Below, one piece after another: positions 1 to 64,000 of a stretch of 64,000 bases of DNA. Position numbers and translations under genes: made by a program. Within the stretch, counting starts at the first letter, position 1; every line of letters begins with the position of its first letter. Where the stretch lies: the NCBI RefSeq assembly GCF_037198285.1, contig NZ_CP147243.1, positions 310,001 to 374,000 on the forward strand, written 5' to 3'. The stretch is from Haladaptatus sp. DJG-WS-42 (GTDB lineage: Archaea > Halobacteriota > Halobacteria > Halobacteriales > Halococcaceae). The notes under the pieces were generated by a model. The model saw nothing but the letters and a program-made list of their open reading frames with translations, had not been told where the DNA came from and did not search any database.

Positions 1-842
1 CGCTCTTCGTGGTTCTGTTCGCCGTACCAATCGTCAAGGCGGAGACGAATGCGCGAGACGTGTTGGGTGCTCCCGCCCGCGAAAGGGCTGTCTTGAATCG
101 TCACGCGGTCTTCTGTGGCCTGGTTGTCTTTGAATCCGGACTTGAATCCCATGTAGAGTGGGGAGTCTTCAGGCACGGGGTTGCCCTCGGGAATGCCGTC
201 TACGTCCTGGTGTTCGGCTGGCAGGCCTTCACCGACGAATCCGGTGCGTCGCCCGGCTTTTTCGAAGATGCCGTCGAAGCTTGCAGCCATCTCGTGGCCG
301 TTCAACGCCTCTTGGTCGCCCATCAGTGCCTCTTCTGCGGCGAGGACGACGTGGCCGTAGTCGCTTGCGAGATGAATGATGGCGTCATAGTCTTCGAGTT
401 CCGGTTCCTCGAACGATGACAGCGCTTTGGGCTGTGGCAGGTCAACCGAGTCCGGGAGCGACTCGTCAAATCGGTCGAAGTACGCGGGCGAATAGCCCAT
501 CGTGAACAGCAGGCCGTTGTGGCTGCGTTCGTAGGCGTGTTCGAGGCTCTGAAGCGTGGCCTCGACGGTTTCTCGTTCTGCTGCTGTCGGCGTGTCGCCC
601 GTGTAGTTGAACGGAAGGAGAAGGTGGTGTTTCGGCGCCATGACGTTGCCCACGTCACTGGTCATGAGCGAGTCGTTCCACGCGTGTTGGCGGGTCGGAT
701 ACGACGAGAGGTCTTCGGGACCACTTGGCACGTCGGGGTTGCCTTCGCGGTCGAGGCAGGCTGATAAGGCAGCGGCACCGCCAATCGCGACGGCGCTTTT
801 GACGAACGCTCGACGCGATATGCCACGGGTTTTGCGGGCCAT
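1..842 (-). CDS. Tat-exported DUF7405-type protein (3' end outside window)
   Basis: The reading frame starts at 842 (MARKTRGISRRAFVKSA) and runs off the left edge, so about 280 residues are visible. The N-terminus has a twin-arginine signal (SRRAFVK) followed by a hydrophobic stretch ending LSACLD, a lipobox-like site, so the protein is probably exported and lipid-anchored. The body contains QHAWND, GLLFTMGYSPAYFDRFD and MGFKSGFKDNQ, which I recall as typical of the haloarchaeal DUF7405 family. The GFKD-like segment vaguely resembles dye-decolorising peroxidases, but I see no convincing heme motif, so no enzymatic role is assigned. It lies 39 bases downstream of a polytopic membrane protein on the same strand and may share its transcript. 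Confidence 0.75.
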   Translation of the reverse strand, partial: MARKTRGISRRAFVKSAVAIGGAAALSACLDREGNPDVPSGPEDLSSYPTRQHAWNDSLMTSDVGNVMAPKHHLLLPFNYTGDTPTAAERETVEATLQSLEHAYERSHNGLLFTMGYSPAYFDRFDESLPDSVDLPQPKALSSFEEPELEDYDAIIHLASDYGHVVLAAEEALMGDQEALNGHEMAASFDGIFEKAGRRTGFVGEGLPAEHQDVDGIPEGNPVPEDSPLYMGFKSGFKDNQATEDRVTIQDSPFAGGSTQHVSRIRLRLDDWYGEQNHEE

Positions 843-881
843 TGGGAAAGAATTGGGAACGGGGAGGAAAATGTGTTCTGC

Positions 882-2264
882 TTAGCCCGTGACGACGGGG
901 CGCGAGATAATCCAGAGCGAGAGCACGGTGTAGCCGACCATCAGCGCGACGAGCGGGACGTGTGCGCGTCGGGCCAGTGCGGGTGTTTCGTAGCGACGAA
1001 TCGCAACGCCGTGGGCGGCGACGACGGCGACGACGTGCCCGACGACGATGAGCAACACCTGTGACCCCCAAAACAGGGGCAATGAAAGCCAGTCGGTGAG
1101 CGAGATGAGCGGCGCTGGTCCGGTGGTGAATCCAGCGAGTGCAAGCGCAACGAACTGTCCCGTGTTGTCGAGGACGAACGGATAGACGTGGGCGAGTTCG
1201 TACGCCACCGCAATCGGGAGAATCGTCGGAGCGAATACGAGTGCGGCCTCGTGCCACTCATTGCGGTTTCCGGCCTGCGTGACGAGCAGGACGATGAGCG
1301 CATAGCTTGTGAGGAAGCCAAGGAAGCCAAAGATGAACAGAAGGATATCGACGCTTCCACCGAGAGTAAGGCTAGAGCGAAGCTCCGTTGACAATGATTG
1401 GAACTCCGGCGTACTCGTAAAGCCATCGAAGCTAACGGTGTACACCGTGGCGATGATGAACGCCGTGAGGCTCAGGTCGCTCGCAGATTCGAGACAGCCA
1501 GCCCACGGCCGTCGAAGTTCTATTCGCGCGGTCCTGTCCGATGCGCGTGAGAAACGGATGGGTGCCACGCGCCCAAACAGGCGGTACAGTACGGCGAAGA
1601 AGTCTGCGCGCTCGAACCATGTTTCGCCGTAGTAGACGCCACCGACCACCATCACCAGCGCGTAGCCGAGGATGAACGTGGCCGTCGCTTGTGGGTCCCG
1701 TGGAATCGCGGTCAGATTCTCAAAGATACCGACGACGAGGAGGAAGCCACTGACTGCGGGCCAGTGGCCAAGCCACGCTGGATATGTCGAGAGTTGAAGG
1801 CTGCGTCCTTCGAGCCGAGAGAGGCCGCGATAGAGCGTGCGCCACGGCGAGAGAGTACGCCACGGGCTTCCCACGAGCAGCGAGACGATGGCGACGCCTT
1901 TGAGCCAGACCCACCAGCTAAAGAACGTCGCCGGATTTTCGGCTCCGGCCTGCTTGCCAAAGAGTCCCCAGAACACGGTGAGGGCGAGGAGGCTGAGAAA
2001 CCCAACTCGTACAGCCAGCGTGAGCCTGTGGGTCAGATCCGCTGAGAGCGCTGTAAGGTGTGTGGTCCGGTGCGAACTCGGTTCGTGGGCCGAGATGCTG
2101 AGCCAGAGCGCTGTGACCGCCACGGTAACGCCCGCGCCCGCAAAGAGGAGTGTGAGCGGGAGCGGCGCCTCGAAACGTGACCCACCGACTTCGTGGGCGC
2201 TCACGACGCCGCTCGTGAGGAGGACGCAAAGCGCAGAGAGCAGCGCGCTCCGAAGGCGGAACAT
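882..2264 (-). CDS. polytopic membrane protein of unknown function
   Basis: A 460-residue protein with an N-terminal signal-like segment (LLSALCVLLTSGVVSAHEVGG) and about ten further hydrophobic segments spread over its whole length. A charged, Arg-rich loop lies near residues 225-255. I do not recognise a characterised family. The mature protein would begin with AHEVGG, a pattern seen in some copper-related membrane proteins, but no metal-binding motif supports that here. It is followed by the exported DUF7405-type gene on the same strand, suggesting a two-gene unit acting at the cell surface. Confidence 0.75.
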   Translation of the reverse strand: MFRLRSALLSALCVLLTSGVVSAHEVGGSRFEAPLPLTLLFAGAGVTVAVTALWLSISAHEPSSHRTTHLTALSADLTHRLTLAVRVGFLSLLALTVFWGLFGKQAGAENPATFFSWWVWLKGVAIVSLLVGSPWRTLSPWRTLYRGLSRLEGRSLQLSTYPAWLGHWPAVSGFLLVVGIFENLTAIPRDPQATATFILGYALVMVVGGVYYGETWFERADFFAVLYRLFGRVAPIRFSRASDRTARIELRRPWAGCLESASDLSLTAFIIATVYTVSFDGFTSTPEFQSLSTELRSSLTLGGSVDILLFIFGFLGFLTSYALIVLLVTQAGNRNEWHEAALVFAPTILPIAVAYELAHVYPFVLDNTGQFVALALAGFTTGPAPLISLTDWLSLPLFWGSQVLLIVVGHVVAVVAAHGVAIRRYETPALARRAHVPLVALMVGYTVLSLWIISRPVVTG

Positions 2265-2308
2265 ATGCTCTGTTCACCGGTTCGTGGGCAAGAAGGTAGC
2301 GAATCTGC

Positions 2309-2956
2309 TCATCTCCGGCTCACATCGCGCACGCGAGCGCGGGCAGCGGCGACGGTATCTGCGAAATCCGCGAGCGTGCGAGTGCCAAAGATGGCGACCA
2401 GTGTCGCGCCGACGAGGTCGAACAAGAGGTCGACGATGGTGTCTTCGAGGCTGTACTGGATGAGCAGCGGGCCAAAGCCGTAGATGTCTGCGAGGCTGTG
2501 TACCGTGAATTCGAGCACTTCCCAGAAGACGCCAAAACCGAGCGTGAATACGAGAATATAGACGAATAAGAACGGTTGTGGGAAGGAAACGACGTCGTGG
2601 TGTTTGTCGAAGACGCGGGCTGTAGTGTAGCCAACCCCCGCAACAATCGTCGCAGAGAGTGTGTGGGTGACGTGATCCCACCACCAGACGGTCGAATAGA
2701 GCCCAACCATCCCGATCGCGTGGAGGAGGACGGCAAGCGTAATCCAGAGGGTGAGCGCTGGATTCAGCGGGATTCGGTAGTCACGCTCGAGGAGGGCCGG
2801 AAGGAACGTAATCGCAAGCGCGATGAGCGCGTTGACGATGATGCTGACGTTCCGGTTGATCATGCCAACGACGAACACCCCAACAATGGCGAGTTGCATG
2901 AGGTGGCCAACCTGCCGTTGCTGGCGCGGAGAGACGTGCAACTGTGCAATCGTCAT
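2309..2956 (-). CDS. DUF2238/YjdF-like membrane protein
   Basis: A 215-residue integral membrane protein with about six hydrophobic segments. The central motif WWWDHVTHTLSA followed by GFGVFWEVLEF matches the pattern (WD..TH.. and a buried WE) of the DUF2238/YjdF family, whose function is unknown. The ATG at 2956 is preferred over the GTG at 2959. A TATA-like run (TAATTTTA, bases 2982-2989) lies 25-30 bases upstream, indicating a leaderless or nearly leaderless message. The promoter is shared with, and divergent from, the hydrolase-like gene at 3060, and an inverted repeat flanks this TATA element. Confidence 0.75.
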   Translation of the reverse strand: MTIAQLHVSPRQQRQVGHLMQLAIVGVFVVGMINRNVSIIVNALIALAITFLPALLERDYRIPLNPALTLWITLAVLLHAIGMVGLYSTVWWWDHVTHTLSATIVAGVGYTTARVFDKHHDVVSFPQPFLFVYILVFTLGFGVFWEVLEFTVHSLADIYGFGPLLIQYSLEDTIVDLLFDLVGATLVAIFGTRTLADFADTVAAARARVRDVSRR

Positions 2957-2961
2957 CACCG

Positions 2962-3002
2962 TATCCTACGTGGGGACGGGGTAAAATTACCCACATAGGA
3001 TA
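2962..3002. promoter_or_regulatory. divergent promoter with 13-bp inverted repeat
   Basis: TATCCTACGTGGG (2962-2974) and CCCACATAGGATA (2990-3002) are inverted copies with one mismatch, separated by 15 bases. The spacer holds the AT-rich element that is the likely TATA box of the minus-strand gene at 2956. For the plus-strand gene at 3060, CCTATATAC (3026-3034) is the likely TATA box. Further CCTA/TAGG repeats occur at 3011-3015 and 3026-3030. The arrangement fits an operator for a dimeric regulator, but which one is unknown. Confidence 0.5.
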
Positions 3003-3059
3003 GTTCACTGATAGGTTCCCGCATACCTATATACGCTGGATAGCCTACAAGAAGTGCAA

Positions 3060-3674
3060 ATGATGGCAACGACCCACGCGCTTGTGGGCGCGATGGTGGC
3101 CGCTGTCACGCTGTTTCTCGCACCTGAGTACACACCAGTTGCAGTCACGGCGGGCATCGCTGGCGGTGTTTTCCCGGACTTGGACTTGTACTGGGGACAC
3201 AGACAGACCCTGCATTACCCGGTGTACTTCTCGATTGCGGCAGTCGGTGCCACACTCGGTGCCGTGTACGTGCCCTCGATACTGACGGTTGCGCTCGCGT
3301 TCTTCCTGCTCGCCGCCGCAATCCACTCGGTGATGGATATTTTCGGCGGCGGGCTCGAACTCAAACCGTGGCAAGGCGGTTCAGACCGCGCGGTGTACAA
3401 CCACTTTCACGGCGTGTGGCTGGTTCCACGCCGGTGGGTTCGCTACGACGGTGCGCCAGAAGACCTGCTTCTCGCGGGTGTGATGGGCCTCCCAGCACTC
3501 TGGCTCTACGACGGCGTCATAGACCACGTCATCCTCGGCGCGCTCGTCGTCTCGATTGGGTACGCGCTCGTGAGAAAACAAATGGTGTATCTGGCAGAGC
3601 GCCTCATTCCACAGGTCCCAGACCAGTACTTAGACCGCATCCCAGAGCGGTTTATCCGGGACTTTTCGCGATAG
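3060..3674 (+). CDS. YdjM/DUF457-type membrane-bound metal-dependent hydrolase
   Basis: A 204-residue membrane protein starting MMATTHALVG. The TTHALVG motif, FPDLDLYWGHRQTLHYPV and AIHSVMDIFGGG match the YdjM/DUF457 family (annotated as membrane-bound metal-dependent hydrolases, related to the phospholipase C fold), with His and Asp as candidate metal ligands. At least four hydrophobic segments are visible. The ATG at 3060 sits about 25-30 bases after a TATA box (3026-3034); an in-frame GTG at 3054 is less likely. It ends next to the convergent DsrE lipoprotein gene. The biochemical reaction of this family is poorly defined. Confidence 0.8.
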   Translation: MMATTHALVGAMVAAVTLFLAPEYTPVAVTAGIAGGVFPDLDLYWGHRQTLHYPVYFSIAAVGATLGAVYVPSILTVALAFFLLAAAIHSVMDIFGGGLELKPWQGGSDRAVYNHFHGVWLVPRRWVRYDGAPEDLLLAGVMGLPALWLYDGVIDHVILGALVVSIGYALVRKQMVYLAERLIPQVPDQYLDRIPERFIRDFSR

Positions 3675-4199
3675 TTAGGCGACCTTAATGTAGGCGTAGC
3701 CCATCGCCTGCAGTCGCGTAAACTCGCCAACCCCGGAAGGCACGATTTTGACACCCTCTAAGAGGTCTTGTTCCGCGATGCCGATGGCGTCCATTGAGTT
3801 CTGACAGGCACAAAATGTGACTTGCTGCTCGTTTTGAAGCTGTTTGATTCGGTCTGGGTAGTCAGAACCTTCCGTCGTGAGAGCGTTTACAGCCTTGCTG
3901 TTCGCAACGAGGACGATGTCGTCTACGTCCACGGTTTCGTCTCCCTGGAGGTTTGCGACGTTGTTGAGGGCTTTTCGTTCGTTCTCTGCGCCATCGCTCT
4001 GGAGGTGGAAGACAGTACTCATGTCAAGGGGTTCTTCGGTCGTCGTGGTTTCTGTTGGTTCGTCTGTCTGCTGGTCAGTCGTCGCGGTCGCGTCGGTCGT
4101 CTGGCTGTCTGTGGGTTCGTCGGTACTCGACGCTCCGCCACTGGTACAGCCCGCGAGAAACAGCACGCCTGCAGCGGTTACAAAATGTCTGCGTTCCAT
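3675..4199 (-). CDS. DsrE-family lipoprotein
   Basis: A 174-residue protein with an N-terminal lipoprotein signal (MERRHFVTAAGVLFLAGC, lipobox LAGC), then a Thr/Glu-rich linker to about residue 55, then a DsrE-like domain. The domain starts STVFHLQSD, contains VDDIVLVANSKAVN and TFCACQNSMDAIGI, and ends GEFTRLQAMGYAYIKVA. DsrE proteins take part in sulfur transfer in sulfur oxidisers, but many are uncharacterised. CACQ supplies two candidate cysteines. A cytosolic homologue with the same C-terminal pattern lies at 4581-4922, and a PadR regulator lies between. Surface localisation of a DsrE domain is unusual. Confidence 0.8.
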   Translation of the reverse strand: MERRHFVTAAGVLFLAGCTSGGASSTDEPTDSQTTDATATTDQQTDEPTETTTTEEPLDMSTVFHLQSDGAENERKALNNVANLQGDETVDVDDIVLVANSKAVNALTTEGSDYPDRIKQLQNEQQVTFCACQNSMDAIGIAEQDLLEGVKIVPSGVGEFTRLQAMGYAYIKVA

Positions 4200-4211
4200 T
4201 CGAGGGGGTGC

Positions 4212-4499
4212 TTACTCAGAGGGGGTTACGTACTGCGCTTTCCACTGCTCGCGCTCTTCGAACGCACGCCGTCCCTTCTCGCTCAGGTCGTAGTAGTTTG
4301 TCCGGCGGTCGAGTTCACCTTTCTCGACGAAGCCCTTGTCAACGAGGGTGTCGAGGTTCGGGTAGAGTCGCCCGTGGTGAATCTCCTTTTCGTAGTAGGC
4401 TTCGACCTCTTCTTTGATGGCGAGGCCGTGTGGTTTGTCGTGACCGCTGATGACGTACAGGAGGTCCCGCTGGAATCCCGTCAAGTCGTTCATTGGCAT
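4212..4499 (-). CDS. PadR-family transcriptional regulator
   Basis: A 95-residue winged-helix protein. MNDLTGFQRDLLYVISG, HGLAIKEEVEAYYEKEI, HHGRLYPNLDTLVDKGFVEKG and NYYDLSEKGRRAFEER are the helix, recognition-helix and wing patterns of PadR regulators. The start is the ATG at 4499 or the one at 4493. AT-rich ATAATAATG around 4524-4532 may be its TATA box. It sits 12 bases upstream of the DsrE lipoprotein gene on the same strand and probably controls it, and perhaps itself. The ligand is unknown. Confidence 0.85.
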   Translation of the reverse strand: MPMNDLTGFQRDLLYVISGHDKPHGLAIKEEVEAYYEKEIHHGRLYPNLDTLVDKGFVEKGELDRRTNYYDLSEKGRRAFEEREQWKAQYVTPSE

Positions 4500-4580
4500 A
4501 GGAACATGTCTCCCAGCTATCCACATTATTATGTGCCGTCTAAGGGATTCTTTCTCGATGTCTAAGGTGTCCCAGCAATT

Positions 4581-4922
4581 TCACGGCGTCTTTATATAGG
4601 CGTAGCCAGCCGCTTGCAACCGGGTTAGCTCACCACCGCCAGAGGGGACCATCTCTGCGGCGGGGTGGAGGTCTGCTGCGCCGAGCGAACGGCTCTTGAG
4701 CGAGTTCGAGCAGACGCGAAACGAGACGCCGCGTTCGTGGAGTGTGGCAATTCGGTCTGCGTGTGGCTCACCGTGTCTGAGGAGAAAGACGCCGTCGCCG
4801 TTCGTGACGCACACGACTGACCTATCCGGGACGGTGGTGTCTGCGAGTAAGTTTTCGATGTTGGAGAGGACGGTCCCATACGCGGCTTCGCCACCGACGG
4901 AGAAATGAAAGACAGTGTTCAT
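4581..4922 (-). CDS. cytosolic DsrE-family protein
   Basis: A 113-residue DsrE-like domain protein starting MNTVFHFSVGGEAAYG at 4922, without a signal peptide. It contains VPDRSVVCVTNGDGVFLL, VSFRVCSNSLKSR and GGELTRLQAAGYAYIKTP. The last segment matches the end of the DsrE lipoprotein at 3675-4199, so the two are paralogues. One Cys (RVCSN) aligns with the second Cys of CACQN in the paralogue. It is followed upstream by the XapX gene on the same strand with 34 bases between. Sulfur transfer is the family role, not shown here. Confidence 0.8.
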   Translation of the reverse strand: MNTVFHFSVGGEAAYGTVLSNIENLLADTTVPDRSVVCVTNGDGVFLLRHGEPHADRIATLHERGVSFRVCSNSLKSRSLGAADLHPAAEMVPSGGGELTRLQAAGYAYIKTP

Positions 4923-4956
4923 ACCCACTCTCACGTCGGCTGAGGGCTTTGCTGTT

Positions 4957-5151
4957 TCAGAGGCCGAGCGCAGAAAGGAGGTTGTATCCAACGTCGAGCT
5001 GTTCGATGAGCTTGAAACCAACGTAGATGCCGACGATGCCCGCGATTCCGGCGAGGTTCGGTGGCGCGGGAATTGGAATCTGTAAAAAGCTAAACAGCGC
5101 ACCGGTCGCAAAACCGGTTGCGAGTGCAAGCATGACGATTACGGTATCCAT
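4957..5151 (-). CDS. XapX domain small membrane protein
   Basis: A 64-residue protein with two hydrophobic segments. The segment GFATGALFSFLQIPIPAPP followed by NLAGIAGIVGIYVGF is the signature of the XapX domain (a Gly-containing helix, then PxPAPP and a second Gly-rich helix). The domain is small and of unknown function, often found near DsrE or sulfur-related genes. It is on the same strand and just upstream of the DsrE gene at 4581-4922, so the two are probably co-transcribed. Confidence 0.85.
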   Translation of the reverse strand: MDTVIVMLALATGFATGALFSFLQIPIPAPPNLAGIAGIVGIYVGFKLIEQLDVGYNLLSALGL

Positions 5152-5192
5152 ACCCTTCTTCTGTGGTCCATCACCTTCAGATGGCTGATTTC

Positions 5193-5942
5193 CTACAGCA
5201 CCCCAGTTTGCCCCATCTGGATAGAGACGTACAACAGCGAGAACAGCGTGGCGTTGTAGAGGCCGTGAATCAGCGAAGGGACCACAATGTTCCCAGTTCG
5301 CTCGTACGCTGCACCGAAGACGAGCGCCGGGAAGAACAGAATCGTGATGCTCACGAGTCGGCCGCTAATGCCGCCAGTGAGCGCGACGAAATGTATGGCG
5401 GCGAACACCGCACTCGCGAGTATGACGCCCGGAACGGGACCGAGCACGCGGCGAATGGTTCCTTGGACGATTCCTCGGAAGAGCAGCTCTTCACCGGGCC
5501 CGATGAGAATGAACGAAGCTGGAATCAACACCAACAGGACTTCCGGATTCTGAATCCCGAGCTCTGCGGCCTGATTCGAGGAGGTTTGGACGCCGGTGAA
5601 AAAGACGAACAACCCGGCGAGGATGATGGCGACGATTGCGGTGACGTAGCCACCGACGACCCATCCAAGGTCTCTGAGCGTTGGGATTCGTGCGCCGATG
5701 AACGACGATGGCAGGTCACGCAGTTTGAGATAGCCAAGCGCAACGCCGCCAAAGGCGATTCCTTGCGTCATCACGAGCGAGATGACGATGAGATGGGTTG
5801 CCGCAAGTTCGAACCCCGCGAAAGAAAGGAGGAGAATTGTTCCAAGCGAGAGGGCAACACCAACCACAAGCCCGGCAGCCGCAACGACGAGGGCGAGTGC
5901 CACCGTCGAAAACGGGCGAGCCTGCTGTGTCGGAGCGGTCAT
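5193..5942 (-). CDS. CPBP-family intramembrane metalloprotease
   Basis: A 249-residue multi-pass protein starting MTAPTQQARPF at 5942. The CPBP/Abi signatures are intact: EE at residues 151-152 with R156 (GPGEELLFRGIVQG), F180 and H184 (FAAIHF), and H227 (HGLYNA). These are the proposed glutamate base and zinc-binding histidines of Rce1-like intramembrane proteases. The substrate in haloarchaea is unknown. The longer upstream extension to 6137 is rejected because it lacks hydrophobic or family-like sequence. Confidence 0.85.
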   Translation of the reverse strand: MTAPTQQARPFSTVALALVVAAAGLVVGVALSLGTILLLSFAGFELAATHLIVISLVMTQGIAFGGVALGYLKLRDLPSSFIGARIPTLRDLGWVVGGYVTAIVAIILAGLFVFFTGVQTSSNQAAELGIQNPEVLLVLIPASFILIGPGEELLFRGIVQGTIRRVLGPVPGVILASAVFAAIHFVALTGGISGRLVSITILFFPALVFGAAYERTGNIVVPSLIHGLYNATLFSLLYVSIQMGQTGVL

Positions 5943-6303
5943 ACTAGAGCAAGGCGACAGACTCACAAAACGGTTCGGTCGAGAAGACACGGAAAAAGCG
6001 GTTTGGGGGGTGATTCCGTATCCCGGCAATCCACCGCGAGGGGTATGGGGGAAAACGCGATGAATCGTTTCGCATTCCAACAATATCTTCGCATCCTGAC
6101 TGACCACTGCAGTGGTAATAACCATATCGTCAGACACAGAGCGGATTTACTAGCAGAAAGCGCCGTCTACGATTGCAATACTATCTACATTGAACTGATT
6201 GTATCCATCCATATAGACTCGCGAATCTGCAGGATACCTTAAGTGGTGGATGGTAACAATTAACACAATAGACTGTGAAGATTTGCGTAGAGGGGATGGA
6301 GAA
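5943..6303. other. intergenic region with 14-bp palindrome
   Basis: No gene was found in these 361 bases. The region is AT-richer than its surroundings. It contains the perfect palindrome ACCACTGCAGTGGT (6103-6116), and the 14 bases ACTGCAGTGGTAAT (6106-6119) recur ahead of the SdpI-like gene at 38441-38454. No role could be assigned. Confidence 0.5.
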
Positions 6304-6438
6304 ATGAAGTGTGACAACTGTGAAACCGTCGGCGATTGGCTCGGAACGAACACGTCGTGGGAACCGGTCGGGCGCGAACCGGCCGCCCACCCACTCTACG
6401 AATGCATCGTGTGTGGAAATCGACAGTGGGCAAAGTGA
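6304..6438 (+). CDS. 44-residue zinc-ribbon-like protein
   Basis: A short frame starting MKCDNCETVGDWLGT at 6304 and ending CIVCGNRQWAK. The two CxxC pairs (CDNC and CIVC), about 30 residues apart, form a plausible zinc ribbon. GGAG (6297-6300) precedes the chosen ATG closely. An in-frame ATG at 6250 would add 18 residues without clear coding character. Small zinc proteins of this kind are frequent in haloarchaea; no function is known. Confidence 0.6.
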   Translation: MKCDNCETVGDWLGTNTSWEPVGREPAAHPLYECIVCGNRQWAK

Positions 6439-6462
6439 CAGACGGGGTTTCCTAACCCGCGC

Positions 6463-6496
6463 AGCTAGCTTTTTAATTATTGACCGTGATAATTAA
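6463..6496 (+). promoter_or_regulatory. promoter with 8-bp inverted repeat operator
   Basis: CTTTTTAATTATT (6469-6481) lies 20-30 bases before the ATG at 6500 and is a good archaeal TATA region. Overlapping it, TTAATTAT (6473-6480) and ATAATTAA (6489-6496) are perfect inverted repeats separated by eight bases. Binding there would cover the TATA box and start site, so repression is the expected effect. Confidence 0.5.
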
Positions 6497-6499
6497 GGT

Positions 6500-6667
6500 A
6501 TGGCAGTATCAGTAGTCGTCACCCTCACCATCGTCTCGCTCATTGTCCTCACGCTCGCGTTTCTCGCCGGACGGTACCTCATTAGCCGCATCATGGCTCC
6601 GGACATCGAGATAGAGATTATCGAAGAGCCTGTCGTAGAGGAACAGCCCGGGCGCGGTGCAGTGTGA
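6500..6667 (+). CDS. 55-residue single-pass membrane protein
   Basis: The frame begins MAVSVVVTLTIVSLIVLTLA and has one transmembrane helix (about residues 3-27) followed by a short acidic tail (DIEIEIIEEPVVEEQPGRG). It has its own TATA box and an inverted repeat directly upstream, so it is likely a real, regulated gene. No family is recognised. The tail faces the convergent tRNA-Thr gene 35 bases downstream. Confidence 0.6.
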   Translation: MAVSVVVTLTIVSLIVLTLAFLAGRYLISRIMAPDIEIEIIEEPVVEEQPGRGAV

Positions 6668-6702
6668 GCGTCCGCGTTATACAAGAGGTGGTACCGGAAC
6701 CA

Positions 6703-6776
6703 AGCCAGGATCGGGATTCGAACCCGAGGAGTCTCGATTACAAGTCGAGTGCATGAACCGCCCATGCTCTCCTGGC
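6703..6776 (-). tRNA. tRNA-Thr (UGU)
   Basis: A complete cloverleaf reads on the minus strand. The acceptor stem is GCCAGGA/TCCTGGC, the D stem GCAT/ATGC, the anticodon stem CTCGA/TCGAG with loop CTTGTAA (anticodon UGU), and the T arm TCGGG-TTCGAAT-CCCGA. The discriminator base is U, as expected for archaeal tRNA-Thr. CCA is not encoded. Confidence 0.95.
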
Positions 6777-6787
6777 GCACTCTGTGC

Positions 6788-7270
6788 TTATTCCTTCTCC
6801 TTTGAGTGATTATCGCTTTCGATGTGCTTCTCGAGTTCGACGCGATGGGAGTGGTAGCCGTGGCGCTCGTAGAACCGGATTGCGTCGGTGTTTGCGGCCA
6901 TCACGTCGAGTGCGACCGTCTCTGCGCCTGCGTCGCGTAACTGCTCTTCTGCTGCGGCGAGGAGTTCCGAGCCAATGCCCTGTCCGCGGAAGCTTGGTTC
7001 GACGTAAATATTCATCACGATGCCCCGGGTCACGTCCTGCTGGTACATCCCGTCTTCAACGTCGAACATGACGAAGCCGATGATTGAGTCGTTTTCACGT
7101 GCGACGATGAGTTTGTCCGCGACGATAAAGCGCATGAGTGCTGCGCGGATGGTGTCCCGGTTTGCCGCAGCAAAGAGGTGGGACCCGTATGCGAGCTGAC
7201 CGGTAGCGAGTTCGACCCAGAGGTCAGCAAGCGTCTCGACCGCTTCCATTTCCGGAACCCCGAGTTCCAT
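6788..7270 (-). CDS. GNAT-family N-acetyltransferase
   Basis: A 160-residue GNAT enzyme. NIYVEPSFRGQGIGSELLAAAEEQL is the acetyl-CoA-binding motif A (R/QxxGxG/A), preceded by the beta strand IIGFVMFDVEDG and followed by VALDVMAANTDAIRFYERHGY (motif B). The acceptor substrate cannot be predicted. Its ATG overlaps the TGA of phosphoglycerate kinase (ATGA), so translation is probably coupled to that glycolytic gene. Confidence 0.85.
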   Translation of the reverse strand: MELGVPEMEAVETLADLWVELATGQLAYGSHLFAAANRDTIRAALMRFIVADKLIVARENDSIIGFVMFDVEDGMYQQDVTRGIVMNIYVEPSFRGQGIGSELLAAAEEQLRDAGAETVALDVMAANTDAIRFYERHGYHSHRVELEKHIESDNHSKEKE

Positions 7271-8466
7271 CAGATGCGCAGAACCTCGATGGCGGGGAGC
7301 GACTCGCCGGTGAGCATCTTGAGCGCCGCGCCGCCGCCCGTACTCACGTGGGTAAAGCCCTCGATGCCAAGGCGTCTGAGCGCTGCGGCGGTGTCACCGC
7401 CACCGACGATGCTGTTTTCGGCCTTCGTCGCCGCGTTGTAGAGCCCCTTCGTCCCAACGGCGAACTGCTCCATCTCGAAGACACCAGCAGGACCGTTCAG
7501 AATCACGGTGCCCGCGTTCGCCATGATGTCTCCATAGAGGTCGACCGTGCGCGAGCCGATGTCGAGGGCTGGTTCGTCGGGTGCGGCGGGCAGGTCTGCA
7601 ATCGAAATCTCTGCACGCTCGCCGTCTCGGTCGACGGCCACGTCTCGGGGGAGGATGATTTTATCGCCGTAGGCGTCGAGCAACCGGCCTGCGCGGTCGA
7701 CTTCGTCCCAGTAGCCCTCGTCTAAGATGAACTCAGAACTCGCCTTGCCGAGATCGACACCCTTTGCGATGAGAAAGACGTTTCCGACGACCCCCGTAGT
7801 GAGGACGGTGTCCGCAAGCCCGCGTTCTAAAACGCTCTCTGCGACGTCAATCGAGTCGTTGACCTTCGCGCCACCCACGGCGTAGACCCGCGGCGTGGGT
7901 GCACTCTCGATGTCGCCAAGGATGTCGATTTCGCGCTCCATCACCCGACCAGCGTAAGCGGGAAGGCGAGTCGGGAACCCGACGAGCGAGGGCTGTGAGC
8001 GGTGGGCGGCGGCGAACGCGTCATTCACGTATGCGTCGAGCACGGGGACGAGGCGGTCGACGAGTGCGGTCTGCCCGGCGACCTCGGGGTCAAACTCCAT
8101 GTACTCCTCGCTGTAAAAGCGGGTGTTCTCTAAGAGGACGGCCTCGCCGTTTTCGAGTTCGCCAATGGCGTCGCGCGCTTCTTTCGAGAAGTTCCCATCG
8201 CAATACGAGACGGGAAAGTCGAGAAGTTCGTCGAGTCGGTCTGCATGAGGAGAAAGCCCGGAAAAAGAGGACCCACCCGGCCGACCTTGGTGGGCAAGGA
8301 TGGCGACGCGCCCGCCGCGAGAGAGGAGTTCTGCAAGTGTGTCTACGTGCGCGAGGATGCGTGCATCGTCTGCGAGCGAGCCATCGTCGGCAAGCGGACT
8401 GTTGACGTCGACGCGCACCCCAATCGTGGTTCCGTCCACGGAGAGGTCGTCGAGGGTCGGAATCAT
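7270..8466 (-). CDS. pgk: phosphoglycerate kinase
   Basis: A 398-residue enzyme interconverting 1,3-bisphosphoglycerate + ADP and 3-phosphoglycerate + ATP in glycolysis and gluconeogenesis. Family markers in order are the substrate-binding N-terminal GVRVDVNSPL, AILAHQGRPGG, ENTRFYSEE, YVNDAFAAAHR, AVGGAKVNDS, ILNGPAGVFE and the C-terminal SIVGGGDTAAAL/HVSTGGGAAL nucleotide-binding loops. Length and motifs agree with archaeal PGK. The last codons overlap the GNAT gene, forming a two-gene unit. Confidence 0.97.
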   Translation of the reverse strand: MIPTLDDLSVDGTTIGVRVDVNSPLADDGSLADDARILAHVDTLAELLSRGGRVAILAHQGRPGGSSFSGLSPHADRLDELLDFPVSYCDGNFSKEARDAIGELENGEAVLLENTRFYSEEYMEFDPEVAGQTALVDRLVPVLDAYVNDAFAAAHRSQPSLVGFPTRLPAYAGRVMEREIDILGDIESAPTPRVYAVGGAKVNDSIDVAESVLERGLADTVLTTGVVGNVFLIAKGVDLGKASSEFILDEGYWDEVDRAGRLLDAYGDKIILPRDVAVDRDGERAEISIADLPAAPDEPALDIGSRTVDLYGDIMANAGTVILNGPAGVFEMEQFAVGTKGLYNAATKAENSIVGGGDTAAALRRLGIEGFTHVSTGGGAALKMLTGESLPAIEVLRI

Positions 8467-8666
8467 TAGCCACGACTGGGTTGCGCCGTCACAAATTCCT
8501 TTCTGCTCTGGGTGACCTGCAGAAGGGTACGTCTGACACCTTCACGAACGTTCATGGGCATTATCCAAACTATTGAATCGCACAACCCATATGAAGATTA
8601 CCCCGCACATGGTCACCTGTCTCCTAACCTGACGATAAAACTGTCAAAATCCCCGGCCGAAGTAAG

Positions 8667-8678
8667 AAAGGTTTATTG
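8667..8678 (+). promoter_or_regulatory. promoter of the livHMGF operon
   Basis: GAAAGGTTTATT is a BRE plus TATA-like element about 40-50 bases before the livH ATG at 8716, predicting a start near 8697 and a leader of roughly 20 bases. The region 8467-8666 upstream holds no gene that I can support. Confidence 0.45.
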
Positions 8679-8715
8679 ATGATTCAAGACCCGGTATCCA
8701 TGTGGAGCGTTCTCA

Positions 8716-9828
8716 ATGGGTATAGCAGAAACTTACACGCGTGGGCGGCGGTTTGTCATAGAGCAACCGCTCGCGCTCCTGGTAGGATTCGTCGTTGTCT
8801 TGATGATTATCGACTTGCTTGATGGTCTCTCGACAGGACGAATCCAATTTTCGCGGATCGGGACCCTCGTATGGGATGGTCTCATGCAGGGTCTCGTCAT
8901 CGGGCTTGCCGGTATCGGCCTCTCGATGACGTATAGTATTTTGAACTTCGCAAACTTCGCACACGGCGATTACATCACGAGCGGCGCGTTCGCTGGCTGG
9001 GCAACGACGTACCTCGTCGCCGGGCTTGGCCGTGCAGACGTCGGGTCGTTACTTCTCGTCGGTGCGAGCGGCTCTGTGTTCGGTGGTCAACTCGGCATTG
9101 GCATCACCGAAACGCCGCTTGCCATCATTCTCGGGATGGTTGTGGCGGGCGTGGCTGCGGTCGGATTGTCGCTGTTCATCGACCGCTTCGTCTACCGGCC
9201 GATGCGGGCAGAAGAGGGCATTGCCTTGCTCATCACGAGCATTGGTGTGGCGTTCGCTATTCGCTACCTCATCCTGTTCGTCTTCGGCTCTGACGTGCGC
9301 GGAACGACCGACGCAGGCGGCGTCCCAGAGGTCGCACCGTACTTCGTCGATGGCGCGATCAGAATCAGTATGCACGACGTGACCCTCGTGGTCGCAAGCG
9401 TCGGGCTGATGCTCGGCGTCCACCTCCTGCTCCAGCGCTCGAAGCTCGGAAAGGCAATGCGTGCGATGGCTGACAATAAAGACCTCGCACGGATTACTGG
9501 TATTCCAACCGAAGAAGTTATTCGGGCAACCTGGATTATCGGCGGCGCACTCACCGGCGTTGCTGGCTACATGTTCATCCTCTGGAAGGGGACGATTAGC
9601 TTCAACGACGGCTGGTTGCTCCTCTTGCTCATCTTCGCCGCGGTCATCCTCGGCGGGATTGGCTCTGTGTACGGCGCAATCGCTGGCGGCCTCGTGATTG
9701 GCCTCGCGGCCTCCGTGTCCGTCGTCTGGATTCCGTCCGAGTTCGCCCGGGCATCCGCGTTCATCGTGATGATTCTCATCTTGCTGTTCAAGCCAAGTGG
9801 GCTGTTCAGCGGGAGGGCAACCGCATGA
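8716..9828 (+). CDS. livH: branched-chain amino acid ABC transporter permease LivH
   Basis: A 370-residue inner-membrane permease of the LivH type. Markers are LVIGLAGIGLSMTYSILNFANFAHGD (the LivH N-terminal signature), DRFVYRPMRAEEGIALLITSIG, and the EAA-like cytoplasmic loop KAMRAMADNKDLARITGI. It forms the transmembrane channel with LivM for uptake of Leu, Ile and Val or related hydrophobic substrates. The last four bases overlap livM (ATGA), as expected for a coupled operon. A hydrophobic helix at residues 19-36 precedes the conserved core. Confidence 0.92.
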   Translation: MGIAETYTRGRRFVIEQPLALLVGFVVVLMIIDLLDGLSTGRIQFSRIGTLVWDGLMQGLVIGLAGIGLSMTYSILNFANFAHGDYITSGAFAGWATTYLVAGLGRADVGSLLLVGASGSVFGGQLGIGITETPLAIILGMVVAGVAAVGLSLFIDRFVYRPMRAEEGIALLITSIGVAFAIRYLILFVFGSDVRGTTDAGGVPEVAPYFVDGAIRISMHDVTLVVASVGLMLGVHLLLQRSKLGKAMRAMADNKDLARITGIPTEEVIRATWIIGGALTGVAGYMFILWKGTISFNDGWLLLLLIFAAVILGGIGSVYGAIAGGLVIGLAASVSVVWIPSEFARASAFIVMILILLFKPSGLFSGRATA

Positions 9829-11168
9829 GCGCAAAAGAGATGCTCGAAAACGAGCGGTCTGCACTTGCAGAACTCTGGGAGCGAGACATCGTCAAAGTCG
9901 CTGCTGTCTTCGGTGCGCTTTATTTCGCCTACATCATCGCCGGACTGGCGCTCGGCTTCGAAGTACGCGGGCAGATTAACGCCGTTGCACAACTCACGTT
10001 CTACATCGGCGTCTTCTCGCTGTTGGCACTCGCACTCAACCTCCATTGGGGGTACACGGGCCTGTTCAACATCGGGATTGCTGGCTTCATGGCCGTCGGG
10101 ATTTACACGATGGCGATGGTCTCGAAACCAATCGCCACAGAGGGCGGTGCGGCCTCGGTGGGCGGCCTCGGGCTTCCCATCTGGGTTGGCATCATCGCCG
10201 GGATGGCCGCAGCGGCGTTGCTCGGCTTCATCGTGGCGTTGCCCGCGCTGAAATTGCGCGCTGACTATCTCGCAATCGTGACGATTGCCTTCTCTGAAAT
10301 CGTCAGATTCGGCTACCTCTCTGGAACGTTCCAGAACATCACTATCTTCGGCTACGAAACTGGGACGGGCGGCGGCAGTGGTCTGATTCTCAACTTCAAA
10401 GACCCACTCCAAGCCCTCCTCGAAACGCTGTTCCTCTGGGATGCATATCTCGGCGTCGTGAGCGCGTTTACGGTTGTTGTGCCGGAGAATCCAAAACCAG
10501 TGGTCGATGGCCTCGCCTACGGGATACTGTTGCTCGTCTTCGTCGGGCTGTTCTACTGGTTGTTACAACGCACCGGCGAATCGCCGTTCGGGCGCGTGCT
10601 CAAAGCGATTCGTGAAGACGAAGACGCCGCAAACGCACTCGGCAAGAACACGAACCGGTTTAAAATCAAGTCCTTCATGCTCGGTTGTGCGCTGATGGGG
10701 CTTGCGGGCATTCTCTGGCTGATGAGTACGGGTGCTGTGACGCCCAACTTCTTCCTGCCACGCATCACGTTCTACGTGTGGATTGCCCTCATCATCGGCG
10801 GTGCTGGCTCGAACACCGGCAGTGTGCTCGGCGGCGCAGTGTTCGCTGCGGTGTTGTTCCAGGGGCCACTCTATGTGAAGAACCTGCTCGATACCGCACT
10901 CGACATCCCATCGCGCGGCCCGGCCGACTTCGGCCAAGCAATCGGGCCGCTGTTTTCGAGTCTCGACCCGATGCCGTTCATCATCTTCACGCTGAACAGC
11001 ATCAACACACTCCAGCTCGTGTTCATGGGCCTCGTGCTCATCTGGCTGATGCACAACCGTCCAGAAGGCATGCTCGGCCACCGCAAGGAGATTGCGGCGA
11101 GCATCGACCTCGGGCGGCCTGAAACGACCAAGAAGCCAACGGCAACCGACGGCGGTGACGACCAATGA
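9825..11168 (+). CDS. livM: branched-chain amino acid ABC transporter permease LivM
   Basis: A 447-residue second permease subunit. LALNLHWGYTGLFNIGIAGFMAVG is the LivM hallmark, followed by LKLRADYLAIVTIAFSEI and the EAA-type loop GRVLKAIREDEDAANALGKN. A hydrophilic N-terminal 30 residues and a charged C-terminal tail (about residues 420-447) extend the core. It pairs with LivH in the membrane. The ATGA overlaps with livH and livG indicate translational coupling. Confidence 0.92.
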   Translation: MSAKEMLENERSALAELWERDIVKVAAVFGALYFAYIIAGLALGFEVRGQINAVAQLTFYIGVFSLLALALNLHWGYTGLFNIGIAGFMAVGIYTMAMVSKPIATEGGAASVGGLGLPIWVGIIAGMAAAALLGFIVALPALKLRADYLAIVTIAFSEIVRFGYLSGTFQNITIFGYETGTGGGSGLILNFKDPLQALLETLFLWDAYLGVVSAFTVVVPENPKPVVDGLAYGILLLVFVGLFYWLLQRTGESPFGRVLKAIREDEDAANALGKNTNRFKIKSFMLGCALMGLAGILWLMSTGAVTPNFFLPRITFYVWIALIIGGAGSNTGSVLGGAVFAAVLFQGPLYVKNLLDTALDIPSRGPADFGQAIGPLFSSLDPMPFIIFTLNSINTLQLVFMGLVLIWLMHNRPEGMLGHRKEIAASIDLGRPETTKKPTATDGGDDQ

Positions 11169-11986
11169 GCGATACAGAACAGGTAGCGCAAACGACGGTC
11201 AGTGGTCCAGACCTCACCGAATACCCCCTCGAAGTCGAGGGACTCTACAAATCCTTCGGCGGGATTCAGGCAGTAAACGGAGCGACGTTCAAAGTCGAAC
11301 GTGGCACCATGACGGGGCTCATCGGCCCGAACGGGGCCGGGAAATCCACCACGTTCAACCTCATCATGGGGACGCACAAGCCCGACGCGGGCACTGTGCA
11401 GTTCAACGGTCACAACATCACCGGCCACCCGGCCCACGAGATCGCGAACAGCGGCCTCGTGCGCACTTTCCAGATCGCGCGTGAACTCGCAGACATGACC
11501 GTCTTAGAGAACATGATGCTCGCCCCGAAACACCAGAAGGGCGAGGCACTCTGGCGGTCGGTCGTCCCGTTCGCCCGCAACGACGTGGTCATGCAGGAAC
11601 AGGAACTGCTTGACCGCGCGTGGGGCATGCTCGAATTCTTCGAAATCGACCACCTCGCAGAGGAGTACGCGGGCAACCTCTCTGGAGGCCAGCGCAAACT
11701 GCTCGAAATGGCACGCGCGTTGCTCACCGACCCCGACATGCTCCTCCTCGACGAGCCGTTCGCGGGAGTCAACCCGTCGCTCGAAAAGCGGCTGTTGAAA
11801 CACATCCACGAACTGCGCGAAGAGGGCTACACGTTCCTGATTGTCGAACACGACATCGACCTCATCATGAACAACACCTCGCACGTCATCGTGATGCACC
11901 AAGGAAAGGTGCTGACCGAAGGCCCACCGCAGGAGGTCAAGGCAAACGAGGACGTCATCGAAGCGTACCTCGGGGGGACGGTATGA
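11165..11986 (+). CDS. livG: branched-chain amino acid ABC transporter ATPase LivG
   Basis: A 273-residue ABC ATPase. Visible motifs are Walker A GPNGAGKST, the LivG-specific GLVRTFQIARELADMTVLEN Q-loop region, ABC signature LSGGQRKLLEMARAL, Walker B MLLLDEPFAGVNP and the switch His in VEHDIDL. An N-terminal extension of about 20 residues precedes the domain. It powers transport together with LivF on the cytoplasmic face. Start and stop both overlap the neighbouring liv genes. Confidence 0.93.
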   Translation: MSDTEQVAQTTVSGPDLTEYPLEVEGLYKSFGGIQAVNGATFKVERGTMTGLIGPNGAGKSTTFNLIMGTHKPDAGTVQFNGHNITGHPAHEIANSGLVRTFQIARELADMTVLENMMLAPKHQKGEALWRSVVPFARNDVVMQEQELLDRAWGMLEFFEIDHLAEEYAGNLSGGQRKLLEMARALLTDPDMLLLDEPFAGVNPSLEKRLLKHIHELREEGYTFLIVEHDIDLIMNNTSHVIVMHQGKVLTEGPPQEVKANEDVIEAYLGGTV

Positions 11987-12690
11987 GCCTGCTCGAAGTC
12001 CGCGACTTAGACGCCGGTTACGGCGAGGACTTACAGATTCTCACCGACGTGGACATGGACGTTGGCGAAAGCGAGTACGTGACGATTGTCGGCCCGAACG
12101 GTGCGGGCAAATCGACCATGATGAAGTCCGTCTTCGGACTGACAACCCACATGGGTGGCACCGTAGAGTTCAACGGCGAGGAAATCTCCGGGCTGAACCC
12201 CGAAGAGATTATCCACAAGGGAATCGGGTACGTCCCACAGAACGACAACATCTTCCCGACGCTCACGGTCCAAGAGAATCTGGAGATGGGCGCGTACATT
12301 CTGGACGAACTGCCACAGGATGCCCTCAACGCAGTCTACGAGCGGTTCCCGATTCTCAAAGAGCGCAAAGACCAGAAAGCCGGGACGATGTCCGGCGGCC
12401 AGCGCCAGATGCTCGCGATGGGTCGGGCGCTCATGCTCGAACCCGAACTCCTCCTGCTCGACGAGCCATCCGCCGGGCTTGCCCCCGACCTCGTCATGGA
12501 GATGTTCGACAAAATCGACGAAATCAACGACGCAGGCACGGCCATCATGATGGTCGAGCAGAACGCGAAGGAAGCGCTTCGCCGGTGTGACCGCGGCTAC
12601 GTCCTCGCAAACGGGCAGAACCGCTTTATGGACTCCGGCGACGCACTCCTCGCAGACGACGAAGTGCGCCAAGAGTTCCTCGGCGGGTAA
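11983..12690 (+). CDS. livF: branched-chain amino acid ABC transporter ATPase LivF
   Basis: A 235-residue ABC ATPase starting MSLLEVRDLDAGYG at 11983, overlapping livG by ATGA. Motifs are Walker A GPNGAGKST, GIGYVPQNDNIFPTLTVQEN (LivF-type Q loop), a signature reading MSGGQRQMLAMGRAL (Met in place of the usual Leu), Walker B LLLLDEPSAGLAP and the H-loop position occupied by Gln in MMVEQNA. The Gln is normal for LivF proteins. It is the last gene of the operon and is followed by a T-rich terminator. Confidence 0.93.
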   Translation: MSLLEVRDLDAGYGEDLQILTDVDMDVGESEYVTIVGPNGAGKSTMMKSVFGLTTHMGGTVEFNGEEISGLNPEEIIHKGIGYVPQNDNIFPTLTVQENLEMGAYILDELPQDALNAVYERFPILKERKDQKAGTMSGGQRQMLAMGRALMLEPELLLLDEPSAGLAPDLVMEMFDKIDEINDAGTAIMMVEQNAKEALRRCDRGYVLANGQNRFMDSGDALLADDEVRQEFLGG

Positions 12691-12701
12691 GCGCGAGTTC
12701 A

Positions 12702-12716
12702 GTTTTTCTTTTTTTT
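12702..12716 (+). terminator. T-tract terminator after livF
   Basis: A run of thymines interrupted once (TTTTTCTTTTTTTT, 12703-12716) lies 12 bases past the livF stop. Archaeal RNA polymerase terminates at such tracts without needing a hairpin. Confidence 0.7.
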
Positions 12717-12773
12717 GGCCCGGTACTGTTCTCACCGAAAGCTTATGCCAAAAAATGATGTATTTCCAACGTA

Positions 12774-13616
12774 ATGGCCCCTCCGCTCACTCGTCGCGAA
12801 ACGCTACTCGCAGGTGGCACGGCACTCGCCACACTCGCAGGGTGTGTCAGTTCGTCGCCTTCCGAATCGGAAGAGAACGCCACGACAACGTCGCCCCCAG
12901 CAACGACGACGGAATCAGCAGCAAGCGTCACCGTCAACGCTGTCAAGGTGACGCCAACAATCGTCACGTTCAACTCGCCCGATTCGACCCACACGATGGG
13001 CGAAAAAGACGAACAGTTCGCGCTTATCCGGGTATCAGCCGAGGAGGCGAACGCCCCTGCCCGCGACGATTTCTCGATTGGAGTCGGGGATTCGAACTAT
13101 GCATCCCAGCCAATGGATTACGGGGAGCGATACAGCCGAATGTCGGGCTATCGGACGTTCTATGGCGAAGAATCATCCGGCTACCTCTTGTTCGTGCTTC
13201 CAAAGCCGATCTCGAGCGAGGAGGCCAGCCTGCAGTGGCCGAGTGGGGAGTACGCATTCGAGGCGGACACAGTCGCCGCGCTCTCCCAGCCACCGACGGA
13301 CTTCGCAGTGCGCGAATTTTCCACCCCGGAAACAGTCAAAAGCGGCACAGAGGTCACCCTCACCTTGACCGTCGAGAACACCGGAAGCGCCGATGGAACG
13401 TTCGTCGGGGCGCTCAACCGAATCGGCCCACAGGTTGCCTACACGCCCGAAAAATGGGTCGAAGTCTCGATTCCGGCGGGCGAGTCACGAACGTGGACGT
13501 ATTCCTACCGGCCGACCACTGGAGACGGCGGAGAAGGGTCGATGACGTATCGGATGCCGTGGCGAAACGGGAGCGAGGAGACGACCACGACTCTCGAATC
13601 GGACGACACTGAATAG
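12774..13616 (+). CDS. Tat lipoprotein with CARDB-like domain
   Basis: A 280-residue surface lipoprotein. The signal has a twin-arginine motif (TRRETLLAGG) and a lipobox LAGC (Cys24), followed by a Ser/Thr/Glu-rich linker to about residue 50. From about residue 180 a beta-rich segment (VKSGTEVTLTLTVENTGSADG and VEVSIPAGESRTWTYSY) resembles the CARDB/NEW3 adhesion-type fold. The middle region is not recognised. It sits between livF and the convergent livK gene but has no evident transport motif. Function is unknown. Confidence 0.75.
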   Translation: MAPPLTRRETLLAGGTALATLAGCVSSSPSESEENATTTSPPATTTESAASVTVNAVKVTPTIVTFNSPDSTHTMGEKDEQFALIRVSAEEANAPARDDFSIGVGDSNYASQPMDYGERYSRMSGYRTFYGEESSGYLLFVLPKPISSEEASLQWPSGEYAFEADTVAALSQPPTDFAVREFSTPETVKSGTEVTLTLTVENTGSADGTFVGALNRIGPQVAYTPEKWVEVSIPAGESRTWTYSYRPTTGDGGEGSMTYRMPWRNGSEETTTTLESDDTE

Positions 13617-13659
13617 ACCTGCGGCTCAGCGCGTTTGCGTCGAAAGAAAAGGTGTAGAT

Positions 13660-15024
13660 TTACTGGCCGAGGGCTTGTTCGACAACCGACGTGTACGAGG
13701 ACTCGCCGATGTTGAACGCAACCTTGTTCGTGACCGTGCCGCCGAAGCTTCCTTCGAACACTTCTGCGAAGCGGTCGGACAGTTGCTGGCCGTAGTCGTT
13801 GTTGACGAACAGCGTCGCGGCTGTCGAACCGCTGAGGCGCTCTGCTGCGACCTGCGCCATGACGCGACCCTGCAGGAAGTCAGAGGGTGCCGTCCGGAAG
13901 ATGTAGTCGTCGTCTTCCAAGTTGGAGACAGACAGTGCCGTCGAGGACGGCGAGCAGCCAACGACCTGGTTCGGGATGAACACTTGCTGTGAGACGGGCA
14001 CGTTGACACCCGAGGATGCAGACCCACACACTGCGGGGTAGCCTGCATTGACGAGTGCCTGTGCGGCCGCCACACCGGAGTCCGGCGACGTCTGCGTGTC
14101 TTCGACCTGTGCATCAACGGTGATGTTGATGTTCGCATCGTTAACCTGCAGTGCGGGCAGGCGGGCTGCGTTAATCATCGGCTGCCCGACTGCGGCGAGG
14201 TCGCCGGTCTCAGGCAGGAGGATTCCAACCTTTACTTCGCGGCTGCCGCTGCCGGGTGCAGAGTCGGCCATCGGGCCGGAGCCGTCTGGGTTCTCGCTCT
14301 CGAAGTTCTGGGTGTCCTGTGCGGGCGAACTCTGGTTCGCGCGGTCGAACTCCCAGACGTCGTAGGCTGCGGACGCCGGGTCACCCTTGTCATCGAAGTT
14401 GACTGCGGAGGATGCACCCTGATAGTTGATGTCGTCACCGGCCGCGGCGGCTTCGACAGCATCAACGAAGTTCTCTGGACCGAACTCTTCGCCGGATGGG
14501 TTTGCGATGCGGCGCAGTTGGTCACGGATGTCCGTCCCGTTGTTTGCGCCTGCGGCGACGTTTGCGAGGATGAGGACTGCAACCGAGTCGTACGACTGGG
14601 AGGTGAACACGGACGGTGCCGCGCCGAACTCGTCTTGGAACAGTGATTCGAACGCTGCCTGGTTTGGCCCGCCTGCTGCGGGGGCCGTCCCGGTCACGTT
14701 CGCCATGTCGTTACCGACCTGGTCTGGGAGGGTGTTAGAGCGAAGCCCATCAGGTACCAGAATCTGTTCGCTGCCGTCGCTCAGGTTGTAGTAGTCACGG
14801 AACAGCTGGATACCCGACTCTGGGTAGCCAATCACGGTGATGACGTCTGGCGAGCCGTCCCCGCCGCCACCGCCACCGCCGCCGGTCGTGGTGGTACCGC
14901 CACCGCCGCCGCTCGTGGTCGTCGTCTCCTCACCGTCCGGACTGCCGATACAACCGGCCAATCCAGCAATCCCTGCTGCGCCAAGTCCCTTAAGGAACCG
15001 TCGGCGCTCGTTATTTGGTGCCAT
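13660..15024 (-). CDS. livK: LivK-type substrate-binding lipoprotein, circularly permuted
   Basis: A 454-residue ABC substrate-binding lipoprotein: Tat signal with RRRFLKG, lipobox LAGC (Cys25), and a Gly/Thr linker to about residue 58. The two halves of the type I binding fold are in swapped order. Residues 59-227 (ITVIGYPESGIQLFRD through YQGASSAVNFDDKGD) correspond to the C-terminal half of ordinary LivK proteins. Residues 263-454 (KVGILLPETGDLAAVGQP through FNIGESSYTSVVEQALGQ) correspond to the N-terminal half. A 35-residue Ser/Gly/Asp-rich linker joins old C-terminus to old N-terminus. The frame is uninterrupted and the signal is intact, so the protein is probably functional and serves livHMGF on the opposite strand. 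Confidence 0.88.
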   Translation of the reverse strand: MAPNNERRRFLKGLGAAGIAGLAGCIGSPDGEETTTTSGGGGGTTTTGGGGGGGGDGSPDVITVIGYPESGIQLFRDYYNLSDGSEQILVPDGLRSNTLPDQVGNDMANVTGTAPAAGGPNQAAFESLFQDEFGAAPSVFTSQSYDSVAVLILANVAAGANNGTDIRDQLRRIANPSGEEFGPENFVDAVEAAAAGDDINYQGASSAVNFDDKGDPASAAYDVWEFDRANQSSPAQDTQNFESENPDGSGPMADSAPGSGSREVKVGILLPETGDLAAVGQPMINAARLPALQVNDANINITVDAQVEDTQTSPDSGVAAAQALVNAGYPAVCGSASSGVNVPVSQQVFIPNQVVGCSPSSTALSVSNLEDDDYIFRTAPSDFLQGRVMAQVAAERLSGSTAATLFVNNDYGQQLSDRFAEVFEGSFGGTVTNKVAFNIGESSYTSVVEQALGQ

Positions 15025-15049
15025 ACAACTCGGTCTATTGGTCGTGAAG

Positions 15050-15060
15050 TTTATAAAACT
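15050..15060 (-). promoter_or_regulatory. livK promoter
   Basis: On the minus strand AGTTTTATAAA (15050-15060) is a strong TATA box, 26-36 bases before the livK ATG at 15024, predicting a very short leader. Confidence 0.6.
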
Positions 15061-15120
15061 ACCCTTGAATATGTGACTCCCTGCCGCGGTTTTGATTTAT
15101 TGTCGAAATAAAAGCGATGG

Positions 15121-15669
15121 TCAAATGTCACGACAATCGGGGCAAACAAGCTGCCCGTTGACATTCGCTAAATCTCTGGTTAACGACCCACAGACCTCAC
15201 AGATGCTTTGATTCGAATACTCGGTATCGAGTGGATCCGCATCAGAAAGGGTCGGCTCTGTGTCGACTTCGTCGCCAGCACCGAGGTGGCCAAGAACCGA
15301 TGCGGTAACCAAATCACGTTCGGTAACGATTCCGATAGGTTCGGTGCCTTCAAGCACGACGAGACGACCAGCATCCCCCCGCGTGAGCATGCTCGCTGCT
15401 TCCTCTACTGGCAAATCAGTCGAGACGGTGACGATACCGGGATGCATCACATCAGAAACGGTTGCAGAACTCGGATCCCTCCCGTTGAGAAACAGGCCAA
15501 GCATATCGCCTTCGGTGACGAGCCCAACGACCTCTTGCCCGCGTAAAACCACGGCACAGCCCTGTCCTTCGTCGCGGATGAGTTGGGCCGTGTTGACAGC
15601 CAAGTCAGCCTCGCTCACCCCGACAAATTCACGGGTCATCACATCGCGAATCGTGACGGTATCTCCCAT
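15121..15669 (-). CDS. two-CBS-domain protein with C-terminal zinc ribbon
   Basis: A 182-residue protein starting MGDTVTIRDVMTREFVGVSE. Two CBS motifs occupy about residues 7-65 and 68-125 (VVGLVTEGDMLGLF; DVMHPGIVTVSTDLPVEEA; PIGIVTERDLV). These usually bind adenine nucleotides or S-adenosyl ligands as sensors. The C-terminus holds CEVCGSLTRDLANVNGQLVCPDC, a treble-clef or zinc-ribbon pair of CxxC motifs. CBS plus zinc-ribbon proteins are common in haloarchaea as presumed regulators. The partner is unknown; it is a single-gene unit here. Confidence 0.85.
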   Translation of the reverse strand: MGDTVTIRDVMTREFVGVSEADLAVNTAQLIRDEGQGCAVVLRGQEVVGLVTEGDMLGLFLNGRDPSSATVSDVMHPGIVTVSTDLPVEEAASMLTRGDAGRLVVLEGTEPIGIVTERDLVTASVLGHLGAGDEVDTEPTLSDADPLDTEYSNQSICEVCGSLTRDLANVNGQLVCPDCRDI

Positions 15670-15744
15670 ATGAGAATGTTTCACACACTAGGGCTAAAAG
15701 CTACCTCCAGCATGCTTAAGGATACGCCCGCCGTATGTGTGTAA

Positions 15745-16515
15745 TTACGCGTTTTCGAAGTCGAACTCGACCGCAGAGCCGGTGGCTCTGCATGTTTCGA
15801 GCGCGTGTTTTGCGGCCATGCCCGCATCCTGTGGCGAACGTGCTCTGCCGACGCCGACTTTGAGCTCGACGTTCACCGCTTCGCGGACGTGGTCAATTGC
15901 GTCTTGATACGCGGCTTCGTCCATGTCCGGGCAGACGGCGATGATGTTGTCGCCACCGACGAAAAACGAGAGCGCCCCGTTTTCTTCGCGCATGTAGCGC
16001 ATCAATTCGGCGTAGCCCTGTTCGATGTTGATGAACGTGTCAAACTCGTTCAGGCGGTCTGTGTACTGACCCGTCGCGTCGTTCACGTCGAAGTGGGCGA
16101 GTTGGACGTCTGTTTCGGTGCGGAACTGCTCGTCGATGGTACGCCCGCGGAGAATCTCTTTCCGAGTCTTGTCCTGTGCGCTCCCCGCGTCTTGGAGTTG
16201 GCTGGTGGCGTCTTCGAGCGCCTGAATCGGTGACGTTCCAGTCGCCACGCTGAGGCTCACCGTCACCGGATAGCGGTTGCGGACGGATTCTTGAATCCGC
16301 GCATGGTCCTCAACGGAGAGTCCATTGCTCACCGCAATCATGTTGTCAAACCGGCTGAAGAAGATGTAGCCGTCGCGGTTGCCAAACAGTTGGGAGAGGT
16401 CTGCATACAGCCGCGATTGCAGCGTCTGGAGGTCAACTTCACGGCGTGGTTCGGGCGTGACCGTCCACGGCCCGTAGTTGTCAATTTGAATCAGGGTTAC
16501 CTGCGTATTCGTCAC
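15745..16515 (-). CDS. gch3: GTP cyclohydrolase III
   Basis: A 256-residue archaeal GTP cyclohydrolase IIa/III, converting GTP to the formylamino-pyrimidine (FAPy) nucleotide at the start of riboflavin and coenzyme F420 deazaflavin synthesis. Signatures are VTLIQIDNYGPWTVTPEPRR at the N-terminus, NRDGYIFFSRFDNMIAVSNG, and the second repeated GGDEF-like half GALSFFVGGDNIIAVCPD with KVGVGRARSPQDAGMAAKHAL. The tandem palm-like fold with metal-binding Asp is typical. A later riboflavin step, ArfC, is encoded at 55988-56659 in the same window. Confidence 0.93.
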   Translation of the reverse strand: MTNTQVTLIQIDNYGPWTVTPEPRREVDLQTLQSRLYADLSQLFGNRDGYIFFSRFDNMIAVSNGLSVEDHARIQESVRNRYPVTVSLSVATGTSPIQALEDATSQLQDAGSAQDKTRKEILRGRTIDEQFRTETDVQLAHFDVNDATGQYTDRLNEFDTFINIEQGYAELMRYMREENGALSFFVGGDNIIAVCPDMDEAAYQDAIDHVREAVNVELKVGVGRARSPQDAGMAAKHALETCRATGSAVEFDFENA

Positions 16516-16569
16516 GGTTGGTCGGCCCTACGGAGTCCGCGCGTATCTTTCTTTTCGATGCGGACGCCG

Positions 16570-17095
16570 TTAGGAGCCGAAAACAGATTCGTCTGCAGCG
16601 ATGTCAGCGCGAAACGAGGTGAGTTTTTCGAGGGCCTCGTTTATCGCAATCAATTCAGGCTGGTTGTAGGCGGCTTTTGTCGCCCACGCATACCGAACCG
16701 TCTCCTCGTCGTCAATGAGGAACACCGCACGTTTTGGGACGTTTTTGTGCCCCTCCCACTCGTCGTAACAGACGTCAAAATCCGACGCGACGGAGCCGTC
16801 CGTGTCGGAGAGGAGAGGAAACCCGATATCGTACTGCTCTGAGAACTGTGTGTGTGGGAGTACGCAGAGTCGGTCGAGACTGCCCACACGTGGAGGTTTT
16901 CAGTAAACGAAAACCACGCTGCATCGCGGATGCTACACAGTTCCGGGGTGCAAACAGGACTGAAATCGAACGGATAGAACAACAGTCGTATCACAGCCCC
17001 ATCACCCGTGTAATCGCTGAGGCTGAACGTCGTTTGTGCATCGTCTTCGACACCGACCAGCGAGAAAGATGGCGCCGGTTCCCCGTTTGTAACAT
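16570..17095 (-). pseudogene. peroxiredoxin, frameshifted
   Basis: The translated halves match an AhpC/TSA peroxiredoxin: PAPSFSLVGV, FYPFDFSPVCTPELC with the peroxidatic Cys in PVCT, VWAVSTDSAYSH, then in another frame QFSEQYDIGFPLLSDTDGSV and NVPKRAVFLIDDEETVRYAW. The frame switches at a dinucleotide repeat, (TG)5 at 16847-16856; one TG unit fewer would join the halves as SAYSHTQFSEQ. At the start, ATG at 17095 is also out of frame by one base at a run of four C (17081-17084), although a GTG at 17111 could serve as an in-frame start. It is either a decayed gene, a phase-variable one, or an assembly error. Confidence 0.8.
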
Positions 17096-17237
17096 AGAAA
17101 CACAAACTCACCAATTGTGTGACTAGTCTGGTTTTTTCCAACTGCTTCGTGTGCAATGGTGGGTCTCCCCACAGCGTTGGGCGGTCTACGACCGAAATCC
17201 GCAGATTAAAACTACCGGGCACCCGACTCCGGAAACA

Positions 17238-17897
17238 ATGATTCCCTCGTTCGTCATCGGCATCGCAGGCGGCACCGGTGCCGGGAAGACGACTGTCGCC
17301 CGAGAGCTTACGGAAGGCGCGGGCGATTCTGTCACCCGCATCCCGCTCGACAACTATTATAAAGACCTCTCGCACCTCGACATGGACGAACGCGCCGAGG
17401 TAAACTACGACCACCCAAACGCCTTCGAATGGGAACTCGTTCGCGAGCACATGGAGGCGCTCATGGAGGGCCAACACGTCGAAATGCCCCAATACGACTT
17501 CACGATTCACAATCGCAGCGAAACGTGTACCACCGTCCAGCCAACGGACGTCATCGTCTTAGAAGGCATCTTCTCACTCTATGATGAGCGTCTGAACGAC
17601 ATGATGGACCTCCGCGTGTACGTCGAGACGGACGCAGACGTGCGCATCCTCCGGCGCATCCGACGCGACGTTATCGACCGCGGGCGCGACCTTGACGGCG
17701 TCATCCAGCAGTACCTGAACACAGTCAAGCCGATGCATGAGCAGTTCGTCGAGCCGACGAAAAAGCACGCAGACCTCATCATTCCAGAAGGGGCAAACCG
17801 AGTTGCGGTCAACCTGCTCGCGGATAAAGTGCACGCAGAAATCAACGGGACGACGACGGAGTTGCGCGAGGCGTCAAGCCCCGGTCGGCCAGAATAA
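17238..17897 (+). CDS. udk: uridine kinase
   Basis: A 219-residue nucleoside kinase phosphorylating uridine and cytidine in pyrimidine salvage. Walker A is GGTGAGKTTVA near residue 12, followed by IPLDNYYKDLSHLDMDER (uridine-binding DxYY), NYDHPNAFEW, MPQYDFTIHNR and VIVLEGIFSLYDE. The arginine-rich RILRRIRRDVIDRGRDLDGV is the lid region. The start MIPSFVIGIAGG at 17238 fits the family; an upstream extension to 17151 is rejected. Confidence 0.93.
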   Translation: MIPSFVIGIAGGTGAGKTTVARELTEGAGDSVTRIPLDNYYKDLSHLDMDERAEVNYDHPNAFEWELVREHMEALMEGQHVEMPQYDFTIHNRSETCTTVQPTDVIVLEGIFSLYDERLNDMMDLRVYVETDADVRILRRIRRDVIDRGRDLDGVIQQYLNTVKPMHEQFVEPTKKHADLIIPEGANRVAVNLLADKVHAEINGTTTELREASSPGRPE

Positions 17898-17898
17898 G

Positions 17899-18219
17899 TT
17901 ACGCCTTTTGCTTGTCCGGGTTTTCGACGTTCGTATCGTAGTCCCAGAACCCACCGCGGCGCATACCACGGCCAAGGGCCTTGTGGAACTCAACGAAGTC
18001 GCCGAAGTTCTCTTCGGGAACGTGCTCGAAGATGTCCGCGACGCTCACGACTCGTTGGTAGTTGATACGGATGGGGTGGTCGCCGAACTGCGCTACGTAG
18101 TCCGCTTTGGCGAGCGGGAAGTCTTCGTCTTCGTTAATTTTCTTGGCAAGGATTGCGTGGCCGTATTTACGCATGCCCTCGCTGCCTTCCTCACCATCTG
18201 GGTCGTGGGGCCAGTCCAT
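17899..18219 (-). CDS. DUF5785-type haloarchaeal protein
   Basis: A 106-residue soluble protein starting MDWPHDPDGEEGSEGMRKYG. The pattern matches what I recall of the haloarchaeal DUF5785 family, including KADYVAQFGDHPIRINY and VVSVADIFEHV. It may be a small winged-helix-like protein (DFPLAKADYV), but this is a guess. It ends one base from the convergent uridine kinase stop. No function is known. Confidence 0.8.
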   Translation of the reverse strand: MDWPHDPDGEEGSEGMRKYGHAILAKKINEDEDFPLAKADYVAQFGDHPIRINYQRVVSVADIFEHVPEENFGDFVEFHKALGRGMRRGGFWDYDTNVENPDKQKA

Positions 18220-18402
18220 GCGTTGTGACAGTTCCCGACTCTCAAAAGGGTTTATGTTCCGGCGGTGGGCGGACGTTTGGAAGGGGTAGTCAGAATGCTA
18301 AACGGAAACGCAACGATATCGACAGTATCAGTGAGCAAGTTAGTGACCCCGCGCCCGACGACACAGGTACGACGTCCCAAAACTGCGTAGCACCGACTGG
18401 CA

Positions 18403-18412
18403 CTTTTTAGTC
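18403..18412 (+). promoter_or_regulatory. promoter of the aldolase gene
   Basis: CTTTTTAGTC lies 22-31 bases before the ATG at 18434, a typical haloarchaeal TATA position for a leaderless mRNA. The preceding 18220-18400 contains no supportable gene. Confidence 0.6.
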
Positions 18413-18433
18413 GACGCCGAGAAAGCAGTTCGT

Positions 18434-19210
18434 ATGACCGCTGACCTTCGGGCCGCGCTTCGCGCCCGCGAACCAGTGTGTGGCAGTTGGATTTCACTCG
18501 CAGACCCCGCCGTCGCAGAAGCCACGGCGAGCCTCGACTACGAGTTCCTGCTCATCGACACCGAACACGCACCCCATTCGGTCGAAACCGTCACCGACCT
18601 CGTTCGTGGTGTCGATGCCGCACCCGGCGACACAGAACCGTTCGTCCGTGCGGCGTGGAACGACCCCGTGCGAATCAAGCGCCTGCTCGACGTTGGCGTC
18701 GCTGGCATCATGGTGCCGATGCTCGAAAGCCGCGCTGACGCGGAAGCTTTCGTGAGCGCGACGCGCTACCCACCCGAAGGCGAACGCGGGATTGCCGCAA
18801 GCCGCGCCGCGCAGTACGGTCTCGACTTCGAGGAGTACGTCGCCCGCGCGAACGAGGAATTGGTGACGATTGGCCAAATCGAGAGCCGTGACGGCCTCGA
18901 TGCCGTCGAAGAAATCGTGACCGTCCCCGGCCTCGACGCGCTGTTTATCGGCCCCGCAGACCTCTCCGGGGCACTCTCAGTGTTCGGCGAGTGGGATAGC
19001 GACGAACTCCGCGAGGCGATTGAGACGGTGCTTTCGACCGCCCACGCCCACGACGTCCCAGTTGGCACGCTTGCGAGTACGAATGACCAAATCGACGACT
19101 GGCTCGCACTCGGCTTTGACTACCTCATCGCAGGCATCGACGTGAGCCACATGCTTGCCGGAAGCGTGGCCGCAAAAGAGCGCTTCGACAACGCGATGGC
19201 AGAACGATAA
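18434..19210 (+). CDS. HpcH/HpaI-family aldolase
   Basis: A 258-residue class II pyruvate-dependent aldolase of the HpcH/HpaI group. Markers are CGSWISLADPAVAEATAS, FLLIDTEHAPHS, GVAGIMVPMLESRADAEAFV, RYPPEGERGIAASRAA (substrate arginine), the metal ligand Glu in IGQIESRDGLDAVEEI and the GLDALFIGPADLSGALS loop with metal-binding Asp. Relatives cleave 2-keto-3-deoxy acids such as 2-keto-3-deoxyglucarate or HKHD. The natural substrate here is not predictable. It has its own promoter and converges with the ATP-grasp gene. Confidence 0.9.
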   Translation: MTADLRAALRAREPVCGSWISLADPAVAEATASLDYEFLLIDTEHAPHSVETVTDLVRGVDAAPGDTEPFVRAAWNDPVRIKRLLDVGVAGIMVPMLESRADAEAFVSATRYPPEGERGIAASRAAQYGLDFEEYVARANEELVTIGQIESRDGLDAVEEIVTVPGLDALFIGPADLSGALSVFGEWDSDELREAIETVLSTAHAHDVPVGTLASTNDQIDDWLALGFDYLIAGIDVSHMLAGSVAAKERFDNAMAER

Positions 19211-19211
19211 A

Positions 19212-20513
19212 CTACGACCCGACGTCCACCTGATAGTCTTTCAAAATATCACGGCCGATGATGACCGGATAGCTCATGTGGCTCCGGTCTTCGACGCTCG
19301 CCATGAGCGTGTGCGTCCGGCCGTTTATTTCAACTGTGATGTCCACGACAGGGCGCGTCTTCCCCGTCTTGTTGCTCCCCGAGACGATACGCGTGCGGTC
19401 GGTGATTGGCCCGGCCCCGATCTCTGCAGCCAGCGAAATGTCGATGCTCGTCCGTGTCGCGCCCGTGTCGGATTTCGCGGTGACGGTTTTCGCCCCCGAC
19501 GTGCCGTAAACGGTCACGTCGTTGGTGTAGCCGATGACCGGCCGGGCTTCCGGCGGGGTGGCCGCAGACTCGTTGATGACCGACGGCATCGAATCGTCGA
19601 AGCCGGTCGCCAATTTCTCGACCAGTTCGGGGTCACACTCGCCACCCGCGCGCTCGATGGCGAGTGCAGCGATGTAGGGCGCAGGGCTGATACCCGTCGC
19701 CCCAAAGAGACCTTTGAACCCGGCCGTTGGGTTGACTTCGAGGACGAACCAGCCGTCTTCGCCTTCGATGAGGTCGATACCGGCGAAGTCGAGGCCCACG
19801 GCCTCTGTGGTTCGCAGTGCAATGTCTCGAACGTCCGCTGGGAGGTCGGCGGTGGCATCCTCTGGCTCGCCGCCAAGGGCAACGTTCGTCCGCCAGTCAC
19901 CCTCGGGTGCGTGGCGCGTCATCGCCGCGATGATTTCGCCGCCGACCACGTACACGCGAACGTCGCGGTGTCGTTCTGCATCGACTTCGATGAACTCCTG
20001 TAAGAACGCCCAGCGATTACCGACCTGCGGCGAGAGAAGTTCGTCAGGCGACACTTTCCATGTCCAACTACCGTGCGTCCCGATGGCGGTCTTGTACACC
20101 GCCTCCTCGTCGAACTCTCCGCGCGCCTCGTTCAACCGACCCGGGTCGAGCGCGAGCAACTGATCTGGAACGGGAATTCCCGCCGCGGAGAGGCGCACCG
20201 CGGTCGAATACTTGTGCATCGCCGTGAGCACCGTGGTCGGGTCGTTGAGGACCGGCACGAGCCCTTTTATCGTGTCCGCGAGACAGAGCGCCTCGGTGGC
20301 GTAGTCGGCCTTCGAGAGCAGCAACCGGTTGATGACAATGTCAACGTCCGGTTCGAGCGTCGCCTGCCCCTCTCGAATCCGAACTTCGATGTTGTCCCGC
20401 CGGAGCCATTCCGGGTCGTGACCCAGTGCTTCGATGGCGTTGAGAATCGCCTTCGTCTCCTTCGAGCTATGGAGACTCAACACGCCAATTCGGAGCCGTC
20501 CGGCTTTCGTCAT
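19212..20513 (-). CDS. RimK-like ATP-grasp ligase fused to retropepsin-like domain
   Basis: A 433-residue fusion. Residues 1-305 are a RimK-type ATP-grasp: NDPTTVLTAMHKYSTAVRLSA, YKTAIGTHGSW, and the metal/ATP site FVLEVNPTAGFKGLFG (E259, N261), forming amide bonds between an acid and an amine. Residues 325-433 resemble the retropepsin-like RimB/COG4067 domain: SDTGATRTSID (Asp349), PVVDITVEINGR and the C-terminal IIGRDILKDYQVDVGS. In bacteria RimK adds glutamates to ribosomal protein S6 and RimB trims them; a joined writer/processor is therefore plausible here, but the target is unknown. It stands alone, convergent with the aldolase gene. Confidence 0.85.
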   Translation of the reverse strand: MTKAGRLRIGVLSLHSSKETKAILNAIEALGHDPEWLRRDNIEVRIREGQATLEPDVDIVINRLLLSKADYATEALCLADTIKGLVPVLNDPTTVLTAMHKYSTAVRLSAAGIPVPDQLLALDPGRLNEARGEFDEEAVYKTAIGTHGSWTWKVSPDELLSPQVGNRWAFLQEFIEVDAERHRDVRVYVVGGEIIAAMTRHAPEGDWRTNVALGGEPEDATADLPADVRDIALRTTEAVGLDFAGIDLIEGEDGWFVLEVNPTAGFKGLFGATGISPAPYIAALAIERAGGECDPELVEKLATGFDDSMPSVINESAATPPEARPVIGYTNDVTVYGTSGAKTVTAKSDTGATRTSIDISLAAEIGAGPITDRTRIVSGSNKTGKTRPVVDITVEINGRTHTLMASVEDRSHMSYPVIIGRDILKDYQVDVGS

Positions 20514-20610
20514 ACCTTGTTTTAGTAACTCACGACACTTGAATCAATCTGCTAACAGGTGCTGGAGCCAAGATATGGACCAATCGCTCCGTGATTCGAA
20601 ACGAAAACCG

Positions 20611-21065
20611 CGCGGCGCGTTGATGCGCCGCGTAATAACGGTGAGAATGGGAGCGAGCGAAACCGGTGGTTTCGCGAGTCACGAAGCACTCGCAGATTGC
20701 TTCGGAGGTGAGCAAATCCTTCGGATTTGCGAGCTTCAAAGCGGTCATAGACCGCTTTGTAATTTGAACTTCAGTCATTTCGCTCGCTTACGCTCGCTCC
20801 ACTCCTTACTTCAAATCCCACTGTTCACGCTTCACTCGCTCACCGATTGCAGAGCGACGTGAAGCGCTCGCTCTGCGTTGTTGTTCGCGGTAGAAGGCGG
20901 TGAGAATGGGAGTGCGCAAACGCAGTGCGTTTGCGCGCCTTGATGCGGCGAAGCCGCATCTGCGTTTGAACCACGGTCGCAACTTCGTTGCGACCTGATT
21001 CAAATCCATTCGAACAAGTCCTTCGCGGCGCGTTCATGCGCCGCGTAATGACGGTGAGAATGGGA
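20611..21065. repeat. tRNA-Ser 3'-end repeats and hairpin cluster
   Basis: A gene-free stretch next to tRNA-Ser. A 42-base direct repeat with two mismatches occurs at 20611-20652 and 21024-21065; its end is the terminal 13 bases of the tRNA-Ser gene. A third tRNA-end copy (GGTGAGAATGGGA) lies at 20899-20911. Opposite-strand T-arm/acceptor fragments lie at 20811-20828 (TCAAATCCCACTGTTCAC) and 20999-21010. Between them are perfect hairpins with three-base loops, for example GCAAATCC-TTC-GGATTTGC (20712-20730), CAAAGCGGTC-ATA-GACCGCTTTG (20737-20759) and GGTCGCAAC-TTC-GTTGCGACC (20975-20995). No protein frame is convincing. Confidence 0.7.
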
Positions 21066-21135
21066 TTTGAACCCATGAAGCCTTGCGGCTACCAGTTTTC
21101 AAGACTGGCGCATTTGGCCACTCTGCCATCTCACC
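21052..21135 (-). tRNA. tRNA-Ser (UGA)
   Basis: A complete class II tRNA on the minus strand. The acceptor stem is GGTGAGA/TCTCACC, the anticodon stem CCAGT/ACTGG with loop CTTGAAA (anticodon UGA), the long variable arm TAGCCGCAAGGCTTC and the T arm ATGGG-TTCAAAT-CCCAT. The discriminator is G. CCA is not encoded. Copies of its 3' end lie in the repeats immediately downstream. Confidence 0.95.
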
Positions 21136-21179
21136 AACAACCCGTCATACCGCGTCATCCGATTAAGGCCTGTCGCTTT

Positions 21180-21935
21180 TCAGTCGCGGGAGAGGACGAG
21201 GTCGCCGTCCGCCGCGACGACCGTCAGGCCAATTTCATCGAAGAAGGCCGCAGAATGCCGGGGATAGATGCGCCCGGCCGTTCGTCGCGCGTTGATGAGC
21301 GTGAGTGCCGTCACGAGGTCGTCGGCCGTCTCTACAACCGGGAGATTCGGTAGGAAATCAACCTCGAATCCGGCATCCAGCCCGCGGTCGGTGAGCGTCT
21401 CGACGGCCGGTTCGGTATACGCCGCCTCGAAGTCGATTGGGTCGTCGAAGCCCGCGTAGTACACCCGACCGTCAGTCGAGGGGCCGAGAATCACGGGATG
21501 GCGGCGCAGTTTCATCGCCCCGTTGTCGATTTCCTTGCGCGTGAGGAACATCGCGGTTGGTTCGACTGCCGCCGCAGTCTGGACTTCTTCGCGGTCGAGC
21601 AGGTGGGTGAGCGTGTTCCCGACGCGCCCGGAGAAGGTTTGGCCGACCTGCACCTCGAAACGCGCGTCTTCGGGCGATTGGAGACATTCGTCTGCGAGGT
21701 CACGGAGTTCCGATTCGACCGACTGCACTGTCTGGTGTTCTTCGGGCAAATCCTCGTCTGCACGGTAGTTTACGAGCAACTCGCCGCCGCTGGTTTCGAC
21801 GGCGCGAAGCACGTCTTTCAGCATGGCTGCATAGAGGTCGGCTGTCTCTTCTTCGCTGAGTGGCGTCGTCTCGGCCAACTCAGTGAGCACGAGTCCCGGT
21901 CGTGGTGGGTCTGCGAGAACGGCAACCGTCGTCAT
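21180..21935 (-). CDS. DUF2064/CofC-like nucleotidyl- or glycosyltransferase
   Basis: A 251-residue protein starting MTTVAVLADPPRPGLVLTELA at 21935. This opening, the PLSEEETADLYAAMLKDVL helix, HPVILGPSTDGRVYYAGF and VDFLPNLPVVETADDLV follow the DUF2064 (TIGR04282-like) GT-A fold family. The usual GTDSP-type nucleotide/metal motif in the middle is replaced by AAVEPTAMFLTRKEID, so catalysis is uncertain. It lies just downstream of histidine ammonia-lyase on the same strand, 58 bases apart. Substrate is unknown. Confidence 0.65.
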   Translation of the reverse strand: MTTVAVLADPPRPGLVLTELAETTPLSEEETADLYAAMLKDVLRAVETSGGELLVNYRADEDLPEEHQTVQSVESELRDLADECLQSPEDARFEVQVGQTFSGRVGNTLTHLLDREEVQTAAAVEPTAMFLTRKEIDNGAMKLRRHPVILGPSTDGRVYYAGFDDPIDFEAAYTEPAVETLTDRGLDAGFEVDFLPNLPVVETADDLVTALTLINARRTAGRIYPRHSAAFFDEIGLTVVAADGDLVLSRD

Positions 21936-21993
21936 GGAAAAATCTGCGTTCGGCGGACCCTTGAACCCGCCGCTTGGCGCTCGGCAGGCTGCG

Positions 21994-23568
21994 TCACTCC
22001 AACTGCTCAGAGAGTGCCGCTGCAAGCGCATCGTCAAGCACGCCCGCCCGGAGCAAGTCATCGACGGCCGCCATGTCGATGTGGAGTTCCCGGTCGTCAG
22101 TGAGCGGCGACACGACTTCTCGAATCACGTCGTAGGCGGCGGCTGTGCCGACGCCGTGGTCGAGGTCGCCGTCGATGAACTCCGCGGCCTGTGCGCCACA
22201 GAGCAGTTCGACGGCGACGACCATCCGGGCGTTTTCGAGCGTTTTTCGGGCGTTGTGCGCCGCCTGCGCGCTCATGCTGACGTGGTCTTCTTGATTCCCG
22301 CTCACGGGCGTGTTGTCCGCAGAGGCGCGGCCGAACGAGCGACACTCGTTGAGCAGCGAGGCGGCGGTGTACTGGGCAATCATCAGCCCCGAGCGCAGGC
22401 CGCTGTGTTCGGTCAGGAAGGGCGGCAGGTAGTCTTCTTGGATGTTCGGATTCACCATGCGGTCGGTTCGCCGCTCGCTGATTGCAGCGAGTTCGGTGAG
22501 CGCGTTTGCGACGTAATCGACGCGGAGCGCGAGCACCTCACCATGAAAATTCCCACCCGAGAGCACGGCCGCAGACTCCGTACCGCTGGCGCGCGAATCG
22601 ACTTGCTCGCCGGGGAAGATGAGTGGATTGTCCGTTGCGCTGTTGAGTTCAATTTCGACGGTTTCGCGGAGGTGACCAACCGCTTCCCGGACTGCGCCGT
22701 GAACCTGCGGGAGACACCGAATCGAGTAGGCGTCTTGGACGCGGTCACAGTTGCGATGGGATTCGACGATTTCTGACTCCGCAGTCAGGCGCTTTACGTT
22801 CCGCGCAGCTGCCGCTTGGCCGGGATGCGGACGCACCGCAGACAGCGCCGGGTCGCACGACGCGGTGGTTCCCATCGTCACTTCCGTGGTGAGCGCCCCC
22901 GCCGTATCGGCGGCTCTGAGCAATGATTCTGCGTCCACGACGAGCAACGCGCCGAGACCGACCGTTAGCTGGGTTCCGTTGATGAGCGCGAGGCCTTCTT
23001 TCGACGCGAGCGTGAGCGGTTCGAGGTCGACGCGGGCGAGCGCTTCACCTCCACTCAGCCGTTCGCCATCAACGTGCGCTTCACCCTCACCAAGAAGCAC
23101 GAGCGCCATGTGCGCGAGGGGGGCAAGGTCGCCGCTCGCACCGAGGCTGCCGCGCGATTTCACGACCGGGTGGACGCCCTCGTTCAGCATCGTCACGAGG
23201 TGGTCAAGGACGACTTCACGGATGCCAGAGAAGCCTTTCACCAGTGCGTTGATGCGGGTGAGCATCATCGCCCGTACCTCCTCGCGGATGAGTTCGCGGC
23301 CTGCTCCTGCGGCGTGACTCCGAATGAGATTGGTCTGCAGTTGTTCGATGTCCTCGCGGGGGATGCGTTCGTTCACGAGCTGGCCGAAACCGGTGTTCAC
23401 GCCGTAGACGGCGTCTCCAGCATCGACCACGTCGTCTACGCGTTCGCGGGCGGCGCGGACGGCCTCACGAGCCTCGTCAGAAACGACGACCGAAACATTC
23501 TCGCGGGCCACGCGCGCGACGGCTTCCGGCGTCAGCGAGGCTCCATCGAGCGTAATCGGGTCGCTCAT
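21994..23568 (-). CDS. hutH: histidine ammonia-lyase
   Basis: A 524-residue enzyme deaminating L-histidine to urocanate. The Ala-Ser-Gly that forms the MIO cofactor is at residues 144-146 (GSLGASGDLAPLAHM). VYGVNTGFGQLV supplies the catalytic tyrosine, and LQTNLIRSHAAGAG carries the His typical of histidine rather than tyrosine lyases. Other markers are NGTQLTVGLGA and QEDHVSMSAQAAHNA. Start chosen at MSDPITLDGA. The usual neighbours hutU, hutI and hutG are absent, so it is either a solitary copy or the rest of the pathway lies elsewhere. Confidence 0.92.
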   Translation of the reverse strand: MSDPITLDGASLTPEAVARVARENVSVVVSDEAREAVRAARERVDDVVDAGDAVYGVNTGFGQLVNERIPREDIEQLQTNLIRSHAAGAGRELIREEVRAMMLTRINALVKGFSGIREVVLDHLVTMLNEGVHPVVKSRGSLGASGDLAPLAHMALVLLGEGEAHVDGERLSGGEALARVDLEPLTLASKEGLALINGTQLTVGLGALLVVDAESLLRAADTAGALTTEVTMGTTASCDPALSAVRPHPGQAAAARNVKRLTAESEIVESHRNCDRVQDAYSIRCLPQVHGAVREAVGHLRETVEIELNSATDNPLIFPGEQVDSRASGTESAAVLSGGNFHGEVLALRVDYVANALTELAAISERRTDRMVNPNIQEDYLPPFLTEHSGLRSGLMIAQYTAASLLNECRSFGRASADNTPVSGNQEDHVSMSAQAAHNARKTLENARMVVAVELLCGAQAAEFIDGDLDHGVGTAAAYDVIREVVSPLTDDRELHIDMAAVDDLLRAGVLDDALAAALSEQLE

Positions 23569-23708
23569 CGCGCTCCACCCCACACCAAAGATTGGCCATG
23601 CATAGTGTGAGAATCACGACAGACCGTGAAGTCGTTTTCGAGGCATTTGGAAACGGAGAAAACAGAACGCACGACACAGTTATGTGCCCACCGCCCGCGA
23701 ATTCGCAC

Positions 23709-23912
23709 ATGACGTGGCAACAGTGGCTCGTTCGACTCGTGCTCTTTCTGACCGGACTGTTCTTGCTCGGCGCGCTCGTCGGCCTCGGACTCAACGGCGA
23801 ACTCACGAATCCAGCCGCACTCGTGACGCTCGGCCTCGTCGGCGGGAGCGTCCTCGCCGTCATCGTCGTCGCGCGAAAATCAGAGACGTGGCTCGCCAAT
23901 CCGTACTGGTAA
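23709..23912 (+). CDS. 67-residue two-helix membrane protein
   Basis: The frame starts MTWQQWLVRLVLFLTGLFLL and has two transmembrane helices (about residues 7-26 and 35-55) and a short polar tail. It is a plausible real gene from its codon usage and hydrophobic pattern, but belongs to no family I recognise. It ends one base before the convergent UDG-family stop. The start was chosen for the clean N-terminal amphipathic-to-hydrophobic transition; upstream in-frame sequence is polar and unlike a signal. Confidence 0.6.
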   Translation: MTWQQWLVRLVLFLTGLFLLGALVGLGLNGELTNPAALVTLGLVGGSVLAVIVVARKSETWLANPYW

Positions 23913-23913
23913 C

Positions 23914-24546
23914 TCAGCGCCCGCGGCGGCCTTTCGTCTGGCGGTAGTCGCGGCCCATCTCAGCAGAGAGGTGTTCGACGAACGCTTCGTACTCGTCGTC
24001 GTCCATCTCGTCTGGGGCGAGCATCGGAATCAACTCGAAGCCACGCCCACGAAGCGTCGTGGCGTGGCACTCGGCAATGTCGAGGTCGTCGGGATTTTTC
24101 GTCGTGTACTCGAAGGCGAGTGCAGACAGTGCCTCTTGACCAACGGGCACGATAATCTGGGGGTTAATCATCCGGAGTTCCGCGGTCATGTAGCCGTCAC
24201 AGGCCATGATTTCCGAGTCTGTTGGCCCGCGATCTGGGTGGCGACACCGGGTGACGTAGGTGAGAAAGACGTTTTCGAGCGACGGCTCAGTAGCGTCCCG
24301 TGCTGAAGCACTAAAGCCGACGCGCCCGAGCAGTTCTTGGACGCGCTCGCCGCCTGCGTCGCCGGTGAACGGGATGCTCGTCTCGTCTGCGCCTGCGCTT
24401 GGCTGGCCGCCGATGAAGACGAACTCCGCGGACACGTCACCGTAGCCGTGAACCACGTTCGTCCGGGTGTCACAGAGCGCGTCGCAGTTCGCACACGCCT
24501 CGTCCATGTTGAACGGGTTCCGCAGGTTGTCGGGGTTCGCCGCCAT
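23914..24546 (-). CDS. uracil-DNA glycosylase superfamily protein
   Basis: A 210-residue protein of the UDG fold. CANCDALCDTRTNVVHGYGD is a cysteine-rich N-terminus as in iron-sulfur type IV/V enzymes, followed by FVFIGGQPSAGADETSIPFTG (motif A region), ENVFLTYVTRCRHPDRGPTD (another Cys), and INPQIIVPVGQEAL (motif near the active site). The final motif, normally an HPS-type minor-groove loop, reads ELIPMLAPDE, so activity on uracil is not certain. Its ATG overlaps the aroC stop (TGATG), suggesting coupled translation. Confidence 0.8.
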   Translation of the reverse strand: MAANPDNLRNPFNMDEACANCDALCDTRTNVVHGYGDVSAEFVFIGGQPSAGADETSIPFTGDAGGERVQELLGRVGFSASARDATEPSLENVFLTYVTRCRHPDRGPTDSEIMACDGYMTAELRMINPQIIVPVGQEALSALAFEYTTKNPDDLDIAECHATTLRGRGFELIPMLAPDEMDDDEYEAFVEHLSAEMGRDYRQTKGRRGR

Positions 24547-25700
24547 CACTCGATGTTCGCCGGGTTGCGTGGGTGGTAGTCGGTGTCGTATTCGCCGACC
24601 TTCCCGTCGAGACGGTCGGGGTTCATCCGCCCGGAGAGGAGCATGTAGTCGAGAATCGTGAGCGCGAGCATTGCTTCGACCACTGGCACACCGCGCGGCG
24701 GCAAGACTGGGTCGTGGCGACCGATAACCTTCTCCTGTTTCTCCTCGCCGGTCTCCCAGTCAACTGTGGTCTGCGTTTTCGGGATGGACGTTGGCGCGTG
24801 GAGAGTCACTTCGCCGTAGATTGGCTGGCCGGTCGTGATGCCGCCTTGAATCCCGCCGTGGTCGTTGCCGACGGGCGTTGGGTCGCCGTTCTCGTCGAAC
24901 ATCCAATCTTCATTGCGCTCGAATCCAGTGAACGTGCGCGCCTCGCGCCCGAGGCCGAACTCGAACGCAGAGGCGGCGGGGACGGCCATCATTGCCTGAC
25001 CGAGACGCGCGGAGAACGAATCGAACCGGGGCGCGCCGAGTCCGCGCGGGACGCCCTGCGCTTCGAAGTAGACGCTCCCGCCGATGGAGTCGCCTTCTTC
25101 TTGATATGTGTTGATGAGGTCGCGCATCTCATCGGCTGTTTCGGGATGGGCACAGCGCACCTCGTTTTCCTCAGAATGTTCGAGCATCTCCTCGAAACTC
25201 ACGTCCGGCGAGACGATGTCGCCAATCTGGTTGACGTGGGCTTTCACCTGAATATCTTGCGTGGCGAGCAATTTCTTCGCAATCGCCCCTGCGGCGACCC
25301 AGTTGACCGTCTCGCGGGCAGACGAGCGCCCGCCGCCGCCCCAGTTGCGCGTGCCGAACTTCGCAGAGTAGGTGAAATCGCCGTGGCTCGGACGCGGCGC
25401 GGTGATGAAGGGTTCGTACTTCTTCGAACGGGCGTCCTTGTTCTGAATCGTCATCCCGATTGGCGTACCCGTGGTGTAGCCGTCTTGGACGCCGCTGTGG
25501 ATTTTCACTTCGTCGGGTTCGCCGCGACTCGTCGTGATCATCGACTGGCCGGGCTTGCGGCGGTCTAAGTCGCCTTGAATGTCTTCTTCTGTGAGTTCCA
25601 GCCCGGCGGGACACCCGGAGACCGTGACCCCCATCGCGTCGCCGTGGCTCTCGCCGTATGTGGTGACTCTGAAGAGTCGGCCGAATTCGTTACCGTTCAT
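24546..25700 (-). CDS. aroC: chorismate synthase
   Basis: A 384-residue enzyme making chorismate from 5-enolpyruvylshikimate-3-phosphate with reduced flavin. Signatures are NGNEFGRLFRVTTYGESHG at the start, RRKPGQSMITTSRGEPDEV, RPSHGDFTYSAKFG, the GGGGRSSARETV motif, VGNDHGGIQGGITTG and GRHDPVLPPRGVPVVEAM. The ATG at 25700 gives the canonical N-terminus. It is in a minus-strand group with aroA (27084-28376), separated by a phosphodiesterase-like gene. Confidence 0.97.
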   Translation of the reverse strand: MNGNEFGRLFRVTTYGESHGDAMGVTVSGCPAGLELTEEDIQGDLDRRKPGQSMITTSRGEPDEVKIHSGVQDGYTTGTPIGMTIQNKDARSKKYEPFITAPRPSHGDFTYSAKFGTRNWGGGGRSSARETVNWVAAGAIAKKLLATQDIQVKAHVNQIGDIVSPDVSFEEMLEHSEENEVRCAHPETADEMRDLINTYQEEGDSIGGSVYFEAQGVPRGLGAPRFDSFSARLGQAMMAVPAASAFEFGLGREARTFTGFERNEDWMFDENGDPTPVGNDHGGIQGGITTGQPIYGEVTLHAPTSIPKTQTTVDWETGEEKQEKVIGRHDPVLPPRGVPVVEAMLALTILDYMLLSGRMNPDRLDGKVGEYDTDYHPRNPANIE

Positions 25701-25760
25701 TGCAGGCCACTCGGGTGGCCGCACATTTAGTGTTTACAGGACGTGGCGCAAAGTTGCCGC

Positions 25761-27032
25761 TTACTGGAGGGAAGCGAGGCGGCAAACCGCAAACGGACAC
25801 AGCATTTCTTCGGGACTCAACCCGCCGTGTGAGCCGATTTGGTCGAGTTCGCCGTCGTTGTACCAGACGAGTTTGTCGCGTGGAACGGCCACGAGGTCGG
25901 GGGCGTGCGCTTCGAAGTGCGCCGATGGCTCGCGGTCACCGAACAACCCCCGCGCCGTGTACTCCTCGCGGTCGAACGTTTTCACATCCAGTTCGGCTTC
26001 GAGCAGGTCGCGCAGTGCTTCAACGTGGCCGTCGCGGACGTGGAACTGGAGATTCCGCCCGCTGCCGACCGCAGGGATTGGCTCGCCGTCGGGGCCGCGT
26101 TTCAGGTGGTCGCTGAGTCCGTCGATGGTGTCGAGGGCAACGTTCGTTTCAGGGTCGGTGTCGAGATGCCCGTGGTCTGCGGTGACGACGAGGAGCGTGT
26201 TTTCAGCGACTGCGGGGGCTACCCGTTCGACGAGTTCGCGTTGGATGTGCCCCGTAACTTTCGAGACCATCTTCTCGTACTCAGGTGATTCCGTGCCGTG
26301 CTGGTGCGAGACGGCGTCCACGTGCGGGATGTAGGCGTAAGTGTAACTCGACCCGTCCGCCGACTGGAGTGTTTTCCGAATGAGACGGCCCATGTGTGCG
26401 AGGTCACCGTACCCCGACACACTCGCGCCAGCCATAGCGAGTTTCGAGTGTTCGGAGCGGGAGATGCGCTCTGGCATGACGACGTGCGGGGAGACACCCG
26501 CATCGCGGGCGCGCTCGTACACCGTCTGCTCGGGCGACGAAAAGAGGAAGCGGCCGTCAAGTCCGTCGAAGTTCTCGGGCACATAGTCGCCATCGAGAGT
26601 CGAAAACGGAAGCGTCAGGAGAACTTGTGCCAGTTCCTCGTAGTACTGGAACCACCCGAGTAAGCCATGTTCGACCGGCTGGGTTCCCGTCGAGACGGTC
26701 GTGATGGCGGCAGCGGTCTCAGAGGGGTACGTGGAGGTGAGCGGCGTCACCGTGCCCTGTTTTGCGAGCGTGTCGAGAAAGTCGTATTTGTGCTGGTCGC
26801 GCGTCCACTGCTCGTAGCCAAAGCCGTCTACGAGCACCACGACGACGTGGTCTGCGTCGGTTTTGATGCCAGTGAATACATCATTTGGAAGGGTGCGCCG
26901 CGTCGGGGCATCGAAAAGCGAGAGAATCGTATCAGGAACGTTTGCGAAGCAAAATCCGTTGTAGTCGGGGAAGAGAAAACCATCTTCCGAGAAGTGGTCG
27001 AGAAGGTCGGCGGCAACGTCGTCCTGTCGCAT
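25761..27032 (-). CDS. alkaline phosphatase-superfamily phosphodiesterase
   Basis: A 423-residue protein of the type I phosphodiesterase/nucleotide pyrophosphatase group. VVVVLVDGFGYEQW supplies the first metal-binding Asp, TPLTSTYPSETAAAITTVSTG the nucleophilic Thr/Ser region, YIPHVDAVSHQHG the Asp/His pair, VVTADHGHLD the next metal pair and IGSHGGLSPEEML the final His. Members hydrolyse phosphodiester or pyrophosphate bonds; the substrate is unknown. No signal peptide is seen. It lies between aroA and aroC on the same strand, with 60 bases to aroC and 51 to aroA. Confidence 0.88.
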   Translation of the reverse strand: MRQDDVAADLLDHFSEDGFLFPDYNGFCFANVPDTILSLFDAPTRRTLPNDVFTGIKTDADHVVVVLVDGFGYEQWTRDQHKYDFLDTLAKQGTVTPLTSTYPSETAAAITTVSTGTQPVEHGLLGWFQYYEELAQVLLTLPFSTLDGDYVPENFDGLDGRFLFSSPEQTVYERARDAGVSPHVVMPERISRSEHSKLAMAGASVSGYGDLAHMGRLIRKTLQSADGSSYTYAYIPHVDAVSHQHGTESPEYEKMVSKVTGHIQRELVERVAPAVAENTLLVVTADHGHLDTDPETNVALDTIDGLSDHLKRGPDGEPIPAVGSGRNLQFHVRDGHVEALRDLLEAELDVKTFDREEYTARGLFGDREPSAHFEAHAPDLVAVPRDKLVWYNDGELDQIGSHGGLSPEEMLCPFAVCRLASLQ

Positions 27033-27083
27033 TGCCACCACGTGGACGAGGGAGCGAAAAGAGGATTCCGGTAAGACAGAATC

Positions 27084-28376
27084 TTAGCCGAGGCGCTGGT
27101 CTACGCGTGCGCCCAAATCGTACAGCACATCGAAGAAGTTGGGGAACGACACGTCGACGTGTTCTGCGCCTTTGATTTTCGTCGTCCCCTCCGCGGCGAG
27201 GCCCGCGACGGCGAGGGACATGATGATTCGGTGATCATCTTTGCCTTCGACAGTCGCACCAGACAGGTCAGAGTCGCCGCCGTGGATGATGAGTTCGTCC
27301 TGCCGTTCGGTGACGGATGCGCCCAGCTTCGTGAGTTCTTCTGCCATCGCGCTCACGCGGTCGGTCTCCTTGAATCGGACGTGTTCGCAGTTCGTGATTT
27401 TGGTGTCCCCGTCTGCGACCGCGCCGAGCGTGGCGATGGTCGGGAGCAAATCGGGCGTGTCGCCCACGTCGAACTCGATGCCCGTGAGGTCGGATTGTCG
27501 AATCGTGATGATGCCGTCATCGTCGTCCCACTCGATGTCCGCACCCATGCCGAGGAGCACGTCCACGATGGCGCTGTCGCCCTGTGCGCTCGGGTGTGCG
27601 CCCGTGACGATGAGTTCGTCTTCTGCGGCGAGCGCGCCCGCGGCGAGCAGGTAGGACATAGAGGAAAAGTCGCCGGGGACGTGGTACTCGCCGTCTTCGG
27701 GTTCGTAGGACTGGCCGCCCGCGACCGCGAAGCCGTCGGGCGTAGGTTCCGCGTCAATGCCGAACGCGGCGAGCACTTCGAGCGTAATATCGACGTACGG
27801 TGCGGACTTGAGTTCGGTTTCTAAGTGAACCCCGATGCCCTGTTCGGTGGTCGCACCCGCCATCAGGAGTGCGGTGATGTATTGCGAGGAGACGTCGCCC
27901 GGAATTGAGACTTCGCCGCCCGCGAGTGGGCCGCGAATTGCGAGCGGCGCCTGTCCGTTGTCGCGGGTGCTCTCTGCTCTCGCGCCGAGTTCGGTGAGCG
28001 CGGAGAGGAGCGGGCCTTGTGGCCGGGAGCGAAGCGAACGGTCGCCCGTGAGCACGGTGATGCCGTCCGCGAGCGCGGCAGTGGCCGTCACGAGGCGCAT
28101 CGTCGTCCCGCTGTTGGCGCAGTCGATGATGTCGCCAGGTGTGCCCGGTTTGCCGCCGAAGCCGGAGACGTCGAGGCCGCCGTCGATTTCTTCGACGCTT
28201 CCGCCGAAGGCTTCGACTGCGCGGATGGTCGCCTTGGTGTCGGCGCTCATGAGCGGGTCGTAGATGAGCGCGCCGTCTGCGTAGCCCGCGGCGAGGATTG
28301 CGCGGTGGGAGTAACTCTTCGATGGCGGGGCTTTTGCCCGCCCGGCAACGGTCGAATTCGAGATGTCAACGTCCAT
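27084..28376 (-). CDS. aroA: 3-phosphoshikimate 1-carboxyvinyltransferase (EPSP synthase)
   Basis: A 430-residue enzyme of the shikimate pathway that transfers enolpyruvate from PEP to shikimate-3-phosphate. Conserved features are the N-terminal [19 protein letters not shown] (catalytic Lys and Ser), [19 protein letters not shown] (the glyphosate-site NxGTTxR), [30 protein letters not shown], the [21 protein letters not shown]-binding loop and [18 protein letters not shown]. Length is normal. Probably transcribed with the downstream phosphodiesterase, aroC and UDG genes. Confidence 0.97.
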
Positions 28377-28487
28377 GGTTGGGTAGATGTGACCACTCGG
28401 TATCAGGATACCGGAGACGGAGAGAGCTGCCAGTCGCCACGGGGTTGCCCCGGTAGGATTTTAGCCATCGCTCACCCACCCGTGAGT

Positions 28488-29660
28488 ATGCAACCGGACT
28501 TTTCCGAACTCGACGCCGCCCTCGATTCGGCGGGAGCAGATGGCTTTCTCATCTACGCCGCAAGCGACGACTCGAACCAGCGCTACCTCTCCGGATTCGA
28601 CGCCCCAGACCCGTTCCTCACGCTCTACGACGGCGACGTGCACCTGTTCGTCTCGCCGCTCGAATACGGCCGGGCAAAAAAAGAGAGCGGTGCGGCCACC
28701 CTCGCTCGCGGGAGTGAGTTTGGCTACCGCGAACTTGTCGACGAGTACGGCCCGGCCGAAGCGACCCACCGCGTCTGGACGAACTTCCTCGACTCCCACG
28801 ACGTGTCCTCCGTGCTCGTCCCCACCGACTTTCCGCTCGGCCACGGCGACGGCCTGCGCGGACAGGGTGTCGAGGTCACCGCGGACGACGATGACGTGCT
28901 CCGCGACATTCGCGCCGTCAAACTCCCGCAGGAAATCGCCCACGTACGCGCCGCCCAGAAGGCAAACGAGCAGGCGATGAAAACCGCAGAAACCCTCATC
29001 AGCGAGGCGTCGGTCGAAGACGGCGTCCTCTATCACGAGGGCGAACCGCTCACCTCAGAGCGCGTCCGCCAAGAAATCGAGCTGACCCTCCTCCGCCACG
29101 GCTGTGCGCTAGACGAAACCATCGTCGCCTGTGGCGTAGACGCCGCAGACCCCCACGACCGGGGCAGTGGCCCGCTGCTCGCCGAGGAGTCTATCATCGT
29201 GGACATCTTCCCGCGCGGTAAGGAGAGCAAGTACTTCGCCGACATGACCCGGACGTTCGTCAAGGGAACGCCGAGCGACGAGCTGCAAGCGTGGTACGAC
29301 GTTACAGACGTTGCCCTCGAAGCCGCTCTCGACGCCGTGAAACCCGGTGCGACCGGCAAGGAGGTACACGACGTGGTCTGTGACATCTACGAGGAGGCGG
29401 GCTACCCGACGCTCCGCGCAGACGACACCACCGAAGTCGGCTTCATCCACTCGACGGGTCACGGCGTTGGTCTCGACATCCACGAGATGCCCTCGGTTAG
29501 CCCGCGTGGTGAGGAACTCAAACCCGGCCACATCATCACCATCGAACCCGGCCTGTACGACCCAGACGTCGGTGGCGTCCGCATCGAGGACATCATCGTC
29601 GTCACCGAAGACGGCTACGAGAATCTGACCGACTATCCGAAAACGTTCGTCCTCGACTAA
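28488..29660 (+). CDS. Xaa-Pro aminopeptidase-like M24 metallopeptidase
   Basis: A 390-residue M24 peptidase with an N-terminal creatinase-like domain (residues 1-130) and the pita-bread domain. The dinuclear metal ligands are visible: Asp in SIIVDIFPRGKESKYFADMT (two), His in HSTGHGVGLDIHEMP, Glu in IITIEPGLYDPD and Glu in GVRIEDIIVVTEDG. The family removes N-terminal residues next to proline or cleaves X-Pro dipeptides. The ATG at 28488 gives a normal N-terminus; upstream in-frame sequence is antisense to aroA. It begins a plus-strand group with tyrA and the Rsm22-like gene. Confidence 0.9.
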   Translation: MQPDFSELDAALDSAGADGFLIYAASDDSNQRYLSGFDAPDPFLTLYDGDVHLFVSPLEYGRAKKESGAATLARGSEFGYRELVDEYGPAEATHRVWTNFLDSHDVSSVLVPTDFPLGHGDGLRGQGVEVTADDDDVLRDIRAVKLPQEIAHVRAAQKANEQAMKTAETLISEASVEDGVLYHEGEPLTSERVRQEIELTLLRHGCALDETIVACGVDAADPHDRGSGPLLAEESIIVDIFPRGKESKYFADMTRTFVKGTPSDELQAWYDVTDVALEAALDAVKPGATGKEVHDVVCDIYEEAGYPTLRADDTTEVGFIHSTGHGVGLDIHEMPSVSPRGEELKPGHIITIEPGLYDPDVGGVRIEDIIVVTEDGYENLTDYPKTFVLD

Positions 29661-29699
29661 ACGAACCCCTTTTTGCTCCCGCGCGGATACGTCGCAGAC

Positions 29700-30431
29700 A
29701 TGGAACTGCTGGTCGTCGGTGCGGGCGCGATGGGCCGCTGGTTTGCAGAAAGCGTCGCCGACGAATGTGAGCTGGCCTTTGCTGACACCGACCCCGCGGC
29801 AGCAGCGGACGCTGCCGCCGAAATCGGTGGCCGGGCCGTCTCACTCGATACCGACGACCGCTTCGACGCCGTCTGCGTGGCCGTCCCCATCTCCGTGGTC
29901 GAACACGCAATCGCTGCACACGCAGACAAAGCAACCCGGGCGCTCCTCGATTTGAGCGGCGTGATGGCGAAACCGCTCGCTGCGATGGCGACCCACGCCC
30001 CCGACGTAGAGCACTGGAGCCTCCACCCGCTGTTCGGGCCGGCCAACGCCCCCGGGACGATTGCCGCCGCCTCGAACAACGCAGGACCGGTCACTGCCCG
30101 CCTCAGAAAAGCCCTCGAAGCCGCGGGCAACTCGCTGTTCGAGACCACCGCCGAAGAACACGATACGGCGATGGAAACGGTGCAGGCGAAAACACACGCC
30201 GCCATCCTCGCGTTCGCGCTCGCCGCAGACGACGTCCCTGACGAATTTCACACGCCCATCTCAGAGGGGCTGTTTTCGCTCGTAGACCAGGTGACCTCGG
30301 GCACACCACAGGTGTACGCAGAGATTCAAGACACGTTCGAGGGCGCAGAAGCAGTCGCTGCCGCCGCCAGAGAACTCGCAGACGCAGACCCAGAGACCGT
30401 AGAACGCCTCTATCGCAAATCACGACGATGA
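29700..30431 (+). CDS. tyrA: prephenate dehydrogenase
   Basis: A 243-residue NAD(P)-dependent dehydrogenase. The Rossmann loop is MELLVVGAGAMGRWFAE, followed by VCVAVPISVVEHAIAAH, LLDLSGVMAKPLAAM and the substrate His in HWSLHPLFGPANAPG. This pattern fits prephenate/arogenate dehydrogenase, which makes 4-hydroxyphenylpyruvate for tyrosine. It lies 39 bases after the peptidase and overlaps the next gene by four bases (ATGA). Together with aroA, aroC, chorismate mutase and shikimate kinase in this window it covers much of aromatic synthesis. No regulatory ACT domain is present. Confidence 0.88.
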   Translation: MELLVVGAGAMGRWFAESVADECELAFADTDPAAAADAAAEIGGRAVSLDTDDRFDAVCVAVPISVVEHAIAAHADKATRALLDLSGVMAKPLAAMATHAPDVEHWSLHPLFGPANAPGTIAAASNNAGPVTARLRKALEAAGNSLFETTAEEHDTAMETVQAKTHAAILAFALAADDVPDEFHTPISEGLFSLVDQVTSGTPQVYAEIQDTFEGAEAVAAAARELADADPETVERLYRKSRR

Positions 30432-31825
30432 AACAAGAACACCGCACACAAGTCGTAGAGAACGCAAAGTATCTTCGCGCCGTCAGACCAATCGACCCCG
30501 ACGAGATTTACGAATACGTTGATGGCGAACCACACCCTGCAGTCGTCCGACAGGTGCTCCGCGAGCATTCTGTCGAGCTCGGGATTGTCGAAACAGAAGA
30601 CGGCACGTTCGTCCCCGCCGCAGACGAGCCGATTTCGACCACCTTCCACGGCGTGAAGGCGTTTCCAGCCGAGTACTCCGCGCGCGTAGAAGACTTCGTC
30701 GTCAGCCGATTCGGTGCGGGTTGGCCCTCCGGGGAGGGCGGCGACGTGCTCCGCTACAACATCCGAAAGCTGAAAGAGGACTACTTCGCCCAGAACCCGG
30801 TCGAATACGATGCGGACGCCGCGCTCGGCTACGCCGTCTACCATCTGCCCGACTACTACGCGACGGCACAGTACGTGTTCGCAGATATGCTTCGCCACGG
30901 GCTGCTGAGCGAACACACCCGGATTTTAGATGTGGGCGCAGGTGCGGGCGGCCCAGCGCTCGGCATCCACGACCTATTCCCCGACGACGCGCTCGTGGAT
31001 TACCACGCGCTCGAACCGAGCGCTGGCGCAGACGTGTTCGAGCACATGCTCGCAGAGACGCGAGACACCTTCAGAACCGAACTCCACCGCGAGACCGCAG
31101 AAGCGTTCGCGCCGAGTGAAACCTACGACATCGTGTTGTTTTCGAACGTTCTCAGCGAACTCGACGACCCCGTTTCAGTCGTCAAAAAGTACGCGAAACA
31201 CCTCGCAGAGGACGGCTCGATTGTCGCCATCGCGCCCGCCGACAGAAACACGAGCATCGGCCTGCGCGAGGTCGAGCGCACGGTCGAAAACGGCCTGTCA
31301 GTGTGGGGGCCAGCCGTTCGCATCTGGCCCGGATTCGCCCCCGCAGACGAGGGCTGGTCGTTCGACGTGCAACCAGACCTTGAGATTCCGGCCTTCCAGA
31401 AGAAACTCGATGAGGCGGGCGGTGGCTACGGCGAGTTCATCAACACAGACGTGCAGTACTCGTGGACCGTGCTGCGACACGACGACGACCAGCGCCTCGA
31501 CATCGAGCCGAACATCAACCTATTCGCGCGGATGAACGAGATGGAAAAGCACGTCACCAAACGCATCGATGTGCTCGCAGTAAAGCTGAGTCACTCGCTT
31601 TCTGCGGAGGATGCCCACCAACTCTACAAGATTGGTGACGGCTCTGAGCAGATCGACCACTACGCGGTACGTACCCAAGAGACGACGACGAACGCGCCGC
31701 TCAAAGATGCAGAGTACGGTGACTTGCTCATCTTCGAAAACGTGCTCGTCCTCTGGAACGACGACGAGGAGGCGTACAACCTCGTCGTGGACGGCAAAAC
31801 GACGGTCGATGCGATGCCTGCCTGA
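30428..31825 (+). CDS. Rsm22-like SAM-dependent methyltransferase
   Basis: A 465-residue protein with a class I methyltransferase core: ILDVGAGAGGPALGIHDLF (residues 167-185), an acidic loop YHALEPSAGADVF and DIVLFSNVLSELDDPVSVV. The N-terminal 120 residues and C-terminal 130 residues lie outside the core; the end (DGSEQIDHYAVRTQETTTN onward) has an OB-fold-like beta pattern. The layout resembles the Rsm22/METTL17 family that acts on the small ribosomal subunit in mitochondria. The Fe-S cysteines of that family are not evident. Translation is coupled to tyrA by ATGA overlap. Confidence 0.72.
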   Translation: MKQEHRTQVVENAKYLRAVRPIDPDEIYEYVDGEPHPAVVRQVLREHSVELGIVETEDGTFVPAADEPISTTFHGVKAFPAEYSARVEDFVVSRFGAGWPSGEGGDVLRYNIRKLKEDYFAQNPVEYDADAALGYAVYHLPDYYATAQYVFADMLRHGLLSEHTRILDVGAGAGGPALGIHDLFPDDALVDYHALEPSAGADVFEHMLAETRDTFRTELHRETAEAFAPSETYDIVLFSNVLSELDDPVSVVKKYAKHLAEDGSIVAIAPADRNTSIGLREVERTVENGLSVWGPAVRIWPGFAPADEGWSFDVQPDLEIPAFQKKLDEAGGGYGEFINTDVQYSWTVLRHDDDQRLDIEPNINLFARMNEMEKHVTKRIDVLAVKLSHSLSAEDAHQLYKIGDGSEQIDHYAVRTQETTTNAPLKDAEYGDLLIFENVLVLWNDDEEAYNLVVDGKTTVDAMPA

Positions 31826-31864
31826 GGGCGGGGTGTTTTTGCGGCAGGCGACCGCATGTGTGCT

Positions 31865-32641
31865 ATGAGCATGGAGATTCTGTTGACCAACGACGACGGC
31901 ATCGACAGCACGGGGTTTCGCGTGCTGTACGATGCGCTCTCTGCGGTGGGGAACGTGACGGCTGTGGCCCCCAAAGAAGATCAGAGCGCTGTCGGGCGGA
32001 AGATGTCGCGGGAGGTTCGCATCCACGACCACGAACTCGGCTACGCAATCGAGGGGACGCCAGCCGACTGTGTGGTGGCCGGGGTGCAATCGCTCGGCCC
32101 CGACCCTGACATTGTCGTCGCCGGAATCAATCGCGGTGCGAACCTCGGCGAGTACGTCCTTGGGCGCTCGGGGACGGTAAGCGCCGCCGTCGAAGCCGCC
32201 TTCTTCGGGATTCCAGCCATCGCGGTCTCGCTCTACATCCCCGGCGGATGGAAGGCGTTTAAGAAACACCAAGAGACCGCACACTCCTACCGCGAGGCCG
32301 TCCGTGCGGCCGAATATCTCACGGCCCACGCGCTCAACGCGGGCGTGTTCGACCACGCAGATTACCTCAACGTAAACGCCCCCATGCCCGGCGACGAGCC
32401 TGCGGACATGGAAATCACCAGACCGTCCCACGTCTATCAGATGGACGCAGAGCAAAACGGCGAAACCGTGACGCTCCACGACCGCATCTGGGAGAAGATG
32501 GCCGAAGGCGACATCCCCGACCCGCGTGGGAGCGACCGCCGTGCCGTCGTCGATGGACGAATCAGCGTCTCACCGCTCACCGCCCCGCACACGACCGAGC
32601 ACCACGAGGCGCTCGACGCGCTGGCTGAAACGTACCTGTAA
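31865..32641 (+). CDS. surE: 5'/3'-nucleotidase SurE
   Basis: A 258-residue nucleotidase. The canonical MEILLTNDDGIDSTGF (metal-binding DD) is followed by APKEDQSAVGRKMS, GTPADCVVAGVQSLGPDPD, INRGANLGEYVLGRSGTVSAAVEA and HTTEHHEALD near the end. SurE hydrolyses nucleoside monophosphates and is linked to stress survival. The start is one of two close ATGs (31865 or 31871). It follows the Rsm22-like gene by 39 bases on the same strand. Confidence 0.95.
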   Translation: MSMEILLTNDDGIDSTGFRVLYDALSAVGNVTAVAPKEDQSAVGRKMSREVRIHDHELGYAIEGTPADCVVAGVQSLGPDPDIVVAGINRGANLGEYVLGRSGTVSAAVEAAFFGIPAIAVSLYIPGGWKAFKKHQETAHSYREAVRAAEYLTAHALNAGVFDHADYLNVNAPMPGDEPADMEITRPSHVYQMDAEQNGETVTLHDRIWEKMAEGDIPDPRGSDRRAVVDGRISVSPLTAPHTTEHHEALDALAETYL

Positions 32642-32663
32642 CCGAAAAAGCTGTGAGAAGGCG

Positions 32664-33107
32664 TTAGCTTGGTGGAATCTGTACGCCAATCTGGTCGAGC
32701 AGCGACGTCATACTCGCGCTGTCTTTCATTTCGACAACCCGCCCGTCTTTGATTTTCCGGACGCTGAAGCCATCGACGGCAATCTCGTTTCCGGTCGGCT
32801 TGTACCCACGGAACTGTCCCGTGTGCGTGCCGGTTATCGTCCACCAGGCGAACACCACATCACCCTCTGCGGCCAGTTCGTTCACTCTGACGTTCGCGTC
32901 TGGGAAGCCCTCGTCCCACTCGCGGTGGACGGCTTTGATGTCGGAGAGCGCGACGAGCGGTGCCGGGTCGCCCATCCGTCGGGTACCGACTTTCACGTCG
33001 GGCGCGTACAGTTCATCGAGTACGTCCAGTTTGTCTTCGTTCCATACCTCTTGCATCTCGCGCCGGACGAGCGCTTTATTTGCACTGAGTACGTCTATCG
33101 TTGCCAT
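32664..33107 (-). CDS. SnoaL-like ester cyclase
   Basis: A 147-residue protein of the SnoaL/NTF2-like fold. LDVLDELYAPDVKV, IKAVHREWDEGFPDANVRV, EGDVVFAWWTITGTHTGQF and IAVDGFSVRKIKDGRVVEM are typical of the ester cyclase/polyketide cyclase-like family, whose members often have no known substrate. It has no neighbours in an operon: surE converges from one side and the acyltransferase gene diverges on the other. No enzymatic activity can be deduced. Confidence 0.85.
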   Translation of the reverse strand: MATIDVLSANKALVRREMQEVWNEDKLDVLDELYAPDVKVGTRRMGDPAPLVALSDIKAVHREWDEGFPDANVRVNELAAEGDVVFAWWTITGTHTGQFRGYKPTGNEIAVDGFSVRKIKDGRVVEMKDSASMTSLLDQIGVQIPPS

Positions 33108-33251
33108 GAGTCACCCCTCATCTGGCTCGCAAACGAGCCTGAAGGTACATATTGGATGGGGAGTGAGAAAACCGTTGATAAATTAGCAGGAAAACGCGAC
33201 TTTTCAGAGCCGGAAACAAACACTGAAGGCACACCTTGGTGACGAGTTTGT

Positions 33252-34058
33252 ATGTCTGAATCCGACGCCATCGAGAAGGTGGAGTCGCCCGCAACTGTCT
33301 CGTCGCTTGCTGCGGATTTTCGCGCACTCGGTATCGAGGCCGGTGATACGCTGCTTGTCCACTCGTCGCTGAGTTCCCTCGGGTGGGTCGTTGGCGGGCC
33401 AACAGCCGTCATCGACGCGCTTCAGCAGGTGCTCACGGAACGGGGCACGCTCGTCATGCCGTCGTTTACTTCGCAGTACACGAATCCCGAACACTGGGAA
33501 GCACCGCCGGTTCCAGACCATTGGGTCGAGAGTATCAACGAGGAGATGCCGCCGTTTAGACCCGAAAGCACCCCAACGCGGGGGATGGGCGCAATCGGGG
33601 AGTGTTTCCGGAACTACGCGGACGTCCAGCGAAGCGCCCACCCTATCACCTCCTTTGCTGCGTGGGGTGCTGGGGCATCGGCCGTCGTTTCTGACCACGA
33701 GTTCGACTACGGTCTCGGTGAAGGCTCACCGCTTGCGCGCATCTACGACCGGGGCGGGAAAATCCTCCTCCTCGGCGTTGGCCACGCGAACAACACGTCG
33801 CTCCACCTCGGAGAATATCCCGCAAACTTCGAGAAAGAGACCGTCACCGAGCGCGCGCCCGTCGAACGAGACGGTGAGCGCGTCGTCGTCGAGTTCGATG
33901 ACATTGAAATGAACACAGACGACTTCGAGGAACTCGGCGCCGATTTCGAGACCGACGGTGGCCTCACCGAAGGTACCGTCGCCGCCGCTGACGTGAAACT
34001 CGTAGACCAACAGGCACTCGTTGACTACGCAATCGAGTGGTTCGAATCCCACCGATAG
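33252..34058 (+). CDS. AAC(3)-fold acyltransferase
   Basis: A 268-residue member of the aminoglycoside 3-N-acetyltransferase/YokD family. Family blocks are GDTLLVHSSLSSLGWVVGGP, LTERGTLVMPSFTSQYT, PTRGMGAIGECFRN, RSAHPITSFAAWGAGA and ILLLGVGHANNTSLHLGEYP, which line the acetyl-CoA and substrate cleft. Its natural substrate in an archaeon is unlikely to be an aminoglycoside and is unknown. It is a monocistronic plus-strand gene followed by carbonic anhydrase with its own promoter. Confidence 0.9.
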   Translation: MSESDAIEKVESPATVSSLAADFRALGIEAGDTLLVHSSLSSLGWVVGGPTAVIDALQQVLTERGTLVMPSFTSQYTNPEHWEAPPVPDHWVESINEEMPPFRPESTPTRGMGAIGECFRNYADVQRSAHPITSFAAWGAGASAVVSDHEFDYGLGEGSPLARIYDRGGKILLLGVGHANNTSLHLGEYPANFEKETVTERAPVERDGERVVVEFDDIEMNTDDFEELGADFETDGGLTEGTVAAADVKLVDQQALVDYAIEWFESHR

Positions 34059-34163
34059 GGCGGCGCTTTTAGAAAATCAAACGCGCGTGGTGAACGCGTA
34101 TCAGTTCGGAGGAGACGAGGAGAGTGACAAAAAGGTACTACCGAGGAGGGTGGAAAACAGAAG

Positions 34164-34173
34164 CACATATTTG
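34164..34173 (+). promoter_or_regulatory. promoter of the carbonic anhydrase gene
   Basis: CACATATTTG is a TATA-like element 23-32 bases before the ATG at 34196, implying a leaderless or very short-leader message and deciding between that ATG and an in-frame one at 34124. Confidence 0.55.
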
Positions 34174-34195
34174 CGAACAGCAGATTGTCACACGT

Positions 34196-34876
34196 ATGCG
34201 CCCGGCGTTCATCGAGCTATTGCAGAACAATGCAGAGCACGCAAACGAGTTCCAGAACCGATTCGACGACGTTCAAGACGCCCAACACCCGGCCGTCGTC
34301 ACCGTCTGTTGTTCTGATTCGCGCGTCCTTCAGGACCACATCTGGGGCAACGACGAGCCCGGCCGGATCTTCACATGTGGGAACATCGGCAATCGCGTCG
34401 TCCAAGAAACCACAGCGGGTGAGGTCGTCTCCGGCGACGTGCTCTATCCCGTCGAACACACCGGCACGGACACCATCGTCGTCGTCGGGCACACCGGCTG
34501 TGGGGCGGTAACCGCGACCTACGACGCGCTGACTGGCGAAGTCTCGGAACCAGCGGGTATCGAACACTGTCTGGCGCTCTTAGCGCCACACCTCGAATCT
34601 GGCGTGGACGCGCTCCCGGACGACGTGAGCCGGAGCGGCGCAATCAACCGGCTCGTCGAGTACAACGTTGACCGGCAAATCGAGTTCCTCGAAGCGAGCG
34701 ACGACATCCCCGACGGCGTTGACATCGTCGGAGTCGTCTACGACTTCCAAGACGTGTACTCAGACCGGCGCGGCGAAGTCCACGTCATCAACGTAAACGG
34801 CGAGACGAATGTCGAAACCCTGCGTGAAGCACACCCGGAGATCGAATCACGGATTCGGCGGCTCTGGGAGTACTAG
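34196..34876 (+). CDS. beta-class carbonic anhydrase
   Basis: A 226-residue zinc enzyme interconverting CO2 and bicarbonate. The zinc ligands are C39 and D41 in VCCSDSR with R43 forming the Asp-Arg dyad, and H99 and C102 in VVVGHTGCGAV. FTCGNIGNRV is the conserved dimer loop. The start MRPAFIELLQNN at 34196 agrees with the promoter position. It may supply bicarbonate for carboxylation or pH balance. The region downstream to 35110 is gene-poor. Confidence 0.92.
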   Translation: MRPAFIELLQNNAEHANEFQNRFDDVQDAQHPAVVTVCCSDSRVLQDHIWGNDEPGRIFTCGNIGNRVVQETTAGEVVSGDVLYPVEHTGTDTIVVVGHTGCGAVTATYDALTGEVSEPAGIEHCLALLAPHLESGVDALPDDVSRSGAINRLVEYNVDRQIEFLEASDDIPDGVDIVGVVYDFQDVYSDRRGEVHVINVNGETNVETLREAHPEIESRIRRLWEY

Positions 34877-35110
34877 GGCGTCCGAGCATCCGCGAGGGCT
34901 CCCGGTCCTCGCCCTCAAGGGTGAAGGTGGGAACAACGAAGCACGACAAGTCGCCCAAGAGCACGTCAAAGAACAGCACGGAAAGGAGTTCTCGCTCGAA
35001 GAAATCGAGCGCAGGTACGTAAAGATAGTATCAGTCTGAGGCCTGCGACGAGATTTTTTAGGTCGTAAATCCCGAGAGTACCCACAGGGTCTGACGCCAG
35101 TCACCTGCGC
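34877..35110. other. gene-poor spacer with a possible ORF remnant
   Basis: No complete gene is supported. From 34950 to 35039 on the plus strand, a frame ending RQVAQEHVKEQHGKEFSLEE and VKIVSV has haloarchaeal codon usage and a helical, charged composition, but no start codon precedes it before the sequence merges with another frame of the carbonic anhydrase gene. It may be the 3' remnant of a lost gene. The rest is unremarkable. Confidence 0.4.
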
Positions 35111-36982
35111 TTAGACGCGGACGCCCCAGAAAAAGGCGATTCCGAGCACCGTGACAATCGAGAGGAGCAACTGGAGGGGCGCGCCGACGCGGATGAAGTC
35201 GGAGAACGTGTAGCCGCCCGGCCCGTAGACGAACAGGTTGGTCTGGTAGCCAACGGGCGTCATGAACGCCGTCGAGGCGGCGAACGTCACCGCGAGCACG
35301 AACGCAAAGGCGTTTGCCCCAATGGACTGAGCAGCACTCGCCGCGACGGGAATCATGAGCACAACGCTCGCGTTGTTACTGATGACGCTCGTCAACAGCC
35401 CGGTTGCCAGATACAGTACCCAGAGCACGCCAATGGCAGGCAGGAACGTCGCAGTAGAGGCGACGGCGTTGCCGAGGAGGGCGGCCGCACCGGTCTGCTG
35501 GAGGGCGATGCCGAGCGGGATGACGCCGGCGAGCAGGAAGATGACGTTCCACTCGACGGATTTGTAGAGTTCGTTCGGTTTGAGGACGCCGCTCAGAATC
35601 ATCGCCACCACGCCCGCGAGCGCGGAGACGACGATTGGAAGGATGTTCAGCGCGGGGAGTGCAACGACGCCCGCGACGATGGCGACGGCGAACGGGATTT
35701 TGTCGCTGCGGTAGTTCACGTCCTCGAACTCGTGGGCGACGATGAAGTCCTCGTTTTGGACGAGGCGGGTGAGGCTGTCGGGTGGCGCTTGGACGAGAAC
35801 CGTGTCACCGACCCGGATACGAATATCCTCGAATCGGTCGCGGACGACTTTCCCCCGGCTCCGGAAGGCGAGGACGTTCGCGTCGTAGCGCTGGCGAAAC
35901 GTCGAACTGGCGAGCGTCTCGCCGACGAGGAATGACCCAGAAGGGATGACGACTTCGACGAGCACTGGCTCTTCTTCGCCGGGGTGGAGGTCGTCTTCGG
36001 TTCGCGGCCCACCGACGAACTGGACGCCCTCTGCGTCCATGAGCCGTTCGAGCGTCTCGCGGTTCGTCCTGACCCGAAGGGTGTCGTTTTCGTGAATCTC
36101 CTTGCGAGCGAGGGGCTCTGAAAACTGCTCGCCGTAGCGAATCAACTGGAGCACGTCAATGTCGAGTTCGGCGTCACCGAGCGCTTCTTCGACCGTCTGG
36201 CCGATTAACGATGACTCGGCCGGGACGACCACGTCTGCGAGGTATTCTTGGAGGGCATACTCCTCGACCAAGTCCTCCTCTGCGGGCACGCGTTTCGGAA
36301 TCAGCCAGACGCCCACCGTCATGAGATAGAGCGCCCCGACCGCGAACACGACGATGCCGAGTTTGGTGAACTCGAACATACCGTAGGCGTGCAGCCCGCT
36401 CGCGGGGTTCTCTGCGCCGAGCCGTGCCACGATGTCGCTCGCCAGAATGTTCGTCGACGTACCGATGAGCGTCAACATCCCCCCGAACATCGACGCGAAC
36501 GAAAGCGGCATGAGCAGTTTTGAGGGCGACGTTTTCCCCTTGTGGGCGAGGTCTGCAATCACGGGAACCAAGATGGCGACGACGGGCGTGTTGTTCACGA
36601 AGCCAGAAATCGGCCCGGTGACGCCGATGGTCGCAGCGAGTTGTTTTCGCTGGTCAGTGCCCGCAAACGAGGCCATCTTCCGGCCGAGGAGTTGGACGAT
36701 ACCGGTTCGGTTGATGCCCGTACTCAAGATGAGCATGGCGAGGACGGTGATGGTGGCGGGACTCGAAAACCCCGAGATACCTTCCTGTGCAGAAACCTGC
36801 GTCCACGGTTCGAGCACCATCAACAGCACCATCACGATGATGGCGGTGACGTCAATGGGGAACCACTCAGTGGCAAACAAAAAGAGCGCGAGCGCAATGA
36901 GCGCGAAAACGACGAGCATTTCACCCGTCACTGGCGTCGAAGCCACAGCGGCCACCGCCAGCGCGGGCGCTAAGAGAGACAT
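35111..36982 (-). CDS. SLC13/DASS-family permease with two RCK_C domains
   Basis: A 623-residue sodium:anion-type transporter. Transmembrane segments fill residues 1-195, interrupted by a hydrophilic central part. STGINRTGIVQLLG, SGFVNNTPVVAILVPV (SNT-like signature) and GTSTNILASDIV mark the first half, and SVISNNASVVLMIPV and TPVGYQTNLFVYGPGG the second. Two TrkA_C (RCK_C) domains lie at about 210-300 and 310-400 (ESSLIGQTVEEAL; VLVEVVIPSGSFLVGETL; IRIRVGDTVLVQA), probably binding a regulatory ligand. The substrate (sulfate, phosphate or dicarboxylate) is not predictable. Start at 36982 (MSLLAPALAV). Confidence 0.9.
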   Translation of the reverse strand: MSLLAPALAVAAVASTPVTGEMLVVFALIALALFLFATEWFPIDVTAIIVMVLLMVLEPWTQVSAQEGISGFSSPATITVLAMLILSTGINRTGIVQLLGRKMASFAGTDQRKQLAATIGVTGPISGFVNNTPVVAILVPVIADLAHKGKTSPSKLLMPLSFASMFGGMLTLIGTSTNILASDIVARLGAENPASGLHAYGMFEFTKLGIVVFAVGALYLMTVGVWLIPKRVPAEEDLVEEYALQEYLADVVVPAESSLIGQTVEEALGDAELDIDVLQLIRYGEQFSEPLARKEIHENDTLRVRTNRETLERLMDAEGVQFVGGPRTEDDLHPGEEEPVLVEVVIPSGSFLVGETLASSTFRQRYDANVLAFRSRGKVVRDRFEDIRIRVGDTVLVQAPPDSLTRLVQNEDFIVAHEFEDVNYRSDKIPFAVAIVAGVVALPALNILPIVVSALAGVVAMILSGVLKPNELYKSVEWNVIFLLAGVIPLGIALQQTGAAALLGNAVASTATFLPAIGVLWVLYLATGLLTSVISNNASVVLMIPVAASAAQSIGANAFAFVLAVTFAASTAFMTPVGYQTNLFVYGPGGYTFSDFIRVGAPLQLLLSIVTVLGIAFFWGVRV

Positions 36983-37126
36983 ACACAACGGAGGGGGTAG
37001 CGAGGGAAAAACGCTGGTATCCGCGTCGGTCACAGTCCAGTCTGGTCGTGGACGGAGGCAGTTCTTGGCCCCTCCCGGCCGATGGCATGTGGCGGAATGC
37101 CGCGAGCGAGGATGGTGAGTGGGAGG

Positions 37127-37594
37127 TTATTCGATGGATTGGACGAACGTCACCTGCTTTTCCTCGAAGCCCGTATCCCGGTAAAACCGTCTCGCACCGT
37201 CGTTTCGCCACTCACAGGAGACTTTGGGGTGGTCGCAGTCGGCCGCGTGAGCCAGTTCCGTTACATTCTCTACGACGCGCGTGCCGTGGCCACGGCTTTG
37301 GTAGGCATCTTTGATATAGAGGTTCACAATCTTGAGATAGCGCGAGTACTGACGTGAGGAGTGTGTTCCGTCGCGGAGAGTGACAAAGCCAATCGTCTCG
37401 CCATCTACGTCGATGAGGTAGTTGGTGATGTCGTCGCGTTCGAGGTGGTTTCTAAACCCGTCTGCTGAAACCTCGGCTTGACTGTCGTACACTAATTCGT
37501 TGAACGGAGAGTATGGCTCATTGTCGGTGGCGAGGGCGTACCAGCACTCGATGAGCGTGGGAATATCGGTTTCAGTGGCTTCTTTCAGGTGCAT
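37127..37594 (-). CDS. GNAT-family N-acetyltransferase
   Basis: A 155-residue acetyltransferase. KIVNLYIKDAYQSRGHGTRVVENV holds motif A (QSRGHGT) for acetyl-CoA and SCEWRNDGARRFYRDTGF motif B. The N-terminus MHLKEATETDIPTLIECWYAL is typical for the family. The acceptor is unknown. It is a single gene separated from the SLC13 permease by 144 bases and from the SdpI-like gene by 164 bases. Confidence 0.87.
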   Translation of the reverse strand: MHLKEATETDIPTLIECWYALATDNEPYSPFNELVYDSQAEVSADGFRNHLERDDITNYLIDVDGETIGFVTLRDGTHSSRQYSRYLKIVNLYIKDAYQSRGHGTRVVENVTELAHAADCDHPKVSCEWRNDGARRFYRDTGFEEKQVTFVQSIE

Positions 37595-37758
37595 TTTCAC
37601 ACTCGTGTAGTCGTATTGATACGCGAGCAATCTATCCTTTTCCCATACCCGTCTCACTCTCGTGGCAGGAATCTCATTCGGAGATCAACAAATAAACAGT
37701 ACCACGAACAACTCGTCGCCGAGTGAGCAACGGCTTGATTTTTCAGAGATTCATCCAC

Positions 37759-38427
37759 TCAGAGGCTGTCAGTGGACGGGTCAGTACCTCGCTCTACCTG
37801 CTCGTACAGGTAGTACGAATACACCACGGTAATCGCACTCGTCACCAGCGCGGGCACGAGCAGGAAGTAGATGGCGTACTCCCCGAACAGGAGCCCAACC
37901 AGCGAGATGACGGCGGTGAGTTTGAACAGCCGACCCGCGAGCACGTGGGTTCGGGTCCACACCACGTCGCTGCTGAGCGTCCACGGCGTGCGGACGCCGA
38001 CGAACCAGTTGCGTTCTGCGTGGGTGAGCAGGATGCCAATGTAATAGAAGAGGAAGGCGACCGCCGCGAGGATGAGCAACGTGAAGTCGAACTCGTAGCC
38101 GAGGTTGAACGCGATGACGCCGACGTGGACAAGAGCGATGAATCCCGTGATGATGACGACCAGCCAGTCGTAGTACGGCCGAAACGACTGGATATTCTCG
38201 CGGCGGGGGTCGATGCGCGGGATGGCAGCGAAAAGCGCGAGCAAGAGCGCAGCGAGAACCGGCGCGAACGCAAGTGCAACCGGCTTCGACATCGTATCGT
38301 TTGGCACTCCCGCGGCGTTCCAGTGGGTGACGAGCCGGTCGGGAAGCGACGGTGCCGCGAGAATTCCCACAAGTGCAGCCACCAAGACGAACCCCGCCGC
38401 AATCGCAAACCGCTGCCGCGTATTCAT
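37759..38427 (-). CDS. SdpI/DUF1648-like membrane protein
   Basis: A 222-residue membrane protein starting MNTRQRFAIAAGFVLVAALV. LPDRLVTHWNAAGVPNDTMSK is the DUF1648 signature, followed by transmembrane helices and AERNWFVGVRTPWTLSSDVV with WTRTHVLAGRLF, the SdpI signature. In Bacillus, SdpI gives immunity to the SdpC toxin, but archaeal homologues have no known partner, and no toxin gene is visible here. Six or seven helices are likely. The TATA/BRE region carries a 14-base sequence shared with 6106-6119. Confidence 0.85.
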   Translation of the reverse strand: MNTRQRFAIAAGFVLVAALVGILAAPSLPDRLVTHWNAAGVPNDTMSKPVALAFAPVLAALLLALFAAIPRIDPRRENIQSFRPYYDWLVVIITGFIALVHVGVIAFNLGYEFDFTLLILAAVAFLFYYIGILLTHAERNWFVGVRTPWTLSSDVVWTRTHVLAGRLFKLTAVISLVGLLFGEYAIYFLLVPALVTSAITVVYSYYLYEQVERGTDPSTDSL

Positions 38428-38440
38428 GTGAATTGATACG

Positions 38441-38454
38441 ACTGCAGTGGTAAT
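38441..38454 (-). promoter_or_regulatory. shared 14-bp motif in SdpI-like promoter
   Basis: ACTGCAGTGGTAAT lies 14-27 bases ahead of the SdpI-like ATG, where the TATA/BRE of a leaderless gene would be. The same 14 bases occur at 6106-6119 as part of a palindrome. A transcription factor site is possible. Confidence 0.3.
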
Positions 38455-38613
38455 GAACGAAGAGGCTAACCCTGAAAGGACAGACGAGTTACCCCTGTGT
38501 GGTATATCGCAGGACAACGGTGACCTGAAGCACACCAACTAGAACCTGCTCGTGTCTGTGGAGTGAGACAGAGATAACCGTCGAAGCGTCCTACTTCTAT
38601 CGGGAGTTACACA

Positions 38614-39819
38614 ATGGACATTTCTGAGATTGTTTCCACAGAGTTCACCGAGTTCGACATTGGAACACCGCTTTCGAAGGTGGCAGGCGCGTTCGAGAAT
38701 CAAGAACTGAACGCAGTTATCGTGACGGATGGTGACGCTTATCAGGGAATCGTCAGCCGCCGACAGCTAGCCGCGTCGTCAAACCAGCCCTCTGCAAAGG
38801 TCGGCTCACAGGTACAACACGTACCGGCCGTCGATCGCACTGAGGACGTCCGCGAAGTCGCGCGACTCATGATTGGGAGTGAGGCCAAAACACTCCCCGT
38901 GCTCGATGATACCCGCATCTATGGTGTCGTGACAGCAGATGCAGTATTGGAGGCTGTGCGACCGTTTCTTGACGCCGTCACGGTCGCTGATGCCTACACG
39001 GAAGCGTTGATCAGTGCATCCCCCGAGACGACGATCGGGAAAGCCCTCAACATCTTACGAGAGGCGCGTATTGACCACCTCCCAATCGTAGACGACACCA
39101 CACTCGTGGGAATCGTGAGTCTCTACGATGTCATCGACTTCACGACACGGGGCGGGAATAAGAGTCAAGGTGGCTCGTCGGGGACGTTCGGCGGTCGCGG
39201 CGGGAGCGAGAGCCATGGCGGCTTTGGCGCGCGTGGCGGAGGCAGCGACCGGATGCTCGATTTGCCGGTGGGAAATTTGATGTCGGATGTGGTCGTAACG
39301 GTTCGGCGAAAGACACCGCTCGATGAGGTGGTCGAAACGATGTTCGAACAGGAGATCTCCTCGCTCGTCGTCGTCGCCGATGGAACCGACGAACCGGTCG
39401 GTATCATCACGAAAACGGACGTCATCGAGGCACTCACCTGGGAGCAAGACAATCGACGGGCCGTGCAAGTGTTCGGGCTTGACTTGCTCGAAGACATGGA
39501 CTACGACGACGTGTCCGCGCTAATCGAGAACCTGACAGCGAACTACGGAGAGATGCGTGTGATCAAGGCCAGTATCGAGCTCCATGAGCACAAAGAACAG
39601 AGTCGAGGGGTGCCGTTGGTGCTGGCACGGATTCGACTGGTTACAAACCGTGGCTACTTCACAGCCGAAGGGGAGGGCTACGGTGCTACCCACGCGCTCC
39701 GTCTTGCGGCGAATGCGGTCGAACGCCAAGTTCTCAAGGGGAAAACCTACGGCCAATCGAAGAAGCACCCAGACGCAGAAGAACAACAGCACCTCTACGG
39801 CTGGTGGCTCGGTGGGTAA
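38614..39819 (+). CDS. four-CBS protein with HPF-like C-terminal domain
   Basis: A 401-residue soluble protein. Residues 1-178 hold CBS motifs (YQGIVSRRQLA; IYGVVTADAVLEAV; LVGIVSLYDVIDF), followed by a 35-residue Gly/Ser-rich linker (179-213), another CBS unit (NLMSDVVVTVRRKTPLDEVV; PVGIITKTDVIEALTW), then a C-terminal segment from about 285. The latter (VIKASIELHEHKEQ, ARIRLVTNRGYFTAEGEGYG, ALRLAANAVERQVLKGK) has the beta-alpha-beta-beta-beta-alpha pattern of the ribosome hibernation factor HPF/RaiA. CBS proteins acting as archaeal hibernation factors have been reported; a nucleotide-sensing ribosome-silencing role is inferred here. Confidence 0.75.
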   Translation: MDISEIVSTEFTEFDIGTPLSKVAGAFENQELNAVIVTDGDAYQGIVSRRQLAASSNQPSAKVGSQVQHVPAVDRTEDVREVARLMIGSEAKTLPVLDDTRIYGVVTADAVLEAVRPFLDAVTVADAYTEALISASPETTIGKALNILREARIDHLPIVDDTTLVGIVSLYDVIDFTTRGGNKSQGGSSGTFGGRGGSESHGGFGARGGGSDRMLDLPVGNLMSDVVVTVRRKTPLDEVVETMFEQEISSLVVVADGTDEPVGIITKTDVIEALTWEQDNRRAVQVFGLDLLEDMDYDDVSALIENLTANYGEMRVIKASIELHEHKEQSRGVPLVLARIRLVTNRGYFTAEGEGYGATHALRLAANAVERQVLKGKTYGQSKKHPDAEEQQHLYGWWLGG

Positions 39820-39867
39820 CCTTCGTTTTTAGCGGATGGGTCAGATGCGCTTCCATGGAACGTCGCG

Positions 39868-40296
39868 TCAGTGTTGTGTTTGTTGAATGAACTCGTCGAG
39901 TTGTTCTTCGATGAGTGTCGCAACGCGCTCGCTATAGCGCCAGAGCGCTGCGTTGAGTCGTTCTTCAGTCTGGTCGTCGAGCCCATCAATCCCCTGTAGC
40001 ACAGAGTCTTTGGTAACCTGTGGATGATAGACGCAAACAACGCCAATCGAGTGGTCTGAACTCGCAGTTCCAGCCGTGTGGATTCCGTACTCGTCAGTGC
40101 CCCACACGCCATCACCACCGTGTCGCTCCAACGCGGAGTCGAGCGCATCAAGCAGCCGTACATCGTCGGGGGAGAGCAGTGGCGTCTCACCGGTGAATAG
40201 TTCAGTGTAGGCCTGCGTCCGAGCACTGTTTCGCCACTGCTCTAAGTGAGAACGCGCTCTAAGTACGAGTTGTCTCTCGTCGGGGAATTCAGCCAT
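39868..40296 (-). CDS. uncharacterised haloarchaeal protein
   Basis: A 142-residue soluble acidic protein starting MAEFPDERQLVLRARSHLEQW. It contains LFTGETPLLSPDDVRLLDAL, GDGVWGTDEYGIHTAGT and RLNAALWRYSERVATLIEEQL, a pattern I believe is conserved in haloarchaea (a DUF7539-like family), without known function. No transmembrane or metal motif is seen. It is a single gene converging with the CBS-HPF gene, 48 bases apart. Confidence 0.7.
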   Translation of the reverse strand: MAEFPDERQLVLRARSHLEQWRNSARTQAYTELFTGETPLLSPDDVRLLDALDSALERHGGDGVWGTDEYGIHTAGTASSDHSIGVVCVYHPQVTKDSVLQGIDGLDDQTEERLNAALWRYSERVATLIEEQLDEFIQQTQH

Positions 40297-40404
40297 GCAA
40301 CCTAGAGGAGTGCAACGCCAATCAACGTTTACCCGGCGTCACTCGTAGTTCGATGAGATGCGGGGAGTGGCCATAGTTTTCTTTCCAGAGTGCCAACTAG
40401 TCGC

Positions 40405-40644
40405 ATGCCAAACTACGCAGCTATTTTCGAGATTGATTCGAAATCGGACGCAGAAGCAGTCAGACTCCTCGTCGAACGGGTGTATGATGCACTCCGAGAG
40501 GAAACGCAGGACATCGAGGATGGAAAAGCCAGTCTGAGCCAGATGCTCGACGAATTTAGAGCAATCCGTGACGCAGCCAGACACGCAGCACCCGGGACGC
40601 TTTCGATTCAGTACGAACAGTCCGACGAACCGTTCGAAGACTGA
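40405..40644 (+). CDS. small acidic helical protein
   Basis: A 79-residue protein starting MPNYAAIFEIDSKSDAEAVR. A beta strand then two long helices are likely (AVRLLVERVYDALREETQD and SLSQMLDEFRAIRDAARH). It has acidic haloarchaeal composition and a clean start, but no recognised family. A TATA-like ATAGTTTTC lies about 25-30 bases upstream (40373-40381). Confidence 0.55.
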   Translation: MPNYAAIFEIDSKSDAEAVRLLVERVYDALREETQDIEDGKASLSQMLDEFRAIRDAARHAAPGTLSIQYEQSDEPFED

Positions 40645-40755
40645 CGTCTCGCTACCGAGAGTCGCGGATTTGACAGTCCCGGTACAGCCGTCAGGCTTCC
40701 GACTGATGTTCCAGCGTTCGTCTATTTCACCGCTTTCGCTCGCATGGCGGAAGAA

Positions 40756-41388
40756 TTACGCTCGGAGGCCATTTCGTTCGTCTGGGTATCCATTCGTTCG
40801 AGTTGCGACGAGGACGCCCACGGAGTCACTGACGATTTTCACGTCGGTGAGCGTGTAGCCCGCATCGGCGAGCAGGTTCGCAACAGTCCCCATTTGCGGG
40901 AGTGTCTCGTAGTCGCCACGAGATTCCGGTGGCCCGAAGAACATCTTGTCGGCAACGACGAAGTGGCGGGGATTCAGTGACGAAATGCCCTCGATTGCGG
41001 CCCGTAACTCCTCTTCACCACCCTCGTCGTACGCCATGTAGAGTGCGTAACTTGCGACGACGACATCCACCGCAACGTCTACGTTCGGTTCCCGAAACGA
41101 CCCGTGGTCGAACGAGACGTTTTCGACGCCTCTCTGCTCCGCCTTCTGTCGAGCATATCGAAGCCACTCTTCGTAGATGTCTCGACCAAGGACGCGTTCG
41201 CACTTCGATGCGAGTTTGAGTGCGACAATTCCGGTTCCCGTCCCCATGTCAACCACCGTATCGTCGCGTCCGATTGGAGCGTGTTCGACGATGTACGAAA
41301 CGCAGGTCTGGTACGCCTCGTCCGCCGCGCTGTCTTCGTCGTAATCCATCGGCGTGTAGCCGTGAGAGTCGCCCTCCGGTTCGTTCAT
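40756..41388 (-). CDS. class I SAM-dependent methyltransferase
   Basis: A 210-residue methyltransferase starting MNEPEGDSHGYTPMDYDED. Motif I is TVVDMGTGTGIVALKLASK, followed by ERVLGRDIYEEWLRYARQKA (motif II), ENVSFDHGSF and VDVVVASYALYMAY (motif IV). The remaining sequence (SLNPRHFVVADKMFFGPPES) matches small-molecule methyltransferases. The substrate is unknown. It is monocistronic. Confidence 0.85.
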   Translation of the reverse strand: MNEPEGDSHGYTPMDYDEDSAADEAYQTCVSYIVEHAPIGRDDTVVDMGTGTGIVALKLASKCERVLGRDIYEEWLRYARQKAEQRGVENVSFDHGSFREPNVDVAVDVVVASYALYMAYDEGGEEELRAAIEGISSLNPRHFVVADKMFFGPPESRGDYETLPQMGTVANLLADAGYTLTDVKIVSDSVGVLVATRTNGYPDERNGLRA

Positions 41389-41517
41389 GGCTACGCAGCC
41401 GTAGCGCCGGTGGACAGATAAGGGTTCCAAGAGTTATCGTTGACAGGTTTGTGAAGCGGCGTCGAACCTTCGCTCTGCCTGCGTTTCCGAATGCGTTTCC
41501 GAATAATTCGTTGTTTG

Positions 41518-41823
41518 TTACCGCTTTTCGCGCTGTTCGACCTTGTTCAACTCGATGAGCAACCGGAAAATCGCTTTCACGAGATTCGCGTCCACCTCGA
41601 AGCGCTCTGCGTTCTTCCCGGCGCGCTCCATCACTTTGTCTTCTTGGGCCTCGTCGGTGGTCGGCAAGTCCAAATCCGCTTTCACCTGCGCAATCGTGTC
41701 CGCGACGTAGGTGCGCCGGGCGATGAGTTCGACCAGTTCGCGGTCGATGTCTTCGATTTCTTGGCGGTGTTCGTCGAGCGTCACTTCTGTGTCGCGCCGT
41801 GATTCTGTGTTGTCGTTAGCCAT
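41518..41823 (-). CDS. chorismate mutase
   Basis: A 101-residue AroQ-type mutase converting chorismate to prephenate. The first helix EHRQEIEDIDRELVELIARR carries the conserved Arg and Asp/Glu, ADTIAQVKADLDLPTTDEAQ the second region and ANLVKAIFRLLIELNKVEQ the third helix with conserved Glu/Lys positions. It begins inside the end of the shikimate kinase gene (43-base overlap), so the two are co-translated. Prephenate would feed TyrA encoded at 29700-30431. Confidence 0.9.
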   Translation of the reverse strand: MANDNTESRRDTEVTLDEHRQEIEDIDRELVELIARRTYVADTIAQVKADLDLPTTDEAQEDKVMERAGKNAERFEVDANLVKAIFRLLIELNKVEQREKR

Positions 41824-42626
41824 GTGTTTCCGTCTCGGTTGCTCCAGTGGTCTTCGAGTCGTTCCAGTGTCTCTCGGTCGCCAACGGCCGTAAAGCTCGG
41901 CCCCGTCCCCGACAGCGAGACGCCCCGCGAGAGGGGCATTGCTTCGACCAGTGGGTCGGTTGGGAAGTCGAGGGCGGCACAAAAGGCGAGGCCGTTTACG
42001 GTCATCGCGCGTTCGTACTCGCCCGAAAGGGCGAGGTCGGCGACGAGGTCTGCCATCGGCGCAATCTGCTTACATCGCGCCACGTCTGCGTCTGCGCTGA
42101 ACGACTGTTCGTCGGGCGTCCAGACGAGTACGTCCCATTCGACTGCCTCGCGGTGGAGGAGTTCATCTTTCGTGTTGTCGGTGACGGTGACGCCGCCGAG
42201 CATGCTCGCGCTCGCGTCGTCGAACGCGCCGGTGACGGTGACGCCCACGTCGCGGGCGGCTTGCACGCCAATGCGCGCGGCGGCTTCTCTGTCGATGTCG
42301 GTGTCGAGGGCGGCGAGTGTGGCGAGCACCGTCGCGTTCGCGGCGGCGCTCGAACTCTTGAGTCCTGAGGCCATCGGCACGTCGCTCTCGGTGCGGACGT
42401 GGCCGCCTTCGCCGGTCCCGAACTGTTCGGTGACGAGTTCGACACACCGCTCGATGAGTCGCGTGTCGGCGTCTGGTGCGCCGTCTACTTCGCCGGTCAC
42501 GCCAGTCTCCGCTTCGAGGCTGACGTGTGCGGTGGTGTAGCGGTCGATGGCGAACGCCGCGCCCGTCCCCGTCGCGAGTGCGTTGAGGATGGTTCCAGCG
42601 GCGGGTGCTGCTGCCGTGCCCTCCAT
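41781..42626 (-). CDS. aroK: archaeal shikimate kinase (GHMP family)
   Basis: A 281-residue kinase of the GHMP superfamily that replaces bacterial shikimate kinase in archaea. The ATP-binding loop is VPMASGLKSSSAAANATVLA, preceded by AAPAAGTILNALATGTGAAF at the N-terminus, and followed by DDASASMLGGVTVTDN (conserved Asp) and LSGTGPSFTAV near the end. It phosphorylates shikimate for EPSP synthase (aroA at 27084). The stop lies inside the chorismate mutase gene. Length is normal for the family. Confidence 0.93.
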   Translation of the reverse strand: MEGTAAAPAAGTILNALATGTGAAFAIDRYTTAHVSLEAETGVTGEVDGAPDADTRLIERCVELVTEQFGTGEGGHVRTESDVPMASGLKSSSAAANATVLATLAALDTDIDREAAARIGVQAARDVGVTVTGAFDDASASMLGGVTVTDNTKDELLHREAVEWDVLVWTPDEQSFSADADVARCKQIAPMADLVADLALSGEYERAMTVNGLAFCAALDFPTDPLVEAMPLSRGVSLSGTGPSFTAVGDRETLERLEDHWSNRDGNTWLTTTQNHGATQK

Positions 42627-42731
42627 GATACAGGTTCTCCTCCCCTACCCGCCTACTTACGCGTGGCGGTTGGCGCGGATTTAGCCGCCTGACAACGCCG
42701 GGTTTTTGCCGGGGAGTGCAGTAGGAATCGT

Positions 42732-43172
42732 ATGAGCCTGCGCAACGACATCTCGCCCGAAACGCTCGGTATCGAACTCACCGAGGGGGGCATCGTCGTC
42801 CACTACACAGATGGCAGAGAGGTGTTCTACAACGGGATTCCCGCGAAGGTCGAAGGGACGGTCAAAACCGCTCCAGCCAAAGACGTTCACATCCTCGTCA
42901 CCGACCCGACGGAGACCGAGGGCGTCGTCGTCTACGTGAACGACCGCAATACGGCAGACGAGATCCTCGAATCGACGGGCGTTGGGCGCGTCCTGTTGGC
43001 AGAGGACGAAGAGACCGCTATTTTCCCCGGCGTGACTATCCGCGATGCTGGTGGCTTCCGCGTCGAAGTCGAAGCAGACCCGGAGACGGTTCGCGGCCGT
43101 GTGTTCGTCTTCGAAGAGGACGACATGGGCGAACGCTCGTTCGAAATCGTGGCTCCACCCACAGACGACTGA
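42732..43172 (+). CDS. DUF5796-type haloarchaeal protein
   Basis: A 146-residue soluble acidic protein starting MSLRNDISPETLGIELTEGG. The pattern (IVVHYTDGREVFYNGIP, GVVVYVNDRNTADEILESTG and FEEDDMGERSFEIV) agrees with the haloarchaeal DUF5796 family as I recall it; it is beta-rich and of unknown function. It ends exactly where the convergent zinc-finger gene ends. It diverges from the shikimate kinase gene upstream. Confidence 0.8.
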   Translation: MSLRNDISPETLGIELTEGGIVVHYTDGREVFYNGIPAKVEGTVKTAPAKDVHILVTDPTETEGVVVYVNDRNTADEILESTGVGRVLLAEDEETAIFPGVTIRDAGGFRVEVEADPETVRGRVFVFEEDDMGERSFEIVAPPTDD

Positions 43173-43307
43173 TTACTGAATGTAGTCGGCTCCCTCACCC
43201 TCACAGTTTTCCTCGTGTTGGCGCGCGTCTTCTTCGACATCGAACATGAGTCCGCAGTGGTCACACTCATACCAGGTCATGTTGTCGCGCTCGGTCGTTG
43301 AGACCAT
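43173..43307 (-). CDS. 44-residue C2H2-like zinc protein (DUF7128-type)
   Basis: A short frame starting MVSTTERDNMTWYECDHCGL at 43307 and ending ENCEGEGADYIQ. CDHC followed by HEENC (Cys-X2-Cys...His-X3-Cys) is a single zinc finger. It matches the haloarchaeal family I know as DUF7128, often next to DUF5796. Its stop abuts the DUF5796 gene on the other strand with no gap. Confidence 0.8.
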   Translation of the reverse strand: MVSTTERDNMTWYECDHCGLMFDVEEDARQHEENCEGEGADYIQ

Positions 43308-43384
43308 AGGTATGAACTGTCGCGTATCGATAAATTCGTTTCTCCGAGCGAACCGTAAAGAGCGCGGGGCCGCAAGGGAAGAGT

Positions 43385-45499
43385 ATGAGTTCGGGTGTGC
43401 GAGACGAGGGGCTCACGCTCACGGTGCAGAGTGCCGAAAAACGCGACGCGGGACGGGGTGTCGCACGCCTTCCCGAAGCCGCACGGCGGACACTCGGCGT
43501 CCTGAGTGGTGACACGGTCATCATCGAAGGAACCGCCGCAACCGTCGCAAAAGTGTGGCCTGCAGGTGCTGGCCTCTCGAAAAAAGCGGTTAGAATCGAC
43601 GCCGACACCCGCGCGAACGCCGGGGTCAACATCGGCGACGAGGTGCAGGTTCGACCGGTTGACGTGGCAGACGCCGCGATGGTCGAAATCACCCCCGAAC
43701 ACGAGTTTGCCGACGACGACGAGGCGACACGAGCCATCCGCGACGCGCTCGTAGACCGGCCGCTCACCGCAGGCGAACAGCTTCACGTCCCGCGACTCGG
43801 CAACGGCTCACTTTCCGTGACTCGAACCCAGCCTGACGGGATGGTTCGGGTGACGGGACAGACGCGCCTTGTCTTGCTCGAACCGAGTACCACCGCACCG
43901 AAGCAGGCTGCACGCCCCGTGACAACAGACGATTCGGGTGTCAACTACGAGGACATCGGCGGCTTAGATGACGAGCTAGAGCAGGTCAGAGAGATGATTG
44001 AGCTTCCGCTCTCAGAGCCGGAGCTGTTCACCCAGTTGGGCATCGACCCGCCGAAAGGCGTCCTGCTCTACGGGCCGCCCGGCACGGGCAAAACGCTCAT
44101 CGCCAAAGCGGTGGCAAACGAAGTGAATGCCCACTTCTCGGTGATTTCTGGGCCGGAAATCGTCTCGAAGTACAAGGGTGAGTCAGAGGAGAAACTGCGC
44201 GAAGCGTTCGAGACGGCGACTGCAAACGCGCCAGCCATCATCTTCATCGACGAAATCGACTCGATTGCGGGCACCCGCGACGACGACGCCGACATGGAAA
44301 CCCGTGTCGTCGCCCAGTTGCTCACCCTCCTTGACGGGCTTGAGGACCGCGGACAGGTCGTCGTCATCGGCGCGACCAACCGCGTTGATGCTATCGACTC
44401 CGCCTTGCGCCGCGGCGGGCGGTTCGACCGTGAAATCGAAATTGGCGTCCCCGGCATCGAAGGACGGCGCGAAATTCTCGACGTCCACACCCGTGGGATG
44501 CCACTCGCGGACGACGTGGACGTGGCACTGCTCGCAAAGCGTACCCATGGCTTCGTTGGCGCGGACTTGAAAACGCTCGCCACGGAAGCAGCGATGCACG
44601 CGCTTCGCGGCCGGGAAGACGGCACGCCGCTCACCGTCTCGCGCGCCGACTTTGAATCCGCGCTCGCGGTGGTTGACCCGTCAGCGATGCGCGAGTACGT
44701 GGCAGAGACGCCGAACGTGGACTTCAGCGCGGTTGGTGGGCTTGAAGCGGCAAAGCAAACCTTAGAGGAGGCGGTCATCTGGCCGCTCGAATACGGCGCG
44801 CTGTTCGAGGCGGCGAACACCGACCCGCCCTCTGGCGTGCTGTTGTACGGGCCGCCCGGCACTGGAAAAACGCTGCTTGCGCGCGCGCTCGCTGGCGAGA
44901 GTGGAGTGAACTTTATCCGGGTTGCCGGACCGGAGCTACTCGACCGCTACGTCGGGGAGTCAGAGAAAGCCGTCCGAAAGGTGTTCGACCGGGCGCGACA
45001 GGCCGCCCCCGCAATCATCTTCTTCGACGAAATCGATGCGATTGCTGCGCGCAGAGACGACAGCCACGAGGTGACCGAGCGCGTCGTCTCGCAACTGCTC
45101 ACCGAGATGGACGGCGTCGTTGACAACCCGAACCTGATGGTGCTTGCAGCCACGAATCGACGGGAGGTCCTCGACCCGGCGCTCGTTCGCGCGGGTCGGT
45201 TAGAGACGCACATCGAGGTGCCCGCACCGGACGAAGCCGCCCGTCGGGCGATTCTCGCGGTGCACCTCGCAGGCAAGCCGCTTGCAGCCGATGTGGATGC
45301 AGAGAAACTGGCCACGGACACCCGTGGCTACTCGGGGGCAGACCTGCGGTCGGTGGTTCGACAGGCTGCGATGTACGCGATTCGGGAGTTTGCCGCAGAA
45401 AACGGTCCGGAAGCCGCAACAAGCCGCGCAGACGAGTTGGAGATTCGCGCAAGCCACTTCACACAGGCCGTAGAGCAGGTAGAGCCCTCGTTGACCTAA
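43385..45499 (+). CDS. CDC48/p97-type AAA+ ATPase
   Basis: A 704-residue double-AAA ATPase that unfolds proteins for disassembly or proteasomal degradation. The N-terminal domain (1-185; RGVARLPEAARRTLGVLSGD) is followed by D1 with Walker A GPPGTGKT at 230-237, Walker B AIIFIDEIDS and arginine finger RRGGRFDRE, then D2 with Walker A GPPGTGKT at 489-496, Walker B AIIFFDEIDAI and RAGRLETHIEVPAPDE. Both ATP sites are intact. No C-terminal HbYX proteasome-docking tail is present (ends EQVEPSLT). One of several CDC48 paralogues common in haloarchaea. Confidence 0.95.
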   Translation: MSSGVRDEGLTLTVQSAEKRDAGRGVARLPEAARRTLGVLSGDTVIIEGTAATVAKVWPAGAGLSKKAVRIDADTRANAGVNIGDEVQVRPVDVADAAMVEITPEHEFADDDEATRAIRDALVDRPLTAGEQLHVPRLGNGSLSVTRTQPDGMVRVTGQTRLVLLEPSTTAPKQAARPVTTDDSGVNYEDIGGLDDELEQVREMIELPLSEPELFTQLGIDPPKGVLLYGPPGTGKTLIAKAVANEVNAHFSVISGPEIVSKYKGESEEKLREAFETATANAPAIIFIDEIDSIAGTRDDDADMETRVVAQLLTLLDGLEDRGQVVVIGATNRVDAIDSALRRGGRFDREIEIGVPGIEGRREILDVHTRGMPLADDVDVALLAKRTHGFVGADLKTLATEAAMHALRGREDGTPLTVSRADFESALAVVDPSAMREYVAETPNVDFSAVGGLEAAKQTLEEAVIWPLEYGALFEAANTDPPSGVLLYGPPGTGKTLLARALAGESGVNFIRVAGPELLDRYVGESEKAVRKVFDRARQAAPAIIFFDEIDAIAARRDDSHEVTERVVSQLLTEMDGVVDNPNLMVLAATNRREVLDPALVRAGRLETHIEVPAPDEAARRAILAVHLAGKPLAADVDAEKLATDTRGYSGADLRSVVRQAAMYAIREFAAENGPEAATSRADELEIRASHFTQAVEQVEPSLT

Positions 45500-45594
45500 G
45501 TAGAGGCCGTGTCGCCTGCAGTTTGGTTGCTTAAGATGACAGTAATAAAAACAGTAATGCTTTGACAGTGGGGACGAACGTTGTAACAGAACTG

Positions 45595-46185
45595 ATGGGT
45601 GACGAAGACAGGCCAGTCATTCTCGTTGTCGAAGACGAAGCTGACGTGGCAGAAACGTACGAGATTTGGCTCAGTGGCAAGTATGACGTGACCGTTGCAA
45701 ATAACGGCCGTGAAGCGCTTTCAGCCATCACCGAAGAGGTAGACGTTGTCCTCCTTGACCGAATGATGCCGGGGCTCTCTGGAGACGAAGTGCTCTCGAC
45801 AATCCGTGAGCGCGACCTCAACTGCCGAGTGGCGATGGTGACGGCCGTAGAGCCGGATTTCGACATTATCGACATGGGATTCGATGCCTATCTCAGCAAG
45901 CCGGTGAGCAAACACCAATTACACGACACCGTCGATAGTCTCGTAGAGCGAGCGACCTACTCTGGACTCCTACAAGAATACTACGCGCTCGCAGAGACGA
46001 AAGCAGCGCTTATGACCGGGAAACGTATCGAAGAACTCGAACAAAACGACGCATACAACGAACTCGAAGCCAAGCTAGCGGACGTGGAAGCACGGCTGGA
46101 TGAGACGCAAGGTGGGTTCACCGACGAGACATCGTTTATCAGCGCACTTCGAGATTTGGGGGGTATGAATGGAGACCAATCGTAA
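45595..46185 (+). CDS. HalX-domain response regulator
   Basis: A 196-residue two-component regulator. The receiver domain has ILVVEDEADVAETYEIWL, the phospho-acceptor Asp in VVLLDRMMPGLSGDEVLS, the conserved Thr in AMVTAVEPD and the Lys in AYLSKPVSK. The HalX domain (YYALAETKAALMTGKRIEEL with coiled coil to the end) is specific to haloarchaea. No DNA-binding domain is present. The ATG at 45595 is used; TTG and GTG codons upstream are less likely. It overlaps the next gene by 17 bases. Confidence 0.9.
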   Translation: MGDEDRPVILVVEDEADVAETYEIWLSGKYDVTVANNGREALSAITEEVDVVLLDRMMPGLSGDEVLSTIRERDLNCRVAMVTAVEPDFDIIDMGFDAYLSKPVSKHQLHDTVDSLVERATYSGLLQEYYALAETKAALMTGKRIEELEQNDAYNELEAKLADVEARLDETQGGFTDETSFISALRDLGGMNGDQS

Positions 46186-46861
46186 CACAGACGAAGAACA
46201 AACGGGCTACGAGCTGGAGGAAATTCTCCCCGAGGAGACGCTCCACGTCCCACCGGGCACGAACATTCTGATAGCCGGGCCGCCGATGAGCGGGAAGCGA
46301 GAACTGGCGTTGTCCATCCTCGCACAAGGTGCCACAAACGGAGAGGGGAACGTCATCGTCTCGACAGACCGCGGCGCAGACACCATCACCAAAGATTTCA
46401 CAAAGCTGGTTCCGAACCTCGATCGAAAGTCGCTCGGTATCGTGGAGTCACGTGAATCGGGTGGCTCTGCAAAAGACGAGTTCGTCCACTCAGTTGCATC
46501 ACCGGGCGACCTGACGGGCATTGGTATCGGTATCTCGCAGTTCATGCAGCGGTTCAGCCAGAACGGCATCACGCGAACGAGACTCGCCCTCGACTCCGTT
46601 TCGACACTGCTCTCGTATGTCGAAGTTCGGACGGTGTTCAAGTTCTGTCACGTACTCACTGCCCGACTGGAAGCGGTTGGCTATCTCGGCGTCTTCACCT
46701 TAGATACCGGCGCACACGACGCACAGGCCATAAACACCATCAAGCAGGTGTTCGACGGCATGATCGAACTCCGTGAGAGCGACACCGGTATCGAGATGCG
46801 CGTGGTTGGTCTCGGCGGCAAGCGCACGAAGTGGGCGGCGTACGAACCCAATCACTCTTAG
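46169..46861 (+). CDS. RAD55/KaiC-like RecA-superfamily ATPase
   Basis: A 230-residue RecA-fold protein of the RAD55 group linked in haloarchaea to signal-transduction genes. The P-loop reads AGPPMSGKRELALSIL, with Arg where Ser/Thr is usual, and RLALDSVSTLLSYVEV is the Walker B strand (Asp then Ser). GNVIVSTDRGADTITKDF and VVGLGGKRTKWAAYEPN are also family-like. The 17-base overlap with the HalX regulator suggests they act together. ATP hydrolysis is uncertain given the altered P-loop. Confidence 0.82.
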   Translation: METNRNTDEEQTGYELEEILPEETLHVPPGTNILIAGPPMSGKRELALSILAQGATNGEGNVIVSTDRGADTITKDFTKLVPNLDRKSLGIVESRESGGSAKDEFVHSVASPGDLTGIGIGISQFMQRFSQNGITRTRLALDSVSTLLSYVEVRTVFKFCHVLTARLEAVGYLGVFTLDTGAHDAQAINTIKQVFDGMIELRESDTGIEMRVVGLGGKRTKWAAYEPNHS

Positions 46862-46887
46862 GCGATGGCGCGCTACTCCGCAGTCGA

Positions 46888-49317
46888 ATGAGTGACCAGC
46901 CGGGGGTGGCAGAAGTTGACGACGCAGACTGGCGCGACTACTTCGGCTTCGACGCCCCCTACGACCAGCAGGCGAAGGTCATAGAGCGCACCATCCGGAC
47001 GGCAAAGGGGAAAGGCTACTTCGTCTTCGAAGGCCCGTGTGGCACGGGCAAGACGATGGCCGCGCTCACCGCTGCCTCCTATCTGGTCCGCGAAACAGAC
47101 CTCTACGACCGCGTGGTCGTCGTGACGCCGGTCAAACAGCAACTCGCGCAGTTCGTTTCGGATATGCGCGCGCTCAACGAAGGCCGCGACGACCCACTTT
47201 CTGCAGTTGCGCTCGACAGCAAGGGTGACCTTTGTCCCTACGAGCGCGAAGGAATTTTTCCCGACGACGCGAGCGTCCACGACCGATGTGAAGACCTCAG
47301 AGACCACACCAGTTCGCTCGTGAAACTCAACGACGGCGAGAAAGGAGGGCTTCCGAAAGAGAGCGCCATTTCGGGCGTGCGTGAGGATGCAGAGAAATGG
47401 TGGGACCCCGCGCGCGCAGAGAAACTCGCCGCCGCTGCGAGACAGGACGCAGAGACGTGGCAGTCGCTCAACACGGCCACCCTCGAAACCGCCGGTGCGA
47501 AATCACCGTATCCAACCCACCAACCAACCGCGCCCGACGAGGTGCTTGATTCGGACACCGGCAACGGCCCGCTCTACTGTCCGTTCGAGGCCGACTGGTA
47601 CGCTCGCGATAAGGGCTCGCCCGTCGGTTTCGAGCACGGCGAAAACGGCGTCGTGACCATCAACGAGTTGCTTCCCCAGTCGGTCGAACACGGCACCTGT
47701 CCCCACCGCGTGATGCAAGTGCTTCTCGGGAACGCAGAAGTCGTCATCGGGAACTACATGCACCTGTTCGACGGCCAGACGCGGGTGCTCACCGACGCGA
47801 TTCTGGACGAAAACACGTTCGTCATCGTTGACGAAGCCCACCGCGTCGAAGAGCGCGTCCGCGACATCCTTTCAGACCGCGTTGGCCTCCACTCGTTGCG
47901 GCGGGCACGCGGCGACCTCCAGATGCTCACCAAACACGCGAGCAAGACACGCGAGCACAAGATGGAGGTGAACGAAGCCCTCGGCACCTACGAAGTGTCG
48001 CTCGACCACGTCCACCGCGCCATCGAGTTTTACAACGCCGTCATGGACTGGATGGACGAACGCATTACTGCTCACTTAGACGAGGAGTTCGACGACTGGC
48101 AGCGGGCGATTCAGTACGACGATTTCCCCGAAGAAGACATCGAAATCCCGCTCAGGCCGCCAGAGAGCGAGGACGTAGATGACCTCTCGACGTGGGCCAA
48201 AGCAGAGGGGTATGGCGAACGCCTCTGGCAGGCGATGGGACCGCTCGGCGTGGCCGTCGATGCCATCCTCGAAGAAATCGAGCCGAATCGAAGCACCGTC
48301 TGTGGCGCGGTTGGGACGCTCATGACGGGCTGGTGGGAGAACAGTCGAGCCACCTACTTCCGCGAACTCGTCCTTGAACATTCTCCAAAGGAACTCGGCG
48401 AGACAGCGAACGTCTGGGAACGCGCGTTCACGCCCGCGCTTGTCATGTACAACTGCCTCCCGTCTGAGGAGTGCAGAGAGATATTCAACACCGTTGGCGG
48501 TGGCGTGTTGATGAGCGCGACGCTCGAACCACTGAACGTGTTCCAAGAGGTCGTTGGCCTCGCTGACTTCGATCCAGATCGCCCCGTCGATGCCCACACG
48601 TTCGACCTTCGGTTCCCACCCGAAAACCGCGCGACGTGGGGCGTTGACCTGACGCCGTTTACCGCGCGAAATCGCGGGTCGCCAACCGCGGGTGAGGACA
48701 ACACCGTTCGCGAGGAGTACGCCTACGCGCTGCGCGAACTCGCCCGCAGTCCGGGGAACGTTCTCATCTGCATGCCGAACTACCGAGAAGCGACGTGGGC
48801 GGCGGCTCGGCTGCGGGAGGACGTTTCGAAGCCCGTTCTCGTGGACGAAAGCTCGTCGAACGAGGACACAGAACGCTTGAAACAGTCGTTTTTCGACGGT
48901 GGCGAAAAGGTGCTCGTCACGAGTACGCGGGGGACGCTCACCGAGGGTGTCGATTATGACGGCGACAAACTCGCCACGTGTGCGGTCGTTGGCGTCCCGC
49001 TCGTGAACACGCGGTCGCCGCGCGTGCGGGCGGTTCGGTTCGCCTACGCAGAGGCGTTCGGTCCCGAGAACGCCTTCACCTACGCACTCACGGTTCCTGC
49101 GGTTCGCCGCACGCGACAGGCGCTTGGTCGCGTGATTCGCGGGCCAGACGAACGCGGTGTGCGCGCGCTCATCGACCAACGCTACTGCGAGACGACGAGA
49201 CGCGATGACGTTCGTGCGTGTCTGTCTGCCGAAGAGCGGACCGAGCAAGTACGGATGACGCCAATGTTCCTGTCCGCGCAGATTGAACAATTTTGGAACA
49301 GAACGGGGAATTCGTGA
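46888..49317 (+). CDS. XPD/DinG-type ATP-dependent DNA helicase
   Basis: An 809-residue superfamily 2 helicase of the Rad3/XPD/DinG group. Walker A is GPCGTGKTMAALTAASYL (residue 49 onward), the DEAH box is FVIVDEAHRVEERVRD, motif VI is RRTRQALGRVIRGPDERG, and GTLTEGVDYDGDKL matches motif V. Cysteines in GDLCPYER, HDRCEDL, LYCPFEADWY and GTCPHRVM could bind the 4Fe-4S cluster that XPD and DinG use. Role: 5'-3' unwinding in DNA repair. The ATG at 46888 (MSDQPGVAEVDD) is preferred over upstream codons. Confidence 0.9.
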   Translation: MSDQPGVAEVDDADWRDYFGFDAPYDQQAKVIERTIRTAKGKGYFVFEGPCGTGKTMAALTAASYLVRETDLYDRVVVVTPVKQQLAQFVSDMRALNEGRDDPLSAVALDSKGDLCPYEREGIFPDDASVHDRCEDLRDHTSSLVKLNDGEKGGLPKESAISGVREDAEKWWDPARAEKLAAAARQDAETWQSLNTATLETAGAKSPYPTHQPTAPDEVLDSDTGNGPLYCPFEADWYARDKGSPVGFEHGENGVVTINELLPQSVEHGTCPHRVMQVLLGNAEVVIGNYMHLFDGQTRVLTDAILDENTFVIVDEAHRVEERVRDILSDRVGLHSLRRARGDLQMLTKHASKTREHKMEVNEALGTYEVSLDHVHRAIEFYNAVMDWMDERITAHLDEEFDDWQRAIQYDDFPEEDIEIPLRPPESEDVDDLSTWAKAEGYGERLWQAMGPLGVAVDAILEEIEPNRSTVCGAVGTLMTGWWENSRATYFRELVLEHSPKELGETANVWERAFTPALVMYNCLPSEECREIFNTVGGGVLMSATLEPLNVFQEVVGLADFDPDRPVDAHTFDLRFPPENRATWGVDLTPFTARNRGSPTAGEDNTVREEYAYALRELARSPGNVLICMPNYREATWAAARLREDVSKPVLVDESSSNEDTERLKQSFFDGGEKVLVTSTRGTLTEGVDYDGDKLATCAVVGVPLVNTRSPRVRAVRFAYAEAFGPENAFTYALTVPAVRRTRQALGRVIRGPDERGVRALIDQRYCETTRRDDVRACLSAEERTEQVRMTPMFLSAQIEQFWNRTGNS

Positions 49318-49331
49318 ACGAACCGATACCT

Positions 49332-49342
49332 TAGTATATAAT
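49332..49342 (+). promoter_or_regulatory. TATA box of 48-residue zinc protein gene
   Basis: TAGTATATAAT lies 18-28 bases before the ATG at 49360, a near-perfect archaeal TATA box positioned for a leaderless mRNA. Confidence 0.6.
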
Positions 49343-49359
49343 CACGTCAATTGTTTACT

Positions 49360-49506
49360 ATGTGGGATGCACACACCCCTATCACTGAGCAACAGCGCTG
49401 TTGCCCAACCTGCAATCGGCCGGTCACCGGAACCGTCATCAGTGGCCCCGAGCATGCCGCCTTCCGCCCATGTGGTCATCACATCCACCCGGTGAAACTC
49501 GATTAA
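49360..49506 (+). CDS. 48-residue zinc-ribbon-like protein
   Basis: A short frame starting MWDAHTPITEQQRCCPTCNR and ending FRPCGHHIHPVKLD. CxxC (CPTC) paired with CGHH or the HxxxxH-like tail is a plausible zinc site. It has a strong TATA box and haloarchaeal codon usage, and ends with four bases overlapping the convergent lhr stop. It is too short for most gene callers. Function is unknown. Confidence 0.6.
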   Translation: MWDAHTPITEQQRCCPTCNRPVTGTVISGPEHAAFRPCGHHIHPVKLD

Positions 49507-52352
49507 TCCCAGAACGATTTGGTGCGGGCGTACTGGCGTTCTTGACCCAGAATATCGCGGTAAAACTCGTCTTCGTTTTCGCGCAACTTGCCGATGATAC
49601 GCGCGGCATTGTGCGGCCCGACGCCACGGGCGGCCAGCGCGATGATGGCCTGCTTGCCGTGGCTCTGGACGAGGCTGGCCGAGCGATAGGCCCGGCGCGT
49701 CATTTTCTCTTGGTCGTCGTCTTTCTCGCGGGCTTTGACCGCTGACACCACTTCGTCCGCCCACGGGTTGAGCGCGGCAATGCGACTCGACTCACAGAGC
49801 GGACACTGTGGCTGGTCGGGGATTCTGTGCACCTTTTGTGTGCGCTCCCAGTCCATGCAGTGCAGACAAAAGAGCAGCATCGTGTCGTTCTGAATGCGCT
49901 CACGGACGGTTTGGATGACGCTCGCATCAGCGTTTTCTGGGGCAAGGAGTTCCCGACCAGAGGAGCGACCGTCTACGCCAATCGCCGTCCGGCCGCCGAC
50001 GGTGACGAGTTCGAGGTCGCCCGACTGCATCCGCGTAAGCAGCTCGGCGGCTCGCGCCACGTCCAAATCCTCGTGGAGGATTTCGCGCACGGCTTCGTCG
50101 TAGACCGGCGTCTCGCTGAGCGCGGCGAGCAGGCGGGAGAGACCGAACTGGCGCTTGCTGTCGCCTTGCCAACTCTGGAGTGAGCCGAACTTCGCCGCGA
50201 CCTGTGCGAGTTTGAATTTGAGCGCATCTGCGTTCTTCAGGCTCAACTCAATGAGCGGCTGGAGGTGGGCTGGGTCGGTCGTTTCGAGCACTTCGACCAC
50301 CGTGCGCGCCGTCACGTCGCGGGGCACTTCGAGTTCGATGCGGTAGGGGTCGACGTCGAGGCCGACCGAGGAGCCGGTGCGCTGGCCAATGAGCGCCGAA
50401 AGCACGCGCCCGAGCGTTTCGTTCACCTTGTGGCCGAAACAGGCATTGACGACGAGCGTCCGACCCTGAAATTCGATGACGACGCGGTCGTTCGTCGGGA
50501 CGGGATGGCCTTGCTCTCGCTGACGGGCAATCGGTTTCACGGCTTTCTCGATGGTCCGTTGGTCTGCCGGATAGCGTTTTCCGAGGTCGCGCGCGACGGC
50601 CGTACGGTCGTCGTCGCCCTCCAATTGGCTGGCCGCGACTTCGCGCACCTCGCCGACCTCTTGGGCAACTTCGAAGGGAACCGGAATCTCGCTCCCCGTC
50701 CACGACGGTACTTCGCCCGAGGGGTCTTCGATTGGCGTCACCTGCACGCGCTGTTTTTCCTCGTCGATTTCGGTGATGCGCCACATCTCGCCGCGCTGGA
50801 TGAACACCTCGCCCGGCCCGGCGAAGTTCACGACAAAGCGTTCGTCTAAGGTGCCGACCTGCCGTCCGCTCGCCATATCGTACACCTCGAAGGTTTCCTC
50901 GTCGGGAATCATCGAGAGGTTCGCGTAGAAATACCGCCACGTTCCGCCGCCCTTAGAGAGCAGGTCTTTCTCCTCGTCCAGCCAGAGGATGCGGTTGTAC
51001 GAGAGTTCGTGGATGACGTCCTTGAACTGCTCCTCGGTGAGGTCGGCAAACGGGTAGGCGCGCGTCACGATTTCGTAGGCCTTGCGCCCCGAGATGTCGC
51101 CAAAGTCCATCACGACGCCCGCAATCTGGTTTGCGACGGTGTCGAGACTCCCGTGATGGATGTTTGTCTCTTCGACTTCGTTTACCCCGGCGCGGCGGGC
51201 GATGACCATGGCTTCGAACGTGTCGTCCGGGCGAGTCGTGATGATGGTTCCGTGGGAGGTTGCATCCCGGCGGTGACCCGCCCGCCCGACTCGCTGGAGC
51301 ATCCGCGAGACTTCGCGAGGGCTCGAATACTGGATGACGTGGTCCACCCGGCCCACGTCGATGCCGAGTTCCATCGAGGAGGTACAAAGCAGCGCATCGA
51401 GTTCACCGGCTTTGAACTGGTCTTCGACCTCAACGCGGGCGTCTCTGGAGAGCGAGCCGTGGTGGACGCCGATGTTCAAGTCGAGTTCGTTGAATCGTGA
51501 GCCGAGGGCTTCTGCGGTCTGGCGCGTGTTCACGAAGATGAGCGTCGATTCGTGAGCATCCACGAGGTCGCGGATAGCTCTAACGTGGCTTGCGATGTCG
51601 GCTTCAGTCATCAACCGCCCCGCGAGGGTGTCGTCTTCGTCCGTGATTTCTGGCTCGAACACGGTCAAATCGACGCGACTGCCCACGTCCACCTCGACGA
51701 TGGCACAGCCGCGGTCGCCGGTCAGGAACCGGCCGACTTCTCGCGGGTCGCCCACGGTTGCAGAGAGCCCAATGCGCTGGAACGACCCGGCAAGTTCGCG
51801 CAGGCGTTCTAACCCAATCGTCAACTGCGCGCCCCGCTTCGAGGCGGCGAGTTCGTGCACCTCGTCTACGACGACGTGCGAGACGTCTTCGAGGGCTTGG
51901 CGGAGTTTCTTCCCCGTGAGCATCGCTTGCAGCGTTTCCGGCGTCGTGACGAGCACGTCCGGCGGGTCGTTGGCCTGCTTGGTTCGCTGGTACTGCGTGG
52001 TGTCGCCGTGGCGCACGTCCACCGTCACGTCCAAGGTGTCACCCCACCAATCGAGGCGACTGCGCATGTCGCGGTTCAGCGCGCGAAGCGGGGTGATGTA
52101 CAGTGCCGAAATACCCGCGCGCTCCTCGGGCGGTTTGGCGACGATAGCGTCGAACACAGGCAGCATGGCCGTCTCCGTCTTGCCCGTCCCAGTCGGGGCG
52201 ATGACGAGTGCGTCGCGGCCGGAGGCGAGCGGCGGGATGGCGCGACGCTGGGGCGCGGTCGGCGTCGAAAATCCGCGCGCAGAAAGGGCCGTACGCACCG
52301 CCTCACCGAGCTGCGTAAACGCGTCCACACCCGCAACCTCGCCGTCTGACAT
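49503..52352 (-). CDS. lhr: Lhr-type superfamily 2 DNA helicase
   Basis: A 949-residue Lhr-core helicase that unwinds forked and RNA-DNA substrates in DNA repair. Motif I is LVIAPTGTGKTETAMLPVF, motif II VVVDEVHELAAS, motif III GLSATVGDP, motif V LLCTSSMELGIDVGRVD and motif VI MLQRVGRAGHRRD. The extended C-terminus continues with the winged-helix/Lhr-specific region (VVIEFQGRTLVVNACFGHKVN) and a cysteine cluster (FCLHC and CPLC) that may bind zinc. Start at MSDGEVAGVDAF (52352). It is the last gene of the rpa-rpap-phosphoesterase operon. Confidence 0.92.
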   Translation of the reverse strand: MSDGEVAGVDAFTQLGEAVRTALSARGFSTPTAPQRRAIPPLASGRDALVIAPTGTGKTETAMLPVFDAIVAKPPEERAGISALYITPLRALNRDMRSRLDWWGDTLDVTVDVRHGDTTQYQRTKQANDPPDVLVTTPETLQAMLTGKKLRQALEDVSHVVVDEVHELAASKRGAQLTIGLERLRELAGSFQRIGLSATVGDPREVGRFLTGDRGCAIVEVDVGSRVDLTVFEPEITDEDDTLAGRLMTEADIASHVRAIRDLVDAHESTLIFVNTRQTAEALGSRFNELDLNIGVHHGSLSRDARVEVEDQFKAGELDALLCTSSMELGIDVGRVDHVIQYSSPREVSRMLQRVGRAGHRRDATSHGTIITTRPDDTFEAMVIARRAGVNEVEETNIHHGSLDTVANQIAGVVMDFGDISGRKAYEIVTRAYPFADLTEEQFKDVIHELSYNRILWLDEEKDLLSKGGGTWRYFYANLSMIPDEETFEVYDMASGRQVGTLDERFVVNFAGPGEVFIQRGEMWRITEIDEEKQRVQVTPIEDPSGEVPSWTGSEIPVPFEVAQEVGEVREVAASQLEGDDDRTAVARDLGKRYPADQRTIEKAVKPIARQREQGHPVPTNDRVVIEFQGRTLVVNACFGHKVNETLGRVLSALIGQRTGSSVGLDVDPYRIELEVPRDVTARTVVEVLETTDPAHLQPLIELSLKNADALKFKLAQVAAKFGSLQSWQGDSKRQFGLSRLLAALSETPVYDEAVREILHEDLDVARAAELLTRMQSGDLELVTVGGRTAIGVDGRSSGRELLAPENADASVIQTVRERIQNDTMLLFCLHCMDWERTQKVHRIPDQPQCPLCESSRIAALNPWADEVVSAVKAREKDDDQEKMTRRAYRSASLVQSHGKQAIIALAARGVGPHNAARIIGKLRENEDEFYRDILGQERQYARTKSFWD

Positions 52353-52395
52353 TGTGGCTGGGTAACGCCCAGAGGAGGTTAAACCGCGCGGCCAG

Positions 52396-53139
52396 TCAGA
52401 TTCGGGTATACTCCCCGAGGCGCGTGCCGTTGAGGAGGTACGCCTCGCCGTCGCTGAGGCCGTCGGGCAAAAACGGCGACAGAAAGCCATCTTTCTGGGC
52501 GTTCACCCACGTCCCGCCAACGAGGTCGTTGAACGCGGGGAACACGATGAACGGCGCGCCGCCGTCGAACGAGCGCCCGTGAAACTCGGCGAACGGTTCC
52601 GGATTCACCGTCCCGCGAAGCCAGATTCGCTCGGTGCGCCCGCCGCCCACTTCGTCGGTGAGATTCACCTGCGGATGTTCGTGGGCGGTACAGAGAATGT
52701 CGGCTTCGAGTACGTCGGGTGAGGGCCACGTGTGGCCGTGAGCGAAGCCAACGTCACCAATGCGGATGCCGTGTGCGGGCGTCACCTCGATGCCCTCGAT
52801 GTGCTCTTCGATGTCGCCGTCGTGGTTCCCCTTCACGACAGTCACAGGACAAGAAAGGGCAGCAAGCAAGTCGTGTATCTCCGCGATTTCTTCCTCTGGG
52901 CCAGCGCCGATTGCGTTTCCGAAATCGCCCAGAATGATGACGCGGTCTGCGTTCGTTTCTGCTTTCAATCCGAGGAGTCGGTCGCGTCGCGCCGCCGCAT
53001 TGCTCGGGACGGACACCCCATCCCAGCGCAGAGCGACTTCCAGCCCGGCGTGGTAGTCAGCCACGACGAGCGCGCGACTCCTGGAAAGGTCGGCTATCGC
53101 CGCCGCCTCCCCGGGAATCGGTTCGACCGAACTCGCCAT
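52396..53139 (-). CDS. PdeM/Rpe-like metallophosphoesterase
   Basis: A 247-residue calcineurin-like phosphoesterase. Metal-binding motifs are LVVADYHAGLE (D-x-H), VIILGDFGNAIG, TVVKGNHDGD (GNHD), GDVGFAHGHTWPS (GxxH) and AHEHP. It resembles bacterial PdeM, associated with Lhr and ligase in DNA repair, and the phosphoesterase (rpe) of the Haloferax rpa operon. The ATG at 53139 overlaps the rpap stop (ATGA), so it is translated with the RPA genes. A nuclease or phosphodiesterase role in repair is inferred. Confidence 0.85.
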   Translation of the reverse strand: MASSVEPIPGEAAAIADLSRSRALVVADYHAGLEVALRWDGVSVPSNAAARRDRLLGLKAETNADRVIILGDFGNAIGAGPEEEIAEIHDLLAALSCPVTVVKGNHDGDIEEHIEGIEVTPAHGIRIGDVGFAHGHTWPSPDVLEADILCTAHEHPQVNLTDEVGGGRTERIWLRGTVNPEPFAEFHGRSFDGGAPFIVFPAFNDLVGGTWVNAQKDGFLSPFLPDGLSDGEAYLLNGTRLGEYTRI

Positions 53140-54632
53140 CAGATTGCCGTGAGCGTCGATTCGTCGGGCTCGTAGCACTGTCCGTCCATGAGCGCGTCCT
53201 GAATCGCATCCTCGACGGCCTCGACGGAGACGCCGTGGGTGTCGACCACGGCAGCGATGATGGCTTCGCGGTCTGCCCCGTCGCCGTCATCGAGGTCGCG
53301 CATCGCGTCCAAGACAGCGGCTTCTAAGTCCACATCACCCTCGGCATCGTCATCACTGTCTGCGTCGGCTTCTTCTGGTTCTGGCTCTGGGTCCGGTTCT
53401 GGTTCAGCCGCTTCTTCGACGTCTTCGGGTTCTGGAACCTCGATGCCTGCTTCGCCCGCCGGGCCGACCTCGGAGCCGGTCGAGAACTCGGTGCCGAACT
53501 CCTCTTCGACCTGTTGGCGCTCCTCGTCGTCCATCTCGTACATCTCGTCGAACTCGCCGGGTTCGAAGTCTTCGAGGTCTTCTTCTTCTTCGAAGTCACC
53601 GAGTTCGTCACTGTCGTCCGTGGGTTCTGCCTGTTGGGTCGCCTCGGCCGCGTCCACGGATTCGGCTTCGGAGGCGGTTTCGGTCGCGTCCTCTTCGGGC
53701 GCTTCGGTGTCGATTTCTGGTTCCGACTCAACGGTCTGTTCTTCGACTTCCGGTTCGCTGTCTTCGATGACCGGGTCGTCCGTTTCAACCGGTTCTTCTG
53801 GGTCTGCTTCGACTGGCTCAGGCTCCGCTTCGTCGGCATCGAGGTCGGCTTCGACCTCGGCTTCGACGGATTCGATACCCTCGTCGGCTGCGTCGGTCAC
53901 GGTTTCGACGGCGTCGAAGGAAGCAACCCGGGTTGGCCTCTCGGGGCCAGCCATCGACGGCGCTGCCTCGAACGACGGCACCGAGTCGCGGTCGCCCGTG
54001 ACCACGGAGAGCGCCTGCGTCGCGAGCGACTCCATCGCCGCGAGATACGCAGGTGTCGTGCCGTAGTGATCGATTGCCTTCGGGATACCGGCGGCGAGGC
54101 TTTCTGAGACGCCCTGAGCCGCGAGTTGGGCGTAGAGGTCGTCGCCGCGAGCGTCGAGCGCGTGTGCACCTGCGAACGTCGAAATCCGTTCTAAGGTGCG
54201 CTCTGCGGTCGTGACCGTCCACCGCTCACGGGTCTCGGCATCGACTTCGCTGATGCTCTCTGGGCGGATGGAGGTGTACACGCGGTCAGAATCCGCTGGC
54301 TCGAACGTGCGCGCCTTGCCCGTCACCGCGACGAACGTCGGCACTGAGGCGTTTTCTAAGAACGTGAGCGCCTCCGGCTGGTACTGGCCCGCGTAGACGA
54401 CGAACGCGCCGGTCGGGTCGACGATGCGGGCGCGAAGCTGGTCTTCGTTCACCGTATCGACTTCCGTGAGGACGCCCACGGCGAACATCCGATTGACACG
54501 CGCGCCGGTTGGCGTGACGACGTAGTTCGGGGCGCGCTCTTCGTCGGATTCCGAGTAGGACATCGACGCGGCGTCGAACTCCGCGGCGAACAGGCGGTGG
54601 GCGACTTCGCGGCCCACAGGCGTTGCGCTCAT
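53139..54632 (-). CDS. rpap1: RPA-associated protein RPAP (COG3390-type)
   Basis: A 497-residue partner of RPA found only in euryarchaea. Residues 1-150 hold an OB-fold region (GREVAHRLFAAEFDAASM, TGARVNRMFAVGVLTEVD, GAFVVYAGQYQPEAL), residues 150-220 an alpha-helical part, residues 235-440 an extremely acidic Glu/Asp/Pro-rich tail region, and the end (LEAAVLDAMRDLDDGDGADR onward) a winged-helix-like domain. The long acidic region fits the RPAP1 rather than RPAP3 type as I recall; the number is tentative. It overlaps rpa by ATGA and acts with it on single-stranded DNA. Confidence 0.8.
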   Translation of the reverse strand: MSATPVGREVAHRLFAAEFDAASMSYSESDEERAPNYVVTPTGARVNRMFAVGVLTEVDTVNEDQLRARIVDPTGAFVVYAGQYQPEALTFLENASVPTFVAVTGKARTFEPADSDRVYTSIRPESISEVDAETRERWTVTTAERTLERISTFAGAHALDARGDDLYAQLAAQGVSESLAAGIPKAIDHYGTTPAYLAAMESLATQALSVVTGDRDSVPSFEAAPSMAGPERPTRVASFDAVETVTDAADEGIESVEAEVEADLDADEAEPEPVEADPEEPVETDDPVIEDSEPEVEEQTVESEPEIDTEAPEEDATETASEAESVDAAEATQQAEPTDDSDELGDFEEEEDLEDFEPGEFDEMYEMDDEERQQVEEEFGTEFSTGSEVGPAGEAGIEVPEPEDVEEAAEPEPDPEPEPEEADADSDDDAEGDVDLEAAVLDAMRDLDDGDGADREAIIAAVVDTHGVSVEAVEDAIQDALMDGQCYEPDESTLTAI

Positions 54633-55897
54633 GCGTCCACCCCCGAGAGCACGGCCGTCGCACGCGCGGCCGGGTCGTCGTCGGATTTCCGGAAGGACGT
54701 GGCATCGAGATTCGCGCCGTAGTCATCGACGCTCAGACTGCCGCGGACGACGAACTCGCTGCCCACGACGTTCTCGCGGATGCTGTCTGCAACGACCTCT
54801 TGGTCCATCGCCTCGCGGGCGGCGGAGAGGGCGTCTTCGAGCGACCCGCCGTACACCTGCTCGGTCAGGTCGCGGTCTAAGATGACGGTGAGTGCGCCGG
54901 TGCCGTCATCGAGAATCGCCTTCACGCGCAGGTCGTCGTAGCCGTCTACCTGCCCGTGGGAGCGACACTGGCCTTTCTGGGTCACGCGATTGCACTCCGG
55001 ACAGCGCTGGATGAGGCCGGAGCCGTCGCGCACCGAAAGCAGGTTACCAACAATTTCCACGTCGAACAGTCCGCCCATGGAGACGGCCTCGTCGATGCGT
55101 TTTCGCGGCGCATCGTCGCTCACTTCGAGGTCAGCGTCGAGTGCTTCGACCGCCGAGAACTCGGAGATGTTGACCGAGGGAATCCCACGGAATTCGCGGA
55201 CGTACGCGCCGGTAACGCGAACGGACGCGCCTGCTTCGAGTTCTGCGTGTGGGTTCCAGTCGGTGAACGGCAGGCGGCCGGAGTCGTCTGCGAGCACACC
55301 CGAGAGGATGGTCGTCTCGCCGTCGCGGCCGCTGATGGTTTTCTCCTCCACTTCGCTGACCACGGCATCGACGTTGACGCCGCGATCGCCGGGTTTGAGT
55401 TCGGTGAGCGGCTTGTCGCCGCCCACTGAGAACGGAACCTCGATTTCCTCGGCTGGATCAACCGAGGAACTGTCTCCGAGGTTGAGTTCGGGATTCCCCT
55501 CCCACTCGCGGACACCGGCGTTCGTGACGGTGACCGTGTCACCGGCAGCGAGGCCGAAGTCGTGCCAGTCGGTGTAGGAAATTTTCCCCGTCTCGTCTGC
55601 GAGTTCTCCCTCGTGGATGAGGTGGTCTTCGTTCTGGTAGCGAATCGAGCGTTTGCCGACGGTGAGGACTTTCGCCGTCACCGTGACGTTCGAACTATCC
55701 GTGCCGATGTCCGCGATGGAGACGGTTTCTGGGGTGGGTGCACCTCCGCCACCGCCGCCGTACTTTCGGCGGACACTCTGTTTTGCTTCCTCCAGTGGAA
55801 CGCTGTACTGGACGAGGTTTTCTAAGTCGCGTTTGACCTCCGCTTTGTCTGCGCCGAGAGCGGAGGCAAGCTCCTCGGCGGTGTCGTCGAGACTCAT
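54629..55897 (-). CDS. rpa1: replication protein A, single-stranded DNA-binding protein
   Basis: A 422-residue RPA with about three OB folds: SNVTVTAKVLTVGKRSIRYQ (residues 65-155), VNVDAVVSEVEEKTISGRDG (about 170-270) and FDVEIVGNLLSVRDGSGLIQ (about 280-420). The last contains the zinc finger CPECNRVTQKGQCRSHG. It begins MSLDDTAEELASALGADKA, an alpha-helical N-terminus. It protects single-stranded DNA in replication and repair. The zinc finger and three OB folds suggest RPA1 rather than RPA3; the numbering is tentative. Together with rpap, phosphoesterase and lhr it forms one operon. Confidence 0.88.
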   Translation of the reverse strand: MSLDDTAEELASALGADKAEVKRDLENLVQYSVPLEEAKQSVRRKYGGGGGGAPTPETVSIADIGTDSSNVTVTAKVLTVGKRSIRYQNEDHLIHEGELADETGKISYTDWHDFGLAAGDTVTVTNAGVREWEGNPELNLGDSSSVDPAEEIEVPFSVGGDKPLTELKPGDRGVNVDAVVSEVEEKTISGRDGETTILSGVLADDSGRLPFTDWNPHAELEAGASVRVTGAYVREFRGIPSVNISEFSAVEALDADLEVSDDAPRKRIDEAVSMGGLFDVEIVGNLLSVRDGSGLIQRCPECNRVTQKGQCRSHGQVDGYDDLRVKAILDDGTGALTVILDRDLTEQVYGGSLEDALSAAREAMDQEVVADSIRENVVGSEFVVRGSLSVDDYGANLDATSFRKSDDDPAARATAVLSGVDA

Positions 55898-55918
55898 CAC
55901 CGAACCTTCGTGCGGATT

Positions 55919-55929
55919 CCATAAAAAGC
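55919..55929 (-). promoter_or_regulatory. promoter of the rpa operon
   Basis: On the minus strand CGCTTTTTATG (55919-55929) lies 22-32 bases before the rpa ATG at 55897, a typical TATA box for a leaderless transcript. The opposite strand of the same 90-base spacer must hold the arfC promoter; CCGAAAGCTGTTTTC (55952-55966) is a weak candidate. Confidence 0.5.
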
Positions 55930-55987
55930 GTTCGTGGGAACCCCCCGTACCGAAAGCTGTTTTCACGCCGCTGACCTATCATCTTCC

Positions 55988-56659
55988 ATGCGCGTCGTCG
56001 TCAATGCTGCCATGAGCGTGGATGGGAAGCTCTCGCACCGCGGCCGAAAGCAGGTGGTCATCAGCGGCGACGCCGATTTTGACCGCGTGGACGCCATCCG
56101 CGCCGAAAACGACGCCGTGATGGTCGGGGCGGGAACCGTCGTCGCAGACGACCCTAGTCTGACCGTCGATGACGAAACTCGCCGGGCAGCACGCAAAGCC
56201 CGTGGCGTTCCCGAAAATCCAGCGCGTGTCATCGCGGACTCCCACGCCCGCTGTCCGCGAGATGCCCAGATTTTCGACGAGCGCGCCCATACCTACCTGC
56301 TCGTGAGCGAAGCAGCCCACCCCGCGCGCATCAGCAAACTCGAACGTGAAGGCGTCACCATCATCACCGCGGGCGAAGAGCGCGTGAACCTGACAAGCGC
56401 CTTCGACGCCCTCGCAGACCACGGCATCGAGTCGATAATGGTCGAAGGCGGCGGCGAACTCATCTTCTCGCTGTTTGAAGAAGGCCTCGTTGACGAACTC
56501 ACCGTGTACATCGGCTCCATGATTATCGGCGGTCGAGACGCCCCGACGCTCGCAGACGGGGAGGGCTTCGTCGCGGGGTTCCCGCGGCTCGAGTTGGCGG
56601 ACGTACAGCGCGTGGACGACGGCGTCGTGTTGAGCTACGCCCCGGAAAACACTCAGTAA
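55988..56659 (+). CDS. arfC: 2,5-diamino-6-ribosylamino-pyrimidinone 5'-phosphate reductase
   Basis: A 223-residue archaeal/fungal-type riboflavin reductase (ArfC/RIB7) that reduces the ribose of the diaminopyrimidine intermediate with NADPH. Motifs are RVVVNAAMSVDGKLSHRG at the start, NDAVMVGAGTVVADDPSLTV (NADPH-binding), SIMVEGGGELIFSLFEEGLVDEL and IGGRDAPTLADGEGF. The start at 55988 removes an unlikely N-terminal extension. It shares a short divergent spacer with the rpa operon. Together with GTP cyclohydrolase III in this window it belongs to the archaeal riboflavin route. Confidence 0.92.
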   Translation: MRVVVNAAMSVDGKLSHRGRKQVVISGDADFDRVDAIRAENDAVMVGAGTVVADDPSLTVDDETRRAARKARGVPENPARVIADSHARCPRDAQIFDERAHTYLLVSEAAHPARISKLEREGVTIITAGEERVNLTSAFDALADHGIESIMVEGGGELIFSLFEEGLVDELTVYIGSMIIGGRDAPTLADGEGFVAGFPRLELADVQRVDDGVVLSYAPENTQ

Positions 56660-56698
56660 TACCACCTATTTATATTACGTGCTCGTCGAGAGACGTGT

Positions 56699-58048
56699 AT
56701 GACCTTCACAGCTCTCAGAAGTGGCGGCACCAAGCTGTATGCGAAGATGGGGCCCTCGTGGCTCGCCGGCGCTATCGCGGCGGGGCCGGCGACGATGGCA
56801 TCGCTGCTCACCGCTGGCACCTCTTTCGGATTTACCCTCCTCTGGGTCGTTGTGCTCTCTGCGGTGCTCGGAACGCTCGCCCAGTACCTCGCGATGCAAC
56901 TCGGTCTGCGCACCGAGGCTGGCCTCATCGCGGTCGTCGAACGACACCTCGGCAACGGGTGGGCGTGGTTGCTCGTCGCCGATGCCGTTCTCGCCGCAGG
57001 ACTCGCCCAACTCGTCATCATGAAGGGTGTCGCCGACATCAGCGCGACCATCACGGGTATCGACGCCCGCATCTGGGGTGTCACATGGGCGCTCGTCCTC
57101 GCGTTCGGCCTCGCGGGCGGGGGCTACCGCGTGGCGGAGCTCGGAGCAAAACTCCTCGTTTCGGCGGTCGTCCTCGCCTTTGTCACGTCGCTGTTCGTCG
57201 TCCCAATCGACGCCGGTGCCGCGATAGCTGGCCTCATCCCGACGATGCCCACGGGTCTGTCGAGCGCGCTCGTCGTCGCCGGCATCCTCGGCGGTGCGGT
57301 ACACATCACGCTCATCACGATGCACTCCTACACCATGCGCGCCCGCGGCTGGACCCGCGAAGATACGAACATCGCCACCACCGACGTCGTGGCGTCGATG
57401 TTCGTCGCCTTTGGCGTCTACAGCCTCGCCATCTTCCTTGTCGCCGCGAGCGTCCTCAACGGAGCCATCTCTCCTGACGGACTCACCCACGTCTCCGCCT
57501 CGCAGGCGCTCGGCCCGCTCGTCGGGGCGAACGCGAAGTGGCTCTTCTTGCTCGGACTGTGGGGTGCGGCCGTCTCCACGCTCGGCGGCAACACCGTCGT
57601 TCCGCCATTCTTACTGGCGGACAAACTCGGTTGGGGAACCACGGTCGAAGACACGCGGTATCGAGCACTCCTGGTCTCCTTCGCGCTTGTCTCTGCGGTG
57701 GGTCCCTTCGTCGGCGGGTCGTTCTTCCCGTTGCTCGTGCTCGTACTGGCGTTCGGTCTCGTCGGCACACCCTTCGCGATCGCCGTCGTCCTCGCGCTGC
57801 TGAACGACCGAGAAGCCGTCGGCGATACCGCCTCTCGATGGATGAACCTCGGGGGCGTTGCGCTCATCGCAATCACCATGGTCACGGCCGGGTCGTTCGT
57901 CCGTGGACACCTCTCCACGCCGACCGCCCCGCTGAGCGCCTTCGTTCTCGCTTTTGCCATCGTGCTCGGTGTAGCCACGCTGGCAGTGCTCACGATGGCG
58001 GCTCGAACGGCGCTGAGCGGGACGTCCCAGCCGTCCACCACACAGTAA
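56699..58048 (+). CDS. divergent Nramp-family transporter
   Basis: A 449-residue membrane protein with about 11 helices and the Nramp layout. The TM1 motif, usually DPGN, reads GPAT (residues 29-32 in GPSWLAGAIAAGPATMASLL), so both metal-ligand Asp and Asn are missing. In TM6 the MPH motif is replaced (GGAVHITLITMHSYTMRARG), losing the metal-binding Met. Divalent iron or manganese transport is therefore unlikely; magnesium or another substrate is possible. It overlaps the following P-loop gene by one base (TAATG). A TATTTATATTA tract ahead of the start (56666-56676) may be the promoter. Confidence 0.83.
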   Translation: MTFTALRSGGTKLYAKMGPSWLAGAIAAGPATMASLLTAGTSFGFTLLWVVVLSAVLGTLAQYLAMQLGLRTEAGLIAVVERHLGNGWAWLLVADAVLAAGLAQLVIMKGVADISATITGIDARIWGVTWALVLAFGLAGGGYRVAELGAKLLVSAVVLAFVTSLFVVPIDAGAAIAGLIPTMPTGLSSALVVAGILGGAVHITLITMHSYTMRARGWTREDTNIATTDVVASMFVAFGVYSLAIFLVAASVLNGAISPDGLTHVSASQALGPLVGANAKWLFLLGLWGAAVSTLGGNTVVPPFLLADKLGWGTTVEDTRYRALLVSFALVSAVGPFVGGSFFPLLVLVLAFGLVGTPFAIAVVLALLNDREAVGDTASRWMNLGGVALIAITMVTAGSFVRGHLSTPTAPLSAFVLAFAIVLGVATLAVLTMAARTALSGTSQPSTTQ

Positions 58049-58593
58049 TGACCGGTGAATCCCCACTCTCTGGTCGCGTGCTCATCACCGGTGCGTCGAA
58101 CGTCGGGAAGACGAAACGCACCGCCTGGGCGCTCAGCGACTGGATTGCAGACCACGGTCCAACGGGCGTCGTGGCTCTCGATTTCGCCCCAGAAATTGAA
58201 CGCGACGGGAAGTTGCTCGGAGGGCGACTCACCCGCTTTCTCGACATTCCAGACAGCGTCTGGTACGGAGCCATCGAGGCACACGCCCCGCGGGCAACCG
58301 CCACAACGCCGGCAGCTGCAGAGCGACTGGCCACGGAAAACGCGAGCAGAGCCACCGCGCTCCTCGAAACCGCGCCGACACCGACCGCCGCATTCGTAAA
58401 CGACGCAACGATTCCGTTTCAGGCGGCCGAAAGCGACGTCTCCCAACTGTTCGAGTGGCTCAAATCGGCCTCCGTGGTGGTTCTCAACGCGTTCGAAAGC
58501 GACGAACTCGGCCGTGACGACGCGATTTCGCGGCGGGAAAAACAGGTGCTTGAACGACTGCGCGACTGGGCCGAAAGCGAAGTGCGCCTCTAG
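58048..58593 (+). CDS. P-loop NTPase of unknown function
   Basis: A 181-residue protein starting MTGESPLSGRVLITGASNVG. The P-loop is GASNVGKTKRT, with GVVALDFAPEIERDG as a candidate Walker B strand and VVVLNAFESDELGRDD as a later strand. No GTPase motifs (NKxD) are visible. The start overlaps the Nramp stop (TAATG), so the two proteins are probably made together and may work as a transporter and its regulator or chaperone. It ends convergent with, and overlapping by four bases, the small DUF gene at 58590. Confidence 0.7.
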   Translation: MTGESPLSGRVLITGASNVGKTKRTAWALSDWIADHGPTGVVALDFAPEIERDGKLLGGRLTRFLDIPDSVWYGAIEAHAPRATATTPAAAERLATENASRATALLETAPTPTAAFVNDATIPFQAAESDVSQLFEWLKSASVVVLNAFESDELGRDDAISRREKQVLERLRDWAESEVRL

Positions 58594-58880
58594 TGGTCGT
58601 GACCGGTCATCTCGGCGAACGTCATGCCAAAGCGCTCTTCGAAGGTTTCGAGAACGCTCTCTTCGATGGCTTCGATGTCTGCGTCGAAGTCACCGTGGGA
58701 ATGGTGGACGAGGGCGTGGGCGCGCTGGGCGAAGCCGATGAGGACGACGTCTGCGACAGTTTCTGCGGAGGACTCTTCCTCTGCGAGGAGGTCGATGAGT
58801 TCGGTCGGGAGTTCGACTTCGTCTGTCGAGCCGTCCGAGGATTCGATGCTGAACGTGGCTGTCTCTACGGAATCAGACAT
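58590..58880 (-). CDS. small haloarchaeal protein (DUF7545-like)
   Basis: A 96-residue acidic protein starting MSDSVETATFSIESSDGSTD. The segment EVELPTELIDLLAEE, VADVVLIGFAQRAHALVHHSH and ERFGMTFAEMTGHDH agrees with a haloarchaeal family I recall as DUF7545. His-rich segments (HALVHHSHGDF and the final GHDH) could bind metal, which would be of interest beside a metal-transporter-like gene, but this is speculation. Function is unknown. Confidence 0.75.
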   Translation of the reverse strand: MSDSVETATFSIESSDGSTDEVELPTELIDLLAEEESSAETVADVVLIGFAQRAHALVHHSHGDFDADIEAIEESVLETFEERFGMTFAEMTGHDH

Positions 58881-58991
58881 GAAATTCACTTTGCGCGTGG
58901 ACGTAAAGGGTCTGTGGAATCTGTGCTTCGTGCGTGCACACGCGGTGCAGCGGCTCACGAGTGCGGAAACCAAAGAGAAAAATTCGAGTGG

Positions 58992-60053
58992 TTAGTCGTC
59001 AGATTCGGGGGCGGCGACCTGCTCTGTGGCGCGGTTTTCGCGGTCTAACTCCTCTAAATAGTCGTCTGCGTCGATGGCGGCCTGACAGCCCATGCCGCCT
59101 GCGGTGATGGCCTGCTGGTAGTGGAAGTCCACCACGTCGCCTGCGCCGAAAAGGCCGGGCACGTCCGTTGCAGTCTGGTGTGCGCCCTTGCCGCCTTTCG
59201 TAATCATGTAGCCGGCATCGTCCACTTCCACGCCCGTGCCTTCTAAGTAGCCCGTGTTCGGTGTGTGGCCAATGGCGAGGAACACTGCGCCGGTTTCGAA
59301 GTCGAATTCTTCAGTAGCGGGGTCATCGAGTTTCTCTGATGGGTGGCCCTCGGGATGGCGAATCATCCGGACGTGGCTCACACCGTCTTCTGGCGAGCCG
59401 TGGATTTCGGTGACTTCGGTGTTGCGCAGGATTTCGATTTTACCTTCATCGACCAGTTCGTCAACGCGGTCGATCCAGTAGTCCTCTGCGCGGAACTCCT
59501 CGCGGCGGTGGACGAGGTAGACTTTCGAGGCGAACTTCGTGAGGAAGGAGGCTTCCTCCATCGCGGCGTCGCCGCCGCCGATGACGACCATTTCCTCGTC
59601 GCGGAAGAACGCGCCGTCGCAGGTCGCACACGTGGAGACGCCGTAGCCCATCAGGTCGTCTTCGCCGGGGATGCCAAGGGTCCGGGCACTCGCCCCCGAG
59701 GCGGCGATGAAGGCGTCTGCGGTGATGACGTCGCCCGAGGTGAGTTCGATGCGGAACGGGCGCTCTGTGGCGTCAACTGACTTGACGACGCGGTTTTTCA
59801 CGGTCGCGCCAAAGCGCTTTGCCTGTGCTTTCATGTTGTTCACGAGTTCAGGCCCGCTGATGCCCTCGGGGAAACCAGGATAGTTGTCCACTTCGGTCGT
59901 GAGGGTGAGTTGGCCACCCGGCTCTGTGCCTTCGAGCACGAGCGGTTCGTTGTTCGACCGAGCCGCATAAATGGCCGCGGTGAGCCCCGCGATGCCCGAA
60001 CCGGCAATCACGAGTCTGTGGTGCTCAACCTCGGCTGCGTCGCCTTTTGACAT
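58992..60053 (-). CDS. trxB: thioredoxin reductase
   Basis: A 353-residue flavoenzyme that reduces thioredoxin with NAD(P)H. FAD-binding GSGIAGLTAAIYAARSNNEP, the EGTEPGGQLTLTTEVDNYPGF motif, the redox pair C142/C145 in STCATCDGAFF, the NAD(P)-binding VVIGGGDAAMEEASFLTKFAS and GLFGAGDVVDFHYQQAITAGGMG are all present. VYLVHRREEFRAEDYWIDRV carries basic residues favouring NADPH. A C-terminal acidic tail extends to 353. It is monocistronic and divergent from the DUF357 gene. Confidence 0.95.
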   Translation of the reverse strand: MSKGDAAEVEHHRLVIAGSGIAGLTAAIYAARSNNEPLVLEGTEPGGQLTLTTEVDNYPGFPEGISGPELVNNMKAQAKRFGATVKNRVVKSVDATERPFRIELTSGDVITADAFIAASGASARTLGIPGEDDLMGYGVSTCATCDGAFFRDEEMVVIGGGDAAMEEASFLTKFASKVYLVHRREEFRAEDYWIDRVDELVDEGKIEILRNTEVTEIHGSPEDGVSHVRMIRHPEGHPSEKLDDPATEEFDFETGAVFLAIGHTPNTGYLEGTGVEVDDAGYMITKGGKGAHQTATDVPGLFGAGDVVDFHYQQAITAGGMGCQAAIDADDYLEELDRENRATEQVAAPESDD

Positions 60054-60185
60054 GTGGACAAATTGACCGTGGACAAGTATTTACCTTGCGCTGTCTTGCG
60101 CGGGCACTACGATTTCGGATGGTTGTTCAGGCACGTTCCGGCCGTCGGTGCGAACGCCCATATTCGTCCCCACCAACGGATTTCT

Positions 60186-60470
60186 ATGGCCGCTGATTTA
60201 GCAGAGAAGACGGAGCGCTACGAACGACTGCTGGCGGAGGCCCTCGACGCTGCAGAGGACGTGAACCCGCCGAACACGCCACTTGGGGAGTCGGCCGCCG
60301 AGTACCGCGAGATGGCACAGTCCTACCTCGATGACGGCCGCCACTTCAAGGCGAACGACGACCTCGTGAACGCCCTCGCGTCGTTTTCCTACGGTCATGG
60401 TTGGATGGACGCAGGTGCACGGATTGGGCTGTTCAAGGTTCCAGACGAGGGCCACCTGTTCACGGTCTAA
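60186..60470 (+). CDS. DUF357-family protein
   Basis: A 94-residue helical protein starting MAADLAEKTERYERLLAEAL. TPLGESAAEYREMAQSYLDDG, HFKANDDLVNALASFSYGHGW and DAGARIGLF match the DUF357 pattern of archaeal helical-repeat proteins. Function is not known. Start at the ATG 60186 removes an upstream extension that lacks similarity. It is followed by a winged-helix gene 93 bases downstream. Confidence 0.82.
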   Translation: MAADLAEKTERYERLLAEALDAAEDVNPPNTPLGESAAEYREMAQSYLDDGRHFKANDDLVNALASFSYGHGWMDAGARIGLFKVPDEGHLFTV

Positions 60471-60563
60471 CCGCGAAAAAGCGCTTGGAAGTCACCGACG
60501 GCGCGAACACGACCCCGTCCCCTGTCGATGGGCTTACATGGTGTGGGTGAGTCATGCAGTCCA

Positions 60564-60839
60564 ATGGAGGCTGCCCTCTGGTACGTGTTGACCGGTACCC
60601 GAGGCGGAGCCAATCGCGTTCGCCTGCTACAGGCGTTAGACCAGCAACCACGGAACGCAAACCAACTGGCCGAGGACTTAGAACTCAACTACAAAACGGT
60701 CAGACACCACCTCGATGTTCTCATGGACAACAACATTGTGACGACGAGCGGCGATGAGTACGGGGCAATCTATCTGCCGAGCGAGAATGCCCGCCATCAC
60801 TGGGAGACGATAGAACAAATCGTAGCGCAGGTGGAGTGA
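60564..60839 (+). CDS. winged helix-turn-helix regulator
   Basis: A 91-residue DNA-binding protein starting MEAALWYVLTGTRGGANRVR. GANRVRLLQALDQQPRNANQ, LAEDLELNYKTVRHHLDVLMDNNIV form an ArsR-like winged helix with a clear recognition helix. EYGAIYLPSENARHHWETIE is the wing and dimer helix. No metal-sensing cysteines are seen. It lies 55 bases ahead of a small membrane protein gene, a pairing common in haloarchaea. Target genes are unknown. Confidence 0.85.
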   Translation: MEAALWYVLTGTRGGANRVRLLQALDQQPRNANQLAEDLELNYKTVRHHLDVLMDNNIVTTSGDEYGAIYLPSENARHHWETIEQIVAQVE

Positions 60840-60894
60840 TTATGGTCGAATTTGGGCTAGTCGTTATATGTGACAGTAAGGTAGGTGCAGACAG

Positions 60895-61200
60895 ATGAGT
60901 ATCTGGGTCACGGTTGCACAAGGGGCAACTGCACTAAACGTCCTCCTCCTCGCAGGACTCGGTTACGTGTGGGGTCGCAACTACCTGAAATTCCGCTCAA
61001 AACACACCGTGGGGCTGTTCGTCTTCGCTATCTTCCTCCTCGCCCAGAACGCGCTCACGCTTTATTACTACCTCATCGACCCCGACCTCTCTGCGTGGTA
61101 CGCCTCTGCTGTGCCTCAAATCGTCTGGCAAGCGATGATGCTGCTCGCAGTGTTGCAGTTCATCGGCCTCCTGTTTCTCTCGTGGACGGCGTGGGACTGA
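60895..61200 (+). CDS. three-helix membrane protein
   Basis: A 101-residue protein starting MSIWVTVAQGATALNVLLLA with three hydrophobic segments (about 8-24, 39-60 and 77-97) and short polar loops. It follows the winged-helix gene and has its own TATA-like CGTTATATG (60863-60871, 24-32 bases before the ATG). The pair resembles the wHTH plus DUF7521-like membrane protein found in haloarchaea, as I recall, possibly signalling from membrane to DNA. Function is unknown. Confidence 0.7.
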   Translation: MSIWVTVAQGATALNVLLLAGLGYVWGRNYLKFRSKHTVGLFVFAIFLLAQNALTLYYYLIDPDLSAWYASAVPQIVWQAMMLLAVLQFIGLLFLSWTAWD

Positions 61201-61215
61201 CCCTCGGTGACCCTG

Positions 61216-61440
61216 TTACCCGGCTGCAAGACTGCCGAGAATCCCCAAGCACCCGACGAGTATCATCCCGACGCCGATAACCCGTGTGAGCAGCACGTTC
61301 CAGTCTGCTGGTTCGACGCCAGCAAGCGGTGTCGTGCTACCGATTGCATCAACCTGCTCGCCAAGGCGAGCCAGTCGATACGGCCACAGTGCTGCGGGAA
61401 GTCCTGCCAGCAGGAGAAAGATTCCGACTGGATTTATCAT
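61216..61440 (-). CDS. 74-residue two-helix membrane protein
   Basis: A small protein starting MINPVGIFLLLAGLPAALWP and ending VLLTRVIGVGMILVGCLGIL. Two transmembrane helices flank an acidic loop (DAIGSTTPLAGVEPADWN). The pattern fits haloarchaeal small membrane proteins (DUF6199-like), without known function. The stop is 16 bases from the convergent stop of the three-helix gene. Confidence 0.65.
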   Translation of the reverse strand: MINPVGIFLLLAGLPAALWPYRLARLGEQVDAIGSTTPLAGVEPADWNVLLTRVIGVGMILVGCLGILGSLAAG

Positions 61441-61570
61441 TCATTTTCTCAACCCGAGTCAGTCGGTAAATAGTTTCTCTCGAGGGAGCGCATGTTGCTC
61501 GCCGGGCGCCGGAACAACTCACACCACATTCCAGCCGGGGTTTAAGCCCCGTGCGCGCCTATTTCAGCTG

Positions 61571-62203
61571 ATGTACCGAAATCGAACTGACGCGGGCGAG
61601 AAACTCGCCGCGGTCGTCGATGCCCACGACGTGGTGGCGGACATCGTCCTTGCGATTCCACGGGGTGGGATTCCTGTTGGGCGGATTGTCGCAGACTTAC
61701 TTGACGTGCCACTCGACATTATCGTGGCGCGAAAGCTCGGTGCGCCGGACAATCCGGAACTCGCACTCGGCGCGGTCGCGGCAGACGGGAGCGTCTGGCG
61801 AAACGAGTCGCTCATTCAGACATTGGGCGTGAGTGAACCGTACCTTGAAGACACGATCGCCCGCGAACGGGAAACCGCTCGCGCGAAAGCCAAACGGTAT
61901 CGTGGGGAGCGCACGCCACCCGAGTTAGCTGACACGCGTGTCGTCATCGTGGACGATGGACTTGCGACCGGGGCGACAGCACTCGCCTGCGTACGACTGG
62001 CAAAGGCAGCGGGGGCGAGCCGTGTGGTTCTTGCGGTTCCCGTTGCGTCTGAATCGGGCGCAGAGCGGCTTATGAGCGAGGCGGATGAGGTGATTTGCGA
62101 AATGACGCCAGCGTACTTCAGCGCCGTGGGACAGTTTTATGAAGATTTCGGTCAGGTGAGCGATGAGACGGTGATGGCGGCACTCGACGGTCGCGGGCGA
62201 TAA
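61571..62203 (+). CDS. phosphoribosyltransferase
   Basis: A 210-residue type I phosphoribosyltransferase. The PRPP motif is VVIVDDGLATGATALACVRL, preceded by VLAIPRGGIPVGRIVADLL and DIIVARKLGAPDNPELALGA. It starts MYRNRTDAGEKLAAVVDAHD, like the adenine/hypoxanthine-type family members with an N-terminal extension, and the specific base is not deducible. Some members are annotated as competence- or salvage-related. It is a single gene. Confidence 0.9.
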   Translation: MYRNRTDAGEKLAAVVDAHDVVADIVLAIPRGGIPVGRIVADLLDVPLDIIVARKLGAPDNPELALGAVAADGSVWRNESLIQTLGVSEPYLEDTIARERETARAKAKRYRGERTPPELADTRVVIVDDGLATGATALACVRLAKAAGASRVVLAVPVASESGAERLMSEADEVICEMTPAYFSAVGQFYEDFGQVSDETVMAALDGRGR

Positions 62204-62252
62204 ATCCACTCTGTGTGGCCTCAGTCGCGTGGTTTTGGGCAGTACCATTTTG

Positions 62253-62268
62253 CGAAACATTTATAAAC
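62253..62268 (+). promoter_or_regulatory. tfb promoter
   Basis: CGAAACATTTATAAAC (62253-62268) is a strong BRE plus TATA box about 95-110 bases before the tfb ATG, so the message would have a leader of roughly 65-75 bases, unusual in a mostly leaderless genome. A second TATA-like GGCTTTTTAGGG lies at 62301-62312. Confidence 0.5.
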
Positions 62269-62347
62269 TTTACGCACTAACTATACGTAAGGTCAACACC
62301 CGGCTTTTTAGGGTTTCGTACCCCCGGCAGACACCCGCCCTGACCCA

Positions 62348-62362
62348 ATGGAGAGACAGTAA
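62348..62362 (+). other. possible four-codon upstream ORF before tfb
   Basis: ATGGAGAGACAGTAA (MERQ and stop) ends TAATG, overlapping the tfb start at 62362. It also contains GGAG, an SD-like element 8-11 bases ahead of the start. It may couple or limit tfb translation, or may be a coincidence of the SD region. Confidence 0.3.
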
Positions 62363-63333
62363 TGAGTGACACAACAATCAGGACATACACCGGCGAACAG
62401 CCGCAAAAAGAGAAGAAACGACTCGTCGATGAGACCGAAGTGTGCCCAGAGTGCAGCGGCCCCCTCATGTCGGACACCGAACACGGCGAGACGGTCTGTC
62501 GCAACTGCGGGCTCGTCGTCGAGGAAGCCGAAATCGACCTCGGCCCGGAGTGGCGCGCGTTCAATGCGAGCGAGAAGGACTCGAAGTCCCGCGTCGGTGC
62601 GCCAACGACGAAGATGATGCACGACAAGGGATTGTCGACGAATATTGACTGGCGAGACAAAGACGCCTACGGCAAGTCGCTCGGTGCCCGCCAGCGCGCG
62701 AAGATGCAGCGGCTTCGCACGTGGAACGAGCGCTTTCGCACCCGTGACTCCAAAGAGCGCAATCTGAAGCAAGCGCTCGGCGAAATCGACCGCATGTCTT
62801 CGGCGCTTGGCCTGCCAAGCACGGTCCGTGAGACAGCGTCGGTCATCTACCGCCGCGCGCTCTCTGAGAACCTGCTACCGGGTCGCTCCATCGAAGGCGT
62901 CGCTACGGCGTCGGTGTACGCCGCCGCTCGGCAGGCGGGAATGCCGCGCAGTCTCGATGAGATTGCGACGGTGTCGCGAGTCGATAAGATGGAACTCACG
63001 CGCACGTACCGCTACATCGTCCGCCAGCTCAACTTAGAGATTAAACCCGCGGACCCAGAGAGCTACGTCCCACGGTTTGCCTCTGACTTAGACCTCTCCG
63101 ATGAGGCAGAGCGCGCCGCCCGTGACCTGCTTCGCAACGCAAAAGAGCAGGGCATCATCAGTGGCAAGTCGCCGGTCGGCCTCGCCGCCGCCGCCGTCTA
63201 CGCCGCTGCACTGCTCTCGAACGAGAAGGTCACTCAGAGTCAGGTCTCTGACGTGGCGAACATCAGCGAGGTTACCATCCGCAACCGCTACAAGGAACTG
63301 CTCGAAGCCAACGGGAACTACCTCCCCGTATAA
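62362..63333 (+). CDS. tfb: transcription initiation factor IIB (TFB)
   Basis: A 323-residue general transcription factor that recruits RNA polymerase to TBP-bound promoters. The zinc ribbon CPECSGPLMSDTEHGETVC...CRNC (residues 28-50) is intact, followed by the B-reader/linker PEWRAFNASEKDSKSRVGAP and two cyclin folds (residues about 125-215 and 220-320; GRSIEGVATASVYAAARQ and GKSPVGLAAAAVYAAALL). HTH motif VSDVANISEVTIRNRYKEL ends the second fold. Haloarchaea have several TFBs; this one carries a long leader and a possible upstream ORF. Confidence 0.95.
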   Translation: MSDTTIRTYTGEQPQKEKKRLVDETEVCPECSGPLMSDTEHGETVCRNCGLVVEEAEIDLGPEWRAFNASEKDSKSRVGAPTTKMMHDKGLSTNIDWRDKDAYGKSLGARQRAKMQRLRTWNERFRTRDSKERNLKQALGEIDRMSSALGLPSTVRETASVIYRRALSENLLPGRSIEGVATASVYAAARQAGMPRSLDEIATVSRVDKMELTRTYRYIVRQLNLEIKPADPESYVPRFASDLDLSDEAERAARDLLRNAKEQGIISGKSPVGLAAAAVYAAALLSNEKVTQSQVSDVANISEVTIRNRYKELLEANGNYLPV

Positions 63334-63380
63334 GTCAGGCAACAAAGCTTTTCATTGCAGCCTGCGAACAGTGTGCACAC

Positions 63381-63560
63381 ATGGTGGAAGCATACGTTCG
63401 TCTACTCTGTCCTGAATGCGGCAAAGATTGGGAATCGACGCCGGGTGACCTTCCGCCCTTGAAAACCACCTTCCATTGTCCGAACTGTCACGCGAGTCGC
63501 ATGCTTTCTGAGTACATGCGAACCGAACACGACCTCGACACGCTCAAACAGTTCGAGTAA
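63381..63560 (+). CDS. 59-residue zinc-binding protein (DUF7836-like)
   Basis: A short frame starting MVEAYVRLLCPECGKDWEST and ending DLDTLKQFE. CPEC and CPNC form a zinc-ribbon pair about 23 residues apart. The layout matches haloarchaeal proteins I know as DUF7836, often near transcription genes. It follows tfb by 47 bases on the same strand. Function is unknown; nucleic acid or protein binding is plausible. Confidence 0.75.
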   Translation: MVEAYVRLLCPECGKDWESTPGDLPPLKTTFHCPNCHASRMLSEYMRTEHDLDTLKQFE

Positions 63561-63760
63561 GCGCGTTGGCTGCGGTGCCGACTCGATTTTTCAGCCCCCA
63601 ACACCACTCTCGTCAGCGCCGCGCACCGTACTGTGAGCTATATAGTCAATGTATGCAGAATGGACTGTTCAACTGACAAAAGCGTTGGCGTGAAATTCCG
63701 GCGAATACTGTCGATACAGCCCTTCTAATCCGGTACGTATGCTAACGAGACTCAAGATAG

Positions 63761-63768
63761 TAATATAA
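63761..63768 (+). promoter_or_regulatory. UPF0058 gene promoter
   Basis: TAATATAA lies 27-34 bases before the ATG at 63795, a typical TATA box. The 200 bases before it (63561-63760) contain no supportable gene. Confidence 0.5.
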
Positions 63769-63794
63769 CCCTCCGCTTGTAAGAGGCTGTTGTT

Positions 63795-64000
63795 ATGAAG
63801 AAGCAGGAGCTCATCCACCTACACGGCCTCCTCTCGGAGGTATGCAACCACTACGAAGCAGAGTACGAAATCACAATTGAACACGAGGCATACGAGGCAC
63901 TTGGAGTACGGCCGACCTCCATCCACAAATCCAAAACGGACCACAAAGCCGCAGTCTTTGCACTCGCAGACGGTATCACCGCAGAAATGACCGAGGCGGA
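63795..64000 (+). CDS. UPF0058 family protein (3' end outside window)
   Basis: The first 68 residues are visible, starting MKKQELIHLHGLLSEVCNHY, the signature of the UPF0058 family of small archaeal helical proteins of unknown function. HEAYEALGVRPTSIHKSKTD, HKAAVFALADGI and AEMTEA follow as expected. The gene continues past the right edge. Confidence 0.9.
   Translation, partial: MKKQELIHLHGLLSEVCNHYEAEYEITIEHEAYEALGVRPTSIHKSKTDHKAAVFALADGITAEMTEA

Follow-up and report, generated by a model that had tools for sequence, protein, structure and literature searches.

By its sequence, the gene at positions 13660 to 15024 of the window (the whole 64,000-nucleotide stretch of Haladaptatus sp. DJG-WS-42 analysed here) encodes a natural circular permutation of a LivK-type binding lipoprotein, with the C-terminal half of the normal protein placed first and the N-terminal half last. 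We consider it quite likely that this is a functional LivK permutant made by duplication and trimming, and that one locus has seen repeated changes of chain order without loss of the fold or of the partner transporter. With the normal chain divided into three segments, three orders are found: N (S1-S2-S3), PA (S3-link-S1-S2), which is that of the window, and PB (S2-S3-link-S1). The relevant features of the window are the following.

13660..15024, minus strand: circularly permuted LivK-type substrate-binding lipoprotein gene, 454 amino acids plus stop (profile, PDB and genome searches)
14950..15024, minus strand: Tat signal with lipobox, residues 1-25 (...RRRFLKGLGAAGIAGLAGC) (sequence; NCBIfam TIGR01409 above cut-off)
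14854..14949, minus strand: Gly/Thr-rich tether, residues 26-57 (sequence; predicted disordered)
14341..14853, minus strand: S3, the C-terminal half of normal LivK, placed first, residues 58-228
14242..14340, minus strand: linker from the old C-terminus to the old N-terminus, residues 229-261 (sequence comparison, structure prediction)
13663..14241, minus strand: S1+S2, the N-terminal half of normal LivK, placed last, residues 262-454
15050..15059, minus strand: TATA-like element (coding strand GTTTTATAAA), 26-35 bases upstream of the ATG (sequence; putative function)
8716..9828, plus strand: livH-like permease (putative partner, from synteny)
9825..11168, plus strand: livM-like permease (profile match, synteny)
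11165..11986, plus strand: livG-like ATPase (profile match, synteny)
11983..12690, plus strand: livF-like ATPase (profile match, synteny)
15121..15684, minus strand: CBS-domain gene, which in many haloarchaea marks the locus on the upstream side of the binding-protein gene

The stop codon of the LivK-type reading frame occupies 13660-13662 on the minus strand. The TATA-like element would be compatible in its position with a leaderless haloarchaeal transcript, which fits and supports the chosen ATG start. The Tat lipoprotein signal and the Gly/Thr linker that a preliminary description had placed in front of the protein are both seen, with the lipobox cysteine, identified by inspection, at residue 25. 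The same description had counted a linker of 35 residues between the old termini. A linker is present, but it includes residues 235-242, a predicted beta-strand that corresponds to the old C-terminal strand of the normal protein. Because this last normal strand belongs to the core, the joiner that was really added is shorter, approximately residues 243-261, and thus nearer 19 than 35 residues. Relatives of the PB form are cut at the boundary between S1 and S2, which lies near residue 300 (about 14124). Between livF and the binding-protein gene, at 12774-13616, lies a lipoprotein-like gene of 280 amino acids with a weak choice-of-anchor D match below cut-off, present in some relatives only (e.g. 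L010). The same genome also carries a distant LivK-like paralogue in normal order (G000:C1:135821-137095, loci L002/L115; about 33-35% identical), which has no livHMGF of the window's type alongside.

The swapped halves were recognised with profiles and with solved structures. Residues 263-451 match positions 1-186 of Pfam PF13458 (Peripla_BP_6) and the first half of the protein, residues 58-229, matches positions 233-351 of the Pfam ANF_receptor profile, so that the two profile halves stand in inverted order relative to canonical LivK. The encoded chain scores 103.9 bits against PF13458, with both profile parts matched (curated cut-off 31.7), whereas the reordered chain (260-453 followed by 58-228) gives a single continuous match to positions 1-311 of 343 with 123.5 bits. 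Similarly, the best PDB match of the encoded order (E 2.4e-11) covers one half only, and the reordered chain aligns in one continuous block with LivK TM1135 of T. maritima (3td9; E 2.2e-16, residues 3-315 to 17-328). The swap proposed in the preliminary description, as well as its placing of the halves at residues 59-227 and 263-454, is borne out by the Pfam matches and by alignments that become continuous only once the chain is reordered. Judged by these matches, the protein is by descent a permuted variant within the PF13458/LivK-type (HAAT) family and not a canonical LivK.

Relatives of the window protein occur in 221 of the 293 genomes of the order. Homologues with the same order were sought among them and found, collinear and full-length or nearly so, in about 110 of the 293 (a hand count from the match list), at 48-95% identity; PA carriers include Haloferax, Halorubrum, Halorussus, Haladaptatus, Haloquadratum, Halobellus, Haloglomus and Halospeciosus. 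Normal-order relatives reach up to 63% identity within a half. Among the matches listed in a phylum-wide search of 393 genomes, the full-length collinear ones fall only inside the order and those outside it are split into halves; bacterial matches (Halomonas, Nitrincola) have the normal order. The preliminary description had considered that ordinary haloarchaeal LivK proteins might already share the swapped order. This order is indeed old and widespread in haloarchaea and not peculiar to the genome of the window, but normal-order orthologues sit at the same syntenic locus, so that "permuted" stays the right description. At G162:C2:2081075-2083870 the permuted gene is interrupted by some 1.4 kb, which may be an insertion.

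Genes of all three forms share one locus, [CBS]-SBP> <livF-livG-livM-livH-pgk, where SBP is the binding-protein gene: livFGMH is convergent with it, a CBS-domain gene is often present and pgk often follows livH. The window conserves this synteny, with its livHMGF-type permeases and ATPases linked to the gene at 8716-12690, and LivF across the three forms is mostly 70-85% identical to that of the window. Given this common locus and the similarity of LivF, N, PA and PB are best read as orthologues whose chain order was altered in place. At two Haloquadratum walsbyi loci (L050, L051), livF is not next to the permuted gene but about 6 kb away.

The PA cut falls in a loop of lobe 2, between profile positions ~187 and ~233, so that the whole first ~190 residues are moved. 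The loop is identical in all PA groups (...AL[S/G] before the cut, PD... after it). The PB form consists of the signal, the equivalent of residues ~304-453 of the window protein, then of 58-228, the linker and, at the C-terminus, 260-300; its new cut lies between alpha1 and beta2, i.e. after the first beta-alpha unit. First recognised at four loci and then in further assemblies, PB is known from five distinct sequences, which form two groups. All those found so far come from haloarchaeal assemblies that are metagenome-assembled genomes or look like them:

L070:96-1409, PB gene
L073:2017-3387, PB gene
L068:7860-9191, PB gene
L069:7848-9191, PB gene
L169:1471-2847, PB gene

The PB linker is homologous to that of the PA clade of the window (DTQSFEG.NP.G.GPSAD..PG), and the seam between S2 and S3 in PB is intact and of exactly normal length. 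The linkers of the minor PA clades have no recognisable homology to that of the main clade. Some relatives retain a small overlap at the PA cut (end ALSGPEN-stop, start GGPEGLVV), and one is also left at the PB cut (end EADLDIS-stop, start LEINPTVEDT).

A tree of 98 binding proteins, built on reordered sequences with bacterial proteins as outgroup, places PA in four groups among normal-order proteins, with PB nested inside the main PA clade. The chain order changed more than once, with at least two changes between PA and PB on these trees. With quick tree searches throughout, LG+G4 for the 46-locus tests, and p-values that are somewhat optimistic since the tested groups were named after the first tree had been inspected, the AU test leaves a single permuted clade unrejected on the binding protein (p 0.151), on its N-half (p 0.105) and on 46 loci (p 0.117), but it is rejected by a LivHMGF concatenation of 1312 columns from the same loci (p 5e-5, or 1.4e-6 when two long branches are left out) and by binding protein and LivHMGF combined (p 6.5e-4). 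The 46-locus tests reject a single PB clade, with the same optimism in the p-values: p is 7e-4 for the binding protein, 2e-4 for LivHMGF and 7e-8 for the two combined. In a wider set of 80 binding proteins, a single PB clade has p 0.06.

PA may have had one origin or several, the binding-protein tree allowing one permuted clade and the LivHMGF trees rejecting it. The use of one identical cut loop by all PA groups points to one origin or to strong constraint, and the different linkers, together with the trees of the neighbouring genes, point to several. A single ancient permutation has, in our estimate, close to an even chance: PA would have arisen once, and its scatter among normal-order relatives would reflect recombination or transfer that replaced only the binding-protein gene, re-sealing to the normal order, or tree error. 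Several chance events at exactly the same loop would be improbable unless strongly constrained, and genomes holding permuted and normal-order relatives at separate places (e.g. G004, G020, G148) offer possible templates for recombination. A single event is harder to reconcile with the LivHMGF and combined tests, with the unrelated linkers of the minor clades and with the four separate PA groups of the first, bacterially rooted tree. That this one locus underwent several independent permutations, three or four at the lobe-2 loop and two more at the second loop, all working with the same transporter, is a reading we hold tentatively, at somewhat below even odds.

The permuted chain is predicted to fold. 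AlphaFold, run on an alignment of 48 permuted relatives, returned a regular alternating beta-alpha fold (pLDDT 82.9, pTM 0.79) that is of low confidence or disordered only in the N-terminal tether (pLDDT < 50 in residues 1-55); for the PB form, with 5 sequences only, pLDDT was 31, too low to be informative. Foldseek against the PDB ranked Leu/Ile/Val-binding (LivK) structures on top over ~190 columns (TMt 0.40-0.49), i.e. one half, as a sequential comparison of a permutant must give. Relative to homologues at 72-95% protein identity, dN/dS is about 0.10-0.20 and the differences fall mostly at third codon positions; the permuted gene is under purifying selection. Residues invariant among the 48 permuted proteins are present in both halves. 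The product is predicted to be exported and retained at the cell surface through its Tat signal (TIGR01409) and lipobox cysteine. It would be a functional lipid-anchored binding protein of an importer of branched-chain or other amino acids (HAAT-type), this being the predicted substrate class, and on synteny and conservation it probably delivers its substrate to LivHMGF. In PA the lipid anchor would now enter lobe 2 and not lobe 1, with lobes assigned as we take them to lie from general knowledge of type I binding proteins. The pairing of N, PA and PB alike with orthologous LivHMGF suggests that the docking surfaces do not depend on chain order.

Binding of another HAAT substrate (an amide, an aromatic acid or a GABA-like compound) in place of branched-chain amino acids, with the order tied to specificity, seems to us unlikely though worth weighing. 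Solved PF13458 relatives found with Foldseek bind varied ligands (leucine, GABA-receptor type, p-coumarate, hydroxybenzoate), and the match to NCBIfam PRK15404, the E. coli-type LivJ/LivK subfamily (NF011933), reaches 48 bits, below its cut-off of 477. Against this, the top sequence and fold matches are Leu/Ile/Val-binding proteins, and the NCBIfam matches of the livG and livF genes lean to LivG and LivF, though below cut-off.

As for the origin of the permutation, a model of permutation by duplication has been described (PMC3320104). Following the duplication route that we favour, the mature domain would have been duplicated and fused head to tail (S1-S2-S3-link-S1-S2-S3), and the fused copy would then have lost parts of both its ends, with the Tat/lipobox signal retained in front; different trimming would yield either PA or PB. 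The PA chain would then begin with the beta-strand of lobe 2 that comes after residue ~193 in the normal protein, run to the old C-terminus, pass through the short joiner to the old N-terminus and end at the cut site. Such a model would account for the linker common to PA and PB and for the short overlaps that persist at some cuts. Local duplication does occur at the locus, as indicated by tandem PA-PA gene pairs upstream of one livHMGF set in Haladaptatus (L059, L061, L062, L063). A tandem PA pair is also found at L027, where livHMGF lies outside the stretch examined. The tandem duplication and trimming put forward in the preliminary description are therefore plausible, but no fused intermediate was found among the sequences examined: the open reading frames of 167 relatives include no fused tandem or double-length gene, and within 3 kb of the gene there are no duplication remnants except the Haladaptatus-type tandem pairs. 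It also speaks against this route that a PB nested in PA needs a precise re-sealing of S2 to S3, and simple trimming of a PA-PA tandem predicts none without a precise deletion.

Fission and fusion, in which the halves were once separate genes and were joined in the other order, is an accepted route to circular permutation (PMC3320104). We judge it improbable here, as both halves always lie within one reading frame in the relatives examined, and two cut points sharing one linker type are left unexplained by the fusion of one pair of half-genes. An assembly artefact, a chimera, chance or a decaying pseudogene can be dismissed with near certainty, since the order is kept collinearly in about 110 genomes from independent projects, single-contig genomes included, the genome of the window is itself one 2.78 Mb contig (97.55% completeness), and the frame is intact with a dN/dS of about 0.1-0.2.

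One clear precedent exists among type I binding proteins: TpMglB-2 (Tp0684), from Treponema pallidum and its relatives, is naturally permuted and was assigned to the "Type Ic" ligand-binding proteins (PMC4990184). Like the window protein, TpMglB-2 belongs to an ABC importer, is lipid-anchored and is kept in its permuted form within a clade, but it is bacterial and binds glucose (PMC4990184), whereas the window protein is archaeal and of LivK/HAAT type by its Pfam and PDB matches, with no MglB-type sugar-binding homology. In TpMglB-2 the cut lies in the N-lobe, the first three strands being moved to the C-terminus and a fourth hinge crossover being needed (PMC4990184). The window protein lacks this cut; among the haloarchaeal forms, PA is cut in lobe 2 and PB after the first beta-alpha unit, and both, unlike TpMglB-2, have normal-order orthologues at the same locus. 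Anchoring was proposed by the authors of that study as a possible reason for the permutation (PMC4990184). LivK/LivJ-type PF13458 proteins (TM1135, 3td9; E. coli LIV-binding protein, 1z15) are homologous to the window protein in both halves and resemble it in their livHMGF neighbours and in the signal and anchor in front; they differ in the order of the halves and in the new joiner between the old termini. Repeated or duplication-based changes of order within one family are also known from DNA methyltransferases and from saposin and swaposin (PMC3320104); in the haloarchaeal case, the proteins that differ in chain order are orthologues from a single syntenic locus and a single archaeal order. 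Among open-licence papers, we found no description of permuted archaeal or LivK-type binding proteins.

As a rule, a natural circular permutation comes to notice in a comparison of distant proteins, when traces of its origin have already been lost. The N, PA and PB forms, as close orthologues that are about 50-75% identical and share a locus and partner genes, make the route, the number of events and the functional cost directly testable; three chain orders at one chromosomal spot amount to a natural experiment in protein chain rewiring. Profile- and fold-based annotation misreads this common haloarchaeal protein, giving it a half-length match and missing the other half. Biosensor design makes wide use of permuted type I binding proteins, for which the haloarchaeal forms provide natural templates. 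If several independent permutations did occur, the locus would be a recurrent hot spot, at which chain order may be nearly neutral or may adjust the attachment site of the lipid anchor.
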